A stretch of 64,000 nucleotides of DNA from positions 1-64,000 of the forward strand of contig NZ_VLNR01000025.1 in NCBI RefSeq assembly GCF_007489275.1, written 5' to 3'. Each line of letters opens with the position of its first letter. Position 1 is the stretch's first letter. The notes under the pieces are model-generated. The model was not told where the DNA came from, made no database searches, and saw only the letters and a list, made by a program, of their open reading frames with translations. The stretch is from Aquimarina algiphila. GTDB lineage: Bacteria > Bacteroidota > Bacteroidia > Flavobacteriales > Flavobacteriaceae. The position numbers and the translations under genes were made by a program. Positions 1-64,000 of this stretch are shown one piece after another.

Positions 1-642
1 AGGAGAGTCGATGAGAAGAAAAAGAAAAAAATCGTAATTTTAACACTGAAATAAACACGCTTTTGGGAACTGTTTTGCTATGCTCTATTTAAACAGGAAT
101 ACCCGGGTCAATTTCATAGGAATCTCCAACATAATTCACAAAGAATTACTACGTGGTCTATCTAAAGCAAAACCTCCACAAGAATTTTGCGATCTATTTG
201 AGGTCATTCTTAAAGATGAATATGAGAATACAATACAGAATACAAAAATGATCATTGAAGCAATAGATAAGAAGTTATCTACTTTAAAAGAAAATCAACT
301 GATGGTTGTAGAAAAGTATGCTTTGGGAAAAATAAAAGATGAACACTATGAAGCATTATTAACCAAGATGAATACTGAAATCAAAGAAACTGAACAAGAA
401 AAAACTAATTACGCGGTAGATGAAAACATGAAGGAGTACATATCTTTTGGGTTAACCCTATTAACTAATTTAGACAAAATCTACAAAGACGCTTCTATTG
501 ACGTAAAAACTAAACTACTCGGTTCATACTTCTCAAATAAGTTAATTTTCGATGAAAATAAATTCCGAACCCTACCATTTAGCGACCCAATAAAGCTTTT
601 GTGCAAGTATAGCAAGGGGTTTAAAGATTTTGAAAATGAAAA

Positions 643-668
643 GGGAGGCAATTTTTCAATTACCTCCC
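643..668 (-). terminator. Terminator of the tRNA operon
   Basis: Reading the minus strand, an 11-bp stem (GGGAGGTAATT pairing with AATTGCCTCCC, one G-U pair) closes a 4-base loop and is followed by TTTTCATTTT. It lies just past the 3' end of tRNA-Leu and also codes, on the other strand, for the last residues of the recombinase remnant. Confidence 0.7.
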
Positions 669-674
669 AGTCTG

Positions 675-759
675 TACTGAAGGCGGGACTTGAACCCGCA
701 CGGCCTTACAGGCCATTGGATTTTAAGTCCAACGTGTCTACCAATTCCACCACTTCAGC
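675..759 (-). tRNA. tRNA-Leu (anticodon UAA)
   Basis: The minus strand folds as an 85-base class II tRNA. The acceptor arm is GCTGAAG pairing with CTTCAGT (the first pair is G-U), with discriminator A at 675. The anticodon stem TTGGA/TCCAA encloses the loop CTTAAAA, giving UAA. A variable arm built on GGCC...GGCC and a T-arm with GGTTCAAGTCC follow. The 3' CCA is not encoded. It is transcribed after tRNA-Gly and ends at the border of the recombinase remnant, consistent with use of its 3' end as an integration site. Confidence 0.96.
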
Positions 760-778
760 ATGGTATATATTGTCTCAG

Positions 779-850
779 AGCGAAAGACGGGATTTGAACC
801 CGCGACCCTCACCTTGGCAAGGTGATGCTCTACCCCTGAGCTACTTTCGC
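779..850 (-). tRNA. tRNA-Gly (anticodon GCC)
   Basis: The minus strand gives a 72-base tRNA. The acceptor stem GCGAAAG/CTTTCGC has discriminator T, as expected for bacterial tRNA-Gly. The D-arm is GCTC...GAGC, the anticodon loop TTGCCAA lies within CACCTTGCCAAGGTG, and the T-loop is GGTTCAAATCC. No CCA is encoded. It is the first gene of a two-tRNA unit, 19 bases ahead of tRNA-Leu. Confidence 0.96.
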
Positions 851-886
851 AGTTTTTTAAGAACTTCGCAATCGTTATTGCGGATG

Positions 887-916
887 CAAATTTAAAACAT
901 TTCTAGTAATACCAAA
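887..916 (-). promoter_or_regulatory. Bacteroidota-type promoter of the tRNA pair
   Basis: On the minus strand TTTG (916-913) is followed after 18 bases by TAAATTTG (894-887), matching the TTTG-N19-TAnnTTTG consensus. The predicted start is near 880, about 30 bases before tRNA-Gly. Confidence 0.7.
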
Positions 917-944
917 GTCTTTTCGCAAAAAAGAATAAAAAAAT

Positions 945-3572
945 TTACACTTGCGATGCTTTCTTCCTGGTTAACATACGTTTAATCTCATTAAGTTTCA
1001 TTAATGCTTCTACCGGAGTTAACGTATCTATGTCAATATCCAGAATTTCTTCCTTAATTTCTTCTAATAATGGATCGTCAAGATTAAAGAAACTTAATTG
1101 TAATTCATCTTCTTCCTGCAATCCTTTAATCTTATCTGTTAATTCTTCACTACTGTGGGATTTCTCAAGCTTTTTAAGCATCTTATTTGCTCTATGCAAC
1201 ACTTGCTGCGGCATTCCTGCCATTTTTGCTACGTGAATCCCAAAACTATGTTCACTCCCCCCAGGAACTAGTTTACGTAAGAAAAGTACATTATCTTTAA
1301 GCTCCTTTACGGATACATTATAATTTTTAATACGGTCAAATGTCTCACACATCTCATTCAATTCGTGATAATGTGTAGCAAACAAAGTTTTTGGTCTGGC
1401 TGGATATTCATGAAGAAACTCACTAATTGCCCATGCAATAGAAATTCCGTCATAAGTACTGGTCCCTCTACCTATTTCATCTAATAATACTAAACTACGA
1501 TCTGATATATTATTAAGAATACTTGCAGTTTCATTCATTTCTACCATAAAAGTAGATTCTCCCATAGAGATATTATCACTGGCTCCTACTCTTGTAAATA
1601 TTTTATCTACTACTCCTATTCTAGCTTCTTCTGCTGGGACAAAACATCCCATCTGTGCTAACAATACAATCAAAGCAGTTTGTCTTAAGATCGCAGACTT
1701 ACCACTCATATTTGGCCCTGTGATCATGATGATCTGTTGATGATCTCTATCTAGCAATACGTCATTTGCAATATACTGTTCTCCAGGAGGAAGTTGTTTT
1801 TCTATAACCGGATGACGCCCATTTTTAATTTCTAAATCATAAGATTCATCCATTAGTGGTCTTACATATTGATTTTCCTGAGCCAATTGAGCAAAAGAGC
1901 ACAAACAATCCAATTGACCTATCAAAGTTGCATTAAGTTGTACTGGTTTGATATACTCATGCATCCAAACGACCAGTTCACCAAATAGTTGCTGTTCTAA
2001 CGCTAGAATCTTTTCTTCTGCCCCAAGAATTTTGGCTTCATATTCTTTAAGTTCTTCTGTGATATATCGCTCTGCGTTTACCAATGTTTGTTTACGTATC
2101 CAATTCTCGGGTACTTTATCCTTATGCGTATTTCTTACTTCTATATAATACCCAAAGACGTTATTGGATGCGATTTTCAAAGATGTAATCCCTGTGCTTT
2201 CTGTTTCGCGCTCCAACATTTTATCCAGATAGTCTTTTCCAGAGTAAGCAATTAACCTCAATTCATCTAGCTCATCCAAATATCCATCGGCAATAGTATT
2301 TCCTTTCAACACATTTACAGGAGCTTCTTCATTTAATGTCTCTTTGATCTTATCCCTTAACAATTCGCAATCATTAAGTGTATCTCCTATAATTTTTAGC
2401 GCTTCATTTTCACTATGAGACGCCTGAGATTTTATGGGAACAATAGCTTCCAAAGAGTTTTTAAGTTGAATTACCTCTCTCGGATTCACTTTTCCGGTAG
2501 CTACTTTAGAAATCAATCGCTCAATATCACCAATCTGCTTAATTTGATGCTGAATTTTTTGATGTAAAGCTGAATTGTCTAGAAAAAATTGAACAACCTC
2601 ATGACGCTTTTGAATTGCAGTAATTTGACTAAGTGGTAACGCTAACCAACGTTTTAGTGTACGTCCTCCCATTGGCGAAATCGTCTTATCAATAACATCT
2701 AGAAGGGTTACTGCATTGATCGCATTTGGATTATACAATTCTAGATTACGAATAGTAAATCGATCCATCCAGATATATTGATCCTCTACAATACGCTGGA
2801 TTGCCGTTATGTGCTGTAATTTATGATGTTGCGTTTCACCTAAATAATGAAGAATTACCCCTGCTGCAATGACACCTTCTTGTAAATGATCTACACCAAA
2901 GCCTTTTAGAGTTTTGGTTTCGAAATGGTTATTTAAAGTTTCATCTGCATAGTCTGGTTTGAAAACCCAATCTTCTAAAAAAAACGTATGAAAATCGTTT
3001 CCAAAATCCTCTTCAAAATCTTTCTTTTTTGGTTTACTAATCAAAACCTCACTTGGCCTAAAGTTTTGCATTAACTTATCCATATGAGAAGCATCACCCT
3101 GCGCCGTTAGAAATTCACCAGTAGAAACATCTAAAAAAGCAACTCCTAATTCTCTTTTACCATAATGTAATGCGCATAAAAAATTATTGGTTTTACTTTG
3201 TAACACCTCATCATTAAGAGCAACTCCCGGAGTAACTAACTCGGTCACTCCACGCTTAACAATGGTTTTGGTTTGCTTAGGATCTTCTAATTGATCACAA
3301 ATAGCAACGCGTTCTCCAGCTTTTACCAATTTAGGCAAATAAGTGTTTAAAGAGTGGTGAGGAAACCCAGCTAATGCTGTTTCCTGCTCACTACCATTAC
3401 CCCTTTTGGTTAAAACAATATTAAGAATCGCTGCTGCTTTGATCGCATCTTTACCAAAAGTTTCATAAAAATCTCCTACTCTAAACAGTAACAATGCATC
3501 AGGGTATTTCGCCTTTATTGCATTATATTGCTTCATTAACGGAGTAACTTTTTTATCGTTTTTTGCTGCCAA
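945..3572 (-). CDS. mutS: DNA mismatch repair protein MutS
   Basis: This is the 875-residue mismatch-recognition ATPase that binds mispairs and recruits MutL. The N-terminus has the mismatch-reading GDFYETF motif (about residues 32-38). The connector, lever and clamp regions follow, with the clamp motif [15 protein letters not shown] in the middle. The C-terminal ABC ATPase has the Walker A motif GPNMSGKS near residue 615, GESTFMVEM as the signature region, and Walker [17 protein letters not shown] near 690. Length is normal. The start is TTG at 3572: no in-frame ATG lies just upstream, and the next ATG (Met13) would remove KNDKKVTPL, which is usually present in relatives. The gene is transcribed towards the tRNA pair and no clear terminator was seen. 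Function is secure; the start is likely. Confidence 0.97.
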
Positions 3573-3804
3573 AAGAATAGTATTTATGAATACCGCTAAA
3601 GTAGCTATTCTTCTATTTTTTTTGAAATATCCACATTAGGAGTTATTCAATTTTATTCACAATTTTCTAAGCAAATAGTTTTTGTATGTTTTAGAATAAA
3701 AAATAAATCCTTACCCTACTTATAATATGGTTTTTATTGCTAAATTTCTTACACTTCCTTTGTCTGGTCAAAAAACAAATTACGATCTGATACTCAGAAA
3801 AAAA

Positions 3805-4191
3805 TTATTCCTTTTTCTTTGCGTTTGCTTTTTCTTTAAGTTTTCTATGTTTTTTAAGAACGGAGTTATAGATTATAAACTTTATTTTTTGGATATTTTT
3901 TCTGATTTTCAACTTAATATCATCATTTGCAGAAACATATTTTCCTTTATAAATAAAATCTCCATCTTCCTCATCCAAACTTAGTGTGACTTTTTCTCCT
4001 ATAGCGTTAGCTGTTTCTACCACCATATACATAAATTCGTCCTCTACTCTTAATTCTGTAACTCTTTCATTATAACGATTCACAAAATATATTTCTTTAA
4101 ATTCTGGACGTGGCTTCTCTTTTTCCTGAGCACTTACTGTTATACTTACTAATGCTAATGCTATGAGTATTAAAAATTTGAATTGTTTCAT
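3805..4191 (-). CDS. Small secreted protein of unknown function
   Basis: The 128-residue product begins with a clear Sec signal peptide (about residues 1-21, hydrophobic LILIALALVSITVSA, then QEKE), so it should be exported to the periplasm. The mature part is strongly charged, with an acidic middle (LSLDEEDGDF) and a lysine-rich tail ending KEKANAKKKE. No known domain was recognised. It sits alone between mutS and a leucine-rich repeat gene, all three on the minus strand. The 232 bases to mutS hold no convincing promoter box. The length, signal peptide and sensible composition make it a real gene. Confidence 0.75.
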   Translation of the reverse strand: MKQFKFLILIALALVSITVSAQEKEKPRPEFKEIYFVNRYNERVTELRVEDEFMYMVVETANAIGEKVTLSLDEEDGDFIYKGKYVSANDDIKLKIRKNIQKIKFIIYNSVLKKHRKLKEKANAKKKE

Positions 4192-4304
4192 TTCTACTAT
4201 TTTTTGACAAATGTAAAGTGAAGGTTAATTTCATTAAAACACCTATCAATATTCGTAGAGTATGGTTTTATATACGTAATGATTTATGGATTTAAACACT
4301 ACTA

Positions 4305-5468
4305 TTAATTGAAGTTTGCTTTATGAACAAGCTTTTTAATTTTACTTTTTTCTTCTTCTGAAAACGTATTTCCTTGAAGTAAAAACTTTTCCAAATTGGT
4401 TAACTTTTCTATAGAATTAGGAAGATGTATTAGTTGGTTATTTTCTATAAAAAATCTTTTCAAATTAGTTAATCGTCCTATTGTTCCTGGAAGACTTGTT
4501 AGTTGATTTCCTCTAAGATTAAGATGTCTCAAAACTGTTAATTCCCCTATTCCTGTAGAAATACTCGTTAATTGGTTTTTGCTGAGATCAAGTGCTTTCA
4601 AATTCGTTAATTGTTCTATTTCTGAAGGAAAATTAGTCAATTGATTTCCTCTAAGATGAAGACTACTTAAATTCGTTAATTTCCCTACTCCTTCAGGAAG
4701 ATTTGTTAATTGATTTTCTGTAACAGTAAGAAAACCTAAATTAACCAAATTCACTATTTCTGAAGGAAGGCTTGTTAATTGATTTTCACTAAGGTAAAGT
4801 GACTCTAAATGAATTAACTTACCTATCGTCATAGGAAGATTAGTTAATTGATTTTTCCTGAGATTAAAGCTTTTCAAACTAGTTAACTCTCCTATATCTT
4901 CGGGGATATTTGTTAATTGATTTCCTTTAAGGTAAAGCGTTTCTAAATTGATTAGTTGACTAATCTCTACCGGAATGTTTATCAGTTGATTATCATCAAG
5001 ATCGAGCACTTCCAAACGAGTTAATTTACATATTGCTATTGGAAAATTTGTTAATCGATTTTCTTTAAGATGAAGGTTTCTCAAATTAACTAACTTCTCT
5101 ATATTTACAGGAAGGCTTGTTAATTCATTTTCTAAAAGATAAAGCGATTTTAATTGGGTTAATTGCCCTATTTCTTCAGGAAGACTCGTTAATTGATTCC
5201 CTCTAATATTAAGAGTTTCTAAATTGATTAATTGTCCTATTTCTAAAGGAAGGCTTGTTAATTGATTATCCTTGAGGCTAAGGGTTTTTAGATTCGTTAA
5301 TTGCCCTATCGTTACAGGAAGAACCTTAAGGTTTTTACCCGATAAATCTAATCTATACACGTTATTAGGATGTCGCAAAGCCTTTTTTAAAGAGTGAAAC
5401 ATTTTATCCTCTTGTGCTATTGCACCAAGTACAATAAAAAAAATCATTGCTACTATTATTCTCTTCAT
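4305..5468 (-). CDS. Secreted leucine-rich repeat protein
   Basis: After a signal peptide (residues 1-18, ending GAIAQ) the protein is built of fourteen near-perfect 23-residue leucine-rich repeats and a partial fifteenth, from about residue 40 to 375. The consensus is LxLxxNQLTxLPxxIGxLxNL, which is the bacterial/plant-like short LRR class that forms a curved solenoid for protein binding. The DNA therefore carries 69-base tandem repeats. No catalytic domain, C-terminal sorting domain or membrane anchor follows; the chain ends KLVHKANFN. It probably acts in the periplasm or outside the cell as a binding protein, but no partner is indicated by its neighbours. Repeat number may vary between strains. 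Confidence 0.9.
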   Translation of the reverse strand: MKRIIVAMIFFIVLGAIAQEDKMFHSLKKALRHPNNVYRLDLSGKNLKVLPVTIGQLTNLKTLSLKDNQLTSLPLEIGQLINLETLNIRGNQLTSLPEEIGQLTQLKSLYLLENELTSLPVNIEKLVNLRNLHLKENRLTNFPIAICKLTRLEVLDLDDNQLINIPVEISQLINLETLYLKGNQLTNIPEDIGELTSLKSFNLRKNQLTNLPMTIGKLIHLESLYLSENQLTSLPSEIVNLVNLGFLTVTENQLTNLPEGVGKLTNLSSLHLRGNQLTNFPSEIEQLTNLKALDLSKNQLTSISTGIGELTVLRHLNLRGNQLTSLPGTIGRLTNLKRFFIENNQLIHLPNSIEKLTNLEKFLLQGNTFSEEEKSKIKKLVHKANFN

Positions 5469-5603
5469 TAGTTTATTTTATTTAAGTATCCCAAAACAGT
5501 ACACCAACTCACCCAATATTAAAAAATGATTTTATATTTGATACTTACTATTATTAATAGGGTTCATCTCTAGTTTTTAGATTTTTTGGCAAAAGCATAC
5601 ACC

Positions 5604-6542
5604 CTATAATTCTTCAACTGTAGATGTTACTAATTCCCACTCATCCTTTGCTATTTTCTTATAGGTTATGGTACTTATTTTACAACAACCAATAGGATGC
5701 ATTTCGGTAATCGTTTGATTTTCAAAATCAATAGAAGTTGGAAAAAAAGAGAGTTGAAAAGGAAATGAATCCTCTCTTAAGAAAGTACCATTTTCTTGTT
5801 GCAAGAAAAAATCATAAATAGACCCTGCACTTCCTCCCACATCATGTAAAACTGCAAAATCTTCTAAACCATCCATATTAAAATCCCAAATAATAAAATA
5901 TCCATACGCTCCAATCTCTATAGATCTATTATCACTACTGACTTCAAAATAATTTCTAACATCACAAGACACTTCTCCATAAGAATACCAAAGCGAAGGA
6001 AAATAATCCAAACGTTGAAAAATACTATTCTCATCCGTAATTCCTTGAATTTCTATTCTTACTTTGGACGGACGACCCTCTTCATTATACACTAACGCTT
6101 GCATACTATAGATAAAATTACTAGAAGCATTATCCATAACACATTGCTTATCCAAACTAAACGATTTTTTAGCCTGATCCAAAGAATCATAGAGTATTGA
6201 GCTATCTACACTGTAATTAATAAAATAATCATAGATATAGCCTTTAACTTCTTTATTAGTTATTGAAGAAAAGAAAGAAATATAAACCCATTGTCCATGG
6301 GCAATACGTCCATTGCCTAAGTTTAGGTTTTCAAAATTATTAGTTCTTCTTAATACTTTTACACTTGCTTCATAGGGAATTGTTCCTATTTTATCACTTT
6401 TTAGACTTGGTTCATTTCTAATATTCAATCCATTTTCAGAATTTACATATCCTTCATACAACAATGAAATACCTAAATCTCCTTGATCCTTATATGTTTT
6501 GCTTTTAACCAAATCATACTGATCATTAGGAGGGTTTATCAT
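5604..6542 (-). pseudogene. 3' part of a split SH3-domain lipoprotein gene
   Basis: This 312-residue open frame lacks an export signal of its own. Residues 28-110 form a bacterial SH3-like domain (SENGLNIRNEPSLKSDKIGTI, then GQWVYISF and VKGYIYDYFI). The C-terminal half resembles the XAC2610-like family, with a WDFNMDGLEDFAVL stretch and two cysteines (GCC) near the end. The same frame is open upstream of the ATG through 6656, reading NDTLVLQVVEDGEDIDYY directly behind the A9 run in which the upstream fragment (6646-6966) stops. Dropping one A joins both into a protein of about 450 residues. It is therefore best read as the distal part of one interrupted gene rather than an independent one. 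Confidence 0.75.
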
Positions 6543-6645
6543 ATAAATCTCAGAACCACTAACCTGATAATAACCTGGCTCATATTGGCAGATATAATAG
6601 TCAATATCTTCTCCGTCTTCAACAACTTGTAAAACTAGAGTATCA

Positions 6646-6966
6646 TTAGTTTTTTTTTATTATTTCGCCAAAGTACTTAACTGGTTTTTCATCATTGACT
6701 CGAACCGTTAGACTAGACCTGGTTTCATTGACATCAAAAGTCAAATAAACACTATTAGCTTCCCCCATATGAGGTATATCTTCCAAATCAAGATGATACC
6801 TCCCCATCCATGTCTTTTTAGAAGGAATATTTATGTCTTTTTCAGAAGTTTCAAGGTCATTATTTTCTTTGGTATTAGCTTTAGTATCATTTTCTTTACA
6901 TTGACAAAGCATGATAACTATATTTACAAGAAATAATGCTCTAAAAACCAATCTACAATTAGTCAT
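6646..6966 (-). pseudogene. 5' part of a split SH3-domain lipoprotein gene
   Basis: The 106-residue fragment starts with a lipoprotein signal (hydrophobic FLVNIVIMLCQC, with cysteine 23 or so as the likely lipidated residue). After an Asn/Glu/Lys-rich linker it enters a beta-rich region (WMGRYHLDLEDIPHMGEANS, TFDVNETRSS, NDEKPVKYFGEII) that stops at AAAAAAAAAC-TAA. In related flavobacterial proteins I recall this N-terminal region preceding an SH3 domain, exactly what lies in the other frame downstream. The break sits in a run of nine A on the coding strand (6650-6658), so a slippage mutation, a sequencing error or transcriptional slippage are all possible. Membrane-anchored periplasmic location is inferred. 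Confidence 0.7.
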
Positions 6967-7183
6967 TCTCGTGATCTTTAAAAATAAAAGTCGTTTTCAT
7001 TACAAATATCTTATTTGAACACCCTAAAGATAAATAGCAAACCATCAAATAGAGAATCATCAATTTATATTCGATGAAGCTAATTGTATATTTGATCAAT
7101 TTTTGATGTTACAGTGGTTTAAATTTCTCCCATTGGACACAAAACACTTCTCCTCGTTCTTTTTCTCTTCTGTGAATAAATGA

Positions 7184-7191
7184 TATTTTTG
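7184..7191 (+). promoter_or_regulatory. Possible -7 element of the TrmH-type gene
   Basis: TATTTTTG matches TAnnTTTG and ends five bases before the ATG. No TTG is present at the expected -33 distance, so support is partial. Confidence 0.35.
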
Positions 7192-7196
7192 CAGCA

Positions 7197-7730
7197 ATGA
7201 AAAATAATAGAAAATTAAAAAATAACGAACTCGATCGCAAAACAATAGCAGAATTTAAAGCATCTACAAAAACACCATTACTTATTATTTTAGATAATAT
7301 CAGGAGTTTGAATAATATCGGATCTGTTTTTAGAACTGCAGATGCTTTTTTAATCGAAAAAATATACCTCTGTGGTATTACTGCAACTCCACCTCATAAA
7401 GATATTCAAAAAACGGCTCTGGGAGCAACAGAAACAGTGGATTGGGAACACCATGAAGACACATTGAAATTAGTTGAAGATTTAAAATTAGAAAACATAA
7501 AAATCCTTTCGATAGAACAAGCAGAAAATGCAATTCTACTAAATGACTTTATCCCACAACCCAATCAAAAATATGCGGTTATCTTTGGAAATGAAGTAAA
7601 AGGTGTGCAACAAGATGTGGTTTCAGAAAGCGATGATGTAATTGAAATTCCTCAATATGGAAGCAAACACTCCTTAAATATTTCTGTAAGTGCTGGAGTT
7701 GTAATTTGGGATATATTCAATAAAATTTAA
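7197..7730 (+). CDS. TrmH/SpoU-family RNA methyltransferase
   Basis: This 177-residue protein has the three SPOUT signatures. Motif 1 is NIRSLNNIGSVFRTADA (about residues 34-50), motif 2 is VIFGNEVKGV (about 127-136), and motif 3 is IPQYGSKHSLNISVSAGVV (about 150-168), which form the trefoil-knot S-adenosylmethionine site. The arginine in motif 1 and the asparagine of SLNISVS are the usual catalytic residues. It lacks the N-terminal substrate-binding domain of larger TrmH/RlmB proteins, so the RNA target (tRNA Gm18-like or rRNA 2'-O-ribose) cannot be fixed. TATTTTTG (7184-7191) ends five bases before the ATG, so the transcript may be leaderless. A hairpin at 7881 follows. Confidence 0.9.
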   Translation: MKNNRKLKNNELDRKTIAEFKASTKTPLLIILDNIRSLNNIGSVFRTADAFLIEKIYLCGITATPPHKDIQKTALGATETVDWEHHEDTLKLVEDLKLENIKILSIEQAENAILLNDFIPQPNQKYAVIFGNEVKGVQQDVVSESDDVIEIPQYGSKHSLNISVSAGVVIWDIFNKI

Positions 7731-7880
7731 ATAAAAATCCCTTGCTAAAACTCATGATTTAATCTTTTACATTTACTTTTTAAAGGGTTCAAAAAAAGTC
7801 GTCAACCAATCATTTCTTTGAAAAACAAGAGTGCTTTATAAAGAAAAATGAATACTCATCCAATCAACAATTTTTAAATT

Positions 7881-7908
7881 GTCCGAAATCCCTTTTCGGG
7901 CAGTTTTA
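7881..7908 (+). terminator. Hairpin terminator after the TrmH-type gene
   Basis: GTCCGAAA pairs with TTTCGGGC (8 bp, one G-U) around a 5-base loop and is followed by a short T stretch (AGTTTTAG). It lies in the 253-base gap before the dipeptidase gene. Confidence 0.5.
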
Positions 7909-7983
7909 GTTTCAGAAATGATGATCTAAAATTTGTTTCGTATGTTTATAGTTAACTGATTTTCAACGACAATAGCACTCAAC

Positions 7984-8907
7984 ATGAGACACATTTCATT
8001 ATTTATCATTTTTATTTCTCTTTTTGTTTCCTGTAAACAAGAAACTACCATGACAGAAAAACCAACCGAAGATCAACTCATAGTCAAAGCAAAAAAAATT
8101 CACAATAATGTCATTACATTAGACACGCATTGCGATATCAATATTAAAAATTTTACAGATTCTATAAACTATACTCAGAACCTTAGTTCTCAAATAACAC
8201 TGCCAAAAATGACAAAAGGAGGACTAGATGTCGCCTGGTTCATTGTGTATACTGGTCAGGATTCTCTTACTACCATTGGTTATGAGAAAGCATATGAGGT
8301 TGCAATGTCTAAATTTGAAGCGATACATAAATTAACCAAAGAAATTGCTCCAGACCAAATTGAACTAGCACTTACTTCTGATGATGTACGACGAATTCAT
8401 AAAGATGGTAAAAAGGTAGCAATGATAGGGGTCGAAAATGGGTATCCTATTGGCACAGACATTAAAAATGTAAAGAAGTTTTATGATCTCGGTGCCAGAT
8501 ATATGTCACTTTCTCATAATGGTCACAGTCAACTTTGTGATTCTAATACTGGTGAAGCAGATGGTATTTGGTTACATAATGGAGTAAGTGAATTAGGTAA
8601 AGAAGTAATTGTCGAAATGAATAAAGAAGGAATTATGATCGATGTCTCTCATCCTTCTAAAGAATCTATGCGACAGATCATTGAACTTTCTAAAGCACCG
8701 ATAATAGCATCGCATTCTTCTGCGAGAGCTTTATGCAATCATAGCAGAAATCTGGATGATGAACAACTGCAATGGTTAAAAGAAAACGGAGGTGTAGTGC
8801 AAACTGTAGCTTTTACTTCATATCTAAATACAGAAAAATTTGAAAAAAGAAATAAGATAGAAGTTCAGATCGCTAAGCAAATTGCGGATTCTATGAATGT
8901 AAAATGA
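7984..8907 (+). pseudogene. Membrane dipeptidase (M19), N-terminal part, cut by in-frame TGA
   Basis: The product starts with a lipoprotein signal (FIIFISLFVSC, cysteine 17) and carries most of the peptidase M19 (renal dipeptidase) fold. The metal-binding motif LDTHCDIN lies at about residues 46-53, the bridging glutamate in IGVENGYPIG, and zinc-ligand histidines in LSHNGHSQLCD, IDVSHPS and IIASHSSARAL. The frame stops at TGA (8905-8907) after DSMNVK, but the same frame reopens at once and supplies the missing C-terminal part. A TGG to TGA change would explain it. M19 enzymes cleave dipeptides at the cell envelope. Whether this locus still makes active enzyme is doubtful unless the stop is a sequence error. 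Confidence 0.8.
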
Positions 8908-8925
8908 CTAGAACGAGAAGAAGTC

Positions 8926-9279
8926 ATGGTTTTAACTACAGAAGAGAAAGAAGAATATTATGATTTCTTGGGGAAAATGGCGGCTATACGAAGAGGTAAA
9001 ATAAAAAATATGAATGATCTCCCTCCTGCTGTAGATGTTGTGGATTTTGTAAATCATATTGATTACATGGTAAACAAAATCGGAATTGATCATGTGGGGA
9101 TTAGCTCTGACTTTGATGGTGGCGGTGGAATTGAAGGATGGAGTGATGCCTCTGAAACCTTTAATGTAACCCTGGAACTGGTAAAACGAGGATACACTGA
9201 AGAGCAAATCGAAAAACTTTGGAGTGGTAACTTGCTTCGAGTTCTGGATGAAGTCCAAAAAATTGCCCAGGATTTATAA
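8926..9279 (+). pseudogene. Membrane dipeptidase (M19), C-terminal part
   Basis: This stretch is in the same frame as the preceding fragment, with only the TGA at 8905 between them (the frame is open from 8908, reading LEREEVMVLTTEEKEEYYDF). It holds the last M19 landmarks: HIDYMVNKIGIDHVGISSDF with the catalytic-site aspartate in SSDFDGGGG, and the family's closing pattern GYTEEQIEKLWSGNLLRVL. As an independent protein of 117 residues it would lack the metal-binding core and the export signal. Joined, the two parts make about 431 residues, normal for the family. Confidence 0.8.
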
Positions 9280-9293
9280 TCGTTAACATAAAA

Positions 9294-10421
9294 TTATTTA
9301 GAAATCTCGTCGAGAATGGAAATATAATCAGATCGATTTGCCACAAAATCGCGTTCTGAAACATCCACTACCCTTACATTAAATTCTGGTTGTGATTTTA
9401 TAAACTGTAAATATCCCTTATTGATCTTATCAAGATATTCTGGAGGGATTTTTTGCTCATAATCTCTACCCCTTTTTTTTATGTTTTCCAAAAGACGTTC
9501 GGTATTTTGGTATAAGTACACATACAAACCTGGTTTTGCAAGGTTTCTATACATTAAATCAAACACCTTTTTATATAACTTAAATTCTTCTGACTGTAAC
9601 GTCACCTTAGCAAAAATTAAAGATTTAAAAACATCATAATCGCTTACTACAAAATCTTTAAATAAATCAAACTGAGCAATATCATCCTGTAAACGTTGGT
9701 AACGATCTGCTAGAAAAGACATCTCCAAAGGAAAAGCGTATCGCTCCATATCTTCATAAAACTTTGGTAAAAAAGGATTATCAGCAAAACGTTCCAGAAT
9801 TAATTTTGCATTAAATTCTCTTGCTATTAATTGTGCCAAACTTGTTTTACCTGCTCCAATATTTCCTTCAATTGTTAGGTATTGAAATCTTGACAAAGCA
9901 TATCTATCCTTTGGGTTTATTATTTTATCCTGTACTAATGTTACTTGCGAGTCATCAGAAGTTTCTCTCAATAACTGCTCTACTGTTTTCTTCAGAGTTG
10001 GATGCATTATATTTCCTGCAATTTCTGCTAATGGCTCTAAAACAAATTTTCGATCTTGCATTGCCGGATGGGGAACTTTTAATGCTGCAGTTGATAGATT
10101 TCCTTCGGAAGAAAAAATAATATCCAGATCAATTGTCCTAGCTTCATAACCATTACCTTCCGTCCTATTTCGACCTAAATCATTTTCAATTTCCAAAAGA
10201 AAATTTAATACTTTTTCTGATGGAAAAATTGTGTGAATACATATACATGCATTATAAAAGTCATCGCTATTAAACCCCCAGGCTGGTGTTTGATACACAC
10301 TAGAAATAGAAGTCACGTCTCCAATGCGTTTATAAATTTCATGTACTGCATTATGAAGAAAACTTAGACGATTTCCTATATTACTTCCTAACGAAATATG
10401 TATTTGATGAGGTGTTTTCAA
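9294..10421 (-). CDS. folK: FolK-deoxynucleoside kinase fusion
   Basis: Two enzymes are fused in one 375-residue chain. Residues 1-135 or so are 6-hydroxymethyl-7,8-dihydropterin pyrophosphokinase (folate synthesis): ISLGSNIGNR, the substrate-binding SSVYQTPAWGF, RTEGNGYEARTIDLDI and VPHPAMQDRKFVLEPL. Residues 180-375 form a dNK-type deoxyadenosine/deoxyguanosine kinase: P-loop IEGNIGAGKTSLA, ERFADNPFLPKFYED, the SDYDVFKSLIF segment, and KKRGRDYEQ as the arginine-rich lid. I recall this fusion as common in Flavobacteriia, so it is a lineage trait rather than an assembly error. It is divergent from the transporter gene at 10533 and convergent with the dipeptidase. Confidence 0.95.
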   Translation of the reverse strand: MKTPHQIHISLGSNIGNRLSFLHNAVHEIYKRIGDVTSISSVYQTPAWGFNSDDFYNACICIHTIFPSEKVLNFLLEIENDLGRNRTEGNGYEARTIDLDIIFSSEGNLSTAALKVPHPAMQDRKFVLEPLAEIAGNIMHPTLKKTVEQLLRETSDDSQVTLVQDKIINPKDRYALSRFQYLTIEGNIGAGKTSLAQLIAREFNAKLILERFADNPFLPKFYEDMERYAFPLEMSFLADRYQRLQDDIAQFDLFKDFVVSDYDVFKSLIFAKVTLQSEEFKLYKKVFDLMYRNLAKPGLYVYLYQNTERLLENIKKRGRDYEQKIPPEYLDKINKGYLQFIKSQPEFNVRVVDVSERDFVANRSDYISILDEISK

Positions 10422-10532
10422 GGCTGGATATTTATATTCTGGTAAGAACTCCTTATTTTTAAGAGCAAATTAAGCAAAACAAAACCACTTCACCTTATTT
10501 TTGCGTGAACTATTATTAACTATTATTTTATT

Positions 10533-11240
10533 TTGAACGAAACTCTTCTGGATTTAAAAGACAAACGTATAGCTTATCGAATATACCTTATTCTGGGAGC
10601 ACTTTTTATCTCATCATTGGTAGTCTCTAATCTTATTTTTCAAAAATTCTTTTATTGGGATTTTTTTGGGATGTATACTTTTGAAATTTCTGTGGGTATT
10701 CTACCCTATCCTATTACTTTTCTAATTACTGATATCATAAGCGAAATATTTGGTAAAAAAAAGGCAAATCAGATAGTAACAGCAGGAATCTTTGCTTCTT
10801 TCTTTTCGCTACTTATTGTATCTGCTTCATCATATGTTCCCGCCACAGCTTGGTCACCAATAAATGATGATATATTTAACCAGGTTTTTGGAGCCACTGT
10901 AATTGCTGTATTTGCTTCAATGATGGCTTATCTTTTTGCACAATATATAGACATTCAGGTTTTTCATTTCTGGAAACGCTTAACTAAAGGAAGACATCTT
11001 TGGCTTCGAAATAATTTTTCTACTTTTTCTTCACAACTTATAGATACTTTAACCGTGTTACTATTACTATGTTCTTTTGGCATCATAGAATGGGATCGTT
11101 TTGGAGTTTTATTACTTAATGGATTCTTATTCAAAGTACTTGTTGCTGCACTAGATACGCCTGTTTTATATGTAGCTGTATATATAATTAGAAGACGATT
11201 TAAACTGCAACAAGGAGGCGAATTGGATATGGAAATTTAA
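10533..11240 (+). CDS. Queuosine-precursor transporter (VUT/YhhQ family)
   Basis: The 235-residue inner-membrane protein has about six hydrophobic segments and the family landmarks LVVSNLIFQKFF, ILPYPITFLITDIISEIFGKK and, near the end, the SSQLIDTLTVLLL and LFKVLVAALDTPVLY segments. YhhQ relatives take up 7-deazaguanine precursors of queuosine, and substrate choice here is inferred from the family. The start is TTG at 10533, followed by NETLLDLKDKR. No ATG is near, and the next Met is inside the membrane region. It is divergent from the folK fusion, and the 110-base space between them presumably holds both promoters. Confidence 0.88.
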   Translation: MNETLLDLKDKRIAYRIYLILGALFISSLVVSNLIFQKFFYWDFFGMYTFEISVGILPYPITFLITDIISEIFGKKKANQIVTAGIFASFFSLLIVSASSYVPATAWSPINDDIFNQVFGATVIAVFASMMAYLFAQYIDIQVFHFWKRLTKGRHLWLRNNFSTFSSQLIDTLTVLLLLCSFGIIEWDRFGVLLLNGFLFKVLVAALDTPVLYVAVYIIRRRFKLQQGGELDMEI

Positions 11241-11409
11241 AATCTAACAAATAGTTAACTTAAAATACGTAACATAGTATCTTTGTAAATCGTTATTTTA
11301 TATAAAAGTTATGTCATCACGATATGAGCTGATCTCATTAAAGGGATCATTTTATATCGATTATACATCAGTACAAATCTGATCTTCGAAAAATAATAAA
11401 TTTAAACCG

Positions 11410-14049
11410 ATGAAAAAAGCCCTAAAAGTTCTTGGTATCCTTATACTACTTCTCATTATAGCCGTTATTTCTATTCCATTTTTATTTAAAGGAACGATAC
11501 AGGACAAAGTACGATATCTTGTAAACGAACATGTAAATGCAAAAGTAGATTTTGCTAGTTTAGACCTTAGTCTTATCCGTAGTTTTCCTCAGGCGTCTGT
11601 TGTAATTGATGAATTTTCTATTATTAATTACGCTCCTTTTGAAGGAGATACACTTGCATATTCAAAAAGAATTGCTTTGGATATGTCGATAAATGAATTA
11701 TTTAAAGATGCTTCAGAATCTATTAGTGTACAAAAAATCATTATTGATGAAGCGCTCATTGCCATTAAAACAGATTCTTTAGGGAATTCTAATGTAGATA
11801 TTACCAAAAAAGATGATACCGTTGAAGAAACACCAATAGAAGAAGAAGGTAATTCTTTTACTTTTGCTTTGGATCATTATGAAATCAATGAAAGCAAAAT
11901 TTTATTTAAAGATGATGTAAGTAAAACCATTTTAGAAATGACCGGACTTAATCATAGTGGTGATGGCTCTGTATCTGGTTCAACAATAATTCTTGACACC
12001 CAAACTTCATCTGAAGCCTCTTTTAGTCTAGATAACTCAAAATATCTAAATAAAAATAAGCTAAAACTTGATGCACAAATAGAGCTGGATCTTAAAAACC
12101 AACGCTATTCTTTTAAAGAAAATAAGGCAGAAATTAATCGATTACCTTTAGAATTTGCCGGGTTTGTTCAATTATTCGAAAAATATACCGAAGTGGACCT
12201 TAGTTTTAAAACTCCTTCTTCAGATTTTAAGAATTTTCTTGCTGTGATTCCTGAAACTTACGCCAAAAATCTAGATGGTGTACAAACAAGTGGTGATTTC
12301 TCAATTAATGGCATAATTAAAGGGAAATCTGATGATACTTATATTCCAAAAATGGATATCAAAATAGCTTCAAATAATGCTTCTTTTAAATATCCCGATT
12401 TACCCAAAGGAGTAAAAAACATTAATATAGATACCCAAATTATAAATGAAACTGGCCTGGTTGATGACACTTATATAAAAATTGGCAACCTAACGTTTAA
12501 AATAGACCAGGATTCATTTGCAGCCAGAGGAAGTTTACGCAATCTTACCAAAAATATGATTGTTGACATGATGCTAAAGGGTACATTAAATCTTGCTAAT
12601 ATAAATCAGGCATATCCTCTACAATTAGAACAAGAGCTAAATGGGATTGTAAAAGCTGATATCAAAACCAAGTTTGATATGCAATCTTTAGAAAAAGAAC
12701 AATATCAAAACATAAAAAGCTCAGGAACTGCCAGCATTTCTCAATTTACATACGCTTCGCCTGATGTCCCTAATGAAATAAAAATTGAAAATGCCAACGT
12801 AAGTTTTAATCCAGAAACCATTTCACTTGATAAAATGGAAGCGACTACAGGTAGATCAGATCTGGCCGCCACTGGTACGATCAATAATCTTATGGGATTT
12901 TTATTTGCAGAACAAGACTTAAAAGGAAACTTTGATGTAAACTCCAAGGTATTCGCTGTAGATGATTTTATGGTCAACGAACAAGAATCAGAAGAAGGAG
13001 AAGAAGTAACAAGTACTAAAGGTAATGAGGATGACACTATGAGAATTCCTTCTTTTCTGGATGCTACTTTAAATTTTGATACCCAAACTGTTTTTTATGA
13101 CAATCTGGAACTTAAAAATACAAAAGGTACAGTAAGAATAAAGGATGAAACTGCATATCTGGACAATATAACTTCTAATATTTTTGACGGAGGTATGGCA
13201 CTTAATGGTAACGTATCGACCAAATCAAAAGTTCCGACTTTTGATATGGCTTTAGATTTAAGCAAGATTGATATTGTACAATCTTTCAACAATTTAGAGC
13301 TGATAAAAGGCCTGGCTCCGATTGCAAGAGCATTAACCGGTGATCTCACTACAAAAATAAACTTAAATGGTAGCCTTAATGAAAATCTCATTCCGATCTT
13401 AACATCATTGAAAGGGAAGGCGCTTGCAGAGATTCTTAATGCACAAGTATCGACCACAAAAACCCCATTCCTTTCTAACCTGGATAATCAGCTTAATTTT
13501 TTAGAATTAGACCAATTAAATCTAAAAGATATCAAAACAAAACTAAGTTTTGATGACGGAAAAATTAATGTAAAACCTTTCGAATTTGATGTTGAAGGCA
13601 TAAAAATTACTGCTGGTGGTGATCATAATTTTGATCAGAATATAAATTATAATATTAAACTTGATATTCCTGCTAAATATTTAGGTAGTGAAGTAGGAAG
13701 TTTGATTTCTCAACTTGACGCAAAAGAAGCAGATGCAATGACTGTTGGACTACCTATAGGCATTTCTGGTAATTTCAAAAACCCAAAAATCAACCTTAAT
13801 ACCGGTGATGCTGTAAAACAACTAACACAACAAATAGTCGATAAACAAAAACAAAAGGTTAAAGGCGAATTAATAGGTAAAGGTCAAGAAGCATTAACCA
13901 ATTTATTGGGAGGTTCAAAAAAATCAACAGATTCTTCTAAAACAAATGCTAACAATACTAAAGAAACATTAGAAAGCACTGCCAAAAATATTTTAGGAGG
14001 TTTTCTTAAAAAGAAAAAGAAGAAAGATTCTACAAAAACAAAGAATTAG
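11410..14049 (+). CDS. AsmA-family envelope protein
   Basis: The 879-residue protein has an N-terminal membrane anchor (residues 5-27, VLGILILLLIIAVISIPFLF). The AsmA-type start of the periplasmic part follows (VNEHVNAKVDFASLDLSLIRSFPQASVVIDEFSI), and then a very long, repetitive beta-strand region. The C-terminal AsmA_2-like segment (NLNGSLNENLIPILTSLKGK to GLPIGISGNFKNPKINLNTG) is followed by a lysine-rich low-complexity tail. Such proteins span the periplasm and are linked with lipid traffic between the membranes. In Bacteroidota they are common but poorly characterised. It stands alone, and a 12-bp hairpin follows at 14076. Confidence 0.88.
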   Translation: MKKALKVLGILILLLIIAVISIPFLFKGTIQDKVRYLVNEHVNAKVDFASLDLSLIRSFPQASVVIDEFSIINYAPFEGDTLAYSKRIALDMSINELFKDASESISVQKIIIDEALIAIKTDSLGNSNVDITKKDDTVEETPIEEEGNSFTFALDHYEINESKILFKDDVSKTILEMTGLNHSGDGSVSGSTIILDTQTSSEASFSLDNSKYLNKNKLKLDAQIELDLKNQRYSFKENKAEINRLPLEFAGFVQLFEKYTEVDLSFKTPSSDFKNFLAVIPETYAKNLDGVQTSGDFSINGIIKGKSDDTYIPKMDIKIASNNASFKYPDLPKGVKNINIDTQIINETGLVDDTYIKIGNLTFKIDQDSFAARGSLRNLTKNMIVDMMLKGTLNLANINQAYPLQLEQELNGIVKADIKTKFDMQSLEKEQYQNIKSSGTASISQFTYASPDVPNEIKIENANVSFNPETISLDKMEATTGRSDLAATGTINNLMGFLFAEQDLKGNFDVNSKVFAVDDFMVNEQESEEGEEVTSTKGNEDDTMRIPSFLDATLNFDTQTVFYDNLELKNTKGTVRIKDETAYLDNITSNIFDGGMALNGNVSTKSKVPTFDMALDLSKIDIVQSFNNLELIKGLAPIARALTGDLTTKINLNGSLNENLIPILTSLKGKALAEILNAQVSTTKTPFLSNLDNQLNFLELDQLNLKDIKTKLSFDDGKINVKPFEFDVEGIKITAGGDHNFDQNINYNIKLDIPAKYLGSEVGSLISQLDAKEADAMTVGLPIGISGNFKNPKINLNTGDAVKQLTQQIVDKQKQKVKGELIGKGQEALTNLLGGSKKSTDSSKTNANNTKETLESTAKNILGGFLKKKKKKDSTKTKN

Positions 14050-14075
14050 AGAATAGAATATTTGATATCTAACTG

Positions 14076-14110
14076 CAATCCTTAACTCAATATAAATTAG
14101 TTAAGGATTG
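14076..14110 (+). terminator. Hairpin after the AsmA gene
   Basis: CAATCCTTAACT and AGTTAAGGATTG pair perfectly over 12 bp with an 11-base loop. The T run behind it is poor (TTAATGATG), so it is terminator-like rather than certain. Confidence 0.5.
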
Positions 14111-14194
14111 TTAATGATGCATTTACAAGTTCGTAGAACTAAAAAAAATCTAAAATTTACATCAAAAGAATCTGAAAATTATATTGTGATGCAG

Positions 14195-14202
14195 TAAATT
14201 TG
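14195..14202 (+). promoter_or_regulatory. Possible -7 element before small paralog A1
   Basis: TAAATTTG fits TAnnTTTG, 28 bases ahead of the ATG. No good -33 TTG is seen at standard spacing. Confidence 0.35.
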
Positions 14203-14230
14203 AGTATCCACACTTAAAACTATTGCCACA

Positions 14231-14668
14231 ATGAAACTACTTCATACTATTTTCCTCACCTGTTTTATCATAAACCTTAGTTATACTCAAACAAACAAAA
14301 ATGTTTTTTTTGATCAAAAAGCCATGATAGGTAAATTTCACACTATAGATGAACTAGAAAATTTAAAAAAAGGAGAGCTCATCAGACTATATACAGCCCG
14401 TGTTAATGAGATTGTAACGATTTTACCTTTTTTAGCCTTGACCAATGAACCTAATGTTAAACTATCTGATATAGGAATCAAAGAAAATTCTGATCATTTA
14501 AAAACACTCAATAAACACCGAGAAAGTACTCTAAAAACTTTTGAAAACACCAAAGTTTTGATTTCTGATTTTATTCCGTATGCCGATACTGAAAAAATTA
14601 TCTGGACTATACTATATTATGAAGAAGTAATCAAAAAAATTAGGATAGGCGCCAACGGAAATTTTTAA
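14231..14668 (+). CDS. Small secreted protein A1 (array family A)
   Basis: A 145-residue protein with a signal peptide (residues 1-20, ending NLSYTQ). It shares with the products at 16244 and 18538 a compact core. The shared parts are KFHTIDELxxLKKGELI, then LYxxRVxEIxTILPFLxLTNE, a DIGIKE turn, a variable helical stretch, and a closing ADTEKIIWTILYYEE, KKIRIG, GNF. The invariant C-terminal glycine-asparagine ending suggests a fixed functional C-terminus. The likely fold is a helical bundle. No known family was recognised. Unlike A2 and A3 it has no large B gene in front of it and has its own possible promoter. A terminator follows directly. Confidence 0.8.
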   Translation: MKLLHTIFLTCFIINLSYTQTNKNVFFDQKAMIGKFHTIDELENLKKGELIRLYTARVNEIVTILPFLALTNEPNVKLSDIGIKENSDHLKTLNKHRESTLKTFENTKVLISDFIPYADTEKIIWTILYYEEVIKKIRIGANGNF

Positions 14669-14688
14669 CTTTAAAAAGAAAAATGAAT

Positions 14689-14720
14689 AAAAAAGTCAGC
14701 TCGTACCGCTGATTTTTTTT
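14689..14720 (+). terminator. Terminator after A1
   Basis: AAAAAAGTCAGC pairs with GCTGATTTTTTT around a 7-base loop, and the stem runs straight into a run of eight T. Confidence 0.8.
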
Positions 14721-14925
14721 GTTCTAAAACATACGTTTTAATGTATTTTTCTAAGCTTGAGTTAACACAAAAAAATGTTAATACCTATTTAATCTTGTAA
14801 TCTTAGCCTTTTAATATCGACAACATAAACAAGTTTACAAACTACGAATTGTAAAATTTGAATTGATGTTTACAAAGAAAAGTCAGTGAAGATTTCTTTT
14901 AAAACTATCACCAAAAGATTAAATC

Positions 14926-16176
14926 ATGAAAAAAATATACATAATTACCGGATTATTACTTTTAGCCATTTCCTTCAATGGATTTTCTCAAAATGATATT
15001 TTTAGTATGAAATGGTTAAGAGGATGGACTAATTTCGAACCAAATAAAACCGACTATGAAGATTACGATAAAGTATTACCAAATATAATATCCGAAGATA
15101 CTTTTTTAAGAAGCGATCTGGTATATCTTATGTCGGGTGATATTTATGTAACTAATAATGCTACCCTTACAATACAAGAAGGTACCGTATTAAGAGGTGA
15201 TGTTGAGAATTCTGCTAATCTGATTGTAACCAGAGGAGCTAAACTTATTGCTAATGGCAGTAAGGCTTATCCTATTGTCTTTACATCTAACAAGTCTCCT
15301 AATTCAAGAAGTCATGGTGATTGGGGAGGTATTACAATTATAGGTTCAGGAAATGCTTACAGCACAGAAGGAGAAGGAGTAATCAAAGGAAAATTTGATC
15401 CCCTTTACACTTCTTATGGAGGAACAAATGAAAATGAAGAAACAACAGTGTTAAGATTTGTAAGAATCGAATACGCAGGCAAATCAACAAACGGACTTTC
15501 ATTATATGCATTAGGAAAGAAATCTATAATGGAAAATATAATGATTAGCTATTCTGCTGACGATTCTTTTCAATGGACTGGCGGTGAATCTGTTTCTAAA
15601 AATCTAATATCCCTTAAATCGAGTGATGACGATTTTGATTTTACTCAAGGCCATACATCAGAATTAATAAACATTCTTGCTATTAGACATCCATACATTA
15701 CGAGTGATAATGGTTCTTACGCCGTCGAAATTGATGGTTATGACAATAAAGTTGGATTTAAGAATACAAAAAAGTTAACCACCGTAGATATAACGGGAGC
15801 AACTTTAATATCATTGACTGATCAAATGAATTATAGCCATTCTAGAGCTGCTATATCGGTTAACAATCTTGCTGAACTTTATATTAATGATTCGACTATT
15901 TCTGGCTTTTCTGATGTAGTTCGATTAGATAAAACTTTTTCTACTCTAAAAATGGTTGACCATGCATTTAAAATGGATAATAGCTTTTTAAATGTTCATA
16001 AAGAAGGTGTCTATACTGAAAATAAAATAGCAAACGCTACTTTTTATTTACTTAAGTACAATCGTTTTACTAAGACTTTTCAAAATCCTGAAGAATTGTT
16101 TGAAGATCCTTTTGATAAAGGCAATCCAAAATTCACATTAAAGAATTCATTAAATAACTATATGGTAATTCAATAA
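14926..16176 (+). CDS. Secreted beta-helix-like protein B1 (array family B)
   Basis: A 416-residue protein with a signal peptide (residues 1-21, ending NGFSQ) that should be exported. After a short WLRGWTNFEPNK segment it has the features of Bacteroidota right-handed beta-helix surface proteins: SGDIYVTNNATLTIQEGTVL, NLIVTRGAKLIANGSKAYPI, VFTSN, GDWGGITIIGSG, TTVLRFVRIEYAG and NGLSLYALG. Later rungs (IMENIMISYSADDSF, KNLISLKSSDDDFDF) carry aspartate clusters that could bind calcium. It ends KNSLNNYMVIQ, with no recognisable type IX sorting domain. About half its residues match the product at 17205 by eye. A2 lies 67 bases downstream without a terminator, so B1-A2 look cotranscribed. No enzyme motif is seen; adhesion or carbohydrate binding is possible. 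Confidence 0.82.
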   Translation: MKKIYIITGLLLLAISFNGFSQNDIFSMKWLRGWTNFEPNKTDYEDYDKVLPNIISEDTFLRSDLVYLMSGDIYVTNNATLTIQEGTVLRGDVENSANLIVTRGAKLIANGSKAYPIVFTSNKSPNSRSHGDWGGITIIGSGNAYSTEGEGVIKGKFDPLYTSYGGTNENEETTVLRFVRIEYAGKSTNGLSLYALGKKSIMENIMISYSADDSFQWTGGESVSKNLISLKSSDDDFDFTQGHTSELINILAIRHPYITSDNGSYAVEIDGYDNKVGFKNTKKLTTVDITGATLISLTDQMNYSHSRAAISVNNLAELYINDSTISGFSDVVRLDKTFSTLKMVDHAFKMDNSFLNVHKEGVYTENKIANATFYLLKYNRFTKTFQNPEELFEDPFDKGNPKFTLKNSLNNYMVIQ

Positions 16177-16243
16177 ACGTATATCATTTTTAAAAAATCT
16201 AACAACTAGAATAAACAACTTACCTGATTATAATACTACTAAC

Positions 16244-16687
16244 ATGAAAAAACTAACTACTATAGTATTACTATTACTAAGCATTACTTCAATAAATGCC
16301 CAAACAAAAAATCAAAGATCAGTCTTGTACACTCCTGATAAATTAGTCACAAGGTTTCATACTATTGACGAATTACAAGAACTTAATAAGGGAGCTTTAA
16401 TTCAGCTGTATTTAGAAAGAACTAAAGAAATATTTATTGCAATACCGTATCTATCCCTTACTAATACCGCAGGAACAACACTAAGTGATCTTGGTATTGA
16501 AGAAAGCTCTGAGAATATCAAAGTGGTTGAAAAAAATATCGAGATAGCTCGTAGAGCCTTTGAATATACAGAAAACACGGTCAAAAAACTTGTTCCATAT
16601 TCGGATACAAGTGATATAATTTGGTCAATTCTATATTTTGAAGAGATGATAAAAAAAATGCGTTTAGGACCAAATGGAAACAACTAA
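16244..16687 (+). CDS. Small secreted protein A2 (array family A)
   Basis: A 147-residue paralog of the products at 14231 and 18538, with signal peptide (residues 1-19, ending SINAQ). The family core is kept (RFHTIDELQELNKGALIQLY, AIPYLSLTNTAG, SDLGIEESS, PYSDTSDIIWSILYFEEMI, KKMRLGPNGNN), but it is the most diverged of the three: GEL is GAL, and GNF is GNN. It sits behind B1, and the pair ends at the terminator at 16721. The fixed pairing B then A suggests that A acts with B, for instance as an export partner or complex subunit. This is inference only. Confidence 0.8.
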   Translation: MKKLTTIVLLLLSITSINAQTKNQRSVLYTPDKLVTRFHTIDELQELNKGALIQLYLERTKEIFIAIPYLSLTNTAGTTLSDLGIEESSENIKVVEKNIEIARRAFEYTENTVKKLVPYSDTSDIIWSILYFEEMIKKMRLGPNGNN

Positions 16688-16720
16688 ACCGTAAGACATG
16701 TACAACTTTTATGTACTCAT

Positions 16721-16752
16721 AAAAAAACAGCGCCGATAAGTGCTGTTTTTTT
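16721..16752 (+). terminator. Terminator after B1-A2
   Basis: AAAAAAACAGC pairs with GCTGTTTTTTT (11 bp) around a 10-base loop. The right arm is itself the T run. Confidence 0.8.
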
Positions 16753-17204
16753 ATAAGTACACCTCAAATAAAGAGTCTTAAAAAGTTACATTTTTATCAC
16801 AAAAAACACCATTTTAAGATAATTTTTGAATAATTAGTGTTAAAAATACTCGTTTTTTTAACGATTAAACACCTTTTCAAAGAAGATAATTGAGCATAAA
16901 AAGGTTCAAAATGAGGGGAAAAGACCCCTTTTTTGTCAAAAACCTTTAACATTTACAAATTACTTTCAGCATTTACAACAAAAACACCTAAACAACCTAA
17001 TTTACTGATATTAAGATCAATAAATATTTATCTAGTAGGAATTTTACTCATAATATTTTACTAATTTAAGTTAAAATAACGACCAACGTACAAAGTTTAC
17101 GGTAAACACGTAACCAACTTTGATCCAAACTCCCATATCTTAGTATTCCGAAAAATTGAGAGAAAGAAATTTCTTCCAAAAGTTTAACCCCAAAATAACC
17201 TATT
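16753..17204. other. Long intergenic region before B2
   Basis: No gene was found in these 452 bases. They are very AT-rich, with repeated ATTTACAA words near 16950-16980 (CATTTACAAATTAC, CATTTACAACAAAA). A GTTTAC-G-GTAAAC inverted repeat lies at 17095, about 100 bases before B2. This is the longest non-coding stretch of the window and probably holds the regulatory region of B2-A3. Confidence 0.6.
17095..17107. repeat. GTTTAC inverted repeat upstream of B2
   Basis: GTTTAC and GTAAAC are separated by a single G, giving a perfect 6-bp dyad. It is framed by CAAA on the left and by AACTTTG some 12 bases to the right. The position about 100 bases ahead of the B2 ATG fits an operator. The region before B1 has a related GTTTACAAAC word near 14835, but not the full dyad. 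Confidence 0.35.
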
Positions 17205-18479
17205 ATGAAAAAAAGATGTTTTCTTTTAACAGCTTTTGTATTACTATTATTTCCTTTTTTAACCACAGCACAAGATTTTAGCGAGAATAACGATGGATGG
17301 ACTAAAGGCTGGACAAGCTTTGCTCCTAACAAAGTAGACTATCCAGAAGCCGATGAGAAATTACCTAACGTTATTTCTAATCATACTTATTTAACAAATG
17401 ATAGCGTTTACTTAATGTCTGGAGATGTATATGTTACTCCAGGTGCATCATTAACAATACAAGAAGGAACTATAATCCGTTGTGATTATGAGAATCCTGC
17501 AAATCTTATTGTCTCTAAAGGGGCTAAATTAATCGCAATTGGATCAAAAGCGTATCCTATTGTATTTACATCTAGTAAAGCATCTAAATCAAGAAACAGT
17601 GGAGATTGGGGTGGTATAACTATTGCTGGATCTGGAAAAGTAAATACTGTTTCTGGAAATGGTATAATCGAGGGGAATTTCAATCCTCAGTATTCTGTAT
17701 ATGGAGGAAATATGCCAGACGAGGAAACTACAATTTTAAGGTATTTAAGAATTGAATTCTCTGGTAATACAGCTAAGAGAAAAAAAGGCACAAGTGGATT
17801 ATCACTTTATGGTATTGGCACCACATCAATCATAGAAGATATCATGGTTAGCTATTCAGGTCAAGATTCATATAACATTCATGGAGGAAAAAACAGTATA
17901 AGAAACCTAATATCTCTTAAAGCCCAAAAGAATGATTATCATATCTCAGAAGGGTTTAAAGGAACATTAAGCAGTATCATCGCAGTACGTCACCCATACA
18001 TTAATAGCCCTCAAGGATCTTATGCCATAGAAGTAGATGGTTATAATAAAGAACTTGGTTACATAAGACCAAATACTGTAACAGATGTTACTATTAGCAA
18101 TGCAACGCTGGTAAATCTATCTGACAAAACTAACTATCAACATACAAGCGCAGCTATTTTTGCATCAAACTCTGCTCTAACGTATATTCACAACTCTAAG
18201 ATATCTGGTTTCTCTGATGTTGTAAAATTTGATAAATCATTTACATCATTAGCGGTAATGCAAAAAGCATTTATGATGGATAATAGCTTTTTTAATATTC
18301 ATGGCGAAGGCGTAGACTCGAGCAACAAAACAATTAACAACACTTTAGATATTTTAAAATATAATAGGTTTACAAAAAGCTTTGTCGAAGTTGCTAACCT
18401 ATTTAGTGATCCGAATAATTCAATATCTCCAAAATTTAAACTGAAGCAGTCTTTAAACAATTATATGGTAATGCAATAA
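17205..18479 (+). CDS. Secreted beta-helix-like protein B2 (array family B)
   Basis: A 424-residue paralog of B1 with signal peptide (residues 1-22, ending TTAQ). It shares GWTSFAPNKVDYPEADEKLP, YLMSGDVYVTPGASLTIQEG, NLIVSKGAKLIAIGSKAYPI, GDWGGITIAGSGKV and GLSLYGIGTTSIIEDIMVSY, and the same end, KQSLNNYMVMQ. A short basic insertion (NTAKRKKGT) distinguishes it. The aspartate-rich rung of B1 is only partly kept here (KAQKNDYHISEG). A3 follows after 58 bases with no terminator between, repeating the B-A unit. The extracellular or outer-surface location is inferred from the signal peptide and the beta-helix pattern. Confidence 0.82.
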   Translation: MKKRCFLLTAFVLLLFPFLTTAQDFSENNDGWTKGWTSFAPNKVDYPEADEKLPNVISNHTYLTNDSVYLMSGDVYVTPGASLTIQEGTIIRCDYENPANLIVSKGAKLIAIGSKAYPIVFTSSKASKSRNSGDWGGITIAGSGKVNTVSGNGIIEGNFNPQYSVYGGNMPDEETTILRYLRIEFSGNTAKRKKGTSGLSLYGIGTTSIIEDIMVSYSGQDSYNIHGGKNSIRNLISLKAQKNDYHISEGFKGTLSSIIAVRHPYINSPQGSYAIEVDGYNKELGYIRPNTVTDVTISNATLVNLSDKTNYQHTSAAIFASNSALTYIHNSKISGFSDVVKFDKSFTSLAVMQKAFMMDNSFFNIHGEGVDSSNKTINNTLDILKYNRFTKSFVEVANLFSDPNNSISPKFKLKQSLNNYMVMQ

Positions 18480-18537
18480 AAAATGTGAACTGATTTATAT
18501 AATAGGGTCAATTCAACACTATAATTTAGTATACACT

Positions 18538-18978
18538 ATGTCAAAAATTTTAACAAGCTTTATTTTATTTATAACAACAAGTATAACTTTTGGGCAACAA
18601 GCGAACCCAGCTGTATTTTTTACCCAAAGAGATCAAATCAATAAATTTCATACCATAAGCGATCTTCAATCATTAAAAAAAGGAGAACTAATTAATTTGT
18701 ATCAAGATCGAGTAAAAGAAATCATGACGATACTACCATTCTTATCACTCACCAATGAAGCCGGTGTTCGATTAGGTGATATTGGTATTAAAGAAGATTC
18801 AAGGCACCTTAAAGTTCTAAAAAACACTACAGAATCGATACGTGATAATCTGGAAACAATAGACACAATGGTCGAAGAATTAATTCCATACGCTGATACC
18901 GAAAAAATTATATCGACGATTTTATATTATGAAGAAATCATAAAAAAAATAAGAATCGGAGTCGACGGAAATTTTTAA
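18538..18978 (+). CDS. Small secreted protein A3 (array family A)
   Basis: A 146-residue product with signal peptide (residues 1-19, ending ITFGQ) and the family A core: KFHTISDLQSLKKGELINLY, RVKEIMTILPFLSLTNEAG, DIGIKEDSRHLK, PYADTEKIISTILYYEEII and KKIRIGVDGNF. It is closer to A1 than to A2, especially in KKGELI, TILPFL and the GNF end, so the duplication order is not simply left to right. It closes the B2-A3 unit and is followed by a strong terminator. No outside family was recognised. Confidence 0.8.
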   Translation: MSKILTSFILFITTSITFGQQANPAVFFTQRDQINKFHTISDLQSLKKGELINLYQDRVKEIMTILPFLSLTNEAGVRLGDIGIKEDSRHLKVLKNTTESIRDNLETIDTMVEELIPYADTEKIISTILYYEEIIKKIRIGVDGNF

Positions 18979-19026
18979 AAATAAATTAGTAATGTATTCA
19001 AATTATCATTTTTACTAAGGGTAGAT

Positions 19027-19058
19027 ATAGAAGCGACAATTGTCGCTTCTATTTTTTT
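19027..19058 (+). terminator. Terminator after B2-A3
   Basis: ATAGAAGCGACAA pairs perfectly with TTGTCGCTTCTAT (13 bp, a continuous palindrome) and is followed by seven T. Confidence 0.85.
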
Positions 19059-19106
19059 ATAAAACAAAATATGTAAGATTATTATATTTGCAACTACTAA
19101 TCAACC

Positions 19107-19739
19107 ATGATACTATTATATCTTCTATTTGGAATTCTTATTGCTATAGTAGGTGCTTTACCTCTTGGGGCAGTTAATTTAGCCGTTATCAATACTTCTA
19201 TAAAAGAAAGTATCAGAAACGCATCATACATAGCTTTGGCTGCAGGAATTGGTGAAGTAGTACTCGCTCTCTTTGCTTTACACTGTAGTATGGAATTATC
19301 AGATTTTTTTCTGGCAAACCAATGGATCCAAATCGTATTTATTTTTCTTTTCTTTAGTATCGGATTATATTTTTTAATTTTCAAAACCAAAACAAACACA
19401 AAAAATAATACCAGGAAAATAAAAATATCCAGCTCCAAATTTCTTACCGGATTTTCTCTATCTATATTAAACCCACCTGTAATTATCTATTGGATTTTAG
19501 CTATTTCATTAGTAGACAAGTATATTTTTGATCTCACTAGTCAAAACCCTTTAACATCTCTTTTTCTTTTCTTTTTTGGTATATATTTGGGTAAAATAGG
19601 AACATTATATTTTTATGGAAGATGGGGAAATAAAATGGCCCAAAAATCCGAGGATTCTAAAAACAAACTATCCAAAATCATTGGAATAGTATTAGTAACT
19701 CTCTCTATTTTTCAAGGCATTAATTTCTTAGTTGGATAA
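19107..19739 (+). CDS. LysE-family exporter
   Basis: A 210-residue inner-membrane protein with about six hydrophobic segments. Its start, ILIAIVGALPLGAVNLAVINTSI, contains the family's conserved P-G-x-N-like turn near residue 19 (GALPLGAVNL). A second landmark is FLTGFSLSILNPPVIIYWI (about residues 112-130). LysE-type proteins export amino acids and related small metabolites using the proton gradient, and the substrate is unknown. TATATTTG (19083-19090) is a likely -7 element 16 bases before the ATG, though no -33 box is obvious. It is followed 105 bases later by a PLP decarboxylase on the same strand, so export of an amine or amino acid is possible. Confidence 0.87.
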   Translation: MILLYLLFGILIAIVGALPLGAVNLAVINTSIKESIRNASYIALAAGIGEVVLALFALHCSMELSDFFLANQWIQIVFIFLFFSIGLYFLIFKTKTNTKNNTRKIKISSSKFLTGFSLSILNPPVIIYWILAISLVDKYIFDLTSQNPLTSLFLFFFGIYLGKIGTLYFYGRWGNKMAQKSEDSKNKLSKIIGIVLVTLSIFQGINFLVG

Positions 19740-19844
19740 AATCTCTCTTTACTATTAAAATACCATTTTTTTAAAAGATTATACAAGTAAATTCTATTTA
19801 AGTATCCTACTTTTGTTATTCTGTACGATAAAAATGGCAACAAG

Positions 19845-21302
19845 ATGATCAAAGATAACCTCAATTCTACACTAAAGCTGTCAAAAGAAGAAATGCAACA
19901 ATATGGATATAAAATCATAGATCATATTGTAGAACATTTTGAAAATCAGAATTCAAAAAAACCAGTTACGATGGCATCACGAGAGGAGATGGATGCTCTA
20001 TTGACAGAACAGATTCCTGATCAACCCACACCTGCAAACGAGGTTTTAGATTTTGTAATGGATCAGATTATTCCGCATAGCAATATAGTATCACATCCAA
20101 AATCATATTCGTTTGTTCCTGGACCAAGTAATTACATAAGTGCAATGGCTGATACAATTGCTACTGGCTTTAATATATTTTCGGGAGGTTGGGCAGCATC
20201 TCCAGCAGCGGCTGAACTAGAAATAATAACGATGAACTGGTTGCTGGATGTTTTTGGTTTTCCTACCAAAAAAGGAGGAGGTATATTCACCAGCGGAGGC
20301 TCGATGGCTAATCTTACGGCATTAGCTACCGCAAGAAGAATACGATGCGGAGATGATTTTTCAAAAGCTATAATTTATCTTTCTGATCAAGCCCATTCTT
20401 CAAATATAAAGGCAATCAAAGTACTTGGATTCAAAAAAGAACAAATTCGTATCATTCCAACTGATATGGAATTTAAAATATCCATAAACAAATTAAAAAA
20501 TGCAATTGCCAGAGATCGTTTAGAAGGATTGCAGCCTTTTTGTATTATTGCCTCTGCCGGAACTACAAATACGGGAACAGTAGATCCTTTAAACGATATT
20601 GCTACCATATGTGAAAGAGAGCATCTATGGTTACATATTGATGGTGCTTATGGCGGAGCGGCAATTTTAGCCAATACAGGAAAGACTCTTTTAAATGGAA
20701 TTGAAAGAGCAGATTCTTTAACTGTAGATCCACATAAATGGTTTTATCAACCTTATGAAATAGGGTGTCTATTAGTTAAGGATCATAATTGGTTAAGCAG
20801 CACTTTTAGCGAAAAACCAGAATACCTCAGAGACATAGAAGGAAATGAATCTGAAATTAATTTTTATGATCATGGTATTCAATTAACGCGTCGTTTTCGT
20901 GCCTTAAAGTTTTATATGTCCTTAAAAACATTTGGCTTAAATTCTTTTAGAAAAGCTATTCAATACAACATAGATCTTGCCGAGCAGACAGAGGATATTT
21001 TAAGAAGGAGCAGTCACTGGGAAATTACATCCCCCGCTACACTTGCCATAATTAACTTCAGATACAATCCAATAGGTCAACATTTATCAGAAAAAGAGCT
21101 AGATCAGATTAATCAGAATATTTCAAATAAAATAGTTACTTCGCGAGAAGCATTATTAGTTACTACCATATTACAAGGTCAAATTGTTCTAAGAATGTGT
21201 TTAATAAATCCTAGAACAACTATAGAGGATATAAAAGATACACTAGAAAAATGTGAAATTCACGGAAAAGAGGAGCTGGTAATTATACAGCAATCCTGTT
21301 AA
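19845..21302 (+). CDS. Group II PLP-dependent amino acid decarboxylase
   Basis: A 485-residue enzyme of the aromatic-L-amino-acid/glutamate decarboxylase class. Landmarks in order are PKSYSFVPGPSNYIS, WAASPAAAELEIITMNWL (substrate region), FTSGGSMANLTALATAR (phosphate binding), SDQAHSSNIKA (ring-stacking histidine), ASAGTTNTGTVDPL, HIDGAYGGAA (aspartate contacting the ring nitrogen), and TVDPHKWFYQP with K298 as the Schiff-base lysine. The length is typical. It should convert an amino acid to its amine in the cytosol. The substrate (aromatic amino acids, or another) cannot be read from the sequence. Its stop overlaps the end of the convergent DUF2797 gene by four bases. Confidence 0.93.
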   Translation: MIKDNLNSTLKLSKEEMQQYGYKIIDHIVEHFENQNSKKPVTMASREEMDALLTEQIPDQPTPANEVLDFVMDQIIPHSNIVSHPKSYSFVPGPSNYISAMADTIATGFNIFSGGWAASPAAAELEIITMNWLLDVFGFPTKKGGGIFTSGGSMANLTALATARRIRCGDDFSKAIIYLSDQAHSSNIKAIKVLGFKKEQIRIIPTDMEFKISINKLKNAIARDRLEGLQPFCIIASAGTTNTGTVDPLNDIATICEREHLWLHIDGAYGGAAILANTGKTLLNGIERADSLTVDPHKWFYQPYEIGCLLVKDHNWLSSTFSEKPEYLRDIEGNESEINFYDHGIQLTRRFRALKFYMSLKTFGLNSFRKAIQYNIDLAEQTEDILRRSSHWEITSPATLAIINFRYNPIGQHLSEKELDQINQNISNKIVTSREALLVTTILQGQIVLRMCLINPRTTIEDIKDTLEKCEIHGKEELVIIQQSC

Positions 21303-22093
21303 GAAATTGTCAAACTCACCACATACCCTTCGTTATTTCTTACGTTAAAGACCGTATTATCTTCAAAAATGAGATACTGGCCTTTAATTCCCTTAAGAAT
21401 TCCCGAAAATTCTGGTGTTTTCTCAAGATTTAAGCTTTTTAACTTATCCGGATATCGAAGTACAGGAAAATGAAGTTGTGTTTCTTTTCCATTTTCAATA
21501 AAATATTCTTTAACCTCATCAGGAACAAAATTTTTGATTTTATTTTTAAATGCAATCAAATCTTCATCGACCACTTCATTCTTAAGCATTGTTCTCCAAT
21601 TTGTTTTATCGGCTACTTGTTCTTTTAATGCTACTTCTGTAATCCCTGCCAAGTATCTATTTGGCACTTCTACAATCTCTATAGCTTCATGCGCGCCCTG
21701 ATCTATCCATCTAGTAGGCACTTGAGATTTTCGGGTTACTCCTACTTTGACATTACTAGAATTTGCTAAATACACTATATGAGGTTGAAGTTGAGCCTTT
21801 TTTTCAAAATCCAGATCTCTATCTTCTATACCTAAATGTGCAGTACTTAATTCTGGCCTCATAACCCAATCTCCTACCTGAGGCTGATTATAGAAATCAT
21901 CATAACAATATCCTTGTCTAAATATTTTTTTATTCTCGCCACAAGCAAGACATTTGTAACCCACAAATTCTATTTGTATTTTTTTATTTAATAATTGATT
22001 AACTTGTATAAAATCAGACTCAAAAATCAAATAGTATTGAATAGGATCTCCTATTTCTGTCTGCATCTTAGTAAGTACTCCCTGATATTGCAT
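21299..22093 (-). CDS. DUF2797 protein
   Basis: A 264-residue protein matching DUF2797 by layout. An N-terminal beta-rich part ends in a zinc-ribbon-like YKCLACGENKKIFRQGYCYD (about residues 48-67). The conserved PELSTAHLGIEDRDLDFE follows. The HIVYLANSSNVKVGVTRKSQVPTRWIDQGA segment (about 106-135) resembles a GIY-YIG-like core, with VYLA in place of GIY. Conserved EVPNRYLAGITEVALKE comes next. The function is unknown, although the resemblance to GIY-YIG nucleases and the zinc site suggest nucleic-acid contact. It is convergent with the decarboxylase gene, the last codons overlapping, and divergent from GH3. Confidence 0.87.
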   Translation of the reverse strand: MQYQGVLTKMQTEIGDPIQYYLIFESDFIQVNQLLNKKIQIEFVGYKCLACGENKKIFRQGYCYDDFYNQPQVGDWVMRPELSTAHLGIEDRDLDFEKKAQLQPHIVYLANSSNVKVGVTRKSQVPTRWIDQGAHEAIEIVEVPNRYLAGITEVALKEQVADKTNWRTMLKNEVVDEDLIAFKNKIKNFVPDEVKEYFIENGKETQLHFPVLRYPDKLKSLNLEKTPEFSGILKGIKGQYLIFEDNTVFNVRNNEGYVVSLTIS

Positions 22094-22208
22094 AAAATTT
22101 TGTTATATAACAAGCTTATAAGAAGAATGTAATTATTTTTATTATTTTAGTTGACAACAACCAAAGATAAGGTATACCGAGTACACCTGTTTAAATATAC
22201 ATCAAAAA

Positions 22209-23750
22209 ATGCCAATCCCATTAGTTAATTCTATTGCCAGCTGGTTCTTGAAAAAACGTTTTCATCAAATGGAGCTTTTTCTCAAATACCCTAATGAAGT
22301 ACAACTAGAGTTATTACATGTACTTTTAGATATGGCAAAAAGTACGGAAATTGGAAAAGCTTATGATTTTGCAACAATAAACAATTACGAAATTTTTAAA
22401 GAACGTGTTCCAATACGATCTTATGAAGATTATGAAGCTATGATCGAAAGAAGTCGTTTAGGAGAACATAATATTTTTTGGCCCACGCCTATCAAGTGGT
22501 TTGCAAAATCCAGTGGTACAACAAGTGCTAAAAGCAAATTTATTCCGGTTAGCGAGGAGTCCTTAGAAGATTGCCACTTTGCGGCGGGTAAAGATCTTTT
22601 ATGTATGTACCTTAACAATAATGAAGATTCTAAACTGTTTACTGGCAAAAGCTTAAGATTGGGAGGTAGCAAAGAGTTGTATAAAGAAAATGGAACGTCT
22701 TTTGGAGATCTTTCTGCCATTATTATCGACAATATGCCATTTTGGGCAGAGTTTAGCTCTACTCCTAGTAATGAGGTTTCTCTAATGAGCGATTGGGAAT
22801 TTAAAATGCAGGCCATTGTTAATGAAACCATTCAGGAAAATGTAACAAGCCTAGCTGGTGTTCCCTCATGGATGCTGGTTTTACTTAACCAAGTACTAGA
22901 AACCACTGGAGAAGAAAGTCTTTTTGAAGTTTGGAATAATTTAGAAGTATATTTTCATGGAGGGGTTAATTTTGCTCCTTATAGAGATCAATATGACAAA
23001 ATCTTGCCAAAAAGCTCTTTTAAATATTATGAAATATACAATGCTTCTGAAGGCTTTTTTGCAATTCAAGACCATAACGACTCCTCAGAACTATTATTAA
23101 TGCTGGATTATGGGATATTTTATGAATTTATCCCAATGGATTCTTATGGAACCAATAATGAAAAAGTTATTCCACTAAGTGAAGTAGAAATTGGGAAAAA
23201 CTATGCAGTAATTATAACTACAAATGCCGGGTTATGGCGTTATAAAATTGGGGATACTGTACGATTTACATCAATCTCACCATATAGGATTAAGGTATCA
23301 GGAAGAACCAAACATCATATTAATGTTTTTGGAGAAGAGCTTATCATAGAAAATGCAGAAGAAGCCCTTAGAAAAACAACCAGAAGCACAAATAGTGAAA
23401 TTGTAGATTATACCGTTGCTCCTATTTTTATGAAAGAAAAAGAGAAAGGTGCACATGAGTGGATTATAGAATTTAAAAAACGACCTAATTGTATTAAAGA
23501 ATTTACAAATATCCTGGATCAAAATCTACAGCAAGCGAACAGTGATTATGAAGCCAAAAGATATAATAACACCACCCTAAACCTACTTCAAATAAGAGAA
23601 GCAAGACAGCATCTATTTTATGACTGGCTTAAAAAGAATAACAAATTGGGAGGACAACACAAAATCCCTAGACTATCGAATAAGAGGACTTACATTGAAG
23701 AACTAATTGAACTTAATCAAGTCAGCCCTATTGGCTCAATTATAAAATAA
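22209..23750 (+). CDS. GH3-family acyl-adenylate ligase
   Basis: A 513-residue member of the GH3 (auxin-responsive promoter) family within the adenylate-forming superfamily. Visible landmarks are WFAKSSGTTSAKSKFIPVS (ATP-binding loop, about residues 97-115), SLAGVPSWMLVLLNQ, YEIYNASEGFFAIQD (acid-bearing motif), LLMLDYGIFYEFIP, NAGLWRYKIGDTVRF (about 336-350) and the GRTKHHINVFGEELIIENAE hinge. Plant GH3 enzymes couple jasmonate or auxin to amino acids, while bacterial substrates are largely unknown. The neighbouring decarboxylase would supply amines but lies on a separate unit, so a joint pathway is only a suggestion. No lipid or membrane signal is present. Confidence 0.92.
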   Translation: MPIPLVNSIASWFLKKRFHQMELFLKYPNEVQLELLHVLLDMAKSTEIGKAYDFATINNYEIFKERVPIRSYEDYEAMIERSRLGEHNIFWPTPIKWFAKSSGTTSAKSKFIPVSEESLEDCHFAAGKDLLCMYLNNNEDSKLFTGKSLRLGGSKELYKENGTSFGDLSAIIIDNMPFWAEFSSTPSNEVSLMSDWEFKMQAIVNETIQENVTSLAGVPSWMLVLLNQVLETTGEESLFEVWNNLEVYFHGGVNFAPYRDQYDKILPKSSFKYYEIYNASEGFFAIQDHNDSSELLLMLDYGIFYEFIPMDSYGTNNEKVIPLSEVEIGKNYAVIITTNAGLWRYKIGDTVRFTSISPYRIKVSGRTKHHINVFGEELIIENAEEALRKTTRSTNSEIVDYTVAPIFMKEKEKGAHEWIIEFKKRPNCIKEFTNILDQNLQQANSDYEAKRYNNTTLNLLQIREARQHLFYDWLKKNNKLGGQHKIPRLSNKRTYIEELIELNQVSPIGSIIK

Positions 23751-23807
23751 CGAAACTCTTCATCAATTTGACTTTTTTTCAAGAAAACACAGACAAAAGA
23801 AGATGTG

Positions 23808-23830
23808 TTTTTACGGTTTAACCGTAAAAA
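23808..23830. promoter_or_regulatory. Palindromic candidate operator (TTACGGTTTAACCGTAA)
   Basis: TTACGGTT-T-AACCGTAA is a near-perfect dyad flanked by T5 and A7, then CTATGTAAGAATT. A closely matching block (TTACGGTTTTAACGTAA, then TCTATGTGAATT) lies at 51427. Both sit about 160 bases before the ATG of a small secreted-protein gene. TAAATTTG (23940-23947) may be the -7 element of the gene that follows. Confidence 0.45.
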
Positions 23831-23983
23831 AACTATGTAAGAATTGTCTTTTTTAACAAAATTATCAGTATTTCATCGTCCAAAAAATGCGTTTTATCTA
23901 AAAAATATAAAATCACTTTTTAGCGTCTTATTTTCATATTAAATTTGTTCTCAGATAGTTATAATTTTTCAAGACCCCATAAT

Positions 23984-24304
23984 ATGAAAACTACGATATC
24001 TTGCATTCTTTTTTTATTCCTAATTGCGGGAGTTACTGCACAAGAAATCAAAACTACAAACAACAATGATAAGGCAAGTGTAAACAATGACATTTCTTCA
24101 TCTGATAAAGATTCAAAATCTGATGTTAATGTAACATCAGAAGAAGATGTTTGTCATGCAGAATTATCTAAAGTAGCATTTTATGAGGCTTTAATTCGTC
24201 AAAATGGATTTGATATCAACCTCAAAAAAAATAATATCATAGCATTAAAAAACACAGAAGATATTATTGCTAATAATAAAGAACGTATATCATACTCTGA
24301 ATAG
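23984..24304 (+). CDS. Small secreted protein of unknown function
   Basis: Starting at the ATG at 23984, the product has 106 residues and a good signal peptide (ISCILFLFLIAGVTAQE). Starting at the upstream ATG (23945) would put 13 polar residues before the hydrophobic core and overlap the likely -7 element, so the later start is preferred. A Ser/Asp/Asn-rich linker (NNDISSSDKDSKSDVN) leads to a short C-terminal part with a single cysteine (EEDVCHAELSKVAFYEALI) and NLKKNNIIALKNTEDIIANN. No family was recognised. A bidirectional terminator follows. Confidence 0.7.
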   Translation: MKTTISCILFLFLIAGVTAQEIKTTNNNDKASVNNDISSSDKDSKSDVNVTSEEDVCHAELSKVAFYEALIRQNGFDINLKKNNIIALKNTEDIIANNKERISYSE

Positions 24305-24342
24305 AAAATAGTAAACATCACATTAACTAATCAACCAACAAA

Positions 24343-24377
24343 AACACCGTTATACAATTGTATAACGGTGTTTTTTT
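24343..24377. terminator. Bidirectional terminator between the small secreted gene and clpX
   Basis: AACACCGTTATACAA and TTGTATAACGGTGTT form a perfect 15-bp palindrome, flanked by A on the left and T on the right. It can therefore end transcription from both convergent genes. Confidence 0.88.
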
Positions 24378-24414
24378 ATTCTATTTTTTTATATAAAAGC
24401 TACTAAACTATATA

Positions 24415-25647
24415 CTAAGAAACTGCTTTAAGCTTCTTAATAGTAGATTTATTTAGTTTCTTTTCTGCATAATCTTTAGTTACTCTAAACTCAGTCTCTT
24501 CACTCTCTGGCATTTCATACATAGCATCTGTTAAAATCGCTTCACAAAGTGATCTTAAACCTCTTGCTCCAAGCTTATACTCCATTGCTTTTTCTACAAT
24601 ATACTCTAATGCTCCATCGGTAATCGAAAACGTAATACCATCCATCTCAAACAACTTCTTATATTGCTTTATAATAGCATTCTTAGGAGCAGTAAGAATT
24701 GATCTAAGCGTATCTGCATCTAAAGGGTTCATATATGAAAGAACCGGGAGTCGCCCTATAATCTCTGGGATTAATCCAAAATCTTTTAAATCTAACGGAA
24801 TAATATACTGAAGCAAATTATCTTTTTCGATAGTATCCTCACTTTTTGAAGCACTATACCCTACTGCTTGCATATTTAATCGTTTCTGAATATTCTTTTC
24901 GATTCCATCAAATGCTCCTCCTGCAATAAAGAGGATATTTTCTGTATCTACTTCGATAAATTTCTGATCCGGATGCTTTCTTCCTCCTTTTGGCGGAACA
25001 TTAACAACAGTACCTTCTAAAAGCTTTAAAAGTGCCTGCTGAACTCCTTCTCCAGAAACATCCCTGGTTATACTCGGATTATCACTCTTACGTGCTATTT
25101 TATCTATTTCATCAATAAAGACAATACCTCTTTGCGCTTTCTCAAGATTATAATCTGCGGCTTGTAATAATCTGGTAAGAATACTTTCTACATCCTCGCC
25201 TACATAACCTGCCTCGGTAAGCACAGTAGCATCCACAATTGCCAGAGGCACATTAAGCATCTTGGCAATAGTTTTTGCCATTAATGTTTTACCAGTACCT
25301 GTTTGACCAACCATGATAATATTGCTCTTCTGAATCTCTATATCATCCTCTGTTTGCGGCTGCAACAGACGCTTATAATGATTATATACTGCAACAGACA
25401 TTATCTTTTTAGTAAACTCCTGTCCTATTACATACTCATCTAAGAACTTTTTAATTGCCATTGGCTTACGCAACATTAACTCATTGCTAAGTTCTCCTGT
25501 TTCTTCATCTTTGGCTTCCTCTACAACAATACCATGCGCCTGTACAATACAACGGTCACATATGTGAGCATCTAACCCAGCGATAAGTAAATTAGTTTCA
25601 GGTTTTTTTCTCCCACAAAAAGAGCATTCTAAGTCTTCTTTGGCCAT
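24415..25647 (-). CDS. clpX: ATP-dependent unfoldase ClpX
   Basis: A 410-residue AAA+ unfoldase that recognises tagged proteins and feeds them to ClpP. It has the N-terminal C4 zinc-binding domain (C8, C11, C30, C33), Walker A GQTGTGKT at 114-121, Walker [13 protein letters not shown] near 175, sensor-type arginine motifs ([20 protein letters not shown]), and the C-terminal [14 protein letters not shown] sensor 2. The ClpP-docking loop, IGF in E. coli, may be the VGY of MQAVGYSAS. It lies downstream of clpP on the same strand (94-base gap), as expected for a clpPX unit. Confidence 0.97.
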
Positions 25648-25741
25648 AGTTATTTAGTTTCTATTTCATAACAATTCTTCTATCTTATTATACAACAAGT
25701 ATAAAGGATAACTTCCCCTTTATAAGACAGAAAAAATCACA

Positions 25742-26416
25742 TCATTCTCTAGTCAAAATTTCATCAATCATTCCGTATTCCAATGCTTTGTCAGCTTTCA
25801 TCCAATAATCTCTATCACTATCTTGATAAACTTTATCGTAGGTCTGTCCAGAATGTTTGGCTATAATTTTATATAATTCTTCTTTTAATATTAAAATCTC
25901 ACGTGCCGTAATCTCTATATCACTAGCTTGTCCCTGAGCACCTCCTAATGGTTGGTGAATCATAACACGACTATGCGGCAATCCTGAGCGTTTTCCTTTT
26001 TGTCCAGCGCATAATAACACAGCACCCATAGAAGCAGCCATACCTGTACAAATCGTTGCAACGTCTGGCTTTATGAATTGCATTGTATCATAAATACCTA
26101 AACCTGCATATACACTCCCGCCTGGAGAATTAATATATATCTGAATATCTTTTGTTGAATCTACACTTTCTAGGAATAATAATTGTGCCTGAATAATATT
26201 AGCCACCTGATCATTAATTCCTGTTCCCATAAATATAATACGATCCATCATTAACCGTGAGAAAACATCAAAAATAGCTATATTCATTTGACGCTCCTCA
26301 ATAATATTAGGAGTCATTCCAGCTGGATACATACTACTTATAATATCACCATAGTAATTACTATTAACCCCATGATGTTTTGTAGCATATTTTTCGAATT
26401 CTTTACCGTAATCCAT
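25742..26416 (-). CDS. clpP: ATP-dependent Clp protease proteolytic subunit ClpP
   Basis: A 224-residue serine protease subunit of the ClpXP barrel. The catalytic serine is S129 in GMAASMGAVLL and the histidine is H154 in HSRVMIHQPLGGAQG. The aspartate lies in the QDSDRDYWM segment near the end. The long N-terminal extension (about 40 residues before the conserved EERQMNIAIFDVFSRLMMDR) would be cleaved on maturation. The oxyanion region INSPGGSVYAGLGIYD is intact. The order trigger factor, clpP, clpX matches many bacteria, but a terminator separates trigger factor from clpP here. Confidence 0.97.
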   Translation of the reverse strand: MDYGKEFEKYATKHHGVNSNYYGDIISSMYPAGMTPNIIEERQMNIAIFDVFSRLMMDRIIFMGTGINDQVANIIQAQLLFLESVDSTKDIQIYINSPGGSVYAGLGIYDTMQFIKPDVATICTGMAASMGAVLLCAGQKGKRSGLPHSRVMIHQPLGGAQGQASDIEITAREILILKEELYKIIAKHSGQTYDKVYQDSDRDYWMKADKALEYGMIDEILTRE

Positions 26417-26443
26417 ATTTCTTTTTCTGAAAATTTTATTTAT

Positions 26444-26477
26444 AAAAAAGGCGTTAATCTAAAGATAGTTTAACGCC
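26444..26477 (-). terminator. Terminator after trigger factor
   Basis: On the minus strand GGCGTTAA and TTAACGCC pair around a 12-base loop and are followed by six T. It separates tig from clpP. Confidence 0.8.
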
Positions 26478-26518
26478 CTAAATATAAGTATAAATTCGTT
26501 AGTAAATTACAACATTTA

Positions 26519-27841
26519 CTATTTGTAAACTTCTTTTATGAATTCATCAAAGCTAACTTCCTTCTCCTTTAATTTAGCATTTTCTTTAAAATAAGTAAGA
26601 AGTTTTTTACTCATCATTTGTTCAGAAATTCTTTTCACCTCATCTTGATTAGATAGTATTCTAGCCGCAATATCTTCTAATTCTTTATCCTCGGGTGAGT
26701 TTTGCCCAAACTGAGCCATTTGACCTTTAATCAACTCCTTTGCAAAGTCTTTTAATTCTTCAAAAGTTACTTGTAGATTATTATCATTAATTATTTTTCC
26801 TTCAATTAATTGATAACGCAATCCCTTTTCACTTTTTTCATACTCATCCTTAGCCTCATCTTCTGTTAAAGGTTGTTCTCCTGTGGCGCGAATCCATTTT
26901 TGTAAAAACTCAATTGGAAGATCAAATTTAGTATTCTCCAATACGTTTTCTGTTATATCATTAAGCAACTGTTGTTCTGATTGTTGCTCAAACTGACGCT
27001 CAGCATCTTCTTTTATCTTATTTCTAAGATCAGTAACCGTTTTTATAGTCCCTGGCCCATATAATTTATCAAATAAGTCCTGATCTAAATCAGCAAGCTC
27101 CTGAGTATTGATTTCTGAAACTGTAAAAACCACTTCTACATTTAAATCATGAGCATCATCGTGATTTATTTTTAAAGCACTGATTAGATCATGATCATCA
27201 CTAAATAATCCTTTTGTTTTTACTTTTATAACATCACCAACTTTTGCTCCGATGAATTTATCTAAGTTTTTCTTTCCCTTGATTTTATCTAAAGAAACTG
27301 TAGTTGCATTATCAATCTCCTTTTCTTCATTAACAAAAGTACCAGCAATCAAATCATCTTTTTCTGCAGTATCCTTAGAAATAAGTTTACCATATTGTTT
27401 TTGGATGGTTTTGATCTGATTATCGATCATTTCATCATTTGCAACAATTTTATAATGTGTAATTGCTTTTTTACCATTAAGCTTAACTTCAAACTTTGGA
27501 GCTAATCCAAGTTCGAATTCAAAAGAATAGTTATCCGTATCCCAATTAAAATTTTCTTGTTCCTTTGGTAAAGGATTGCCTAAAACATCAAGTTTTTCTT
27601 CTGTAAGATACTTATTCAACGCATCTTGTAATAGCTTATTTACTTCATCGACTAAAACAGCTTTCCCATATTGCTTTTTAACAAGCCCCATAGGAACATG
27701 TCCTTTTCTAAACCCAGGGATGTTAGCATTTTTGCGATAATCACTAAGAATTTTATCTACTTTATCGCTATAATCTTCTTTAGCTATATCTACAGTTACT
27801 ACAGCATTTAATTCGTCTAATTGCTCTTTTGAAATATTCAT
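26519..27841 (-). CDS. tig: Trigger factor
   Basis: A ribosome-bound chaperone for nascent chains. From the ATG at 27841 it has 440 residues. Residues 1-110 are the ribosome-binding domain, with the signature PGFRKGHVPMGLVKKQYG (about 40-57; the GFRxGxxP motif). A PPIase-like region and the C-terminal helical arms follow (EDAERQFEQQSEQQLLNDI, ITENVLENTKFDLPIEFLQKW). An upstream ATG would add 21 hydrophobic, poorly matching residues and overlap the promoter, so the later start is chosen. The PPIase part looks diverged from the FKBP consensus, as is common in Bacteroidota. Confidence 0.95.
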   Translation of the reverse strand: MNISKEQLDELNAVVTVDIAKEDYSDKVDKILSDYRKNANIPGFRKGHVPMGLVKKQYGKAVLVDEVNKLLQDALNKYLTEEKLDVLGNPLPKEQENFNWDTDNYSFEFELGLAPKFEVKLNGKKAITHYKIVANDEMIDNQIKTIQKQYGKLISKDTAEKDDLIAGTFVNEEKEIDNATTVSLDKIKGKKNLDKFIGAKVGDVIKVKTKGLFSDDHDLISALKINHDDAHDLNVEVVFTVSEINTQELADLDQDLFDKLYGPGTIKTVTDLRNKIKEDAERQFEQQSEQQLLNDITENVLENTKFDLPIEFLQKWIRATGEQPLTEDEAKDEYEKSEKGLRYQLIEGKIINDNNLQVTFEELKDFAKELIKGQMAQFGQNSPEDKELEDIAARILSNQDEVKRISEQMMSKKLLTYFKENAKLKEKEVSFDEFIKEVYK

Positions 27842-27873
27842 TATCTCTACGTTTACTACTAAAAATTGGGTTG

Positions 27874-27901
27874 CAAAAGTAATACTTTTTTTATACCACA
27901 A
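27874..27901 (-). promoter_or_regulatory. Promoter of tig
   Basis: On the minus strand TTG (27901-27899) is followed after 17 bases by TACTTTTG (27881-27874), which fits the Bacteroidota consensus. A second TTTG one step upstream gives spacing of 20. The tig ATG is 33 bases downstream. Confidence 0.6.
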
Positions 27902-27926
27902 CAAATTTTAACTCCCTGAAAAACAG

Positions 27927-28274
27927 TTAGCTTTTATCTTTCTTTAAAATAGAATGTAGTATCGATTGAAATACTGATAGCAAAACACTAAAGATCAGTG
28001 CCCACAACCACCCATTAACACTAAAACCAGATATAAAATAATCTGCTAATAGAATAATTGCAGCATTAATAACAAGAAGAAATAACCCCAATGTAATCAC
28101 AGTAGCGGGTAATGTTAAAATAACTAATATTGGCTTCACTATACTGTTTAAAATTGCTAGAACAAGAGCAACTATTAACGAACTCACATAACTATCCACT
28201 CCAACTCCAGGTAGGATTTTAGCCAAAACAATTACTGCTACAGCGCTTAAAATAAGTTTAAGTAAAAAATTCAT
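27927..28274 (-). CDS. Small membrane protein, phage-holin 4_2 type
   Basis: A 115-residue protein that is almost wholly hydrophobic, with four membrane segments (about residues 2-20, 30-50, 55-75 and 86-107). It carries the family's conserved AILNSIVKPILVILTLPATVITLGLF stretch in the middle. Despite the family name (PF04020), such proteins are common chromosomal genes without any phage nearby, and their role is unknown. TATATTTG (28286-28279) ends four bases before the ATG, so a leaderless or nearly leaderless transcript is possible. It lies just upstream of tig, 85 bases from its start, but tig has its own promoter. Confidence 0.85.
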   Translation of the reverse strand: MNFLLKLILSAVAVIVLAKILPGVGVDSYVSSLIVALVLAILNSIVKPILVILTLPATVITLGLFLLVINAAIILLADYFISGFSVNGWLWALIFSVLLSVFQSILHSILKKDKS

Positions 28275-28301
28275 ATCTCAAATATAAACTTTATCTGCTT
28301 T

Positions 28302-28335
28302 AAAAAAAAGCCTGCTAATTAATTAGCAGGCTTTT
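28302..28335 (-). terminator. Terminator of the FadL-SGNH unit
   Basis: AAAAGCCTGCTAATT and AATTAGCAGGCTTTT form a perfect 15-bp palindrome. On the minus strand it runs into eight T. Confidence 0.88.
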
Positions 28336-28361
28336 TATATATCTATATAAAGAGGAAAAAA

Positions 28362-29948
28362 TTAATTCACCTCATTACTTAATGTAACTGTACCATAATC
28401 AGCTGGATCCACCCTAGGTAAAACCGAACCATACGTAGCCTGAATAGCATCTAAAACACCATTTGTAACCAAGGCATGTGCTCTTGGAGTAGGATGTACT
28501 CCATCTAATGAAAATCCTCCTCCACTTACAAAAGTAGAAGTAACTGTTCCGCCATTAATACGAATACCACCACTAGATGCTTGCTCCAGAACACTTGCCA
28601 CATCATAAAAAGCAAGCCCATTAGCTGTTGCAAGTCCAGAAATAGTAGCATTAAATGCCACACGTGCATTTTCTATTGCCGTTTGTTCTTCTGGTATTAA
28701 TACATACTGGTCTCCTAATGGTAATGATACTCCGCTAACAGAAAATTGAGCCGCTGTTTCTTGTGGCACACCAAGCATTACTAATTCTGCCACCCTATCT
28801 GTATTTAATTGCCCAATAACTCTAGAGCTAGGAAGCACTAATAAATCTTCAGCTGTAGCCTGTCTTGCTTGTCCAAATTGAGCAGCAATAATAGGTGCCA
28901 GAGGACCAAAAGCCCCTGCAAGAACCGCAGAAAGATTAGTAGTGATATCAGCAAGGGATTCATCCTTAATCACTACTGCACTAGCAGCAGTTGTTGAAAA
29001 TTCAATTGATCTTTCAGGAAAACCTAAAAATGTAAATGCCATATTTAATTGAGAATATACTCCATTAAGTGTTGGTATTTGAGGCCCAAAATTAGGATCT
29101 AAAGGACTTAGCGGTGCATAAGGAACCGTTGTAAAGAATGGTAATGAGGTTACACTTGGTAAATTTAAAACCACACCTTTAGCACCATTTGCGGTAAGCC
29201 CATCTATTAATTGACTATATACACCTGCAAACGTAGTTGTATTTGTAATATCATTAGATCCATATGTTGACGGATCAAGATTAGGGATTTCGTTATGATC
29301 TACACCTACACCTCCTGAAGTTGCATAACTAAGAATATCATTATTCCCAATCCATAAAGAGAAGAAGGTAGGGTTTTGTGCAACTGCATCTCCAATTACA
29401 GTTGATGTTGCAGAAGAAGCAAATCTCGCATAATATGGATTTGCTAATCCAGCACTTACACCCGCGGCATTACCATACCCTGGAGCAGCTAGATGATAAC
29501 TCTTGGCTCCCGGAACTCCCATATTATTAAAAGAACTCCCCAGACTAGTTGTAAAATCTGTAGAAGGCGCAGCTCCTGTAAATGTAGCTGGCCCAACAGG
29601 ATTACCATCAGCATCAAACACCAATACAAATCTTGGAGGGAAACTTACAGGATCATTACTAAACCCTCCTACATTGTCTGCCATTAATGGCTGTGTAAAA
29701 TCTCCTCCGCCTGCAAATGCAAACTGTTGAGATAAGATATTAGGATATGAATTTTCTTGTCCTGTAATATATAATGCTCCATCAGCAAAACCTGCTGTAA
29801 GCGAATTTCCTAATGCAACAAAATTACTAAAATCAGCCTCACCACTTGCGTATGTTCCTGCCTCATCAATTGGATTATCAAATTCTGGTTCACAAGCTAC
29901 TAATCCTAATGCCAGAATTGCCAAATATTTTATATTTTTCCTCATCAT
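28362..29948 (-). CDS. SGNH/GDSL-type hydrolase lipoprotein
   Basis: A 528-residue exported protein with a lipoprotein signal (LAILALGLVAC, cysteine at about 19). The SGNH blocks are visible. Block I is FVALGNSLTAGFADG with the nucleophile serine (GNS in place of GDS, about residue 49), block III is LWIGNNDIL (GxND), and block V is LDGVHPTPRAHALV with the catalytic D-x-x-H near the C-terminus. It probably acts as an esterase or lipase at the outer membrane. It follows the FadL-type porin gene by five bases in one unit, so a job in using or modifying imported long-chain lipids is likely (inference). The alternative start is Met2. Confidence 0.9.
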   Translation of the reverse strand: MMRKNIKYLAILALGLVACEPEFDNPIDEAGTYASGEADFSNFVALGNSLTAGFADGALYITGQENSYPNILSQQFAFAGGGDFTQPLMADNVGGFSNDPVSFPPRFVLVFDADGNPVGPATFTGAAPSTDFTTSLGSSFNNMGVPGAKSYHLAAPGYGNAAGVSAGLANPYYARFASSATSTVIGDAVAQNPTFFSLWIGNNDILSYATSGGVGVDHNEIPNLDPSTYGSNDITNTTTFAGVYSQLIDGLTANGAKGVVLNLPSVTSLPFFTTVPYAPLSPLDPNFGPQIPTLNGVYSQLNMAFTFLGFPERSIEFSTTAASAVVIKDESLADITTNLSAVLAGAFGPLAPIIAAQFGQARQATAEDLLVLPSSRVIGQLNTDRVAELVMLGVPQETAAQFSVSGVSLPLGDQYVLIPEEQTAIENARVAFNATISGLATANGLAFYDVASVLEQASSGGIRINGGTVTSTFVSGGGFSLDGVHPTPRAHALVTNGVLDAIQATYGSVLPRVDPADYGTVTLSNEVN

Positions 29949-29953
29949 CTTTA

Positions 29954-31201
29954 TTACAATTTATAAGTTAAACCAAGTCCAGGCGCAAATGCGCTTGATT
30001 TATATGTCCCACCAAAAGTTTCTGTACCTCCTGTTGAACTTGTACCAAAATCATAAGAAGCATCAGTTTCTTCAAATCTTAGGTAAAAGAAAGAAGCATC
30101 AATTGCTAATTTAGATGTTACAGCAAAGCTTAAACCACCAGAGAATCCATCAGAATCATTACGTGGCGTTTCAGGAGCAAAAAATCCAGGTTGTACTGGT
30201 GTTTCATCTCTGTAATATCCTGCTCTTAATGTAATCTTTTCTGTTGCCGCATACTGGACACCAAAACGGTACACAGAAGAGTTTTTATAGTTACGAGGGT
30301 TTATAGAATTTCTACCGTTTCCGAAATTAATATCTAAAGACTCATAGACATCCCAATATTGTCTATTATAGTCAAAAGCAAACAACCATTTGTTATACTC
30401 ATAAGAAAGTCCTACAGTTAATTCTGCTGGTAATGGTAATTCTGCGTTAAAAGAAGTTGTTCCATTTGCAGGAGCTCCTGTAGAATTAGGGAAATTAGCA
30501 AAAGTAGCTTCCCCACCATCTGATTCTAATATAATTTCGCTTCGGTAACTAAATCCAAGTCTAAGATTATCTACAGGGTTAAACATTGCACCAATACTCC
30601 ATCCCCAATTAGAAACACCAGAATCGTCTATAGTGATATTCGAACGAACACCTTCTATATCTGTTGTTGTTCTACTGGCATTACGGTTAAAGTTTACATT
30701 ACCCGTAACATAAATAGGACCACCACCAATACTAAAATGATCAGAAAGTTTAAACGATACTACTGGTTGAATATAAATAGCTGCCAAATCAATATTATTT
30801 ACTAACTGAGATCCAGCCCAATCAGTTGGCCAGGTAACCTCACTACCATAAGGCGTATACACTCCAAGTCCAACAGACATCCAGTCATTTACTTGATATG
30901 AAGCATATAAGTTAAGAGGCGTCCCTACAGAATTATCGGTTTCTGCAGAAATTCCTAGTTCTTCGTTTTGAAAAATTACATCAGTAAAAATCGCACTCGC
31001 ACCAACACTCACGTTAATTTTGTTCTCTAAGTACACAAGACCTGCCGGATTAAAGAACACAAGCTCAGCACTGTTCACCACCGCTACTCCCGTATGTCCC
31101 ATAGCCATTGCTCGCTGACCTTGTACACTAACTCTATATCCACCTGCATATGTGACCATAGTCACCGAGACGAATAGAACTAATAATAAAAGTTTTCTCA
31201 T
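29954..31201 (-). CDS. OmpP1/FadL-family outer membrane transporter
   Basis: A 415-residue outer-membrane beta-barrel of the long-chain fatty acid/hydrophobic compound porin family. It has a signal peptide (residues 1-19, ending TYAGG). The N-terminal hatch follows with the hallmark QGQRAMAMGHTGVAVVNSAELVFFNPAGL (about residues 28-56). Alternating aromatic beta-strands run to a last strand, FAPGLGLTYKL. The following SGNH lipoprotein gene is cotranscribed, so the pair may import and hydrolyse lipid-like substrates. A TTG-N19-TAAATTTG promoter lies about 50 bases upstream. Confidence 0.93.
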   Translation of the reverse strand: MRKLLLLVLFVSVTMVTYAGGYRVSVQGQRAMAMGHTGVAVVNSAELVFFNPAGLVYLENKINVSVGASAIFTDVIFQNEELGISAETDNSVGTPLNLYASYQVNDWMSVGLGVYTPYGSEVTWPTDWAGSQLVNNIDLAAIYIQPVVSFKLSDHFSIGGGPIYVTGNVNFNRNASRTTTDIEGVRSNITIDDSGVSNWGWSIGAMFNPVDNLRLGFSYRSEIILESDGGEATFANFPNSTGAPANGTTSFNAELPLPAELTVGLSYEYNKWLFAFDYNRQYWDVYESLDINFGNGRNSINPRNYKNSSVYRFGVQYAATEKITLRAGYYRDETPVQPGFFAPETPRNDSDGFSGGLSFAVTSKLAIDASFFYLRFEETDASYDFGTSSTGGTETFGGTYKSSAFAPGLGLTYKL

Positions 31202-31252
31202 AATTAATTTAGAATTGTTTTGTTATTTTAGGATTATGTAAAATTGATTTTC

Positions 31253-31282
31253 CAAATTTAATAGAAAATACTAATTATCCAA
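31253..31282 (-). promoter_or_regulatory. Promoter of the FadL-SGNH unit
   Basis: On the minus strand TTG (31282-31280), a 19-base spacer, and TAAATTTG (31260-31253) match the Bacteroidota consensus exactly. The FadL start codon lies 51 bases further on. Confidence 0.72.
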
Positions 31283-31322
31283 CGAAATCATCAAAATATT
31301 ATGCATACATAGCATTTTTTAT

Positions 31323-32090
31323 CTATTTTTTGATAAATTCTAACACTCTGGTCAAAAATTCCGTTGGATTTTCTGCGTGTAACCAATGCCCAGCAGCAGA
31401 AATTTCCCCAATCTCTGAATGCGGGAATTGCTTTTTAATCCTAATTACATCTTCACTAACAATGTAGTTAGACTTTTCCCCTTTTAGAAATAAGGTTTTA
31501 CCATTGTAGTTTAAATTTTCAGGGAGCTCCACACCTATTTCAGAAGCATTTTTCATCAACGCTTCAAGGTGTATTCGCAATCCTAATGTTCCTTTATCTA
31601 TCCAATACAAATTTTTCAATAGAAACATTCGCACTCCTACATCAGGAACATACAAACTAAGTTCCTTATCTACTTCTCCTCTTGATTTTAATACTTCAAA
31701 ATCCAAAGCACTTAATCCATCCAAAATGTCCTGATGATGCAATGGATAATATTTTGGTCCTATATCTGCAACAATAAGATGGTCAATAAGAGTAGGATAT
31801 TTTACTGCAAAAAGCATCACAGTTTTCCCTCCCATTGAGTGCCCTAAAAGATTAATATTTTTTAAATGATGTATTTCACAATACTCAGCCAAATCATTAG
31901 CCATCAATTCATAATTAAAATCATCACTATGTGAGCTTCTACCATGATTACGCTGATCAATAAGATGCACCTGAAAACCTTGTTCAGCAATCTTTTTACC
32001 AAGTGTTTTCCAATTATCTCCCATCCCTAAAAACCCATGAAGGATTAGAAATGGTTGACCTTCTCCAAAAACGTTAGCGTGTAATTTCAT
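31323..32090 (-). CDS. Alpha/beta-fold hydrolase (YbfF-like)
   Basis: A 255-residue cytosolic hydrolase. It has the oxyanion loop LHGFLGMGDNW (residues 17-27), the DQRNHGRS motif (45-52), the nucleophile elbow GHSMGGK with S85, and the catalytic histidine in AAGHWLHAENP near residue 237. This pattern is close to YbfF-type esterases, which act on acyl-CoA or short acyl esters. It has no signal peptide. It lies 14 bases behind pdxJ on the same strand, an arrangement I recall in other flavobacteria. Its true substrate is unknown. Confidence 0.9.
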   Translation of the reverse strand: MKLHANVFGEGQPFLILHGFLGMGDNWKTLGKKIAEQGFQVHLIDQRNHGRSSHSDDFNYELMANDLAEYCEIHHLKNINLLGHSMGGKTVMLFAVKYPTLIDHLIVADIGPKYYPLHHQDILDGLSALDFEVLKSRGEVDKELSLYVPDVGVRMFLLKNLYWIDKGTLGLRIHLEALMKNASEIGVELPENLNYNGKTLFLKGEKSNYIVSEDVIRIKKQFPHSEIGEISAAGHWLHAENPTEFLTRVLEFIKK

Positions 32091-32104
32091 AAAACAAACT
32101 ATTA

Positions 32105-32818
32105 TTATTTGAGTCGATATAAATACATATTAATCACATTCTCTAATCCTAGATATATAGATTCACTTATTAAAGCGTGACCAATTGAAACTTCAAGCAA
32201 ATCAGGAACATTATCCTTAAAAAACTTAATATTATCCAAAGAGAGATCATGCCCTGCATTAACCCCTATACCCAAATCGATAGCTCGCTGAGCACATAAT
32301 GCATATGGCTTTACAGCTTCCAGATTTCCTTTTGCATAAGACGAAGCAAACTCCTCTGTATACAATTCTATTCTTTCTGTACCGGTAGCTGCAGCCCCTT
32401 CGATCATTTCTTCTACAGGATCAACAAAGATTGAAGTCCTTATATTATTACGTTTAAATTCTGATATCACATCTATCAAAAAACCTTTATGCTTTTTTGT
32501 ATCCCACCCGGCATTACTAGTAATAGCATCTTCTGCATCAGGAACCAAAGTAACCTGGGTTGGAGCGACAGCCAATACCAATTCTATAAATTTAGGAATT
32601 GGGTTTCCCTCTATATTATATTCTGTGGTTACAATAGGCTTCAAATCATATGCATCTCTATATCTGATATGTCTTTCATCTGGTCTTGGATGTATTGTAA
32701 TTCCCTGCCCTCCAAAATTCTGAATATCAGACGCCACCTGAATCAGATTTGGTGTATCTCCTCCTCTAGAATTTCGTAAGGTTGCAATTTTATTTACGTT
32801 AACACTTAACTTTGTCAT
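32105..32818 (-). CDS. pdxJ: Pyridoxine 5'-phosphate synthase
   Basis: A 237-residue TIM-barrel enzyme that condenses 3-amino-2-oxopropyl phosphate with deoxyxylulose 5-phosphate to make pyridoxine 5'-phosphate. Landmarks are LSVNVNKIATLRNSRGGDTP (N-terminal substrate site), GGQGITIHPRPDERHIRYRD (about residues 33-52), VTLVPDAEDAITSNAGWD, and GVNAGHDLSLDNI with SIGHALISESI at the C-terminal side. The length is typical. TATTTTTG (32853-32846) is a possible -7 element without a clear -33 box. It is divergent from the CBS-nadK unit. Confidence 0.96.
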   Translation of the reverse strand: MTKLSVNVNKIATLRNSRGGDTPNLIQVASDIQNFGGQGITIHPRPDERHIRYRDAYDLKPIVTTEYNIEGNPIPKFIELVLAVAPTQVTLVPDAEDAITSNAGWDTKKHKGFLIDVISEFKRNNIRTSIFVDPVEEMIEGAAATGTERIELYTEEFASSYAKGNLEAVKPYALCAQRAIDLGIGVNAGHDLSLDNIKFFKDNVPDLLEVSIGHALISESIYLGLENVINMYLYRLK

Positions 32819-32919
32819 GGTTTTTGATGTCTTTATCTAAAAAAGCAAAAATACAAAGTTGAGAACGCCTTGATTGTATATTTTTTGATTATTTTGCATA
32901 ATATAGCTCCCCATAAATT

Positions 32920-33576
32920 ATGAAGACAAATTTGTATATAGTTAATGAAATAGAGCCTCTAGATGTGTCTGCCAAAGTTACAGACACACAACTGTTGTTT
33001 AATGAGCTTACCTACACTCATTTTCCAGTTTTAAAGAAAGGCATTTACCTTGGATGCATCTCTGAGGCTGACATTAGGTGTTTTGAAACTGACAAAAATC
33101 TAGATGCATATCAATATGCCCTTGAAGGTTTCTATGCGCGAAAAGATGATAATTGGTTAGACATTCTAGAGTCGTTTGCTCAGAACAACTCCAACATCAT
33201 GCCTATACTTGATGATGACAATAGATATTTAGGTTTTTTTGAACTTGGAGACATCATTAATCTTTTTAACGAAACTCCTTTTTTAAGTGAACCAGGAAAC
33301 ATTTTAATCGTAGAAAAAGGGATTTTAGATTATTCATTCAGTGAAATTTCGCAGATCGTGGAATCTAATAACGCCAAAGTGTTAGGGTTATTTATTTCTA
33401 AAATGGAAAATGACGTAGCACAAATAACACTAAAAATTAGTGATAGTGATATCAACAACATTGTACAAACATTTAGAAGATACAGCTACAACATTGTTTC
33501 CAAACACCATGAAGATTCATTTTTAACAAACCTTAAAGAGAGATCACAATATTTAGAAAAATACCTTAATATATAG
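32920..33576 (+). CDS. CBS-domain protein
   Basis: A 218-residue protein. Its first 130 residues form a CBS-domain pair (VTDTQLLFNELTYTHFPVL and KGIYLGCISEADIRCF, then NNSNIMPILDDDNRYLGFFE with LGDIINLFNE). The C-terminal part (SFSEISQIVESNNAKVLGLFIS to AQITLKISDSDINNIVQTFRRYSYNI) resembles an ACT-like regulatory fold. CBS pairs bind adenine nucleotides. It precedes nadK by 40 bases in the same direction, an order I recall as conserved in flavobacteria, so sensing of ATP/AMP or NAD status is a reasonable guess. There are no catalytic residues. Confidence 0.85.
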   Translation: MKTNLYIVNEIEPLDVSAKVTDTQLLFNELTYTHFPVLKKGIYLGCISEADIRCFETDKNLDAYQYALEGFYARKDDNWLDILESFAQNNSNIMPILDDDNRYLGFFELGDIINLFNETPFLSEPGNILIVEKGILDYSFSEISQIVESNNAKVLGLFISKMENDVAQITLKISDSDINNIVQTFRRYSYNIVSKHHEDSFLTNLKERSQYLEKYLNI

Positions 33577-33616
33577 TGCTATTTAGCTAACCAATACTAA
33601 CACAAATCAAAATATA

Positions 33617-34501
33617 ATGAAGATCGGTATATATGGCCAGTTCTATCATAAAAACTCTGGAATCTACATACAGCAATTATTAGAAACTTTAGATAAAAAT
33701 GGTGCAGAAGTCGTAATCGAGAAGAATTTTCTTGAATTGATAAACCTTCATGACGAAATCGACAAGACCTATTCTCATTTTAGCACTTTTGAAGAACTAG
33801 ACACTTCTTATGATCTTTTTTTCAGTATAGGAGGAGATGGCACTATCCTTAAAACCATAACATATGTTCGAGATTTAGGAATTCCAATAGCCGGAATAAA
33901 CACAGGGAGACTAGGTTTTTTGGCAACTATTCAAAAAGAAGAAATCAAAGATAGTATAGCATTAATACTTGATAAAAAATTTTATATATCCTCAAGAAGC
34001 CTGGTTACCATAGAAACCTCTCCGTCCAGTGAAGAATTTGGCGTTTTAAATTTTGCCATGAATGAAATCGCGGTAAGTAGAAGAAATACGACATCTATGG
34101 TTACAGTACACACTAGCCTTAACAACGAATTTCTAACTTCATACTGGGCAGATGGTTTAATCGTTTCTACCCCTACTGGCTCTACAGGATATTCATTAAG
34201 TTGTGGAGGACCAGTAATAACCCCTGATGCAGAAAGTATGGTCCTCACCCCTATCGCACCGCACAACCTTAATGCCAGACCTTTAGTAATTCCTGATAAT
34301 CAAGAAATCGAATTACAGGTTTCTGGAAGAGAGGATTCTTATTTAGTTTCTTTAGACTCAAGAATTCACACTTTACCAAACGATACTACTATTATTATTA
34401 AAAAAGCATCTTTTAAAATTAACATGGTAGTTCTTCAAGACAATAGTTTTCTAAAAACATTACGTAAAAAGATGTTATGGGGAGAAGATAAACGTAATTG
34501 A
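33617..34501 (+). CDS. nadK: NAD kinase
   Basis: A 294-residue enzyme that phosphorylates NAD to NADP in the cytosol. It has the ATP-binding GGDGT motif (G72 to T76), the following GIPIAGINTGRLGFLATI (about 94-111), the NE/D motif in FAMNEIAVSRR, and the glycine-rich ADGLIVSTPTGSTGYSLSCGG (about 178-198) that binds NAD. The length is normal for bacterial enzymes. It lies in a run of plus-strand genes leading to bamA. A standard promoter before the DUF6089 gene (34555-34583) suggests that nadK belongs to the CBS unit. Confidence 0.96.
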   Translation: MKIGIYGQFYHKNSGIYIQQLLETLDKNGAEVVIEKNFLELINLHDEIDKTYSHFSTFEELDTSYDLFFSIGGDGTILKTITYVRDLGIPIAGINTGRLGFLATIQKEEIKDSIALILDKKFYISSRSLVTIETSPSSEEFGVLNFAMNEIAVSRRNTTSMVTVHTSLNNEFLTSYWADGLIVSTPTGSTGYSLSCGGPVITPDAESMVLTPIAPHNLNARPLVIPDNQEIELQVSGREDSYLVSLDSRIHTLPNDTTIIIKKASFKINMVVLQDNSFLKTLRKKMLWGEDKRN

Positions 34502-34554
34502 ACAATAAAACTGATTAAAAAGTGTTTTTTATTCATACTATTTTACACAAATTC

Positions 34555-34583
34555 TTGTGTAGTAAAGTTAATTGTTATATTTG
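34555..34583 (+). promoter_or_regulatory. Promoter of the DUF6089-uppS-bamA unit
   Basis: TTG (34555-34557), an 18-base spacer and TATATTTG (34576-34583) match the Bacteroidota consensus. The ATG at 34601 follows by 17 bases. Confidence 0.7.
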
Positions 34584-34600
34584 CAAACTTTTGAAAATCT

Positions 34601-35278
34601 ATGAGATACTTAGCATCACTTATAATTGTAGTATTTTTTACACAATCTATAGCATCACAAACTTATGAAGTAGGTTTGATGTTAGGAGGTTCTAATTATA
34701 TAGGAGACGTGGGGTCTACCTACTACATTTCACCAAACGATATTGCTTTTGGAGCTATTGGAAAATGGAATAGAAGTAAACGACACGCTTTTAGAGCTTC
34801 ATTTCTATATGCAGAACTTAATGCTGATGACGACAAAGGAGATGACAGAAGAAAACAAAGAGGGTTAAGTTTTAACAATTCTGTAAAAGAATTATCATTA
34901 GGAATGGAATTTAACTTCTGGGATTGGTATCTTTACGACGGAGAATCCCAATTCACCCCTTACCTATATACTGGAATAACTGCATTTAACTATGGAGCAT
35001 TAGCTGTTGATCTTAATAATGAGATTGACGCTTATGCAGATAAATGGAGTTTTGCAATCCCTATGGTATTAGGTATTAAAAAAACATTAGGTAGAGATTT
35101 TGTACTTGGTGCCGAAATAGGTGCTCGGTATACATTTACAGATAATCTAGACGGTAGTGACCCTGATGATAGATTCGGTACCGGATTTGGTAATTTAAAA
35201 AATAACGACTGGTATTTATTTACCGGCATAACAATATCTTACACTTGGGGTAGGGTACCTTGTTATTGTGCTTTCTAA
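34601..35278 (+). CDS. DUF6089 outer-membrane beta-barrel protein
   Basis: A 225-residue protein with signal peptide (residues 1-19, ending SIASQ). The mature part alternates polar and aromatic residues in strands (YEVGLMLGGSNYIGDVG, AFGAIGKWNRSKRHAFRASF, YLYTGITAFNYGAL, WYLFTGITISYTWG), as expected for a small outer-membrane barrel. The N-terminal GGSNYIGDVG matches the DUF6089 pattern. It ends with a CYC segment (VPCYCAF). Always close to uppS and bamA in relatives as I recall, it probably takes part in outer-membrane assembly, but its role is not established. Confidence 0.85.
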   Translation: MRYLASLIIVVFFTQSIASQTYEVGLMLGGSNYIGDVGSTYYISPNDIAFGAIGKWNRSKRHAFRASFLYAELNADDDKGDDRRKQRGLSFNNSVKELSLGMEFNFWDWYLYDGESQFTPYLYTGITAFNYGALAVDLNNEIDAYADKWSFAIPMVLGIKKTLGRDFVLGAEIGARYTFTDNLDGSDPDDRFGTGFGNLKNNDWYLFTGITISYTWGRVPCYCAF

Positions 35279-35280
35279 AA

Positions 35281-36018
35281 ATGATCGATAAAAAACAATT
35301 AAACTCTAACATTCCTCAGCACGTTGCCATTATTATGGACGGTAATGGAAGGTGGGCTAAAAAGAAAGGGCTATTTAGAGCCGTTGGCCATGAAAATGGA
35401 ACCAAAGCAGTTCGGGAAGCTGTAGAAAGTTGTGCAGAATTAGGAGTAAAATATCTTACATTATATGCTTTTTCTACCGAAAACTGGAATAGACCAAAAC
35501 TTGAGGTAGAAACCTTAATGAAGCTTCTCGTAAGCTCACTAAAAAGGGAAATCAAAACACTTCAGGACAATAACATCCAACTTAATGCTATTGGTAACTT
35601 ACAAACACTTCCTAAAAAAGCAAGAACAGAGCTATTAGAAGTTATTGAAAAAACTAAGTCCAATAACCACATGACACTTACTCTTGCCCTTAGCTACGGC
35701 AGCCGTGAGGAGCTTATAAAAACTATTGAAGAAATAAGTATTAAAGTTAAAAATGGTGTAATTTCGCCACATCTTATAAATGAATCAGTCATTAATGAGC
35801 ATTTGTATACTAAAGACCTACCAGATGTGGATTTATTAATACGTACCAGCGGGGAACAACGTATTAGTAATTTTTTACTTTGGCAGATTGCGTATGCAGA
35901 ATTATATTTTACAGAAATTTTATGGCCAGATTTTAAAAAATCAGATTTATTAGAAGCCATATTCAATTATCAAAAAAGAGAGAGAAGATTTGGAAAAACT
36001 AGTGAGCAGCTCAGTTAA
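35281..36018 (+). CDS. uppS: Isoprenyl transferase (undecaprenyl diphosphate synthase)
   Basis: From the ATG at 35281 it has 245 residues. This cis-prenyltransferase makes undecaprenyl diphosphate, the lipid carrier for peptidoglycan and O-antigen. The catalytic aspartate is D20 in IIMDGNGRWAKKKG. Further motifs are GHENGTKAVREAVES, LTLYAFSTENWNRP, and the C-terminal LLIRTSGEQRISNFLLWQIAYAELYF and WPDFKKSD. An upstream ATG at 35260 overlaps the DUF6089 stop and adds seven residues, so the start at 35281 agrees better with the family. bamA begins four bases after its stop. Confidence 0.96.
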   Translation: MIDKKQLNSNIPQHVAIIMDGNGRWAKKKGLFRAVGHENGTKAVREAVESCAELGVKYLTLYAFSTENWNRPKLEVETLMKLLVSSLKREIKTLQDNNIQLNAIGNLQTLPKKARTELLEVIEKTKSNNHMTLTLALSYGSREELIKTIEEISIKVKNGVISPHLINESVINEHLYTKDLPDVDLLIRTSGEQRISNFLLWQIAYAELYFTEILWPDFKKSDLLEAIFNYQKRERRFGKTSEQLS

Positions 36019-36022
36019 AGAA

Positions 36023-38644
36023 ATGACAAAAAAATTACCTATTACGTATTTTACGTTACTCGCCTTATTAATAAATTCAATATCACTTTCTGCACAAAAT
36101 TTACCTGGTGCTAACGGGAAAGAATATATTATTGGAGATATTAAAGTTACCGGTATTACCAGTTATAATGAGAATACTGTAATCACTTTTACAGGCCTTC
36201 AAAAAGGAGAACGTATTTTTTTACCAGGAGACGAAATAAGTAAAGTCATCAAAAAATTATGGGATTTAGAGCTATTTAGTGACATTAACTTTTATATCAC
36301 CGATGTAGAAGGAGAGGTTGCAAATCTTGAAATCAATATACAAGAAGTTCCAGAATTAAATGAAGCACGTATTGAAGGAATAAAGAAACGTAAGTCTGAA
36401 GAATTAATCAAAGACAATGGACTTACAAAAGGTGCCAAAGTGACCGAAAACCTTACAACTACGACACGTAACTTTATTACCAACAAATACAGAAAAGATG
36501 GTTATCTTAACACAAAAGTTGTGATTAATACCATCCCAGTAAAGGATACTGTGGCTAGTAATAAAGTAAATATGGTTGTCCGTATTGACAAAGGTGATCG
36601 CGTAAAGGTAGATAGAATCAACATTGAAGGAAACGAACAGTTGTCTAATGCTAAAGTGCGCAGGGCAATGAAAAACACAAAACGTAAGAAACCTCTAAGA
36701 TTCTGGAAACGCTCAAAATACATCAAAGCAGATTATGAAGAAGATAAGGATAATATTATAACAAAATATAAAGAAAAAGGTTATAGAGATGCTCGTATAA
36801 CTTCTGATAGCCTTATCGTAGAAGATGACAATAGCATATCTTTAAATCTTAACATTGAGGAAGGAAACAAGTATTACTTTGGTAATATTACATTTCTTGG
36901 TAACAGTGTGTATACAGACAGGCAATTGGCTAGACAACTGGTTATCAAAAAAGGGGATGTGTATAACGGTGTACTTTTGGAAAAACAAATTGCAGACAAC
37001 ACAAAACCAGATGCAAACGACTTGACAAACTTATATCAAAATAATGGATACCTATTCTCCTCTATTGATGCAGTAGAAACCAAAGTATACAATGACACTC
37101 TTGATTTTGAGATAAGAATTCGTGAAGGAAAGCTTACGTTTTTTGATCATATTACTGTTACAGGAAATGATAAAACAAATGACCATGTAATTTACAGAAC
37201 ACTAAGAACCAAACCTGGTCAACGATATAGTAAAGATCTTGTAGTACGCACAGTTCGTGAATTAGGTCAATTAGGATTTTTTGACCCAGAACAATTAGAA
37301 CCTCAATTCCAGAATGCAAACCCACAAGCAGGTACTATTGATATCAATTACCCGGTTGTAGAAAAAGGATCCAGCCAGATTGAGCTTCAAGGTGGTTTTG
37401 GTGGTGGTGGTTTCGTCGGAACATTAGGACTAGCTTTTAGTAACTTTTCTATACGCAATATTTTTAACAAAGAATCGTATAGTCCTCTACCAATGGGTGA
37501 CGGTCAAACTCTTAGAGTTAGGGCTCAAGCCAGTAGATTTTTTCAAACGTATAGCCTTTCATTTGTTGAGCCTTGGCTAGGAGGAAAAAGACCTTACCAG
37601 CTTTCTACTTCATTTTCTCACACCATACAATTCTTATTAAATAATAGAACAAGGAATGTGGATAGAGATAGTAAATTCCTGATCACAGGTGGATCCATTG
37701 GTATTGCAAAAAGATTAAATTGGCCCGATAATTATTTCACACTATCTCAAGCTATTAGTGTAAGACATTATAATCTAAAAAATTATAACACAAGATTATT
37801 TACCTTTGGTAATGGTTCATCTAATGATTTATCCTATACCATTGGTATAAACAGAAACAATACTACAGTTAACCCAATTTTCCCAACGGGAGGATCTGAG
37901 TTTAATATTGTAGCTAAACTATCTGTTCCTTACTCGCTTTTTGACGGAGTTGATTATAGTGAATTAGCAGAGCGTAGAGCAATTTTGGATCAAGAAATAA
38001 ACGACCCCAACACAAATCCAATAACGCGTCAAGAAAAACAAACTGAAATCGGAGAAATTGATCAAGAGCGTTTTAAATGGTTAGAATACTATAAGCTTAA
38101 ATTTGACGGAACCTGGTATACTAGTTTAATTAATATAGGGACAAAACCTTTAGTTTTAAGAACAAGAGCAGAGTATGGGTTCTTAGGAGCTTATAACAAT
38201 GATAGAGGTAATATTCCTTTTGAACGATTTTTCTTAGGAGGAGATGGTCTAGGCGCAACGAGTTTGGATGGTAGAGAAGTTATTGCATTAAGAGGATACC
38301 CTAATCAGTCGATTACTCCTCAAAGCAGAACAAATAATCAAGATTTTGATGCCGATGGGGCAACAATTTATAATAAATATTCGTTAGAACTTCGTTATCC
38401 TATAACGCTAAAACCTGCAGCATCCATATATATGTTAGGGTTTTTAGAAGGGGGTGCTTCTTATGATAGTTTTAAGAGATTTAACCCTTTTCAACTAAGT
38501 CGTTCAGCTGGTGCAGGTTTACGTATCTTTATGCCAGCTTTTGGATTACTTGGTATAGATTTTGGATATGGTTTCGACCCTATTCCTGGAACAAATCAAC
38601 CAAATGGATGGGAAACCCACTTCATTATAGGACAACAGTTTTAG
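36023..38644 (+). CDS. bamA: Outer-membrane protein assembly factor BamA
   Basis: An Omp85-family core subunit of the BAM complex that inserts beta-barrels into the outer membrane. From the ATG at 36023 it has 873 residues, with a signal peptide (ITYFTLLALLINSISLSAQ). POTRA repeats occupy about residues 30-430 (for example YIIGDIKVTGITSYNENTVI, ARIEGIKKRKSEELI, VDRINIEGNEQLSNAKVRRA, YYFGNITFLGNSVYTDRQLA, LTFFDHITVTGNDKTNDHVI). The Omp85 barrel follows from VEKGSSQIELQGGFGGGG onward, with the lid-locking ALRGYPNQSI (the VRGF-type motif) and an aromatic last residue (GQQF). An in-frame TTG at 35990 is a less likely start inside uppS. Confidence 0.96.
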   Translation: MTKKLPITYFTLLALLINSISLSAQNLPGANGKEYIIGDIKVTGITSYNENTVITFTGLQKGERIFLPGDEISKVIKKLWDLELFSDINFYITDVEGEVANLEINIQEVPELNEARIEGIKKRKSEELIKDNGLTKGAKVTENLTTTTRNFITNKYRKDGYLNTKVVINTIPVKDTVASNKVNMVVRIDKGDRVKVDRINIEGNEQLSNAKVRRAMKNTKRKKPLRFWKRSKYIKADYEEDKDNIITKYKEKGYRDARITSDSLIVEDDNSISLNLNIEEGNKYYFGNITFLGNSVYTDRQLARQLVIKKGDVYNGVLLEKQIADNTKPDANDLTNLYQNNGYLFSSIDAVETKVYNDTLDFEIRIREGKLTFFDHITVTGNDKTNDHVIYRTLRTKPGQRYSKDLVVRTVRELGQLGFFDPEQLEPQFQNANPQAGTIDINYPVVEKGSSQIELQGGFGGGGFVGTLGLAFSNFSIRNIFNKESYSPLPMGDGQTLRVRAQASRFFQTYSLSFVEPWLGGKRPYQLSTSFSHTIQFLLNNRTRNVDRDSKFLITGGSIGIAKRLNWPDNYFTLSQAISVRHYNLKNYNTRLFTFGNGSSNDLSYTIGINRNNTTVNPIFPTGGSEFNIVAKLSVPYSLFDGVDYSELAERRAILDQEINDPNTNPITRQEKQTEIGEIDQERFKWLEYYKLKFDGTWYTSLINIGTKPLVLRTRAEYGFLGAYNNDRGNIPFERFFLGGDGLGATSLDGREVIALRGYPNQSITPQSRTNNQDFDADGATIYNKYSLELRYPITLKPAASIYMLGFLEGGASYDSFKRFNPFQLSRSAGAGLRIFMPAFGLLGIDFGYGFDPIPGTNQPNGWETHFIIGQQF

Positions 38645-38679
38645 TTTTGGCACGATTATTTCAATATATACACAAAATT

Positions 38680-39519
38680 ATGAAAACAAAGGGTCTTTTA
38701 CTAGTTGCAGCAATCAGTTGGCTATTTTTTACACAAGCAATAAACGCACAGAAAGGTATCAGGATTGGTTATATAGATATGGACTATATCCTTGAAAATG
38801 TTCCTGAATATAATGAAGCTTCCTCTGAGCTTGAAACCAAAGTTCAAAAATGGAAAGTTGAAATCGAAGCAGAGCTTAAAGAAGTAGAAGAAATGCGAAA
38901 AGACCTTAATAGTGAAAGGGTTCTATTAACCAAAGAATTAATTGAAGAAAGAGAAGAAGATATCTTTTTTAAAGAAAAAGAAATATTAGAATATCAACAA
39001 AAACGTTTCGGTCCTAATGGAGATTTATTTATCCAGAAAAAGAGGCTAGTACAGCCGGTACAAGATCAGGTTTTTGTAGCAGTGCAAGAAGTTGCAAAAA
39101 ATAAGAAATATGATTTTATCTTTGATAAAACTGCCGATTTAGTAATGTTATATTCTGCAGATAGATATGATATTAGTGATCAGGTACTATTAAGAATAAA
39201 TAGAGTTTCAAAAAGAAAACAACTTAATAGCAAACAAGAAAAGAAAGCTCTGGAAAGAGCCGAAAAGAGAAATGCAGAACAAGAAAAAGAAGTAACAGAT
39301 AGAGAAAGACTGGCTCAAAAAAGGCTATCAGACAGAGAGCAACTTCTAGCAGAACGTAAGGCAGAAAGAGACTCTATACGAGCTGCAAAAAAGAAAGAGT
39401 TTGAAGCAAGAAGAGCAAAATTGTTAGAAATACAAAAAAGAAAAAAAGATTCTATAAAAGCATTAAAAGCTAAAAAAGAGAATCTGGATAATAACAATGC
39501 TGAAGATAACAATAATTAA
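38680..39519 (+). CDS. OmpH/Skp-family periplasmic chaperone, long form
   Basis: Starting at the ATG at 38680 the product has 279 residues. The upstream ATG at 38608 lies inside bamA and has no signal peptide directly after it. A signal peptide (about residues 1-23, ending AINAQ) is followed by GIRIGYIDMDYILENVPEYNEA, the OmpH start pattern, and a long coiled coil. A short beta segment (KKYDFIFDKTADLVMLYS) closes the chaperone core. A further charged coiled coil of about 100 residues, rich in Lys, Glu and Arg and ending NNNAEDNNN, is an extension absent from the next gene. It probably carries unfolded outer-membrane proteins to BamA. Confidence 0.92.
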   Translation: MKTKGLLLVAAISWLFFTQAINAQKGIRIGYIDMDYILENVPEYNEASSELETKVQKWKVEIEAELKEVEEMRKDLNSERVLLTKELIEEREEDIFFKEKEILEYQQKRFGPNGDLFIQKKRLVQPVQDQVFVAVQEVAKNKKYDFIFDKTADLVMLYSADRYDISDQVLLRINRVSKRKQLNSKQEKKALERAEKRNAEQEKEVTDRERLAQKRLSDREQLLAERKAERDSIRAAKKKEFEARRAKLLEIQKRKKDSIKALKAKKENLDNNNAEDNNN

Positions 39520-39565
39520 AAAATTAATTTTATAAATTTATAACACCCTTTAATATTACTTACAA

Positions 39566-40075
39566 ATGAAACAATTTAGAACATTACTAGTAGCTATTGC
39601 GATTACTATAGGAACATCAAGTTTTGTAAATGCTCAATCAAAAGTAGCACATATAGCATCCCAAGAGCTTGTAGAGGCAATGCCTGCTTTTAAAGCAGCC
39701 AAAAGTGAAGTGGAGAAACTTAATAAGACTTATGATGCAGAGATAAGAAATATGGTACTAGAGCTGCAAAATACTATAAAGAAATATTCTCAAGAAGCAG
39801 AAACTAAAACTGATGAAGAGAACCTAAAAAGACAACAAGAAATACAAACTACAGAAAAAAGCATTAATGATTACAGACAAAATGCTTTACAGGATCTTCA
39901 AAAGAAAGAAGTTGAGCTTTTAAAGCCAATATATGAAAAAGCACGTACATCTATCCAAAAGGTTGCTAGAGCACAAGGATTTCAGTATGTACTTGATTCA
40001 ACCACAGGAACGGGAGTCATTATGGCTGACGGTAAGAATCTTATGGCTGATGTAAAGAAAGATCTAGGAATATAA
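39566..40075 (+). CDS. OmpH/Skp-family periplasmic chaperone, short form
   Basis: A 169-residue protein with signal peptide (residues 1-23, ending FVNAQS) and the classical Skp layout. A short beta strand KVAHIASQELVEAMPAFKAA leads to two long helices forming the tentacle coiled coil (about residues 45-130) and a final beta segment with QGFQYVLDSTTGTGVIMADG. It follows the long form by 46 bases, and both follow bamA, so the three proteins of outer-membrane biogenesis are made together. A terminator follows. Confidence 0.94.
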   Translation: MKQFRTLLVAIAITIGTSSFVNAQSKVAHIASQELVEAMPAFKAAKSEVEKLNKTYDAEIRNMVLELQNTIKKYSQEAETKTDEENLKRQQEIQTTEKSINDYRQNALQDLQKKEVELLKPIYEKARTSIQKVARAQGFQYVLDSTTGTGVIMADGKNLMADVKKDLGI

Positions 40076-40104
40076 GTATAACTTTATCTTTTTATAAAAT
40101 TTAG

Positions 40105-40136
40105 AAAAACAGTGAGTCTCTTCTCACTGTTTTTTT
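40105..40136 (+). terminator. Terminator after the ompH pair
   Basis: AAAAACAGTGAG pairs with CTCACTGTTTTT (12 bp) around a 6-base loop and ends in seven T. Confidence 0.88.
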
Positions 40137-40163
40137 ATTTTTGGAATAAACTATCTTGTACTC

Positions 40164-40955
40164 ATGCAAAAACAGCCTATCGGTATATTTGACTCTGGTG
40201 TTGGAGGGACTTCTATCTGGAAAGAAATCACATCACTACTTCCTCATGAAGACACTATTTTTTTGGCCGATAGTAAATATGCCCCTTATGGCAAACGAAG
40301 CAAAGAAGAAATAACTTCGCTAAGTATTAAGAATACTGAGAAATTACTAGAGTTAAACTGTAAAATTATTGTAGTTGCATGCAATACAGCTACCACCAAT
40401 GCAATAAAAGTATTAAGGTCGACTTACAACATCCCTATTATAGGAATAGAGCCTGCTATAAAACCCGCGGCGATTAATACAAAAACAAAAAAAGTAGGAG
40501 TTCTTGCCACAAAAGGCACCCTTTCTAGTGAGTTATTTGCAAAGACATCAGATTTGTATGCTCAAAATATAGAAGTAATAGAAGTAATAGGTACCGGCTT
40601 AGTAGAACTAATAGAAGAAGGCAAGAAAGACACTAAGGAAATGAGAGCCCTTTTATATTCGTATATAACTCCAATGATCAACAAAAATATTGATTATCTC
40701 GTTTTGGGATGCACACACTACCCTTACCTTATACCTATTTTAAAAGATATGCTTTCTGATCAGGTTACCATCATTGATTCTGGTGAAGCTGTAGCAAGAC
40801 AAACAAAAGCCATATTAATCAAAAACAATCTTCTGAATCAAAAATCAGAGATTGGAAATCATAGCTTATATACGAATAGCGACACAAAAACGTTAAAAGC
40901 AATACTCAACACAAATCACTCCATTAGATATACCGTAAATGCTTTAGATTTTTAA
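40164..40955 (+). CDS. murI: Glutamate racemase
   Basis: A 263-residue cofactor-free racemase that makes D-glutamate for peptidoglycan. It has the N-terminal IGIFDSGVGGTSIW (aspartate 10), the first catalytic cysteine in IVVACNTATTNA (about residue 73), IIGIEPAIKPAA, and the second catalytic cysteine in LVLGCTHYPYLIP (about 183). The length is normal. It is separated from ompH by a terminator, but only 88 bases away, and so has its own promoter, not clearly seen. It is convergent with the LytTR regulator gene, three bases apart. Confidence 0.96.
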   Translation: MQKQPIGIFDSGVGGTSIWKEITSLLPHEDTIFLADSKYAPYGKRSKEEITSLSIKNTEKLLELNCKIIVVACNTATTNAIKVLRSTYNIPIIGIEPAIKPAAINTKTKKVGVLATKGTLSSELFAKTSDLYAQNIEVIEVIGTGLVELIEEGKKDTKEMRALLYSYITPMINKNIDYLVLGCTHYPYLIPILKDMLSDQVTIIDSGEAVARQTKAILIKNNLLNQKSEIGNHSLYTNSDTKTLKAILNTNHSIRYTVNALDF

Positions 40956-40958
40956 CTC

Positions 40959-41690
40959 TTATTTAAAGTAATCTAATAAAGCTCCTTTTTTAGAAGAAGA
41001 CACAGGTAACTCCTTACCCGAGGAAAGTTCGATACTCCCCCCCTTCCCTTTTCTATACCGTATAATTTTACTTACATTAACCAAATAACTTTTGTGAATC
41101 CGTGCAAATCCATGAAGATTCAAAGATTCCTCAAAATATTTAAGAGTTTTGCTTACCAGCTTCTGACCTTTGTCAAGATAAATCTTGGTATAGTTATCAT
41201 CAGCTTCACAATACAAAATGTTAGAAATTTGCAACACCTCAAAACCATCTTGTTGAGGAATCGTAATTTTACCTTCTGCAGCAGTAACTTTAGGAACTAG
41301 AACAGCATCCTGAAGCACCGCCTCTCGTTGTTTAATATGAGTAACATGATCAACAGCCTTAATAAGGTTATCTATCGCAATTGGTTTTAACAAGTAATAT
41401 GTTGCTTGCGCATTTAAAGCGTCTACCGCATAGTGGTCATATGCCGTCACAAAAACAATTTCGAATGTACGATCAGGAACTTGCTCCAGTAAATCAAACG
41501 CATTACCGTAAGGCATTTCTACATCCAGAAATAATAAATCAGGAGTATGAGATTCTAACTGTTCTAATGTTTCTTTCACACTTGCAGCTTCGCCCAAGAT
41601 CGAAACCGAGGGGCAATATTTACCCAAATAATTTCTAAGAATAGTTCTACTATTTGCTTCATCGTCTACTATAATTGCAGTTAAGTTCAT
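40959..41690 (-). CDS. LytTR-type response regulator
   Basis: A 243-residue regulator. The receiver domain (residues 1-120) has the acid pocket D9-D10, the phosphorylated D56 in LLFLDVEMPYGNA, and a conserved lysine in YYLLKPI (near 105). The LytTR DNA-binding domain (about 140-243) has QISNILYCEADDNYTKIYLD, the SLNLHGFARIHKSYLVNVSKI pattern and the closing KGGSIELSSGKELPVSSSKK. It is encoded immediately after the histidine kinase gene, with no intergenic base, so they form a two-component pair. Targets cannot be named. Such pairs in Bacteroidota often control envelope functions. Confidence 0.94.
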   Translation of the reverse strand: MNLTAIIVDDEANSRTILRNYLGKYCPSVSILGEAASVKETLEQLESHTPDLLFLDVEMPYGNAFDLLEQVPDRTFEIVFVTAYDHYAVDALNAQATYYLLKPIAIDNLIKAVDHVTHIKQREAVLQDAVLVPKVTAAEGKITIPQQDGFEVLQISNILYCEADDNYTKIYLDKGQKLVSKTLKYFEESLNLHGFARIHKSYLVNVSKIIRYRKGKGGSIELSSGKELPVSSSKKGALLDYFK

Positions 41691-43907
41691 TTATTTATCT
41701 TTCTTAAGCATTAATTTTACCTGAGTTCCTTCTTGATCATTTTCTAAATCGGATATAAATACATCCACCTTATCTTTATACATTTTATTAAGGATTGCAA
41801 TTCTCTTTTTTATATTACCCATTCCTCTGGACTTCTGTAATTTTTGATTTTGTGTTTTTAGTTCTTTAGATTTCTTACGCCCAATACCATTATCCATAAT
41901 TGTAATTTCTATGCTATCCGAAGTAATTTTTTGAAAACGTATCGATAAAATTCCTTTTTCAGATTTATAACGTAATCCATGCCATACCGCATTCTCTACA
42001 TAAGGTTGTAACAGCATTGGCGGTATCATATACTCATTAACATCAATTTCTGAATCTACTTCAACCGTATATTCAAATTTATCTTGAAATCTAAAATGTT
42101 CCAGTTGTACATATAGCCTTAAGAGTTCTATCTCTTTTTCTAGCGGAATGAAATCTTCTTCGCTATTTTCTAAAACAGCTCTCATTAATAGTGAGAAATC
42201 TGTTAAGTACCTATTAGCTGTTCTCTCATCACTAGTAGCTATAAAGGTATTTACAGAATTTAAGGCATTAAATATAAAATGTGGATTCATTTGGGATCGC
42301 AATGATTTAAGTGCCAAAAGATTATTAGCATAACGTTGTTGTTTCATGTTACGAAACATCAAATACGCTGCAAGAAGTAATAATAATGTTAGCCCAATTA
42401 AAAAATAAATCACATTTTGTTGCCTAAGACTCTGTTGATTTATCAATTGTTGTGAGGCAAATGCCAATTCATACCTTGCTTCATTAAGTTCCCTATCCTT
42501 TTCTAAGGTAGTAATACGATTTGCTCTTTGAGCTAATTCTCTACTAAAACGAGCCGCTTGTGAGATCTCTTGATCCTTTTGAATATATAACTTATCAATA
42601 ATTACTTCGTATTCTTTAAACGCATTGGATGCTTTTTCTAACTCTCCTTTTTCTCGATATACTTCTCCTAATTTTCTAGTAGCATCTTTTTGGACAATCA
42701 GGTCATTTTTTGATTCTGCCTCTTTAATACTTTCTTCCAAATAAGGAATCGCCTCATCATACTCTTCTTGCGCCGCAAAAGCTCTAGCTATTTTATAATT
42801 TTGTACTTGTGGAGTCAATGCATTATCCTCTTCCACTGGAGCGACACCACTGGTGATCTCCTGCTCCTGTATCTCTTCAATATCTTCAAGAGCTTCTTTT
42901 CGCAATTGTATTTCTTTATCAAAACGGTTACTCTTATTATAAAAATCTGCAGCCACAGCTCTTTGTCTGGCAGATGTTTTTTTATCCTTTTGATCAGCTA
43001 ACTGTACCGAATTATCAAGATATCCTTCTGCATCTCTTGTATTCCCTTCTTCCTGTAATACTCCTGCCAGTAAAGAATTCAATGAAATAACAATATCATC
43101 AAAACCCTTTCTTTGACTTATAGACAATGCTTTATTATAATTTAATCTTGCATTAGCAAAATTCTGCAACCCCTTATAACTATCTCCTAAACCTTGATAT
43201 ACCTTTACTTTTTGTTCAGAATTTAATCTAGATCGTTCTAATTGAGAAAATGTATTTAAAGCACCCTGAAAATTCTTGTTTTCGAGTTGAGCGTTCCCTA
43301 ATTTGATTTTTACTGTAGTATTTGCTCTATTTTTAAGACTCATCAAATAATTACTCTCAGCCAGATCAGGTTGTTTCCAATGCCTATAAATATCTGCAAG
43401 CGTCTCAAACAATTCGGCTTTCTTATTATCTGATGATGGATCATCATCACGTACTGTTTCCAGTGCATTCGTTATATATTCGATACTCGTTGCGGCATCC
43501 TTTTTTAATGCGCCTTTTGCTGCTTTTAGATTTTTCTGATACGTAGATTCACGTTTTTTTTCAGAAGCAATTTTTGATTTTTTTACAACCGGATGATCAT
43601 CAACCTCTATATCAATCCTTTGTCCATCTACAATAGTATATCTTACGGTATTAAAAGTATCATGAGAAATCACCAGTTCATCACCAACCTGAGCTTGAAT
43701 TTTAAAATCTCCAAATATATCTGTTGTAATTGTTCCTTTTCCAAGTATTGTAACTTCTGCACCTGGGATAGCTTTTCGAGTACTTTTCTCCTTAACCGAG
43801 CCCTTAATACTCATGGATGCAGATCGTCTTGCAGCAGCATTCTCTTGCCCCAAAATCAACACTGGCAAAAACAAGAGAAATATTATTATTAAACCTATCT
43901 TCTTCAT
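41691..43907 (-). CDS. LytS-type histidine kinase with TPR sensor region
   Basis: A 738-residue protein. It has a signal peptide (residues 1-20). A carboxypeptidase-regulatory-like beta domain (about 33-100: IKGSVKEKSTRKAIPGAEVTI, TTDIFGDFKIQAQVGDELVI) is unusual ahead of a kinase. About eight TPR-like helical repeats follow (about 120-450), then one membrane segment (about 502-520, VIYFLIGLTLLLLLAAYLMF). The His_kinase domain carries the phospho-accepting histidine in QMNPHFIFNALNSV (about 535) and an ATPase domain with MIPPMLLQPYVENAVWHG and MDNGIGRKK. It should sense something in the periplasm and phosphorylate the LytTR regulator next to it. The ligand is unknown. Confidence 0.92.
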   Translation of the reverse strand: MKKIGLIIIFLLFLPVLILGQENAAARRSASMSIKGSVKEKSTRKAIPGAEVTILGKGTITTDIFGDFKIQAQVGDELVISHDTFNTVRYTIVDGQRIDIEVDDHPVVKKSKIASEKKRESTYQKNLKAAKGALKKDAATSIEYITNALETVRDDDPSSDNKKAELFETLADIYRHWKQPDLAESNYLMSLKNRANTTVKIKLGNAQLENKNFQGALNTFSQLERSRLNSEQKVKVYQGLGDSYKGLQNFANARLNYNKALSISQRKGFDDIVISLNSLLAGVLQEEGNTRDAEGYLDNSVQLADQKDKKTSARQRAVAADFYNKSNRFDKEIQLRKEALEDIEEIQEQEITSGVAPVEEDNALTPQVQNYKIARAFAAQEEYDEAIPYLEESIKEAESKNDLIVQKDATRKLGEVYREKGELEKASNAFKEYEVIIDKLYIQKDQEISQAARFSRELAQRANRITTLEKDRELNEARYELAFASQQLINQQSLRQQNVIYFLIGLTLLLLLAAYLMFRNMKQQRYANNLLALKSLRSQMNPHFIFNALNSVNTFIATSDERTANRYLTDFSLLMRAVLENSEEDFIPLEKEIELLRLYVQLEHFRFQDKFEYTVEVDSEIDVNEYMIPPMLLQPYVENAVWHGLRYKSEKGILSIRFQKITSDSIEITIMDNGIGRKKSKELKTQNQKLQKSRGMGNIKKRIAILNKMYKDKVDVFISDLENDQEGTQVKLMLKKDK

Positions 43908-44124
43908 TATTCACTATTAAATCTAGGTAAACTTAATCCATTTAACTGGGAAAATAAAATCAGCATTTACAGATTATATCGTTTTATAGCAGCTTTTTAG
44001 CATAAAAAAGATAACTCGCTAATTATATAAGAGTGTTCACTCATCCATCATACACAATCCCTCATTATAGGTTTTTATACAGAAAAGTTCGATATAATTT
44101 TATCCAGAATTAAAAAAAGAAACT

Positions 44125-45297
44125 ATGAAGACATTTTTTACATGGAGTATGCTGAGTGTATTAATTACTATTTCTTGTAATGCAAACCATAAATCAAACT
44201 CCGAACTAGCATTTCAAAATGAGAAAAATCATTTAATAGAAACCACCAAAACAGATCCAAATACACGTAATATACAAGTAGCACTATTATTAGATACTAG
44301 TAACAGTATGGATGGTCTTATTGATCAAGCCAAAGCACAGCTTTGGGAAATTGTAAATGAATTATCATATGCCAAGTGTGGTCATAATACTATAAAACTA
44401 GAGATTGCATTGTATGAGTACGGCAACGATGGCTTACCTTCTCAAGAAGGTTTTATAAGACAGGTATTACCTTTTTCTAATGATTTAGATGAAATATCAA
44501 AAGAGCTTTTTGCATTAACTACTAATGGCGGAAATGAATATTGTGGTAAAGTGATCACTACGTCAATCAATCAATTAAATTGGAAAAAGAATAATGATCA
44601 TCTTAAACTGATATTCATAGCAGGAAACGAACCCTTTACTCAAGGACCTGTAAATTATAAAGATGCTGCTACAGATGCGTCAGAAAAAGATATTACAATC
44701 AATACTATCTTTTGTGGTAATTTTAGACAAGGGATAGATACCATGTGGAAACACGGAGCAGATCTAACTCGTGGAGAATATAGTGCAATAGATCATAATA
44801 GAGAAACTATTCATATTGCAACACCATATGATGATATCATTCTTGAGTTAAACAATAAACTAAACGGTACATATATTTACTATGGCCATCGAGGAGCTCA
44901 AAAAAGAGAGTTACAGGCAGAACAAGATCATAATGCTAGATCATATAGTCCTGCAAATGCGGTAAGCAGAACCATAAGTAAGAGTTCTGGTTTTTACAAA
45001 AACAAAAGTTGGGACCTGATTGATGCTGTGGAAGATGAAAGTTTTGAAGTTGAAAAAGTAGCAAAAGAAGAATTACCTGTAGAGTTAAAGGATAAGTCTG
45101 AGAAGGAATTAAAGCAATATATAGCTGAAAAAAGTAATGCTCGTAAAGAAATACAAGGCAAAATAAATGACCTAAATAAGAAACGTATGCAATACATTAA
45201 AGAAAACAGTAAAAAAGACGATTCTAATCTGGAAACCGCATTACTAAATGCTATAAAAAAACAAGGTAGAGAAAAATCATTTTCTTGGGAAAATTAA
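44125..45297 (+). CDS. VWA-domain lipoprotein
   Basis: A 390-residue exported protein. The lipoprotein signal is SMLSVLITISC (cysteine at about 18). The von Willebrand A domain (about residues 48-250) has the metal-ion MIDAS motif LLDTSNSM (D-x-S-x-S form) and IALYEYGNDGLPSQEGF. The C-terminal third is a charged helical region (residues 300-390, rich in Lys/Glu). VWA domains bind proteins in a metal-dependent way, and the anchored form may organise complexes at the membrane. A rhodanese-like gene follows 14 bases later in the same direction. No partner MoxR ATPase is nearby. Confidence 0.85.
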   Translation: MKTFFTWSMLSVLITISCNANHKSNSELAFQNEKNHLIETTKTDPNTRNIQVALLLDTSNSMDGLIDQAKAQLWEIVNELSYAKCGHNTIKLEIALYEYGNDGLPSQEGFIRQVLPFSNDLDEISKELFALTTNGGNEYCGKVITTSINQLNWKKNNDHLKLIFIAGNEPFTQGPVNYKDAATDASEKDITINTIFCGNFRQGIDTMWKHGADLTRGEYSAIDHNRETIHIATPYDDIILELNNKLNGTYIYYGHRGAQKRELQAEQDHNARSYSPANAVSRTISKSSGFYKNKSWDLIDAVEDESFEVEKVAKEELPVELKDKSEKELKQYIAEKSNARKEIQGKINDLNKKRMQYIKENSKKDDSNLETALLNAIKKQGREKSFSWEN

Positions 45298-45311
45298 AAA
45301 ACACTATAACT

Positions 45312-45887
45312 ATGAGAGCCACAATAACCATAATGATACTAACGCTAATGCCATTATCCATGCTATCACAGAAAAACAGAGAGTATCCTAAAGCATATGT
45401 GAATTTTAGTTTTTTTGAAGAAGTTGTAAAAGATGCAAAATTGCACAGAGCAAACAGACTTATAAGTTTCGCAAAATTCAATAAAATGTCAAAAAATAAA
45501 AACACTATAATTTTAGATACCCGTTCAAAAAAAATGTACGATAAGATGCATATAAAAGGTGCTGTTCATCTCAATTTTTCTGACTTCACAATAGAAACCT
45601 TATCTCGTATTATACCTACTAAAGACACGAGAATATTAATTTATTGTAATAACAATTTTGAACAGAAATATCCTTTTTTGGAAGCTTTCCCCACTAAGAA
45701 GATTTCACCAAAAAAGATTTCACCAAAAAATGAACCTTTCCCCGAAAAAACATTGGCTTTAAATATTCCAACATTTATAAATCTATTTGGTTATGGTTAT
45801 ACAAATGTTTACGAATTGGATGAGTTGTTGTCTTCTGATAGCGCAGTAGAACTTGAAGGAAATCGCCTTCCAATAGTGCCTAAATAA
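45312..45887 (+). CDS. Secreted rhodanese-like protein
   Basis: Starting at 45312 the product has 191 residues with a short signal peptide (MRATITIMILTLMPLSMLSQ). An earlier ATG at 45285 would overlap the VWA gene and spoil the signal. The rhodanese-like core is NTIILDTRSKKMYDKMHIKGAVHLN, then ETLSRIIPTKDTRILIYCNNNF, in which the cysteine of IYCNNNF is the expected active-site position. An in-frame duplication of 15 bases (45699-45713 and 45714-45728) gives KISPKKISPK. Sulfur transfer in the periplasm, or mere phosphate-like binding, is possible. A hairpin ends the two-gene unit. Confidence 0.8.
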   Translation: MRATITIMILTLMPLSMLSQKNREYPKAYVNFSFFEEVVKDAKLHRANRLISFAKFNKMSKNKNTIILDTRSKKMYDKMHIKGAVHLNFSDFTIETLSRIIPTKDTRILIYCNNNFEQKYPFLEAFPTKKISPKKISPKNEPFPEKTLALNIPTFINLFGYGYTNVYELDELLSSDSAVELEGNRLPIVPK

Positions 45888-45962
45888 CAAGAAAAAAATG
45901 AAGCTACAATAAAAAAAGTAGTGTTTAATGACAGCACATGAAGTAACTTCTTTAGAATTCTG

Positions 45963-46004
45963 AAACATATTACGCTTCTAATAATTTAGAACCGTAATAT
46001 GTTT
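45963..46004 (+). terminator. Hairpin after the rhodanese gene
   Basis: AAACATATTACG and CGTAATATGTTT pair perfectly over 12 bp with an 18-base loop. The T run behind is weak (GTTTATATTG), so it is terminator-like only. Confidence 0.5.
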
Positions 46005-46055
46005 ATATTGTTATTATACGATTTAAAAAATTAATCCCTTAATAAAATATAGCAC

Positions 46056-46433
46056 ATGAATCTAAAGGAAAACAAAAAAAATGCAATTGCATTTTACAAA
46101 ACGGCATATGAAGGAAACCCAAAAGATGCCATCACTAAGTATGTAGGTAAAGAATATATTCAACACAATCCTGATGTGGCAGATGGCATCGAAGGATTTA
46201 TCGCATATTTTGAAAGAATGCAAAAAGAATATCCTGATAAATCAATTGAATTTGTGAGATGTATTGCTGAAGAAAATCTAGTAGCGCTTCACACACATCA
46301 AAAATGGCCTGACAATGATGAGTATGTAACCATGGATTTTTTTCGGTTTGATGAGAACGGAAAAATATGTGAGCACTGGGATTCAATTCAACAAATCCCT
46401 AAAGATTCTGCAAACCCCAACACAATGTATTGA
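46056..46433 (+). CDS. SnoaL-like/NTF2-fold protein
   Basis: A 125-residue cytosolic protein with the SnoaL-like polyketide-cyclase layout. An N-terminal helix pair (NKKNAIAFYKTAYEGNPKDAI) is followed by YVGKEYIQHNPDVADGIEGF, the central EFVRCIAEENLVALHTHQKW strands, and the end MDFFRFDENGKICEHWDSIQ. The H and D of QHNPDVADG and the HWD near the end line the pocket in relatives. Most such proteins have unknown substrates. It stands alone between a terminator-like hairpin and the convergent PorP/SprF-like gene. Confidence 0.85.
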   Translation: MNLKENKKNAIAFYKTAYEGNPKDAITKYVGKEYIQHNPDVADGIEGFIAYFERMQKEYPDKSIEFVRCIAEENLVALHTHQKWPDNDEYVTMDFFRFDENGKICEHWDSIQQIPKDSANPNTMY

Positions 46434-46549
46434 TATTAGATTTAAAAGTATTGGATGCGAATATGATTTTTAATCATGAAAAATAAATATCCTAAAAGAA
46501 TAATTTATGTAATTAGATTCACAAAATTTCAGCAAACCTGTTTCTGATT

Positions 46550-47566
46550 TTATTTAGAATTAACGGCAGGACATTTACAATTCCATCTTTCCTTACGTTC
46601 TCCAAAATCATACCCCAAAGTAATTTGGTGAAAACCACCATCACTAAGTACAACAGAATTAGATTGATAACTATAGGTATATCCAACCAACCATTTTTTA
46701 TAATTCACCCCTACAAATGGTGTTATATACTGTAATTGTTGACTTTCTACCGAGGTTCCATTTTGAGAAAATTCTGCTCCATCCAAACTACGTCTGTAAG
46801 AAATCCCACCCCATAAAGTTCCAAAGTTAAAATCTTTATATGCTTTTAAATTAGCATCAATAGTACTTTCTTTGGTTTCATCTGTAGCCTGATACAGAAT
46901 AGAAGGCTCTAGGCTCAAAATATTCCCAATACCAAATAAATATCCTAGTGAAAATACATATCTACGTTGATTATTAGATTCCTGCACCGGAGTATCATTA
47001 TTAAAAGTATCTCGAGTTGTCGGTAAGATATTTTTGACCGTAAAATGAGCATACCATTCTAAAAAATTATATGACAATCCTACATCTACATTGTAGTAAA
47101 AATCTTTTTGAACTCTATCTAATATTACTGGATCAGGATCAGAAGGATCATCAAGCCCTCTTAAATCTAAATTAGACTGTATGAAGCCTGCACTCATACC
47201 AAAGGATAGCATATTTAAATCTGTTCTATCTCTAGAAAACAATAGATGATACGCATACGTAGCATAAAACCCCGTTTGAGAAAACCTTCCATTTTCATCT
47301 CTATACAGGATTCCTCCCCAACCAGATTTATCACCGGTTCTAAAATTAAGATTCAATGTTTGTAAGCTAGGCGCATTATCTACATCAAACCATTGCTTAC
47401 GAGCTGTAAGTCTGATCTTATTGGCATTGGCTGCACCTGCCATTGCAGGATGCACCAGATATAAGTTATCTGAAAGATAATCAGAGTATATAGGTATTCC
47501 TTCTTGCGAAAATCCAAATTGAAACACTAACGCTAAGAAGACTACATAAAATATTTTTAAGTTCAT
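46550..47566 (-). CDS. PorP/SprF-family type IX secretion-linked membrane protein
   Basis: A 338-residue outer-membrane barrel protein with signal peptide (residues 1-20, ending FGFSQE). The family start pattern IPIYSDYLSDNLYLVHPAMAGA is followed by KIRLTARKQWFDVDNAPSLQTL, a string of beta strands and the closing GGFHQITLGYDFGERKERW. PorP/SprF proteins anchor adhesins such as SprB exported through the type IX secretion system. Usually the partner adhesin gene is next to them, but none is present here. It could serve a protein encoded elsewhere or be a paralog with another role. The end WNCKCPAVNSK is cysteine-bearing. Confidence 0.9.
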   Translation of the reverse strand: MNLKIFYVVFLALVFQFGFSQEGIPIYSDYLSDNLYLVHPAMAGAANANKIRLTARKQWFDVDNAPSLQTLNLNFRTGDKSGWGGILYRDENGRFSQTGFYATYAYHLLFSRDRTDLNMLSFGMSAGFIQSNLDLRGLDDPSDPDPVILDRVQKDFYYNVDVGLSYNFLEWYAHFTVKNILPTTRDTFNNDTPVQESNNQRRYVFSLGYLFGIGNILSLEPSILYQATDETKESTIDANLKAYKDFNFGTLWGGISYRRSLDGAEFSQNGTSVESQQLQYITPFVGVNYKKWLVGYTYSYQSNSVVLSDGGFHQITLGYDFGERKERWNCKCPAVNSK

Positions 47567-47817
47567 TTGGGCTCTATCATTTACGGGGCTAAAATAGAAT
47601 TTGTGAATTTAACCTTAACTAATAAAAACAGCTTATATTGTAGGGATTCACATTTTTTTTCACTTCATCGCTACTTAACGACAGCTCCAAAGATATAAAT
47701 TTTTGTCAGAATACCAGATTTACAGTTTTATAAGAACAATACGTTAAAAAGTGTTAGCAATATAATTACACTACTTATATCGTTTTGCTTTTTAGTAAAT
47801 TTGCCAAAAATTAGCGC

Positions 47818-48729
47818 ATGGAAAAGAACTTTGAAATAAAAATAGAGGCGACTTCAAATCCAGGAATTGTTAAGTTTGAAGCAAACTACTTTTTGACTCA
47901 ACATACTAGTTATGAATTTGAGAATATAGATCAGGCTAAAAACTCTCCTCTAGCCCAACAATTGTTCTACTTACCTTTTGTAAAGAGAGTATTTATCGCA
48001 CAAAATTTTGTTGCCATTGATAAGTATGATATTGTAGAATGGTCAGATATACAAGAAGAGGTAGCAGAACAGATTAAAACATATCTTAATAGCGGAGAAC
48101 CTGTAATCAATGAAGTAGAAACCGAAGTCACAAAAAAGGTTCCTATTACAATCTATGCAGAAAGTACTCCTAACCCAGCCGTCCTTAAATTTGTTGCAAA
48201 CAAGAAATTAGTAACTACGGGACACGAATTTAAAAACATAGATGAGGCGACAGAAGCTCCTCTCGCACAAGAATTATTTCATTTCCCTTTTGTTAAAGAG
48301 GTATATATAGATGAAAATTATATTTCTATTGGCAAGTACGATATGGCCGATTGGAATGATATCACTACAGAGATAAGAGAATTTTTACGCAATTATCTCG
48401 AACAAGGCAAAGAAGTACTATCTGCTAATGCCACAGTATCCAAAAGCGAAGCAGAAAAACAAGCTGATGTTGACTTTGAAAAGCTAGATGACGTTTCTAA
48501 GGATATCATAAATATTATCGAAGAATATATAAAACCAGCGGTTGCAAGTGATGGAGGGAATATTCTATTTGATTCTTATGATCCAGAGAGCAAAGGAGTG
48601 AAAGTGGTTTTACAAGGAGCATGTAGTGGATGTCCTTCCTCCACTTTTACTTTAAAAAATGGAATTGAAAATATGCTGAAGGAGATGTTGAAAGATAAAG
48701 TAGAGTACGTTGAAGCGATCAATGGGTAG
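47818..48729 (+). CDS. Nfu-type iron-sulfur scaffold with duplicated N domain
   Basis: A 303-residue protein with two Nfu N-terminal domains in tandem (residues 3-100, KIEATSNPGIVKFEANYFL, and 110-205, TIYAESTPNPAVLKFVANKKL; both carry the LAQxLFxxPFVKxVxI pattern). A C-terminal NifU domain (about 225-303) contains the cluster-binding C-x-x-C in GACSGCPSSTFTLKNGIE. It carries Fe-S clusters to target enzymes. The duplicated N domain may be typical of Bacteroidota Nfu proteins. TAAATTTG (47796-47803) is a possible -7 element 14 bases before the ATG, without a clear -33 box. Confidence 0.93.
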   Translation: MEKNFEIKIEATSNPGIVKFEANYFLTQHTSYEFENIDQAKNSPLAQQLFYLPFVKRVFIAQNFVAIDKYDIVEWSDIQEEVAEQIKTYLNSGEPVINEVETEVTKKVPITIYAESTPNPAVLKFVANKKLVTTGHEFKNIDEATEAPLAQELFHFPFVKEVYIDENYISIGKYDMADWNDITTEIREFLRNYLEQGKEVLSANATVSKSEAEKQADVDFEKLDDVSKDIINIIEEYIKPAVASDGGNILFDSYDPESKGVKVVLQGACSGCPSSTFTLKNGIENMLKEMLKDKVEYVEAING

Positions 48730-48855
48730 TTCATCGAAAAACCTTTGATTACATCGAAAAAACTGTTAAAAGAATACCTGTTTTTTATTTCAAAAGAGTA
48801 AAGTATCTCGTATCTTAGAGATTATTCGTAAAACATTAACTAAAAAATCATTAAA

Positions 48856-49056
48856 ATGGCAATTGTTAAAGTAATTGAAATAATAGCAAGCTCTGAAAAA
48901 GGTTGGGAAGATGCAACTAGAAATGGAATAAAACAAGCTGGAAAAACGGTAAAAAACATCAAATCAGCTTGGGTATCTGACCAAAAAGTTATGATAAAAG
49001 ATAACGAAGTCTCAGAGTATAGAGTAAACCTTAAAGTATCGTTCGAAATAAAATAG
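48856..49056 (+). CDS. Dodecin
   Basis: A 66-residue protein with the dodecin pattern throughout: VIEIIASSEKGWEDATRNGI, KTVKNIKSAWVSDQKVMIKD (with the flavin-stacking tryptophan in SAWV) and EYRVNLKVSFEIK. Dodecins assemble into hollow dodecamers that store flavin in the cytosol. The length is normal. It follows the Nfu gene by 126 bases and is closed by a strong terminator at 49155. Confidence 0.93.
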   Translation: MAIVKVIEIIASSEKGWEDATRNGIKQAGKTVKNIKSAWVSDQKVMIKDNEVSEYRVNLKVSFEIK

Positions 49057-49154
49057 TATTCTCAATAGTATTTTCTAAGATAATCCATATTTGTATATTG
49101 AAGTTTAGATATACTTAAAATGAAGAAAATCTAATTTATTTCATAAAATTAGAC

Positions 49155-49184
49155 AGCATCTCAATATTCTTGGGATGCTTTTTA
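49155..49184 (+). terminator. Terminator after dodecin
   Basis: AGCATCTCAA pairs with TTGGGATGCT (10 bp, one G-U) around a 5-base loop and is followed by five T. Confidence 0.8.
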
Positions 49185-49215
49185 TATTTTTAAGGATTAC
49201 TAAAGTCAAACAAAA

Positions 49216-51318
49216 ATGAAATATTGGTTTCTCATCTTACTAATTTTAAATATCTCTTGCACAAGTCAAAACAAACCACAACCCATGGAACACGAATACA
49301 CTAATGATTTAATTCATGAAACCAGTCCATATTTATTACAGCATGCACATAATCCTGTAAACTGGAAACCTTGGGGAGAAAAAGCACTGGATCAAGCCAA
49401 AAAAGAGAATAAGCTTATCATTGTAAGTATTGGGTATGCAGCTTGTCATTGGTGTCATGTGATGGAGCATGAAAGCTTTGAAGACCCAAAGGTTGCAGAG
49501 ATCATGAATACTAATTTCATTAATATTAAAGTCGATCGTGAGGAGCGTCCGGATATTGATCAGGTATATATGAATGCGGTACAATTAATGACCGGTAGTG
49601 GTGGATGGCCTCTTAATATGATAACGTTACCCGATGGAAGACCCGTTTGGGGAGGAACATATTTTCCTAAAGGAAACTGGGTTGACGCACTCGAACAAAT
49701 TGCTGGATTGCACGAAAAACAACCTGATAAACTTGTCGAATATGCTGATAAACTTGAACAAGGTATAAAAGCCGTAGATGTTATTGATGTAAATACTAAT
49801 GAAATCAATTTTGAAAAAGAATTCATTGCCTCATCTGTTAAAGAATGGAGTGCAAATTTTGATCATCAAAAAGGTGGGACAAAACGTGTTCCAAAATTTA
49901 TGATGCCAAATAATTATCAGTTTTTACTTCGATACGCCTACCAAACAAATGATGAAGAATTATTAGCTTTTGTAAAAAACACATTACAAAAAATATCATA
50001 TGGTGGTGTCTATGATCACATTGGAGGAGGTTTTTCAAGATATTCTACAGATGACAAATGGCACGTTCCGCATTTTGAAAAAATGCTATATGACAATGCT
50101 CAACTAGTAAGTTTATATTCTGATGCATATCTCATCACTAAAGATCCATGGTTTAAAACTGTTGTATATGAAACTTTAGATTTTGTATCACGAGAACTCA
50201 CTAATGAAGAGGGTGCTTTTTATTCTTCATTAGATGCTGATAGCAACACTCCAGAAGGCGAGTTAGAAGAAGGTGCTTTTTATGTATGGACAAAAGAAGA
50301 GCTTAAAAAACTTTTAGAAGAAGATTATGAACTCTTTTCTTCATATTACAACATAAACGCATATGGCTTTTGGGAAAAAGAAAATTATGTCCTAATAAGA
50401 AAGGACACTGATCAAAAAATATCTGATGATAATAATATAAATTCAGAAATACTTGCTGAAAAAGTTTCAAATTGGAAAAAAGTTTTACTTCAAGAACGTG
50501 AAGAACGCTCAAGACCAAGATTAGATGATAAGACATTAACTTCCTGGAATGCTTTAATGTTAAAAGGTTACCTCGATGCTTATCGTGTTTTTGGGGAGAA
50601 AGCATTTCTTAATGCAGCAATAAAGAATGCAACATTTATTACAAAAAATCAACTTCAAAATAACCAATCATTGTTTCATAATTATAAAAATGGTAAAAGC
50701 ACAGTGAATGGCTACTTAGAAGATTATGCACTTGTTATCGAAGCATTTATTGTTCTTTATCAAAATACTTTTGATTCTGAATGGCTCGACATAGCGAATC
50801 AACTTACAGAATACACGTTAACACATTTCTTTGATAAAACAAAAAATATATTCTACTTCACTTCAGATGAAGATCCAGAACTTATTTCACGAACCATAGA
50901 GTATAATGACAATGTAATTCCTGCATCCAATTCTATAATGGGTAAAAACCTATTTCTACTATCTCATTATTATGACCGTTCTGATTATAAAGAAATAAGC
51001 GAGAAAATGCTTCATAATATTCAACCACAAATTGAATCGTATGCTTCTGGATATTCTAATTGGTTAGATCTTATGCTTAATTTTTCTTTTAATTTCTATG
51101 AACTAGTGATTGTTGGAAATGATGCTGAAAATAAGTTAAAAGAATTAAATCAAACATACATCCCCAACAAGTTATTGGCAGGAAGTGTATCTGATTCTGA
51201 CCAGGCATTACTTAAAAATAGATTTGATCAAGATAGAACATTGATTTATACCTGTGTAAATAATGCATGTAAATTTCCGGTTGAAGACACAAACGAGGTC
51301 CTTAAAATGATCGACTAG
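49216..51318 (+). CDS. DUF255 thioredoxin-like lipoprotein (YyaL/SSP411 type)
   Basis: A 700-residue protein. The N-terminal DUF255 domain has NRL-type [26 protein letters not shown] and the C-x-x-C in [20 protein letters not shown]. The conserved [20 protein letters not shown] and [20 protein letters not shown] follow. The remainder is an alpha/alpha-toroid-like glycosidase fold ([65 protein letters not shown]). The family is normally cytosolic, but this copy starts with a lipoprotein signal ([16 protein letters not shown]), so it should be anchored outside the cytosol. Its biochemical role is not established. Confidence 0.92.
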
Positions 51319-51426
51319 TGCTTTTATAATTTCTCTAAAAATGCATCAAAATTAGCAGATAATAGAGGATTTTAATCTTTTAAACTTACTGATTAACATG
51401 TATTTGTGACTAAAATCTTACAAAAA

Positions 51427-51443
51427 TTACGGTTTTAACGTAA
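51427..51443. promoter_or_regulatory. Second copy of the TTACGGTT-type candidate operator
   Basis: TTACGGTTTTAACGTAA differs from the block at 23811 at two positions. As there, it is followed by A-rich sequence and CTATGTGAATT. It lies 163 bases before the ATG at 51606. TAAATTTA at 51577 may be the -7 element. Confidence 0.4.
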
Positions 51444-51605
51444 AAAATCTATGTGAATTTTCTGTTAAATTGCTTATTTTTTTCATAATAATTGATTAAG
51501 CAATGCCTTTTCAATGAATAATCCGTAAAAATTGTACTAAAAAACCATAAAAATTTTATTTAAAGTGTTATTTTTTTAAATTTATCACACCTAAATCGAT
51601 GAATT

Positions 51606-52319
51606 ATGAAGAGAATACTACTTGTTTTATGCCTAGCAGCATTTTCTGCTTCGTTTGCTCAAATACCAACAAGTTTACTCGTACCCACCTCAAGAGTAAA
51701 CACTTTTGATGAATATGATGGAAGTATTTATCTAAAATCTCGTTATAAAGAATCTAGCGTTATTGATGAAAAATCCAGCGCTTATGATGCCAAGTTAAAA
51801 TATAACATTTATAACGATGGATTAGAACATACATCTAGATCAGGTGAATTGTATGAATTAGTTAAAAGACCAACCGTACATGCCCGAATCGATGGTGATT
51901 ATTTTTACTATTGTAATTTTAAAAGTCCTAGAGGACTTGATAGAGAGGGATATTATGTATTAGTAGAGTTAACAGATAGATATCGTATTTACAAAAGATT
52001 TACGCTAGAAATTAAAGACCCTGAAAAAAAAGCAATAGTAAGTAGTGGTATTGCAGAACCAGGATCAATTAGAACTATTACTTCTTACTATATAGAAGAG
52101 GCTGAAGTGATTATGGAATTGCCTCTCAATAAAAAAGAAATGCTAGCAACTTTTAGCGATAAAGAAAATGAACTTAAGGAATATATTAAGAAAGAAAAAA
52201 TTCGTCTAAAAAAGGAAGAGGACCTTATTCGCTTTGTTGCCCGATATAATGCATTAAAAAGTGATGAAACTTCCCAGAATAGAAGTCTCCTAAGCAATGC
52301 TACTTCAGGTAGAAATTAA
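51606..52319 (+). CDS. Secreted protein, tandem paralog 1
   Basis: A 237-residue protein with signal peptide (residues 1-18, ending SASFAQ). It has an N-terminal beta-rich half (YDGSIYLKSRYKESSVIDEKS, YDAKLKYNIYNDGLEH, DYFYYCNFKSPRG, REGYYVLVELTDRYRIYKRF). The C-terminal half starts ITSYYIEEAEVIMELPLNKK and becomes a long basic-acidic coiled coil (KENELKEYIKKEKIRLKKEE, then DLIRFVARYNALKS). It is shared with the product at 52583, the second half almost unchanged. No known family was recognised. It is not obviously membrane-bound. A long hairpin lies between the two copies, so they may be transcribed separately. Confidence 0.8.
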   Translation: MKRILLVLCLAAFSASFAQIPTSLLVPTSRVNTFDEYDGSIYLKSRYKESSVIDEKSSAYDAKLKYNIYNDGLEHTSRSGELYELVKRPTVHARIDGDYFYYCNFKSPRGLDREGYYVLVELTDRYRIYKRFTLEIKDPEKKAIVSSGIAEPGSIRTITSYYIEEAEVIMELPLNKKEMLATFSDKENELKEYIKKEKIRLKKEEDLIRFVARYNALKSDETSQNRSLLSNATSGRN

Positions 52320-52387
52320 TGAATACTTTGTTTTTTTACTTGAAATGATCTTAGACCATATAGATTCTTATTTTTCAATACAATTAT

Positions 52388-52435
52388 TTTTAATCGTCTA
52401 ACTATAAATAGAAATTTGTAGTTAGACGATTAAAA
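52388..52435. repeat. Long stem-loop between the tandem paralogs
   Basis: TTTTAATCGTCTAACTA and TAGTTAGACGATTAAAA pair perfectly over 17 bp. The stem can extend by four more pairs (one G-U), leaving a 6-base loop. No T run follows on either strand apart from the stem ends, so it is either an unusual terminator or another structured element. Confidence 0.55.
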
Positions 52436-52582
52436 TTATATGGATTTATTAGTACAAATACCTTTTTATCTTAATATTCAAAAAAATTAAAAAATTCTCA
52501 AATCAAACAACAACAATTAAACTAAAAAAACTACATTGCTCTTAATCAAACGCTTAACAAACTCAACCTAAAATTACAAACT

Positions 52583-53284
52583 ATGGGAAAAACACTACTC
52601 TTATTTTTAACAATATCATCTTTATCATTTGCCCAATTACCGAAAAGTTTAGTTACAGACATTCAAGAAGATTATACATATAGTGATTATACCGGATCTG
52701 TTTATATGAATCCTAGCTATAAAGAATCTAGCGTTATACATGAAAAGTCAACTACATATCATGCAAAATTAAGATACAACATTCAAACTGACGCTATAGA
52801 ATATAAGTCTCAATCAACATTATATGAATTAGTCAAAAACCAAACTACTCATGTAAGAATTGAGGAAAACTATTTCTACTACTGTAATTTTAAAAATCAA
52901 CGAGGCCTGAGCAGACCTGGATATTATGTATTAGTAGAATTGACAGATTTATATAGTATTTACAAAAAATACTCTCTTAGCATAACTGATGTTGAGAATC
53001 AAGGAATTAGTGGCAGCGCTGTTAAACCTGGTAAAATCAGACAAGTTATCACCTATTATATAGAAGAAGCAGGAGTGATCATGGAACTCCCTTTAAATAA
53101 AAAAGAAATGTTAGCAACATTTAGCGATAAAGAAAATGAACTCAAGGAATACCTCAAGAAAGAAAAAATTCGTTTAAAAAAGGAAGAGGACCTTATTCGC
53201 TTTGTTGCCAGATACAATGCTTTAAAAAGCTCTGATTCTAGTCCTTCGCACAGCCTTTTAAGCAATACCGATAGAGCAAATTAA
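52583..53284 (+). CDS. Secreted protein, tandem paralog 2
   Basis: A 233-residue protein with signal peptide (residues 1-17, ending LSFAQ), the tandem copy of the product at 51606. Shared are YKESSVI, EKS, YHAKLRYNI, YELVK, YFYYCNFK, PGYYVLVELTD and, very strongly, the last 90 residues (IMELPLNKKEMLATFSDKEN, then KKEKIRLKKEEDLIRFVARY). The first half differs much more (LPKSLVTDIQEDYTYSDYTG). The function is unknown. The gene is followed by a hairpin at 53308 and is convergent with tsaB. Confidence 0.8.
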   Translation: MGKTLLLFLTISSLSFAQLPKSLVTDIQEDYTYSDYTGSVYMNPSYKESSVIHEKSTTYHAKLRYNIQTDAIEYKSQSTLYELVKNQTTHVRIEENYFYYCNFKNQRGLSRPGYYVLVELTDLYSIYKKYSLSITDVENQGISGSAVKPGKIRQVITYYIEEAGVIMELPLNKKEMLATFSDKENELKEYLKKEKIRLKKEEDLIRFVARYNALKSSDSSPSHSLLSNTDRAN

Positions 53285-53307
53285 ATATCTAAGAAAATAC
53301 ATGTATG

Positions 53308-53342
53308 TACATTGTCATTTATTCTCAACAAATGACAATGTA
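53308..53342. terminator. Hairpin between paralog 2 and tsaB
   Basis: TACATTGTCATTT and AAATGACAATGTA pair over 13 bp with a 9-base loop. The plus side continues TTTTAATA, so it may end both convergent genes. Confidence 0.55.
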
Positions 53343-53386
53343 TTTTAATAAATACTGGTGGATAGTAGAACTCTACAAGAAAAGAG

Positions 53387-54049
53387 TTAACCACTTACAA
53401 AATCTTTTAAATAATAAGGTTCAAAATACCCTACATCTTCAAAATCTTTGTCTTGATATTTAGAATGGCTCAATACCGCCATCTCTTGTGCAGATGGCAA
53501 TTTGTTTTCAACAAAAATCGCATTACTTGCATTGCATATGGCAGAAAACTTCTCTACGCCATTACCAACAAAATACACATTCTTCTTATCAAGATATTTT
53601 TTAAAGGAATCTTCAGTGAGAATTTCTGCTTTTGTATCCCTTAGCTGTTCATTCTGATTAGAGAAAATTGCAGAATACACTTCCATTCTTCGTGCATCAA
53701 TCATAGGAACGATATATGATTCGTTTTCTGAGTCTATTTGTAATGCCAATGACCGTAATGTTGATATAGCAATTAATGGAATATCTAACGCATAACACAG
53801 TCCTTTTGCAGCAGAAACTCCAATTCTTAATCCTGTATATGAACCAGGCCCTTTACTCACTGCAACTGCCGCAATATCTTTTAATGATATACCAGCCCTT
53901 GATATAACTTTATTAATAAAATTATGCAATCTTTCTGCGTGAGAATATGATGTATTATAATCTTCTTCTAAACAAATTATCTCTCTTTCTTTGGCTAAAG
54001 CTACAGAACAATTTGTTGTTGAAGTTTCTATACAGAGAATATAGGCCAT
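53387..54049 (-). CDS. tsaB: tRNA threonylcarbamoyladenosine synthesis protein TsaB
   Basis: A 220-residue protein of the ASKHA fold. It forms the TsaB-TsaD-TsaE complex that makes t6A37 in ANN-decoding tRNAs. Landmarks are ILCIETSTTNCSVALAKERE (N-terminal phosphate-1-like loop), NTSYSHAERLHNFI, and the signature VAVSKGPGSYTGLRIGVSAAKGLCYAL (about residues 62-88), followed by VPMIDARRMEVYSAIF. It is not a TsaD, as the metal-binding H-x-x-x-H is absent. TATCTTTG (54072-54065) fits a -7 element but has no -33 box at standard spacing. It lies downstream of the efflux cluster, as I recall in related genomes. Confidence 0.94.
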   Translation of the reverse strand: MAYILCIETSTTNCSVALAKEREIICLEEDYNTSYSHAERLHNFINKVISRAGISLKDIAAVAVSKGPGSYTGLRIGVSAAKGLCYALDIPLIAISTLRSLALQIDSENESYIVPMIDARRMEVYSAIFSNQNEQLRDTKAEILTEDSFKKYLDKKNVYFVGNGVEKFSAICNASNAIFVENKLPSAQEMAVLSHSKYQDKDFEDVGYFEPYYLKDFVSG

Positions 54050-54188
54050 TGATTAAAATTTGGGCAAAGATAATCTAAATAGATAAATTATCTTATCTCC
54101 TCAACCATCATTCATTACTTGTTTTATACTGAGAGAAATCTCAAACACAAGTGCACATAAACAGTTTTATGCTATACTTTACAAGTAC

Positions 54189-55466
54189 TTATTTACTTGG
54201 TTTTTTATCAGTTTCTGATTTCACTTTATCTCCGGTTTTAAGAATCTTCGTAACTACATTATATGGTCCGGTTATCACTTCATCACCTTCTTTCAAACCA
54301 CTAATAATTTCAATATTACTATCGTCTTGAATCCCAGTCTTTACCACCCTTAATTTTGCAATTTCACCATTCTTTACGAATACACATTCGAATTTCTTAT
54401 CGGTACTTGATGTTATTTTATCTTTTGATACGGTCTCTTTTACACTAGAGGTATCATTCTTAATCACTATAGCACTTATAGGGACTCCTATCACACCTTT
54501 TCTTTTATCAGTAATAACATCAACAGTAGCAGTCATCCCAGGGCGAAAGGGGGAATAGCTTTCTGGTTTACCATCAATCAAATCTTTATATGATTCTTCT
54601 AAAATCCTCACTTTAACCTTAAAATTAGTTACCTGATCTGCGCTTACTGCATTTTCTGCAGAATTAGCTATTTCTGTAACTAATCCTTTAAATTCTTTTT
54701 TTAAATATGCATCTACTTCAACAATAGTCGAATCTTCGATAGTGACCTTAACAATATCATTTTCATTTACATCAACTTCGACCTCCATATTACTTAGATT
54801 AGCAACTCTTACAATCTCGGTACCTGCCATTTGTTGCGTTCCCACAACTCTTTCTCCTAATTCTACCGATAATTTAGAAATTGTACCTTCCATTGGAGCA
54901 TAAATAGTAGTTCTACTTAAATTATCTTTCGCCTCATTAACAGTTGCCTGAGCACTTCGAACATTATAATAAGCAGATTGTTTCCCTGCTTCAGCTCCTT
55001 CAAATGCAGACACAGCTCTATCCCACTCAGCTTTAGAAATCACTCCTTTTTCAAATAGTTCTTTGTTTCGGTCATAACTAAGTTTTGCTTCCTTGAGGCT
55101 TGCTTCTGCTTGTTGTAATCCTGCTCTAACATTTTCTAATGCGGCTTGCGATCTATTTAATCCAGACTGAATTATATCTGGGTTTATACGCACTAAAACA
55201 TCTCCTTTCTTAACTTGCTGTCCTTCTTTAATTGGCAGATCTATTATCTCTCCTGACACCTCTGATGAAAGTTTAACCTCTACTTCAGGTTGAATTTTGC
55301 CCGTTGCAGAAACGGTTTCGATAATATCAATTTTTTCAATTTTTGTAATTGACACTTCTTTAAAATTGCCATTTTCTCCAAACCAACCTGCTTTTTTACC
55401 ATAAACAAGCGATACGATTAAAACAACAACTATTCCTAAAATAAAGAGTAAAGTTTTTTTATTCAT
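54189..55466 (-). CDS. Efflux periplasmic adaptor (HlyD/MFP family), second copy
   Basis: A 425-residue membrane-fusion protein. An N-terminal membrane anchor (about residues 4-22) is followed by a lipoyl/barrel-sandwich half (ATGKIQPEVEVKLSSEVSGEI). The coiled-coil hairpin is at about 85-185 (SQAALENVRAGLQQAEASLK, ELFEKGVISKAEWDRAV). The second lipoyl half is TIYAPMEGTISKLSVELGERVVG, then the beta-barrel and membrane-proximal domains (FRPGMTATVDVITDKRKGVIGVP, GLKEGDEVITGPYN). It links an inner-membrane transporter to TolC. It is last in the cluster, 78 bases behind tolC. Its sequence is clearly different from the first adaptor, so the two are not a recent duplication. Confidence 0.93.
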   Translation of the reverse strand: MNKKTLLFILGIVVVLIVSLVYGKKAGWFGENGNFKEVSITKIEKIDIIETVSATGKIQPEVEVKLSSEVSGEIIDLPIKEGQQVKKGDVLVRINPDIIQSGLNRSQAALENVRAGLQQAEASLKEAKLSYDRNKELFEKGVISKAEWDRAVSAFEGAEAGKQSAYYNVRSAQATVNEAKDNLSRTTIYAPMEGTISKLSVELGERVVGTQQMAGTEIVRVANLSNMEVEVDVNENDIVKVTIEDSTIVEVDAYLKKEFKGLVTEIANSAENAVSADQVTNFKVKVRILEESYKDLIDGKPESYSPFRPGMTATVDVITDKRKGVIGVPISAIVIKNDTSSVKETVSKDKITSSTDKKFECVFVKNGEIAKLRVVKTGIQDDSNIEIISGLKEGDEVITGPYNVVTKILKTGDKVKSETDKKPSK

Positions 55467-55544
55467 GACTTACTTTAACGTTAATTCTATTGTATGAAAA
55501 TACAATCTTTTCTATGTAGCAGCCAAAAAAGAGATACTACTATT

Positions 55545-56993
55545 TTATAATTTTATATCAGCGATCTTTATTCCGAAGTAAAGCTCTAATACTTTTAGCT
55601 TAAAGATATAATCAAATTTATTTTGCACTTCCTGACTTTGCGCATTTTCTAATCTAAATTTTGATTGGCTAAAATCAAAAGCGTTTGTTAATCCTACATC
55701 ATAGCGATCTTTTGCATATTCGTAGGCTCTTTCCTGAGCTTTTACTGAAACCTGTGCTGCTTCATATGCTTCTGCAGCTCCTTTTGCATCCAGATAAGCC
55801 TGATATACATTACTATCCAAGTCTAATTCTGCTTGCTCTAGTTGAAATTCTGTACGTTTTACGTTTACCTTATTTCTTTTCACCGCATTTCTTGCAGAAA
55901 ACCCATTAAATATTGGAACCGATAGCGATAGTCCATATCGAAGTCCATCGTTTGTATACAACTGCTTAAAATATGAACTAGGGTTTTGTTCTACCAGAAG
56001 TAAATTAGGAGATTGATTAAGAACATTTTGATTTGTCCCTTCTACAAACCCAATGGTTTGAGTCAATACAGGATTAGTTTCATCTAACACTCTTCCAAAA
56101 CCTTTGGCTCCTGATTCTCTTGTATCATAACCAAACGATCCATTTAGGGTTGGATAGTATGCTCCTCTTGCAATCTCAAGATCCTTTTCTGCTATAAGCT
56201 TGTTTTGTTCTGCAATTTGCACTTCATATCTTGATTCTCTAGCTTTAGCAATCACTTGATCTATTGGCTTATCCATCATTTCTGATCCTGGAACCAAATA
56301 CTCCTGTTCTGCAATATCAAAACTCGCGTAATCTTTAATCAATAATGTCTGAGCTAAACTTACTAATGCGATTTGCACTGCATTTTCTGCTTGTACAATT
56401 CTAGTTAACTCATCTGCAGAAGTAGCTTCTATTTCCAAAAGATCTCCTTGTGGAAGCACACCTGCATCAACAAGGTCTTTGGTACGTTGCAATTGTTCTA
56501 AAGTAATTTCATGTTGTTTTTCAATCACCTTTAATGATTCTTTATTTAATAGTACCTGCAAATAACTATTTGCAATAAATAAAGCAATATCATCCTTTGA
56601 TTTCCCTAAATTATATTGACTAAGTAACTTATTAAGTTTAGCTCTCTGAAATCTTTTTATGTTTCTCAAACCGCTAAATATCGTAATTCCAACATTTACA
56701 CCATATCTTGAACTCCTAAATGTCTGAGTTCTATTTTCATTTGTAATTGGATCTGTCGATAAACCAGAACTCCAAAAATTTGACGCATCTGCATTCAAGG
56801 TAGGTAGAAAATTTCCAATAGCCTCAAGTCTATCAATACTTGTAGCTTCTACATCAAGCTCTGATTGTTTGATGGTGATATTATTTTCTAAGGCATACTC
56901 TACACATTCGCGTAATGTCCATTTCTTTTCTTGTGCTTGACTCCCCAATCCAGCAAAGAGTGTAATACATAAAACTAAGACTTTAATTCTCAT
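55545..56993 (-). CDS. TolC-family outer-membrane efflux protein
   Basis: From the ATG at 56993 it has 482 residues with signal peptide (KVLVLCITLFAGLGSQAQ). The ATG at 57131 would overlap the upstream adaptor gene and add a stretch without export signal. The mature start EKKWTLRECVEYALENN is the TolC-family hallmark. Two repeated halves follow, each with long helices and beta strands (IFSGLRNIKRFQRAKL, then GLSLSVPIFNGFSARNAVKR with the second copy). It forms the trimeric outer-membrane exit duct. The 118-base gap to the first adaptor is the widest of the cluster. Confidence 0.94.
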   Translation of the reverse strand: MRIKVLVLCITLFAGLGSQAQEKKWTLRECVEYALENNITIKQSELDVEATSIDRLEAIGNFLPTLNADASNFWSSGLSTDPITNENRTQTFRSSRYGVNVGITIFSGLRNIKRFQRAKLNKLLSQYNLGKSKDDIALFIANSYLQVLLNKESLKVIEKQHEITLEQLQRTKDLVDAGVLPQGDLLEIEATSADELTRIVQAENAVQIALVSLAQTLLIKDYASFDIAEQEYLVPGSEMMDKPIDQVIAKARESRYEVQIAEQNKLIAEKDLEIARGAYYPTLNGSFGYDTRESGAKGFGRVLDETNPVLTQTIGFVEGTNQNVLNQSPNLLLVEQNPSSYFKQLYTNDGLRYGLSLSVPIFNGFSARNAVKRNKVNVKRTEFQLEQAELDLDSNVYQAYLDAKGAAEAYEAAQVSVKAQERAYEYAKDRYDVGLTNAFDFSQSKFRLENAQSQEVQNKFDYIFKLKVLELYFGIKIADIKL

Positions 56994-57111
56994 AAGTTTA
57001 AAATTTAAAGCACTACCTCGGCTTAAATCTTTTAATATTAATTTCATACTACGTATATGTATATATTTGATTGATGTTGTTACAGATTTATGAATATTTT
57101 CATAAAGTATT

Positions 57112-58233
57112 TTAATTTTGTCCTTCTTCACCTTCTTTCTTCACTGGTTCAGTTTTATTCCAAACCTTGATATTATCTTCTTCAGTTATTCCTGATAAAA
57201 CTTCGACATTTATACCATCAGACAATCCTATTTCAATATCCTTCCTTTCAAACTCCTGATCTCCGGTCTGAACCTCTACGTAAGCTTCTTCTGTCTCTCT
57301 ATCAAATTGTAACAACGCCTCTTTTATGGCTAGAATATCCTTTTTCACATCTAATACAATAGAAGCATTTGCGCTGTATCCTGCTCTAATAAAGTATGAC
57401 TCATCAAGAAAAACTTCGCCTTCAATTTTAAACTGGACAGCTCCTTGTTCTTCATCTCCTTTAGGGGCTATAAATTTTAGCTTAGCATCAAATTCTTTAT
57501 CTCTAATAGCTCCTAAACTTACTTTGAGGGGCATATCGATTTTTAATTTATTTACCTCTGCTTCATCTACTTTTCCTTCAAAGATCATTTTATTAAGGTC
57601 AGCTATAGTTGCTACGGTTGTTCCGTCATTAAAATTATTACTTTGGATTACCTGATCTCCTTCTTCAACCGGAATTTCTAAAATAGTTCCCGCAACTGAA
57701 GATCTAATATTTGTAATTGCTTTTGCTCCACCTGTTGATCCTTGTCGAATGATTTGCAAATCATTAGCTGCATTACGAACTTCTTGTTGAGCCTGATCAT
57801 AGCGTAACTTTACATTTTGAAAATCTTGAGTAGCTATTACCCCTTTATCAAAAAGTGCTTTATTACGATCAAAATCTTGTTTTGCATTAGCCAGACTTAT
57901 TTCTGCATTTTTCACTCGTCCTCTTGCACTATTTAACGATTGCTCATTAGGTACTACTTTTACTTTAGCTATCAATTCTCCAGTTTTTATTGCAGCACCT
58001 TCTTCAACATAAATTTTTTCAATAATTCCTGAGACCTGAGGTTTAATTTCTACCTCATCTTCTGGAACTACTTTTCCTGTAGCTACCGTTTTTTCTTCAA
58101 TTGACGTTTTAAATGCTTTTTCTGTTGTAAACACGATAGGTGACTTACTATTAGAATCTATTAGATATTTTCCTGAAAAACCCAGTGCGACTATTAACAA
58201 AACAACTAGTAGGATTTTTAAAAATTTTTTCAT
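57112..58233 (-). CDS. Efflux periplasmic adaptor (HlyD/MFP family), first copy
   Basis: A 373-residue membrane-fusion protein, shorter than the second copy. It has an N-terminal anchor (about residues 4-24, ILLVVLLIVALGFSGKYLI). The lipoyl half has ATGKVVPEDEVEIKPQVSGI, the helical hairpin is at about 95-165 (ALFDKGVIATQDFQNVKLRY), then SSVAGTILEIPVEEGDQVIQ. The barrel part has RAGYSANASIVLDVKKDILA and LSDGINVEVLSGITEEDNIK. It lies 37 bases after the second permease gene, the MacA-like position. It should join the ABC permeases to TolC. Confidence 0.93.
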   Translation of the reverse strand: MKKFLKILLVVLLIVALGFSGKYLIDSNSKSPIVFTTEKAFKTSIEEKTVATGKVVPEDEVEIKPQVSGIIEKIYVEEGAAIKTGELIAKVKVVPNEQSLNSARGRVKNAEISLANAKQDFDRNKALFDKGVIATQDFQNVKLRYDQAQQEVRNAANDLQIIRQGSTGGAKAITNIRSSVAGTILEIPVEEGDQVIQSNNFNDGTTVATIADLNKMIFEGKVDEAEVNKLKIDMPLKVSLGAIRDKEFDAKLKFIAPKGDEEQGAVQFKIEGEVFLDESYFIRAGYSANASIVLDVKKDILAIKEALLQFDRETEEAYVEVQTGDQEFERKDIEIGLSDGINVEVLSGITEEDNIKVWNKTEPVKKEGEEGQN

Positions 58234-58270
58234 CTGATTTATGATTGATTTGATTATTCTAATTATTATT

Positions 58271-59533
58271 TTATTCTTCTCTTAATGCTTCTATTGGTCT
58301 CACACTTACTGCCTTTTGCGCTGGAATAAGACCTATTAAAGTCCCCAACAACACAATTGACAATAAGGCTCCAGTTACAGCAAAGAAGTCTACCGTAGGG
58401 TTTAAAATGGGTATATCTTCGTTATCACCAATAGCTGTATTGATTCCCCAGAGCAATAAGGTTCCTAAAATAAAACCTAATAACCCTGCTAAAAAGGTAA
58501 GTAAAATAGATTCTAGCATAATTTGCCCTCTCACCTCTCCTGGTGTAGCTCCAAGTGCTCTTCTCACCCCAATCTCTCTCGTACGTTCTTTAACAGTAAT
58601 TAAAAGTACGTTCCCTATGGCAATTACCCCAGCAATAAGTGTAGCTATACCAACAATATAAGTGATTAATCGCATTCCCGACAAAAACCCATTAACTTTG
58701 GCCACTTCTTCTCCTAGATTAAAACTCCCGAATGCCTGTGTATCATCAGGGTGCACATTATGTATTCTTTTTAATGTAGTTTTTATCTTAGCTTCTGTAT
58801 TTACAATATTCTTATCTGCCTTGGCAGTAATTACCATCCAGGATATATTGTTACCTTGATTAAAAATGGTTTGAAATGTTGTAAAAGGTAAAAAAATAGA
58901 ATCATCTCCTTCAAATCCTGATTGAGTTGGTTTATATACTCCTATTACTTTGAAATAAATACCATTTATCCTTACAAAATCTCCTATTGCTTCTTCATCC
59001 TTTTCATAAAACTGTTTATAGATATCTTCTCCAATTACACAAACTTTACGTTCATATTTAATATCTTCTTCATTAATAAACCTTCCTCCCTTAAATATTT
59101 TTTTCTTCGAAACTTTATCGATCGTAGGGTAATCCCCAAAAACTTTAAATGCCCCTGACTTAGAACCTCTTACAAATTGACCAGGAGGTGTTCCCCATTG
59201 ACCAGTAACATTACGAGGAGCTATGTATTCTATATCGCTTACCTGAGATTTCAGAACTTCAACATCATCCAGTGTGAGTTGCATTCTCCTTCCTCTTTTA
59301 AAACCTTCATTAGGTATACTTGTTTGTTGCCCCCAAAGAAACATTGTATTAGTTGCAAAATCATTAAACTGACTTCTAAAACTATTATCTAATCCTTTGG
59401 CCATACCCAAAAGAAATACGAATAAAAACACACCCCAAGTTACACCTATAACTGTGATAATCGTTCTTATTTTATTCTTTCGAATAGCTCCGTAAATTTC
59501 TTGCCAGGTATCTCTTTCAAATATAAATTTCAT
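58271..59533 (-). CDS. MacB/FtsX-type ABC transporter permease, second copy
   Basis: A 420-residue inner-membrane protein with the MacB topology. It has one N-terminal membrane segment (about 20-42, TIITVIGVTWGVFLFVFLLG), a large periplasmic MacB_PCD domain (residues 43-285), and an FtsX core of three membrane segments in the last 130 residues (GMRLITYIVGIATLIAGVIA, VGTREIGVRRALG-type KERTREIGVRRALGATPGEV, ending VSVRPIEALREE). It has no ATPase of its own. It lies 16 bases after the first permease gene, so the pair may form a heterodimer served by the ATPase at 60772. Confidence 0.94.
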   Translation of the reverse strand: MKFIFERDTWQEIYGAIRKNKIRTIITVIGVTWGVFLFVFLLGMAKGLDNSFRSQFNDFATNTMFLWGQQTSIPNEGFKRGRRMQLTLDDVEVLKSQVSDIEYIAPRNVTGQWGTPPGQFVRGSKSGAFKVFGDYPTIDKVSKKKIFKGGRFINEEDIKYERKVCVIGEDIYKQFYEKDEEAIGDFVRINGIYFKVIGVYKPTQSGFEGDDSIFLPFTTFQTIFNQGNNISWMVITAKADKNIVNTEAKIKTTLKRIHNVHPDDTQAFGSFNLGEEVAKVNGFLSGMRLITYIVGIATLIAGVIAIGNVLLITVKERTREIGVRRALGATPGEVRGQIMLESILLTFLAGLLGFILGTLLLWGINTAIGDNEDIPILNPTVDFFAVTGALLSIVLLGTLIGLIPAQKAVSVRPIEALREE

Positions 59534-59549
59534 ACCATCTTGATTTTAG

Positions 59550-60779
59550 TTATTCATCCCTTAGTGCTATTATAGGTTTTATTTTTGCTGCTCTTCTTGC
59601 AGGAATATATCCAGCCAATAGACCAAAAAATATTAATACCATTGTTGCAATTACAATAACTCCTGTATCCACTTTTGGGTTAAGTATAAAGAATTCTTCA
59701 AGGTTATTACCAATAAGTTTTAGCACAAAAATTCCTAATATCAACCCCAAATACCCTGCAACAGATGTTATTAGAACGGATTCTTGCAGCACCATAGCTA
59801 TAATTGATTTTGGTGATGCTCCTAAAGCTTTTCTAATTCCTAATTCTTTAGTCCGCTCTTTAACACTAAACGTCATAATATTACCAATTCCTATAACTCC
59901 AGAAATTAGGGTTCCTATACCAATTACAAATATAATTACGTAAATGCCTCCAAGAATTACCATGGTTTCCTTAATATCTTCGGCAAAACTTCTTACCCTT
60001 ATTGCACTTTGATCATCAGGAGCTACTTCAAACCTTTCTTTAAAGTCTTCTTCAATTTTCTTAGAAAAAGCAATTGCTTGCTCAGTGCTCATAATCATAT
60101 TATACGTTAGGTTAATCTGATCTACATGATCATTATTACCATAAAGCAATTGAGCAGTTTTATAAGGCATATAAATAATTCGTTCTTCATTATCTCCACC
60201 ACTATCCTGAAAAACCCCGATTATCTTAAACGCAATTCCATCTACATCCAATATTTTGCCCAATGCATTTTCGTTCTTAAAAAGATCTTTTTCAACTAAT
60301 CTTCCTATTACTATATTCTTAGTACGCTCCTCTACATCTCCCACGTTAAGGTAACGACCATTCATCATTATCGTTTTTTCTAAATACTGATGATCTGGGT
60401 GCACTGCTCTTATGCTATAACTTCCTGATTCTTTTTTATATTTAGCAGATCCATTACGGTAAATTCTTGGAGTAGCAAATTCAACTTTACCTATGTAGTT
60501 ACTTTTGATAAACTCAAAATCTTCATTTTTAAATTGAATTTTTCTGTTTTCTTGAAAACCTTTATATGCTTTTGAAGTGTTTCCTCCTCGAATAAATATT
60601 ACATTTTGTGCATCATCCACGAAACTACTCAAAAAACTATTTAACAAGCCATTACCTAAGCCTAATAAGATTGTAAAGATCAGTATCCCTAAAGCTACTG
60701 TAAATCCAGAAAGGAAGGTGCGAAGCTTATTTTTTCCTATAGCTTCAAATATTTCTTGCCATCTATCTCTATCAAACAT
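59550..60779 (-). CDS. MacB/FtsX-type ABC transporter permease, first copy
   Basis: A 409-residue membrane protein with the same layout as the second copy. It has an N-terminal membrane segment (about 20-42, FLSGFTVALGILIFTILLG), a periplasmic domain, and three terminal membrane segments with VKERTKELGIRKALGASPKS and the last RRAAKIKPIIALRDE. The start of the chain ([21 protein letters not shown]) resembles the second permease (FERDTWQEIYGAIRKNKIRT), so the two are old paralogs. Its start overlaps the end of the ATPase gene by eight bases, which suggests translational coupling. Confidence 0.94.
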   Translation of the reverse strand: MFDRDRWQEIFEAIGKNKLRTFLSGFTVALGILIFTILLGLGNGLLNSFLSSFVDDAQNVIFIRGGNTSKAYKGFQENRKIQFKNEDFEFIKSNYIGKVEFATPRIYRNGSAKYKKESGSYSIRAVHPDHQYLEKTIMMNGRYLNVGDVEERTKNIVIGRLVEKDLFKNENALGKILDVDGIAFKIIGVFQDSGGDNEERIIYMPYKTAQLLYGNNDHVDQINLTYNMIMSTEQAIAFSKKIEEDFKERFEVAPDDQSAIRVRSFAEDIKETMVILGGIYVIIFVIGIGTLISGVIGIGNIMTFSVKERTKELGIRKALGASPKSIIAMVLQESVLITSVAGYLGLILGIFVLKLIGNNLEEFFILNPKVDTGVIVIATMVLIFFGLLAGYIPARRAAKIKPIIALRDE

Positions 60780-61473
60780 ATTGAGATGCTCTAACCTGTT
60801 CTACTTTTTTATCTTCAACAATGACACCATCCTTAAGATGCACAATACGTTTACACATATCTGCTATATCTGGTTCATGAGTTACGACTAATATGGTTTT
60901 TCCTTCATCATTAATATTCTGAATGATATCCATAACTTCGTATGAAGTTTTACTATCCAAAGCTCCTGTTGGTTCATCTGCTAATAATACTTTTGGATCA
61001 GCGGCCAATGCACGTGCTATAGCCACACGTTGTTTTTGTCCCCCAGAAAGTTCACTAGGTAGGTGTGTTGCCCATTCTGCTAATCCCACTTTACCAAGAT
61101 ACTCTATTGCCTTATCGGTTCTTTCTTTACGTTTCTTGCGTTGATAATATAATGGTAAAGCAACATTTTCTATAGCGGTCTTATAATTAATCAAATTAAA
61201 AGATTGAAAAACAAACCCTAAAAATTTATTTCGATACTGTGCCGCTTTAGTTTCATTCAATCCTTTAATAGGAACATTATCTAAAAAATAACTCCCAGTA
61301 TCTGCCTCATCTAACATTCCCAAAATATTCAGCAAAGTCGATTTACCAGAGCCAGATGACCCCATAATTGCAACTAATTCTCCTTCTTTTACACTAAAAT
61401 CTATTCCTTTGAGTACGTGAAGCGAATTGCTTCCCATTTTGTAAGATTTATGTAAGTCTTTTATTTCAATCAT
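60772..61473 (-). CDS. ABC transporter ATP-binding protein (MacB/LolD type)
   Basis: A 233-residue ATPase with Walker [10 protein letters not shown] (about residues 38-46), a Q-loop in [12 protein letters not shown], the signature [15 protein letters not shown] (about 143-157), Walker [16 protein letters not shown], and the H-loop VVTHEPDIA. It is closest in layout to the MacB/LolD/FtsE class that drives mechanotransmission-type permeases of FtsX fold. It is the first gene of the efflux cluster, so it probably powers the two permeases behind it. No sharp promoter box was found in the 214-base gap upstream. Confidence 0.95.
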
Positions 61474-61688
61474 AATACTTGATTAAGATTTCTGAGGCAA
61501 ATGACACCTCTACAAAACAAAACTCACTAACGTAACTAAAACAACCTACTTTTTAGGTCAATTTTCGGTTTTCCCTTTGAAGACTTTTTAATTGGTTAGT
61601 GCAGTCTTGTTACATAAGACTAACTACTTTACATTTTTGTTACATCCAACATTGTTATGAAAATGTTAAAAATTAAGAAGTTAAATAA

Positions 61689-61937
61689 TTATTCTTCTTT
61701 TGCTACTTTAGAATTCTTTTTATTTCTATAAATAAAATACCCTACAGCACCTATTAAAATATATGGGATAATCATTAAGTATACGATCCCATTATTTATT
61801 CCTTTTGCAGTCTCTTGCCCTTCTTCACTCTCTAAAACCGCTCTACACATAGCACATTGCGCTTCTACAGGTGTGGACAATACCAAGAAAAGAATTAGTA
61901 TCCAGAATATTTTTAATTTCATAAACACTTTATACAT
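61689..61937 (-). CDS. Small membrane protein with C-x-x-C motif
   Basis: An 82-residue protein with signal peptide or first membrane helix (residues 4-25, ending TPVEAQ). A short periplasmic stretch has CAMCRAVLESEEGQETAKGI (C-x-x-C), and one membrane helix (about 49-69, VYLMIIPYILIGAVGYFIYR) leads to a basic tail. It follows the DUF420 gene by three bases, so they are cotranscribed. I recall small proteins of this type next to oxidase-assembly genes in Bacteroidota. The C-x-x-C and position suggest a part in copper or redox handling, but this is unproven. Confidence 0.8.
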   Translation of the reverse strand: MYKVFMKLKIFWILILFLVLSTPVEAQCAMCRAVLESEEGQETAKGINNGIVYLMIIPYILIGAVGYFIYRNKKNSKVAKEE

Positions 61938-61940
61938 GTT

Positions 61941-62483
61941 TTAAACGTAATAAGGTGAAATCATAAGATACACAATAACACCAGTAATAGCTACATATAA
62001 CCAAATCGGAAATGTAATTCTCGCAATCTTTTTATGTTTATCAAAATTTTTAGCCAATGCTTTCACATAGGTAATCAACACAAAAGGAATAACGATTACA
62101 GATAATACAATATGTGTAATGAGAATAAAATAATACACATAGCGTATTAGACCTTCTCCTCCAAATTTGGTAGAATCACTAGTCATATGATATCCTATAT
62201 ACATTAGCAAGAAAAGCACAGAGCACATAATTGCTATTTTCATAAGCCTCTCATGTAGTACTATTTTTTTGTTTTTTACTGCCCACAATGCAGCGAGTAG
62301 AATGATAGCGGTTACACCATTAATTGATGCATAGATAGGTGGTAAAAAAGTAAGAGGTTGCACATCAAACCCCAGTTTTCTCAAATTAACTCCGAATAAC
62401 AAAGCTACAGCCAGAGGAATAACAATAGACAAAACTACAATCCACTTGTTATATTTTTTTTCTACTTCTGATAGATTACTCAT
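61941..62483 (-). CDS. DUF420 membrane protein
   Basis: A 180-residue inner-membrane protein with five hydrophobic segments (about residues 14-33, 46-66, 79-97, 113-138 and 152-174). The DUF420 pattern is kept, including LPPIYASINGVTAIILLAALW, the HERLMKIAIMCSVLFLLMYIGYH stretch with its conserved histidines, and YFILITHIVLSVIVIPFVLI. The family (YozB-like) is found with cytochrome oxidase assembly genes. Its first codons overlap the SCO gene by eight bases, so the two are translationally coupled. The histidines may bind heme or copper. Confidence 0.9.
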   Translation of the reverse strand: MSNLSEVEKKYNKWIVVLSIVIPLAVALLFGVNLRKLGFDVQPLTFLPPIYASINGVTAIILLAALWAVKNKKIVLHERLMKIAIMCSVLFLLMYIGYHMTSDSTKFGGEGLIRYVYYFILITHIVLSVIVIPFVLITYVKALAKNFDKHKKIARITFPIWLYVAITGVIVYLMISPYYV

Positions 62484-63210
62484 CTTTCTCTAAAAGTTTT
62501 TTTATGTCTTGCAATAAAATAGTTATCTGTTCTTCTTCACCATTTTCATCTACTTTCTCTTCTACACCAATTGTTCCTCTATAGTAAATGATGGGATTAC
62601 CAGAACTATCATATCTTGATCGCACATACCCTTCCTGATCTATTAAAGCAAAATAACCATTATGTTCAAACCCTCCTGGGACTTCTGGATTCTCTGCTGC
62701 GTAAATATTAAACCCTGCATTGGCAAGTTCATATATATCTTCTCTATCACCTGTTAAAAAATGCCATTCGGGATCAGTGACTTTATAATTCTCTGCATAT
62801 TTTTTAAGTCTACCCGGAGTATCAAATTTTGGATTTATAGTAAAAGAAGCTATTCCAAAATTTTCATGGTCCTTCAATTCATTTTGAAGGTACACCAAAT
62901 TCCTATTCATCTTAGGGCAAATTGTGGGACAACTTGTAAAGAAAAACTCCACTAAATATACTTTACCTTTATAATCATGATTTGTAATGAGAATACTATC
63001 TTGATTTAGGAAAGCAAAATCAGGGACTTTTTTTGGTTCTCCGTTAAGTTTTATAAAGGCTAATTTTTCATTAGTAATTGGATTAGAAGCACTCATTCTA
63101 TCATTTTTGACTATAGAAGTACCCTTAACCCTATTTACTATTTTAGGAATAAAAATAATCCCAAAGATTAGTATAATAAATGATATGCCCACATATGAGT
63201 ATTTTTTCAT
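62476..63210 (-). CDS. SCO1/SenC-family copper chaperone
   Basis: A 244-residue anchored protein of the thioredoxin fold. An N-terminal membrane helix (about residues 4-24) is followed by the copper-binding motif FFTSCPTICPKMNRNL (C-x-x-x-C, about residues 92-107) and, near the end, the ligand histidine in GGFEHNGYFALIDQEG. The fold's DPEWHFLTGDREDIYELANA is intact. SCO proteins build the CuA centre of cytochrome c oxidase. It is followed by DUF420 and preceded by an SCO-like protein lacking the cysteines, which supports a role in oxidase assembly. Confidence 0.95.
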   Translation of the reverse strand: MKKYSYVGISFIILIFGIIFIPKIVNRVKGTSIVKNDRMSASNPITNEKLAFIKLNGEPKKVPDFAFLNQDSILITNHDYKGKVYLVEFFFTSCPTICPKMNRNLVYLQNELKDHENFGIASFTINPKFDTPGRLKKYAENYKVTDPEWHFLTGDREDIYELANAGFNIYAAENPEVPGGFEHNGYFALIDQEGYVRSRYDSSGNPIIYYRGTIGVEEKVDENGEEEQITILLQDIKKLLEKDE

Positions 63211-63315
63211 CTTTCTGGTTTATTTGTTATAGGTTATTTATCATAAATAAAACAAAATCAACAACAATGAATTATTCGATTATAAGAAAAAACCTTAATC
63301 ACATAAATTTTATCG

Positions 63316-63969
63316 TTATTTCTCTTTACGGTCGGCCTTATATTTCTTGAGTGCCAATCGGTATTCTGCAAGAATAACCTTGATATCATCGACCATTACA
63401 TTTGATAAATCGGCTACAGAACTTGCATCATAACCGTATACCTTTGATTCATTCTCTTTTAATTGCCCATCTCTTCCTCTTAAATCACCATTCTTATCAA
63501 TAATATAAACATAGCTTGTAGATAAGTTTTCATCTAATTGATGAGGTGTATTAAGACTTTTAAAGAGAGATTTTATACTTTCTTCGGTTCCAAAAACAAA
63601 TTTCCATTCTGACACATTAGTAATATTGCTTAGCTCCTCTAATAATTCTCTGGCTGCATTTTCACTTCCATAAGGTAGAGCAACAACAAATTGAAAATCC
63701 TGAAACCCATAGTTTTTCTTGTAAATCTTTTGGTTGAGATTAAAGGCATTGCCTTGTTTATTATATATATTCTTACCAAAGAAGCCTAATACTGTAATTT
63801 TATCCTGAAAATTAATTTCTTCACCCGAAAGAGCTTCAAAATTTTTAAGATTTCCTACCGATTTATTTAAAACTGGAAGCTTTGCAAAATTATGGACACC
63901 TGAAGCGAAGAATAAATAGGCCACTAAGGGCAAAACGAACAAGACACCTAAAACAAGAAATTTCTTCAT
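63316..63969 (-). CDS. SCO-like thioredoxin-fold protein without C-x-x-x-C
   Basis: A 217-residue protein with an N-terminal membrane helix (about residues 4-24, VLGVLFVLPLVAYLFFASGV). A thioredoxin-fold-like domain follows (EINFQDKITVLGFFGKNIYN, FQFVVALPYGSENAARELLE, EWKFVFGTEESIKSLFKSLN, YVYIIDKNGDLRGRDGQ). This is the order of parts in SCO proteins, yet the cysteine pair and the late histidine are missing. It lies 105 bases ahead of the true SCO gene. A frame ending VWMNKVYNHK overlaps its start by ATGA, so it probably continues an operon from the right. A structural or regulatory role in oxidase assembly is possible. Confidence 0.8.
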   Translation of the reverse strand: MKKFLVLGVLFVLPLVAYLFFASGVHNFAKLPVLNKSVGNLKNFEALSGEEINFQDKITVLGFFGKNIYNKQGNAFNLNQKIYKKNYGFQDFQFVVALPYGSENAARELLEELSNITNVSEWKFVFGTEESIKSLFKSLNTPHQLDENLSTSYVYIIDKNGDLRGRDGQLKENESKVYGYDASSVADLSNVMVDDIKVILAEYRLALKKYKADRKEK

Positions 63970-64000
63970 TTATGATTATAAACTTTATTCATCCAAACTA
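63966..64000 (-). CDS. Possible 3' end of an upstream gene
   Basis: On the minus strand a frame open from the window edge reads VWMNKVYNHK and stops at TGA, overlapping the next ATG as ATGA. Such overlaps are usual in operons. The context suggests a cytochrome-oxidase subunit, but ten residues are too few to name it. Confidence 0.35.
   Translation of the reverse strand, partial: VWMNKVYNHK

Follow-up and report, generated by a model that had tools for sequence, protein, structure and literature searches.

A stand-alone tandem array of secreted protein pairs in Aquimarina algiphila, most likely related to RemG and RemF, with its first B gene lost

Five genes for secreted proteins in the window, the 64-kb stretch of Aquimarina algiphila DNA analysed here, are probably best explained as a stand-alone tandem array of a RemG/RemF-related pair, formerly of three units and now without its first B, for which a part in gliding may be inferred. 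The array is built from two families, the small A and the large B, which alternate in the order B-A. The family itself is already known by name, from genetics; what is new are the stand-alone, reversed tandem arrays of B-A, the near-perfect pairing of types within them, the lost first B, and the predicted folds of both partners. The features of the array are as follows.

14141..14197, plus strand: what remains of the lost first B, of type 1: its 18 final codons with the stop
14231..14668, plus strand: A1, orphan, small secreted protein of predicted helical fold, most likely RemF-related, 145 aa
14689..14719, plus strand: terminator-like hairpin after A1, -11.9 kcal/mol, z -4.0
14926..16176, plus strand: B of type 2, secreted protein of predicted beta-helix fold, most likely RemG-related, 416 aa
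16244..16687, plus strand: A2 of type 2, most likely RemF-related, partner of the B at 14926-16176, 147 aa
16719..16754, plus strand: terminator-like hairpin after A2, -20.7 for the stretch, z -7.4
17205..18479, plus strand: B of type 3, most likely RemG-related, the modelled B (pLDDT 90.4), 424 aa
18538..18978, plus strand: A3 of type 3, most likely RemF-related, the modelled A (pLDDT 91.1), 146 aa
19027..19052, plus strand: terminator-like hairpin after A3, -18.1 for the stretch, z -5.2

The five open reading frames lie at the positions that an earlier note on this DNA had given for them, and all share one strand. All five proteins begin with a Sec-type signal peptide, as judged by eye. The three A proteins share 43-60% identity in pairwise comparison, and the KK-R-G-GN ending that had been ascribed to them is present at all three C-termini (KKIRIGANGNF, KKMRLGPNGNN and KKIRIGVDGNF in A1, A2 and A3, respectively), while the two B proteins are 53% identical over 425 columns (E 6e-162). 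The array is flanked by an AsmA-like gene on one side and lysE on the other, and has no linkage to spr genes. B is separated from the following A by 67 nt in one unit and 58 nt in the other; these gaps (16177-16243 and 18480-18537) fold like shuffled sequences (z +0.4 and -0.7, respectively) and contain no terminator-like hairpin. Downstream of every A, a hairpin is followed by a run of T, and the one on the A3 side was picked up in two analyses. Thus, both the terminator-free B-A spacing of less than 70 bases and the separate terminator at the end of each unit, as the earlier note had described them, are borne out. With a hairpin after every A but none between B and A, B-A is likely to be the transcription unit. 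A sigma-70 scan for promoters found 28 candidates, compared with 28.8 expected from shuffles. A single TAnnTTTG match lies at 14195, 5′ of A1.

The five genes do alternate as A-B-A-B-A, the arrangement first described for them, but what had been taken for the complete array is really a damaged one: the window array is a former three-unit array, B-A-B-A-B-A, minus its first B. A frame reading KKNLKFTSKESENYIVMQ-stop, at 14141-14197, lies within the 181 bases that separate the AsmA-like gene from A1, and KKNLKFTSKESENYIVMQ is identical without gaps in 15 of 18 positions to the C-terminus of the first-position B in another locus (L108). The remnant scores 68 against 13 B tails, a value equalled by none of 300 dinucleotide shuffles, the best of which reached 54. 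Four other loci have an orphan first A, and B remnants scoring above 60 shuffles are found in two of them (L078 and L115); upstream of the orphan A in the remaining two (L101 and L102), no B remnant rises above shuffles. The array of the window therefore starts with A because one B was lost.

Array loci were taken from genomes found by searching with an A profile, giving 54 loci in 52 genomes of the genus, and each A and B was assigned to the nearest of the three units of one locus, L069, whose A1 is 67% identical to A1 of the window. The complete B1-A1-B2-A2-B3-A3 set lies on one contig in 11 of the 54 loci, and two genomes (G010 and G038) have it divided between two contigs. The shorter form B1-A1-B3-A3 is found in 20 loci and B3-A3 alone in 8, of which two are halves of the divided sets and one is uncertain in type; A1-B2-A2-B3-A3 is found only in the window. 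Units follow the order 1-2-3 without exception, and adjacent B and A have the same type in all 101 pairs (three of them with a small margin). Trees were made from 92 adjacent pairs (59 B-A and 33 A-B, from 97 A rows). The A-B and B-A arrangements split cleanly, with support of 0.994 in the A tree and 1.0 in the B tree, and in each of 40 tests A and B point to the same nearest unit. Accordingly, the duplication unit is the B-A pair. The distance matrices of A and B also correlate (r 0.93), but a correlation of this size is expected from common species history and was excluded as evidence of contact.

Units can also be lost by halves. Among the 52 array genomes, eight have a B whose A is missing and five have an A whose B is missing; all 52 keep at least one full pair, a constancy that is silent on genomes without A because the array genomes were found via A. 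A is absent from 9 of the 66 genomes of the genus, and in five (G031, G035, G040, G052 and G055) an A of divergent type is present elsewhere or on short contigs. Faint A matches in G108 (E 0.0057), in G113 (E 0.0012) and on contig C223 of the window's own genome were disregarded as weak. A recent loss of the array from the A/B-free genomes of the genus was considered and set aside, the AsmA-like gene of eight such genomes being just 40-47% identical to that of the window. Within 1.5 kb of this gene in the eight A/B-free genomes, neither A, nor B, nor other neighbours from the window were recognised in a search that did not specifically seek remnants.

The two families go together in the wider family as well. 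Two profiles, one made from 97 A and the other from 98 B sequences, were run against a sample of 395 Flavobacteriaceae genomes with at least 90% completeness, at cut-offs of E ≤1e-6 for A and E ≤1e-70 for B. A is present in 119 genomes and B in 119, and the two sets of genomes are identical; shared ancestry accounts for part of this co-occurrence. The faintest B among the matches listed has E 2.4e-131, so the result for B is independent of its cut-off, and copy numbers are lower bounds since only the best 10 candidates for A and the best 4 for B were scored per genome. A same-strand B lies within 1.5 kb at 121 of 133 places with A, downstream at 115 (two of which are arrays starting with an orphan A, one in G042 and one in the window genome) and upstream at 6. 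Families regularly found alone had been named as an observation that would tell against a partnership; A does stand by itself at 12 of the 133 places (one at a contig end) and B at 22 of 141, but a genome with an unpaired A or B always has the other family too. Among named genomes, the best 76 of 160 relatives, with F. johnsoniae and F. psychrophilum not among them, have A and B adjacent on the same strand at 74 loci, the exceptions being L181 and L195. The order is B-A at 41 loci (L131-L171) from Aquimarina, Tamlana, Algibacter and others, with neighbours that differ between groups; outside Aquimarina the usual order is A-B, with 56-921 nt between the matches in other genera. In a sample of the phylum, A occurs in 17 of 296 genomes, all of them Flavobacteriaceae, and none of 87 pattern matches in viral contigs is a relative. 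Taken together, identical genome sets, adjacency, and the agreement of units in type (101/101) and in trees (40/40) support A and B as partners in evolution, and it is in this evolutionary sense that the previously proposed A-B partnership stands.

Proteins more distantly related to B exist. They are homologous to B, mostly with E 1e-18 to 1e-48 against a two-sequence B profile, unlike the true B proteins of the family sample, which all have E ≤2.4e-131 against the 98-sequence profile. On contig C256 of G000 (L129), two lipoprotein-like members of this distant group are encoded beside genes resembling TonB-dependent receptors, and neither of the two has an A beside it.

Outside the arrays, the position of A and B indicates what they are related to. 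At 33 of 35 loci with an A of the wider family (L172-L206), B lies downstream on the same strand. The gene that comes after A-B is, in 32 of the 33, a member of a single family of about 480 aa. Its member in L176 matches Pfam CHU_C with 50.9 bits (cut-off 27) and TIGR04131 with 32.9 (cut-off 35), and is termed SprC-like here. Where the record reaches, the next gene encodes a SprD-like protein of about 820 aa, whose L176 member has a PorP/SprF domain, and after it a large protein begins. This last gene encodes 3258 aa in G071 and precedes a 330-aa gene that is PorP/SprF-like by eye. Flavobacterium succinicans (L179 and L180) likewise has A-B-SprC-like-SprD-like. F. psychrophilum is described as having an operon remF-remG-sprC-sprD-sprB-sprF, called conserved in several Flavobacterium species and with two tested promoters (PMC9723704), and FP0012, FP0013 and FP0014 are given as remF, remG and sprC, respectively (PMC5350093). 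SprC is reported to move along the gliding track (PMC12635249), and other spreading genes are the subject of a further paper (PMC9950754). Because the gene order found here equals the published one, A is most likely RemF-related and B RemG-related, names taken from gene order and not from named sequences. The notion of a candidate undescribed module, as the earlier note had it, is hence abandoned, since relatives of A and B head the published remF-remG-sprCDBF order.

Profiles made from the window proteins alone recover the A (E 5.0e-29 to 1.6e-27) and the B (E 5.4e-72 to 4.4e-68) of G070, G071, G073 and G074, and A3 of the window is just 27-36% identical to A proteins of the wider family. Like RemF and RemG, A and B of the window are secreted and have adjacent genes, and their relatives lie directly 5′ of a SprC-like gene (32/33). 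Unlike the remF-remG operon, the window pair lies away from sprCDBF, is reversed to B-A, is repeated in tandem, and has lost one B. Since they do not lie directly upstream of sprC, the window genes are not filed as remF and remG themselves; they are homologous to the pair 5′ of sprC-like genes and are placed as its paralogues. A 2011 title by Rhodes, Pucker and McBride reportedly counts remF, remG, remH and remI as redundant gliding motility genes, and going by that title the stand-alone copies of the window may fit a second redundant set, RemH/RemI. In the literature available to our search, partly as excerpts, no biochemical role or mechanism for RemF or RemG was found.

The genome of the window has spr genes of its own at another place. 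SprC-, SprD- and SprB-like genes lie on contig C5, with two SprC-like genes in tandem, and the 370 bases available 5′ of them contain neither A nor B. The same is true of the stretch read at 20 other spr clusters of the genus, from eleven array genomes, six genomes without A, and three with a divergent A. In the family sample, a high SprD score (best E ≤4.3e-139) marks precisely those 119 genomes that contain A and B, whereas another 98 have SprD at about 1e-75 to 1e-108 and lack both, as measured with an SprD profile built from ten A/B-linked loci and the window genome, with two candidates scored per genome. A dependence of A and B on one SprD class was nevertheless dropped: the profile comes from A/B-linked loci, three genomes of the genus (G035, G052 and G040) have a distant SprD although A and B, in divergent form, are present, and G046 (55% complete) lacks A in spite of its high-scoring SprD. 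The link to one SprD class is therefore not absolute. Because A/B-free relatives still have SprC-, SprD- and SprB-like genes, the pair seems not to be universally needed.

This context also bears on an alternative close to the export helper that the earlier note had offered as an example: A would be a chaperone devoted to the folding or export of B, and neither protein would take part directly in gliding. The short B-A gap without a terminator, the presence of A and B in the same 119 genomes, and the small size and predicted helical fold of A would all suit a chaperone. However, the order is reversed to A-B in other genera with the pair still together, and the pair heads an sprCDBF-like cluster. 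In addition, a surface-protein fraction of F. psychrophilum is reported to contain RemF (PMC5682007), which would be odd for a transient chaperone. We therefore regard the chaperone reading as unlikely.

Neither A nor B matches any family of Pfam or NCBIfam above the curated cut-off, or any protein in a PDB sequence search; sub-threshold matches to DUF851, LMP, DUF4969, SCP2_2 and others lie below cut-off and were considered chance. Scanned down to matches as weak as E 1, A1, A2, A3 and the two B proteins show no T9SS sorting domain (CHU_C, TIGR04131 or TIGR04183). The model of A3 (pLDDT 91.1) is all helical, and A is accordingly predicted to be a helical protein. Compared with solved structures, A gives a best Foldseek E of 0.6, to helical cytokines, and a best VIA Z of 5.4, which is under the meaningful level for helical bundles; a likeness to viral nucleoprotein-associated domains (VIA Z about 5) was regarded as a common helical arrangement. 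The model of the type-3 B (pLDDT 90.4) is a right-handed parallel beta-helix, and the beta-helix-like nature previously claimed for B is upheld by this prediction. By VIA, the predicted B fold aligns with the AlgE4 epimerase over 274 residues (Z 22.1, rmsd 3.6), and it is roughly as near to phage tailspikes, NosD and lyases; by Foldseek, similarities are weak (best E 6.6e-4). Since unrelated beta-helices are about equally close to B, the fold leaves its function unfixed.

The predicted B fold resembles those of AlgE epimerases, tailspikes and NosD, but the proteins differ in having only about 10% identity and no match to an enzyme family. A second alternative takes this resemblance further: B would be a beta-helix protein that acts on carbohydrate or binds it, and A would inhibit or regulate B, by analogy with plant pectin methylesterase and its inhibitor. 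The pectin methylesterase inhibitor has a helical bundle fold, the fold also predicted for A, and a pectin methylesterase from an inhibitor complex ranks fourth in the Foldseek search with the B model (E 1.7e-3), whose nearest folds include sugar-acting beta-helices. Yet NosD, adhesins and other unrelated right-handed beta-helices score almost equally, and the low identity and the lack of any enzyme family above cut-off speak against an enzyme, so that we consider this alternative improbable. It is hardly credible that the array consists of variable surface antigens or toxin-immunity-like pairs, maintained for variation and not as machine parts, since, in spite of the gain and loss of units between species, both partners have signal peptides (by eye), the same types follow the same order over 54 loci, and the spr-linked version is spread over many genera.

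The preferred reading, an array of RemG/RemF-related pairs with a role in gliding, can be put as follows. First, A and B, which lack a type IX sorting domain, would both be exported through Sec. Second, the two would act jointly in the periplasm or at the outer membrane, with the predicted beta-helix of B as a scaffold and the putative helical bundle of A as its companion. Third, such a RemG-RemF-type complex may help the SprB/SprC adhesin machinery to assemble or to be propelled on the gliding track. The additional copies in Aquimarina would then either be redundant with the pair that heads remFG-sprCDBF elsewhere or be forms of it specific to particular adhesins. As a more tentative idea, which we hold possible and yet doubtful, RemG and RemF types may form an obligate two-protein unit, a beta-helix with a helical bundle, that can be uncoupled from the SprB operon and multiplied, and the B1-A1, B2-A2 and B3-A3 units of Aquimarina may be swappable adaptors, each for another surface adhesin or condition. 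If this is true, swappable units would account for the loss of half units alongside the retention of at least one full pair.

The pairing of types, the duplication by units and the predicted folds make of two accessory genes a testable two-protein complex. Typed units of Aquimarina with their natural half-losses reveal which combinations evolution tolerates, and relatives that have spr-like genes and lack A and B would be natural controls.

The wider surroundings of the A-B array contain further features:

46550-47566, minus strand: PorP/SprF-like membrane protein, matching the SprD barrel weakly (E 3.1e-7)
674-850, minus strand: tRNA-Leu and tRNA-Gly genes
51606-52319 and 52583-53284, plus strand: tandem pair of secreted-looking paralogues, about 235 residues each

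The PorP/SprF-like gene thus adds another T9SS-type gene to the window, about 28 kb from the array. In the tandem paralogues, the C-terminal halves share a nearly identical stretch. At the left end of the window, an open frame (80-895, plus strand), whose initial part by eye resembles a site-specific recombinase C-terminus, continues across the antisense of the two tRNA genes, and is possibly a remnant of an integrated element.

The genome with the closest A (G061), which is also without the first B, carries a second, broken copy of A at locus L115:

10270-10668, minus strand: A copy interrupted by stop codons

Other arrangements were seen elsewhere. In a Bacteroidia bin (L173, 6992-8728), A and B are separated by a gap of 3 nt, and spr-like genes are absent from the stretch; at two other loci (L181 and L195) A is present, but neither B nor spr-like genes were found in the stretch. 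Another contig of the window genome (C256; L129, 489-9000) encodes two B-like proteins, both distant, whose N-termini look like those of lipoproteins, the gene for each being preceded by a gene of more than 900 codons whose product by eye resembles a TonB-dependent receptor; these proteins point to a wider beta-helix family without A.

The spr cluster of the window genome lies on contig C5 (L215, 370-8255), where SprD is preceded upstream by two tandem SprC-like genes (695 and 684 residues); of the 21 spr clusters read, two SprC-like genes are present only in L215 and L220. Among the 395 Flavobacteriaceae genomes sampled, SprD scores are sharply two-humped, with 119 genomes at or below 4.3e-139 and a further 98 between about 1e-75 and 1e-108; this split coincides with the presence of A and B. 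It may reflect lineage or a functional type.
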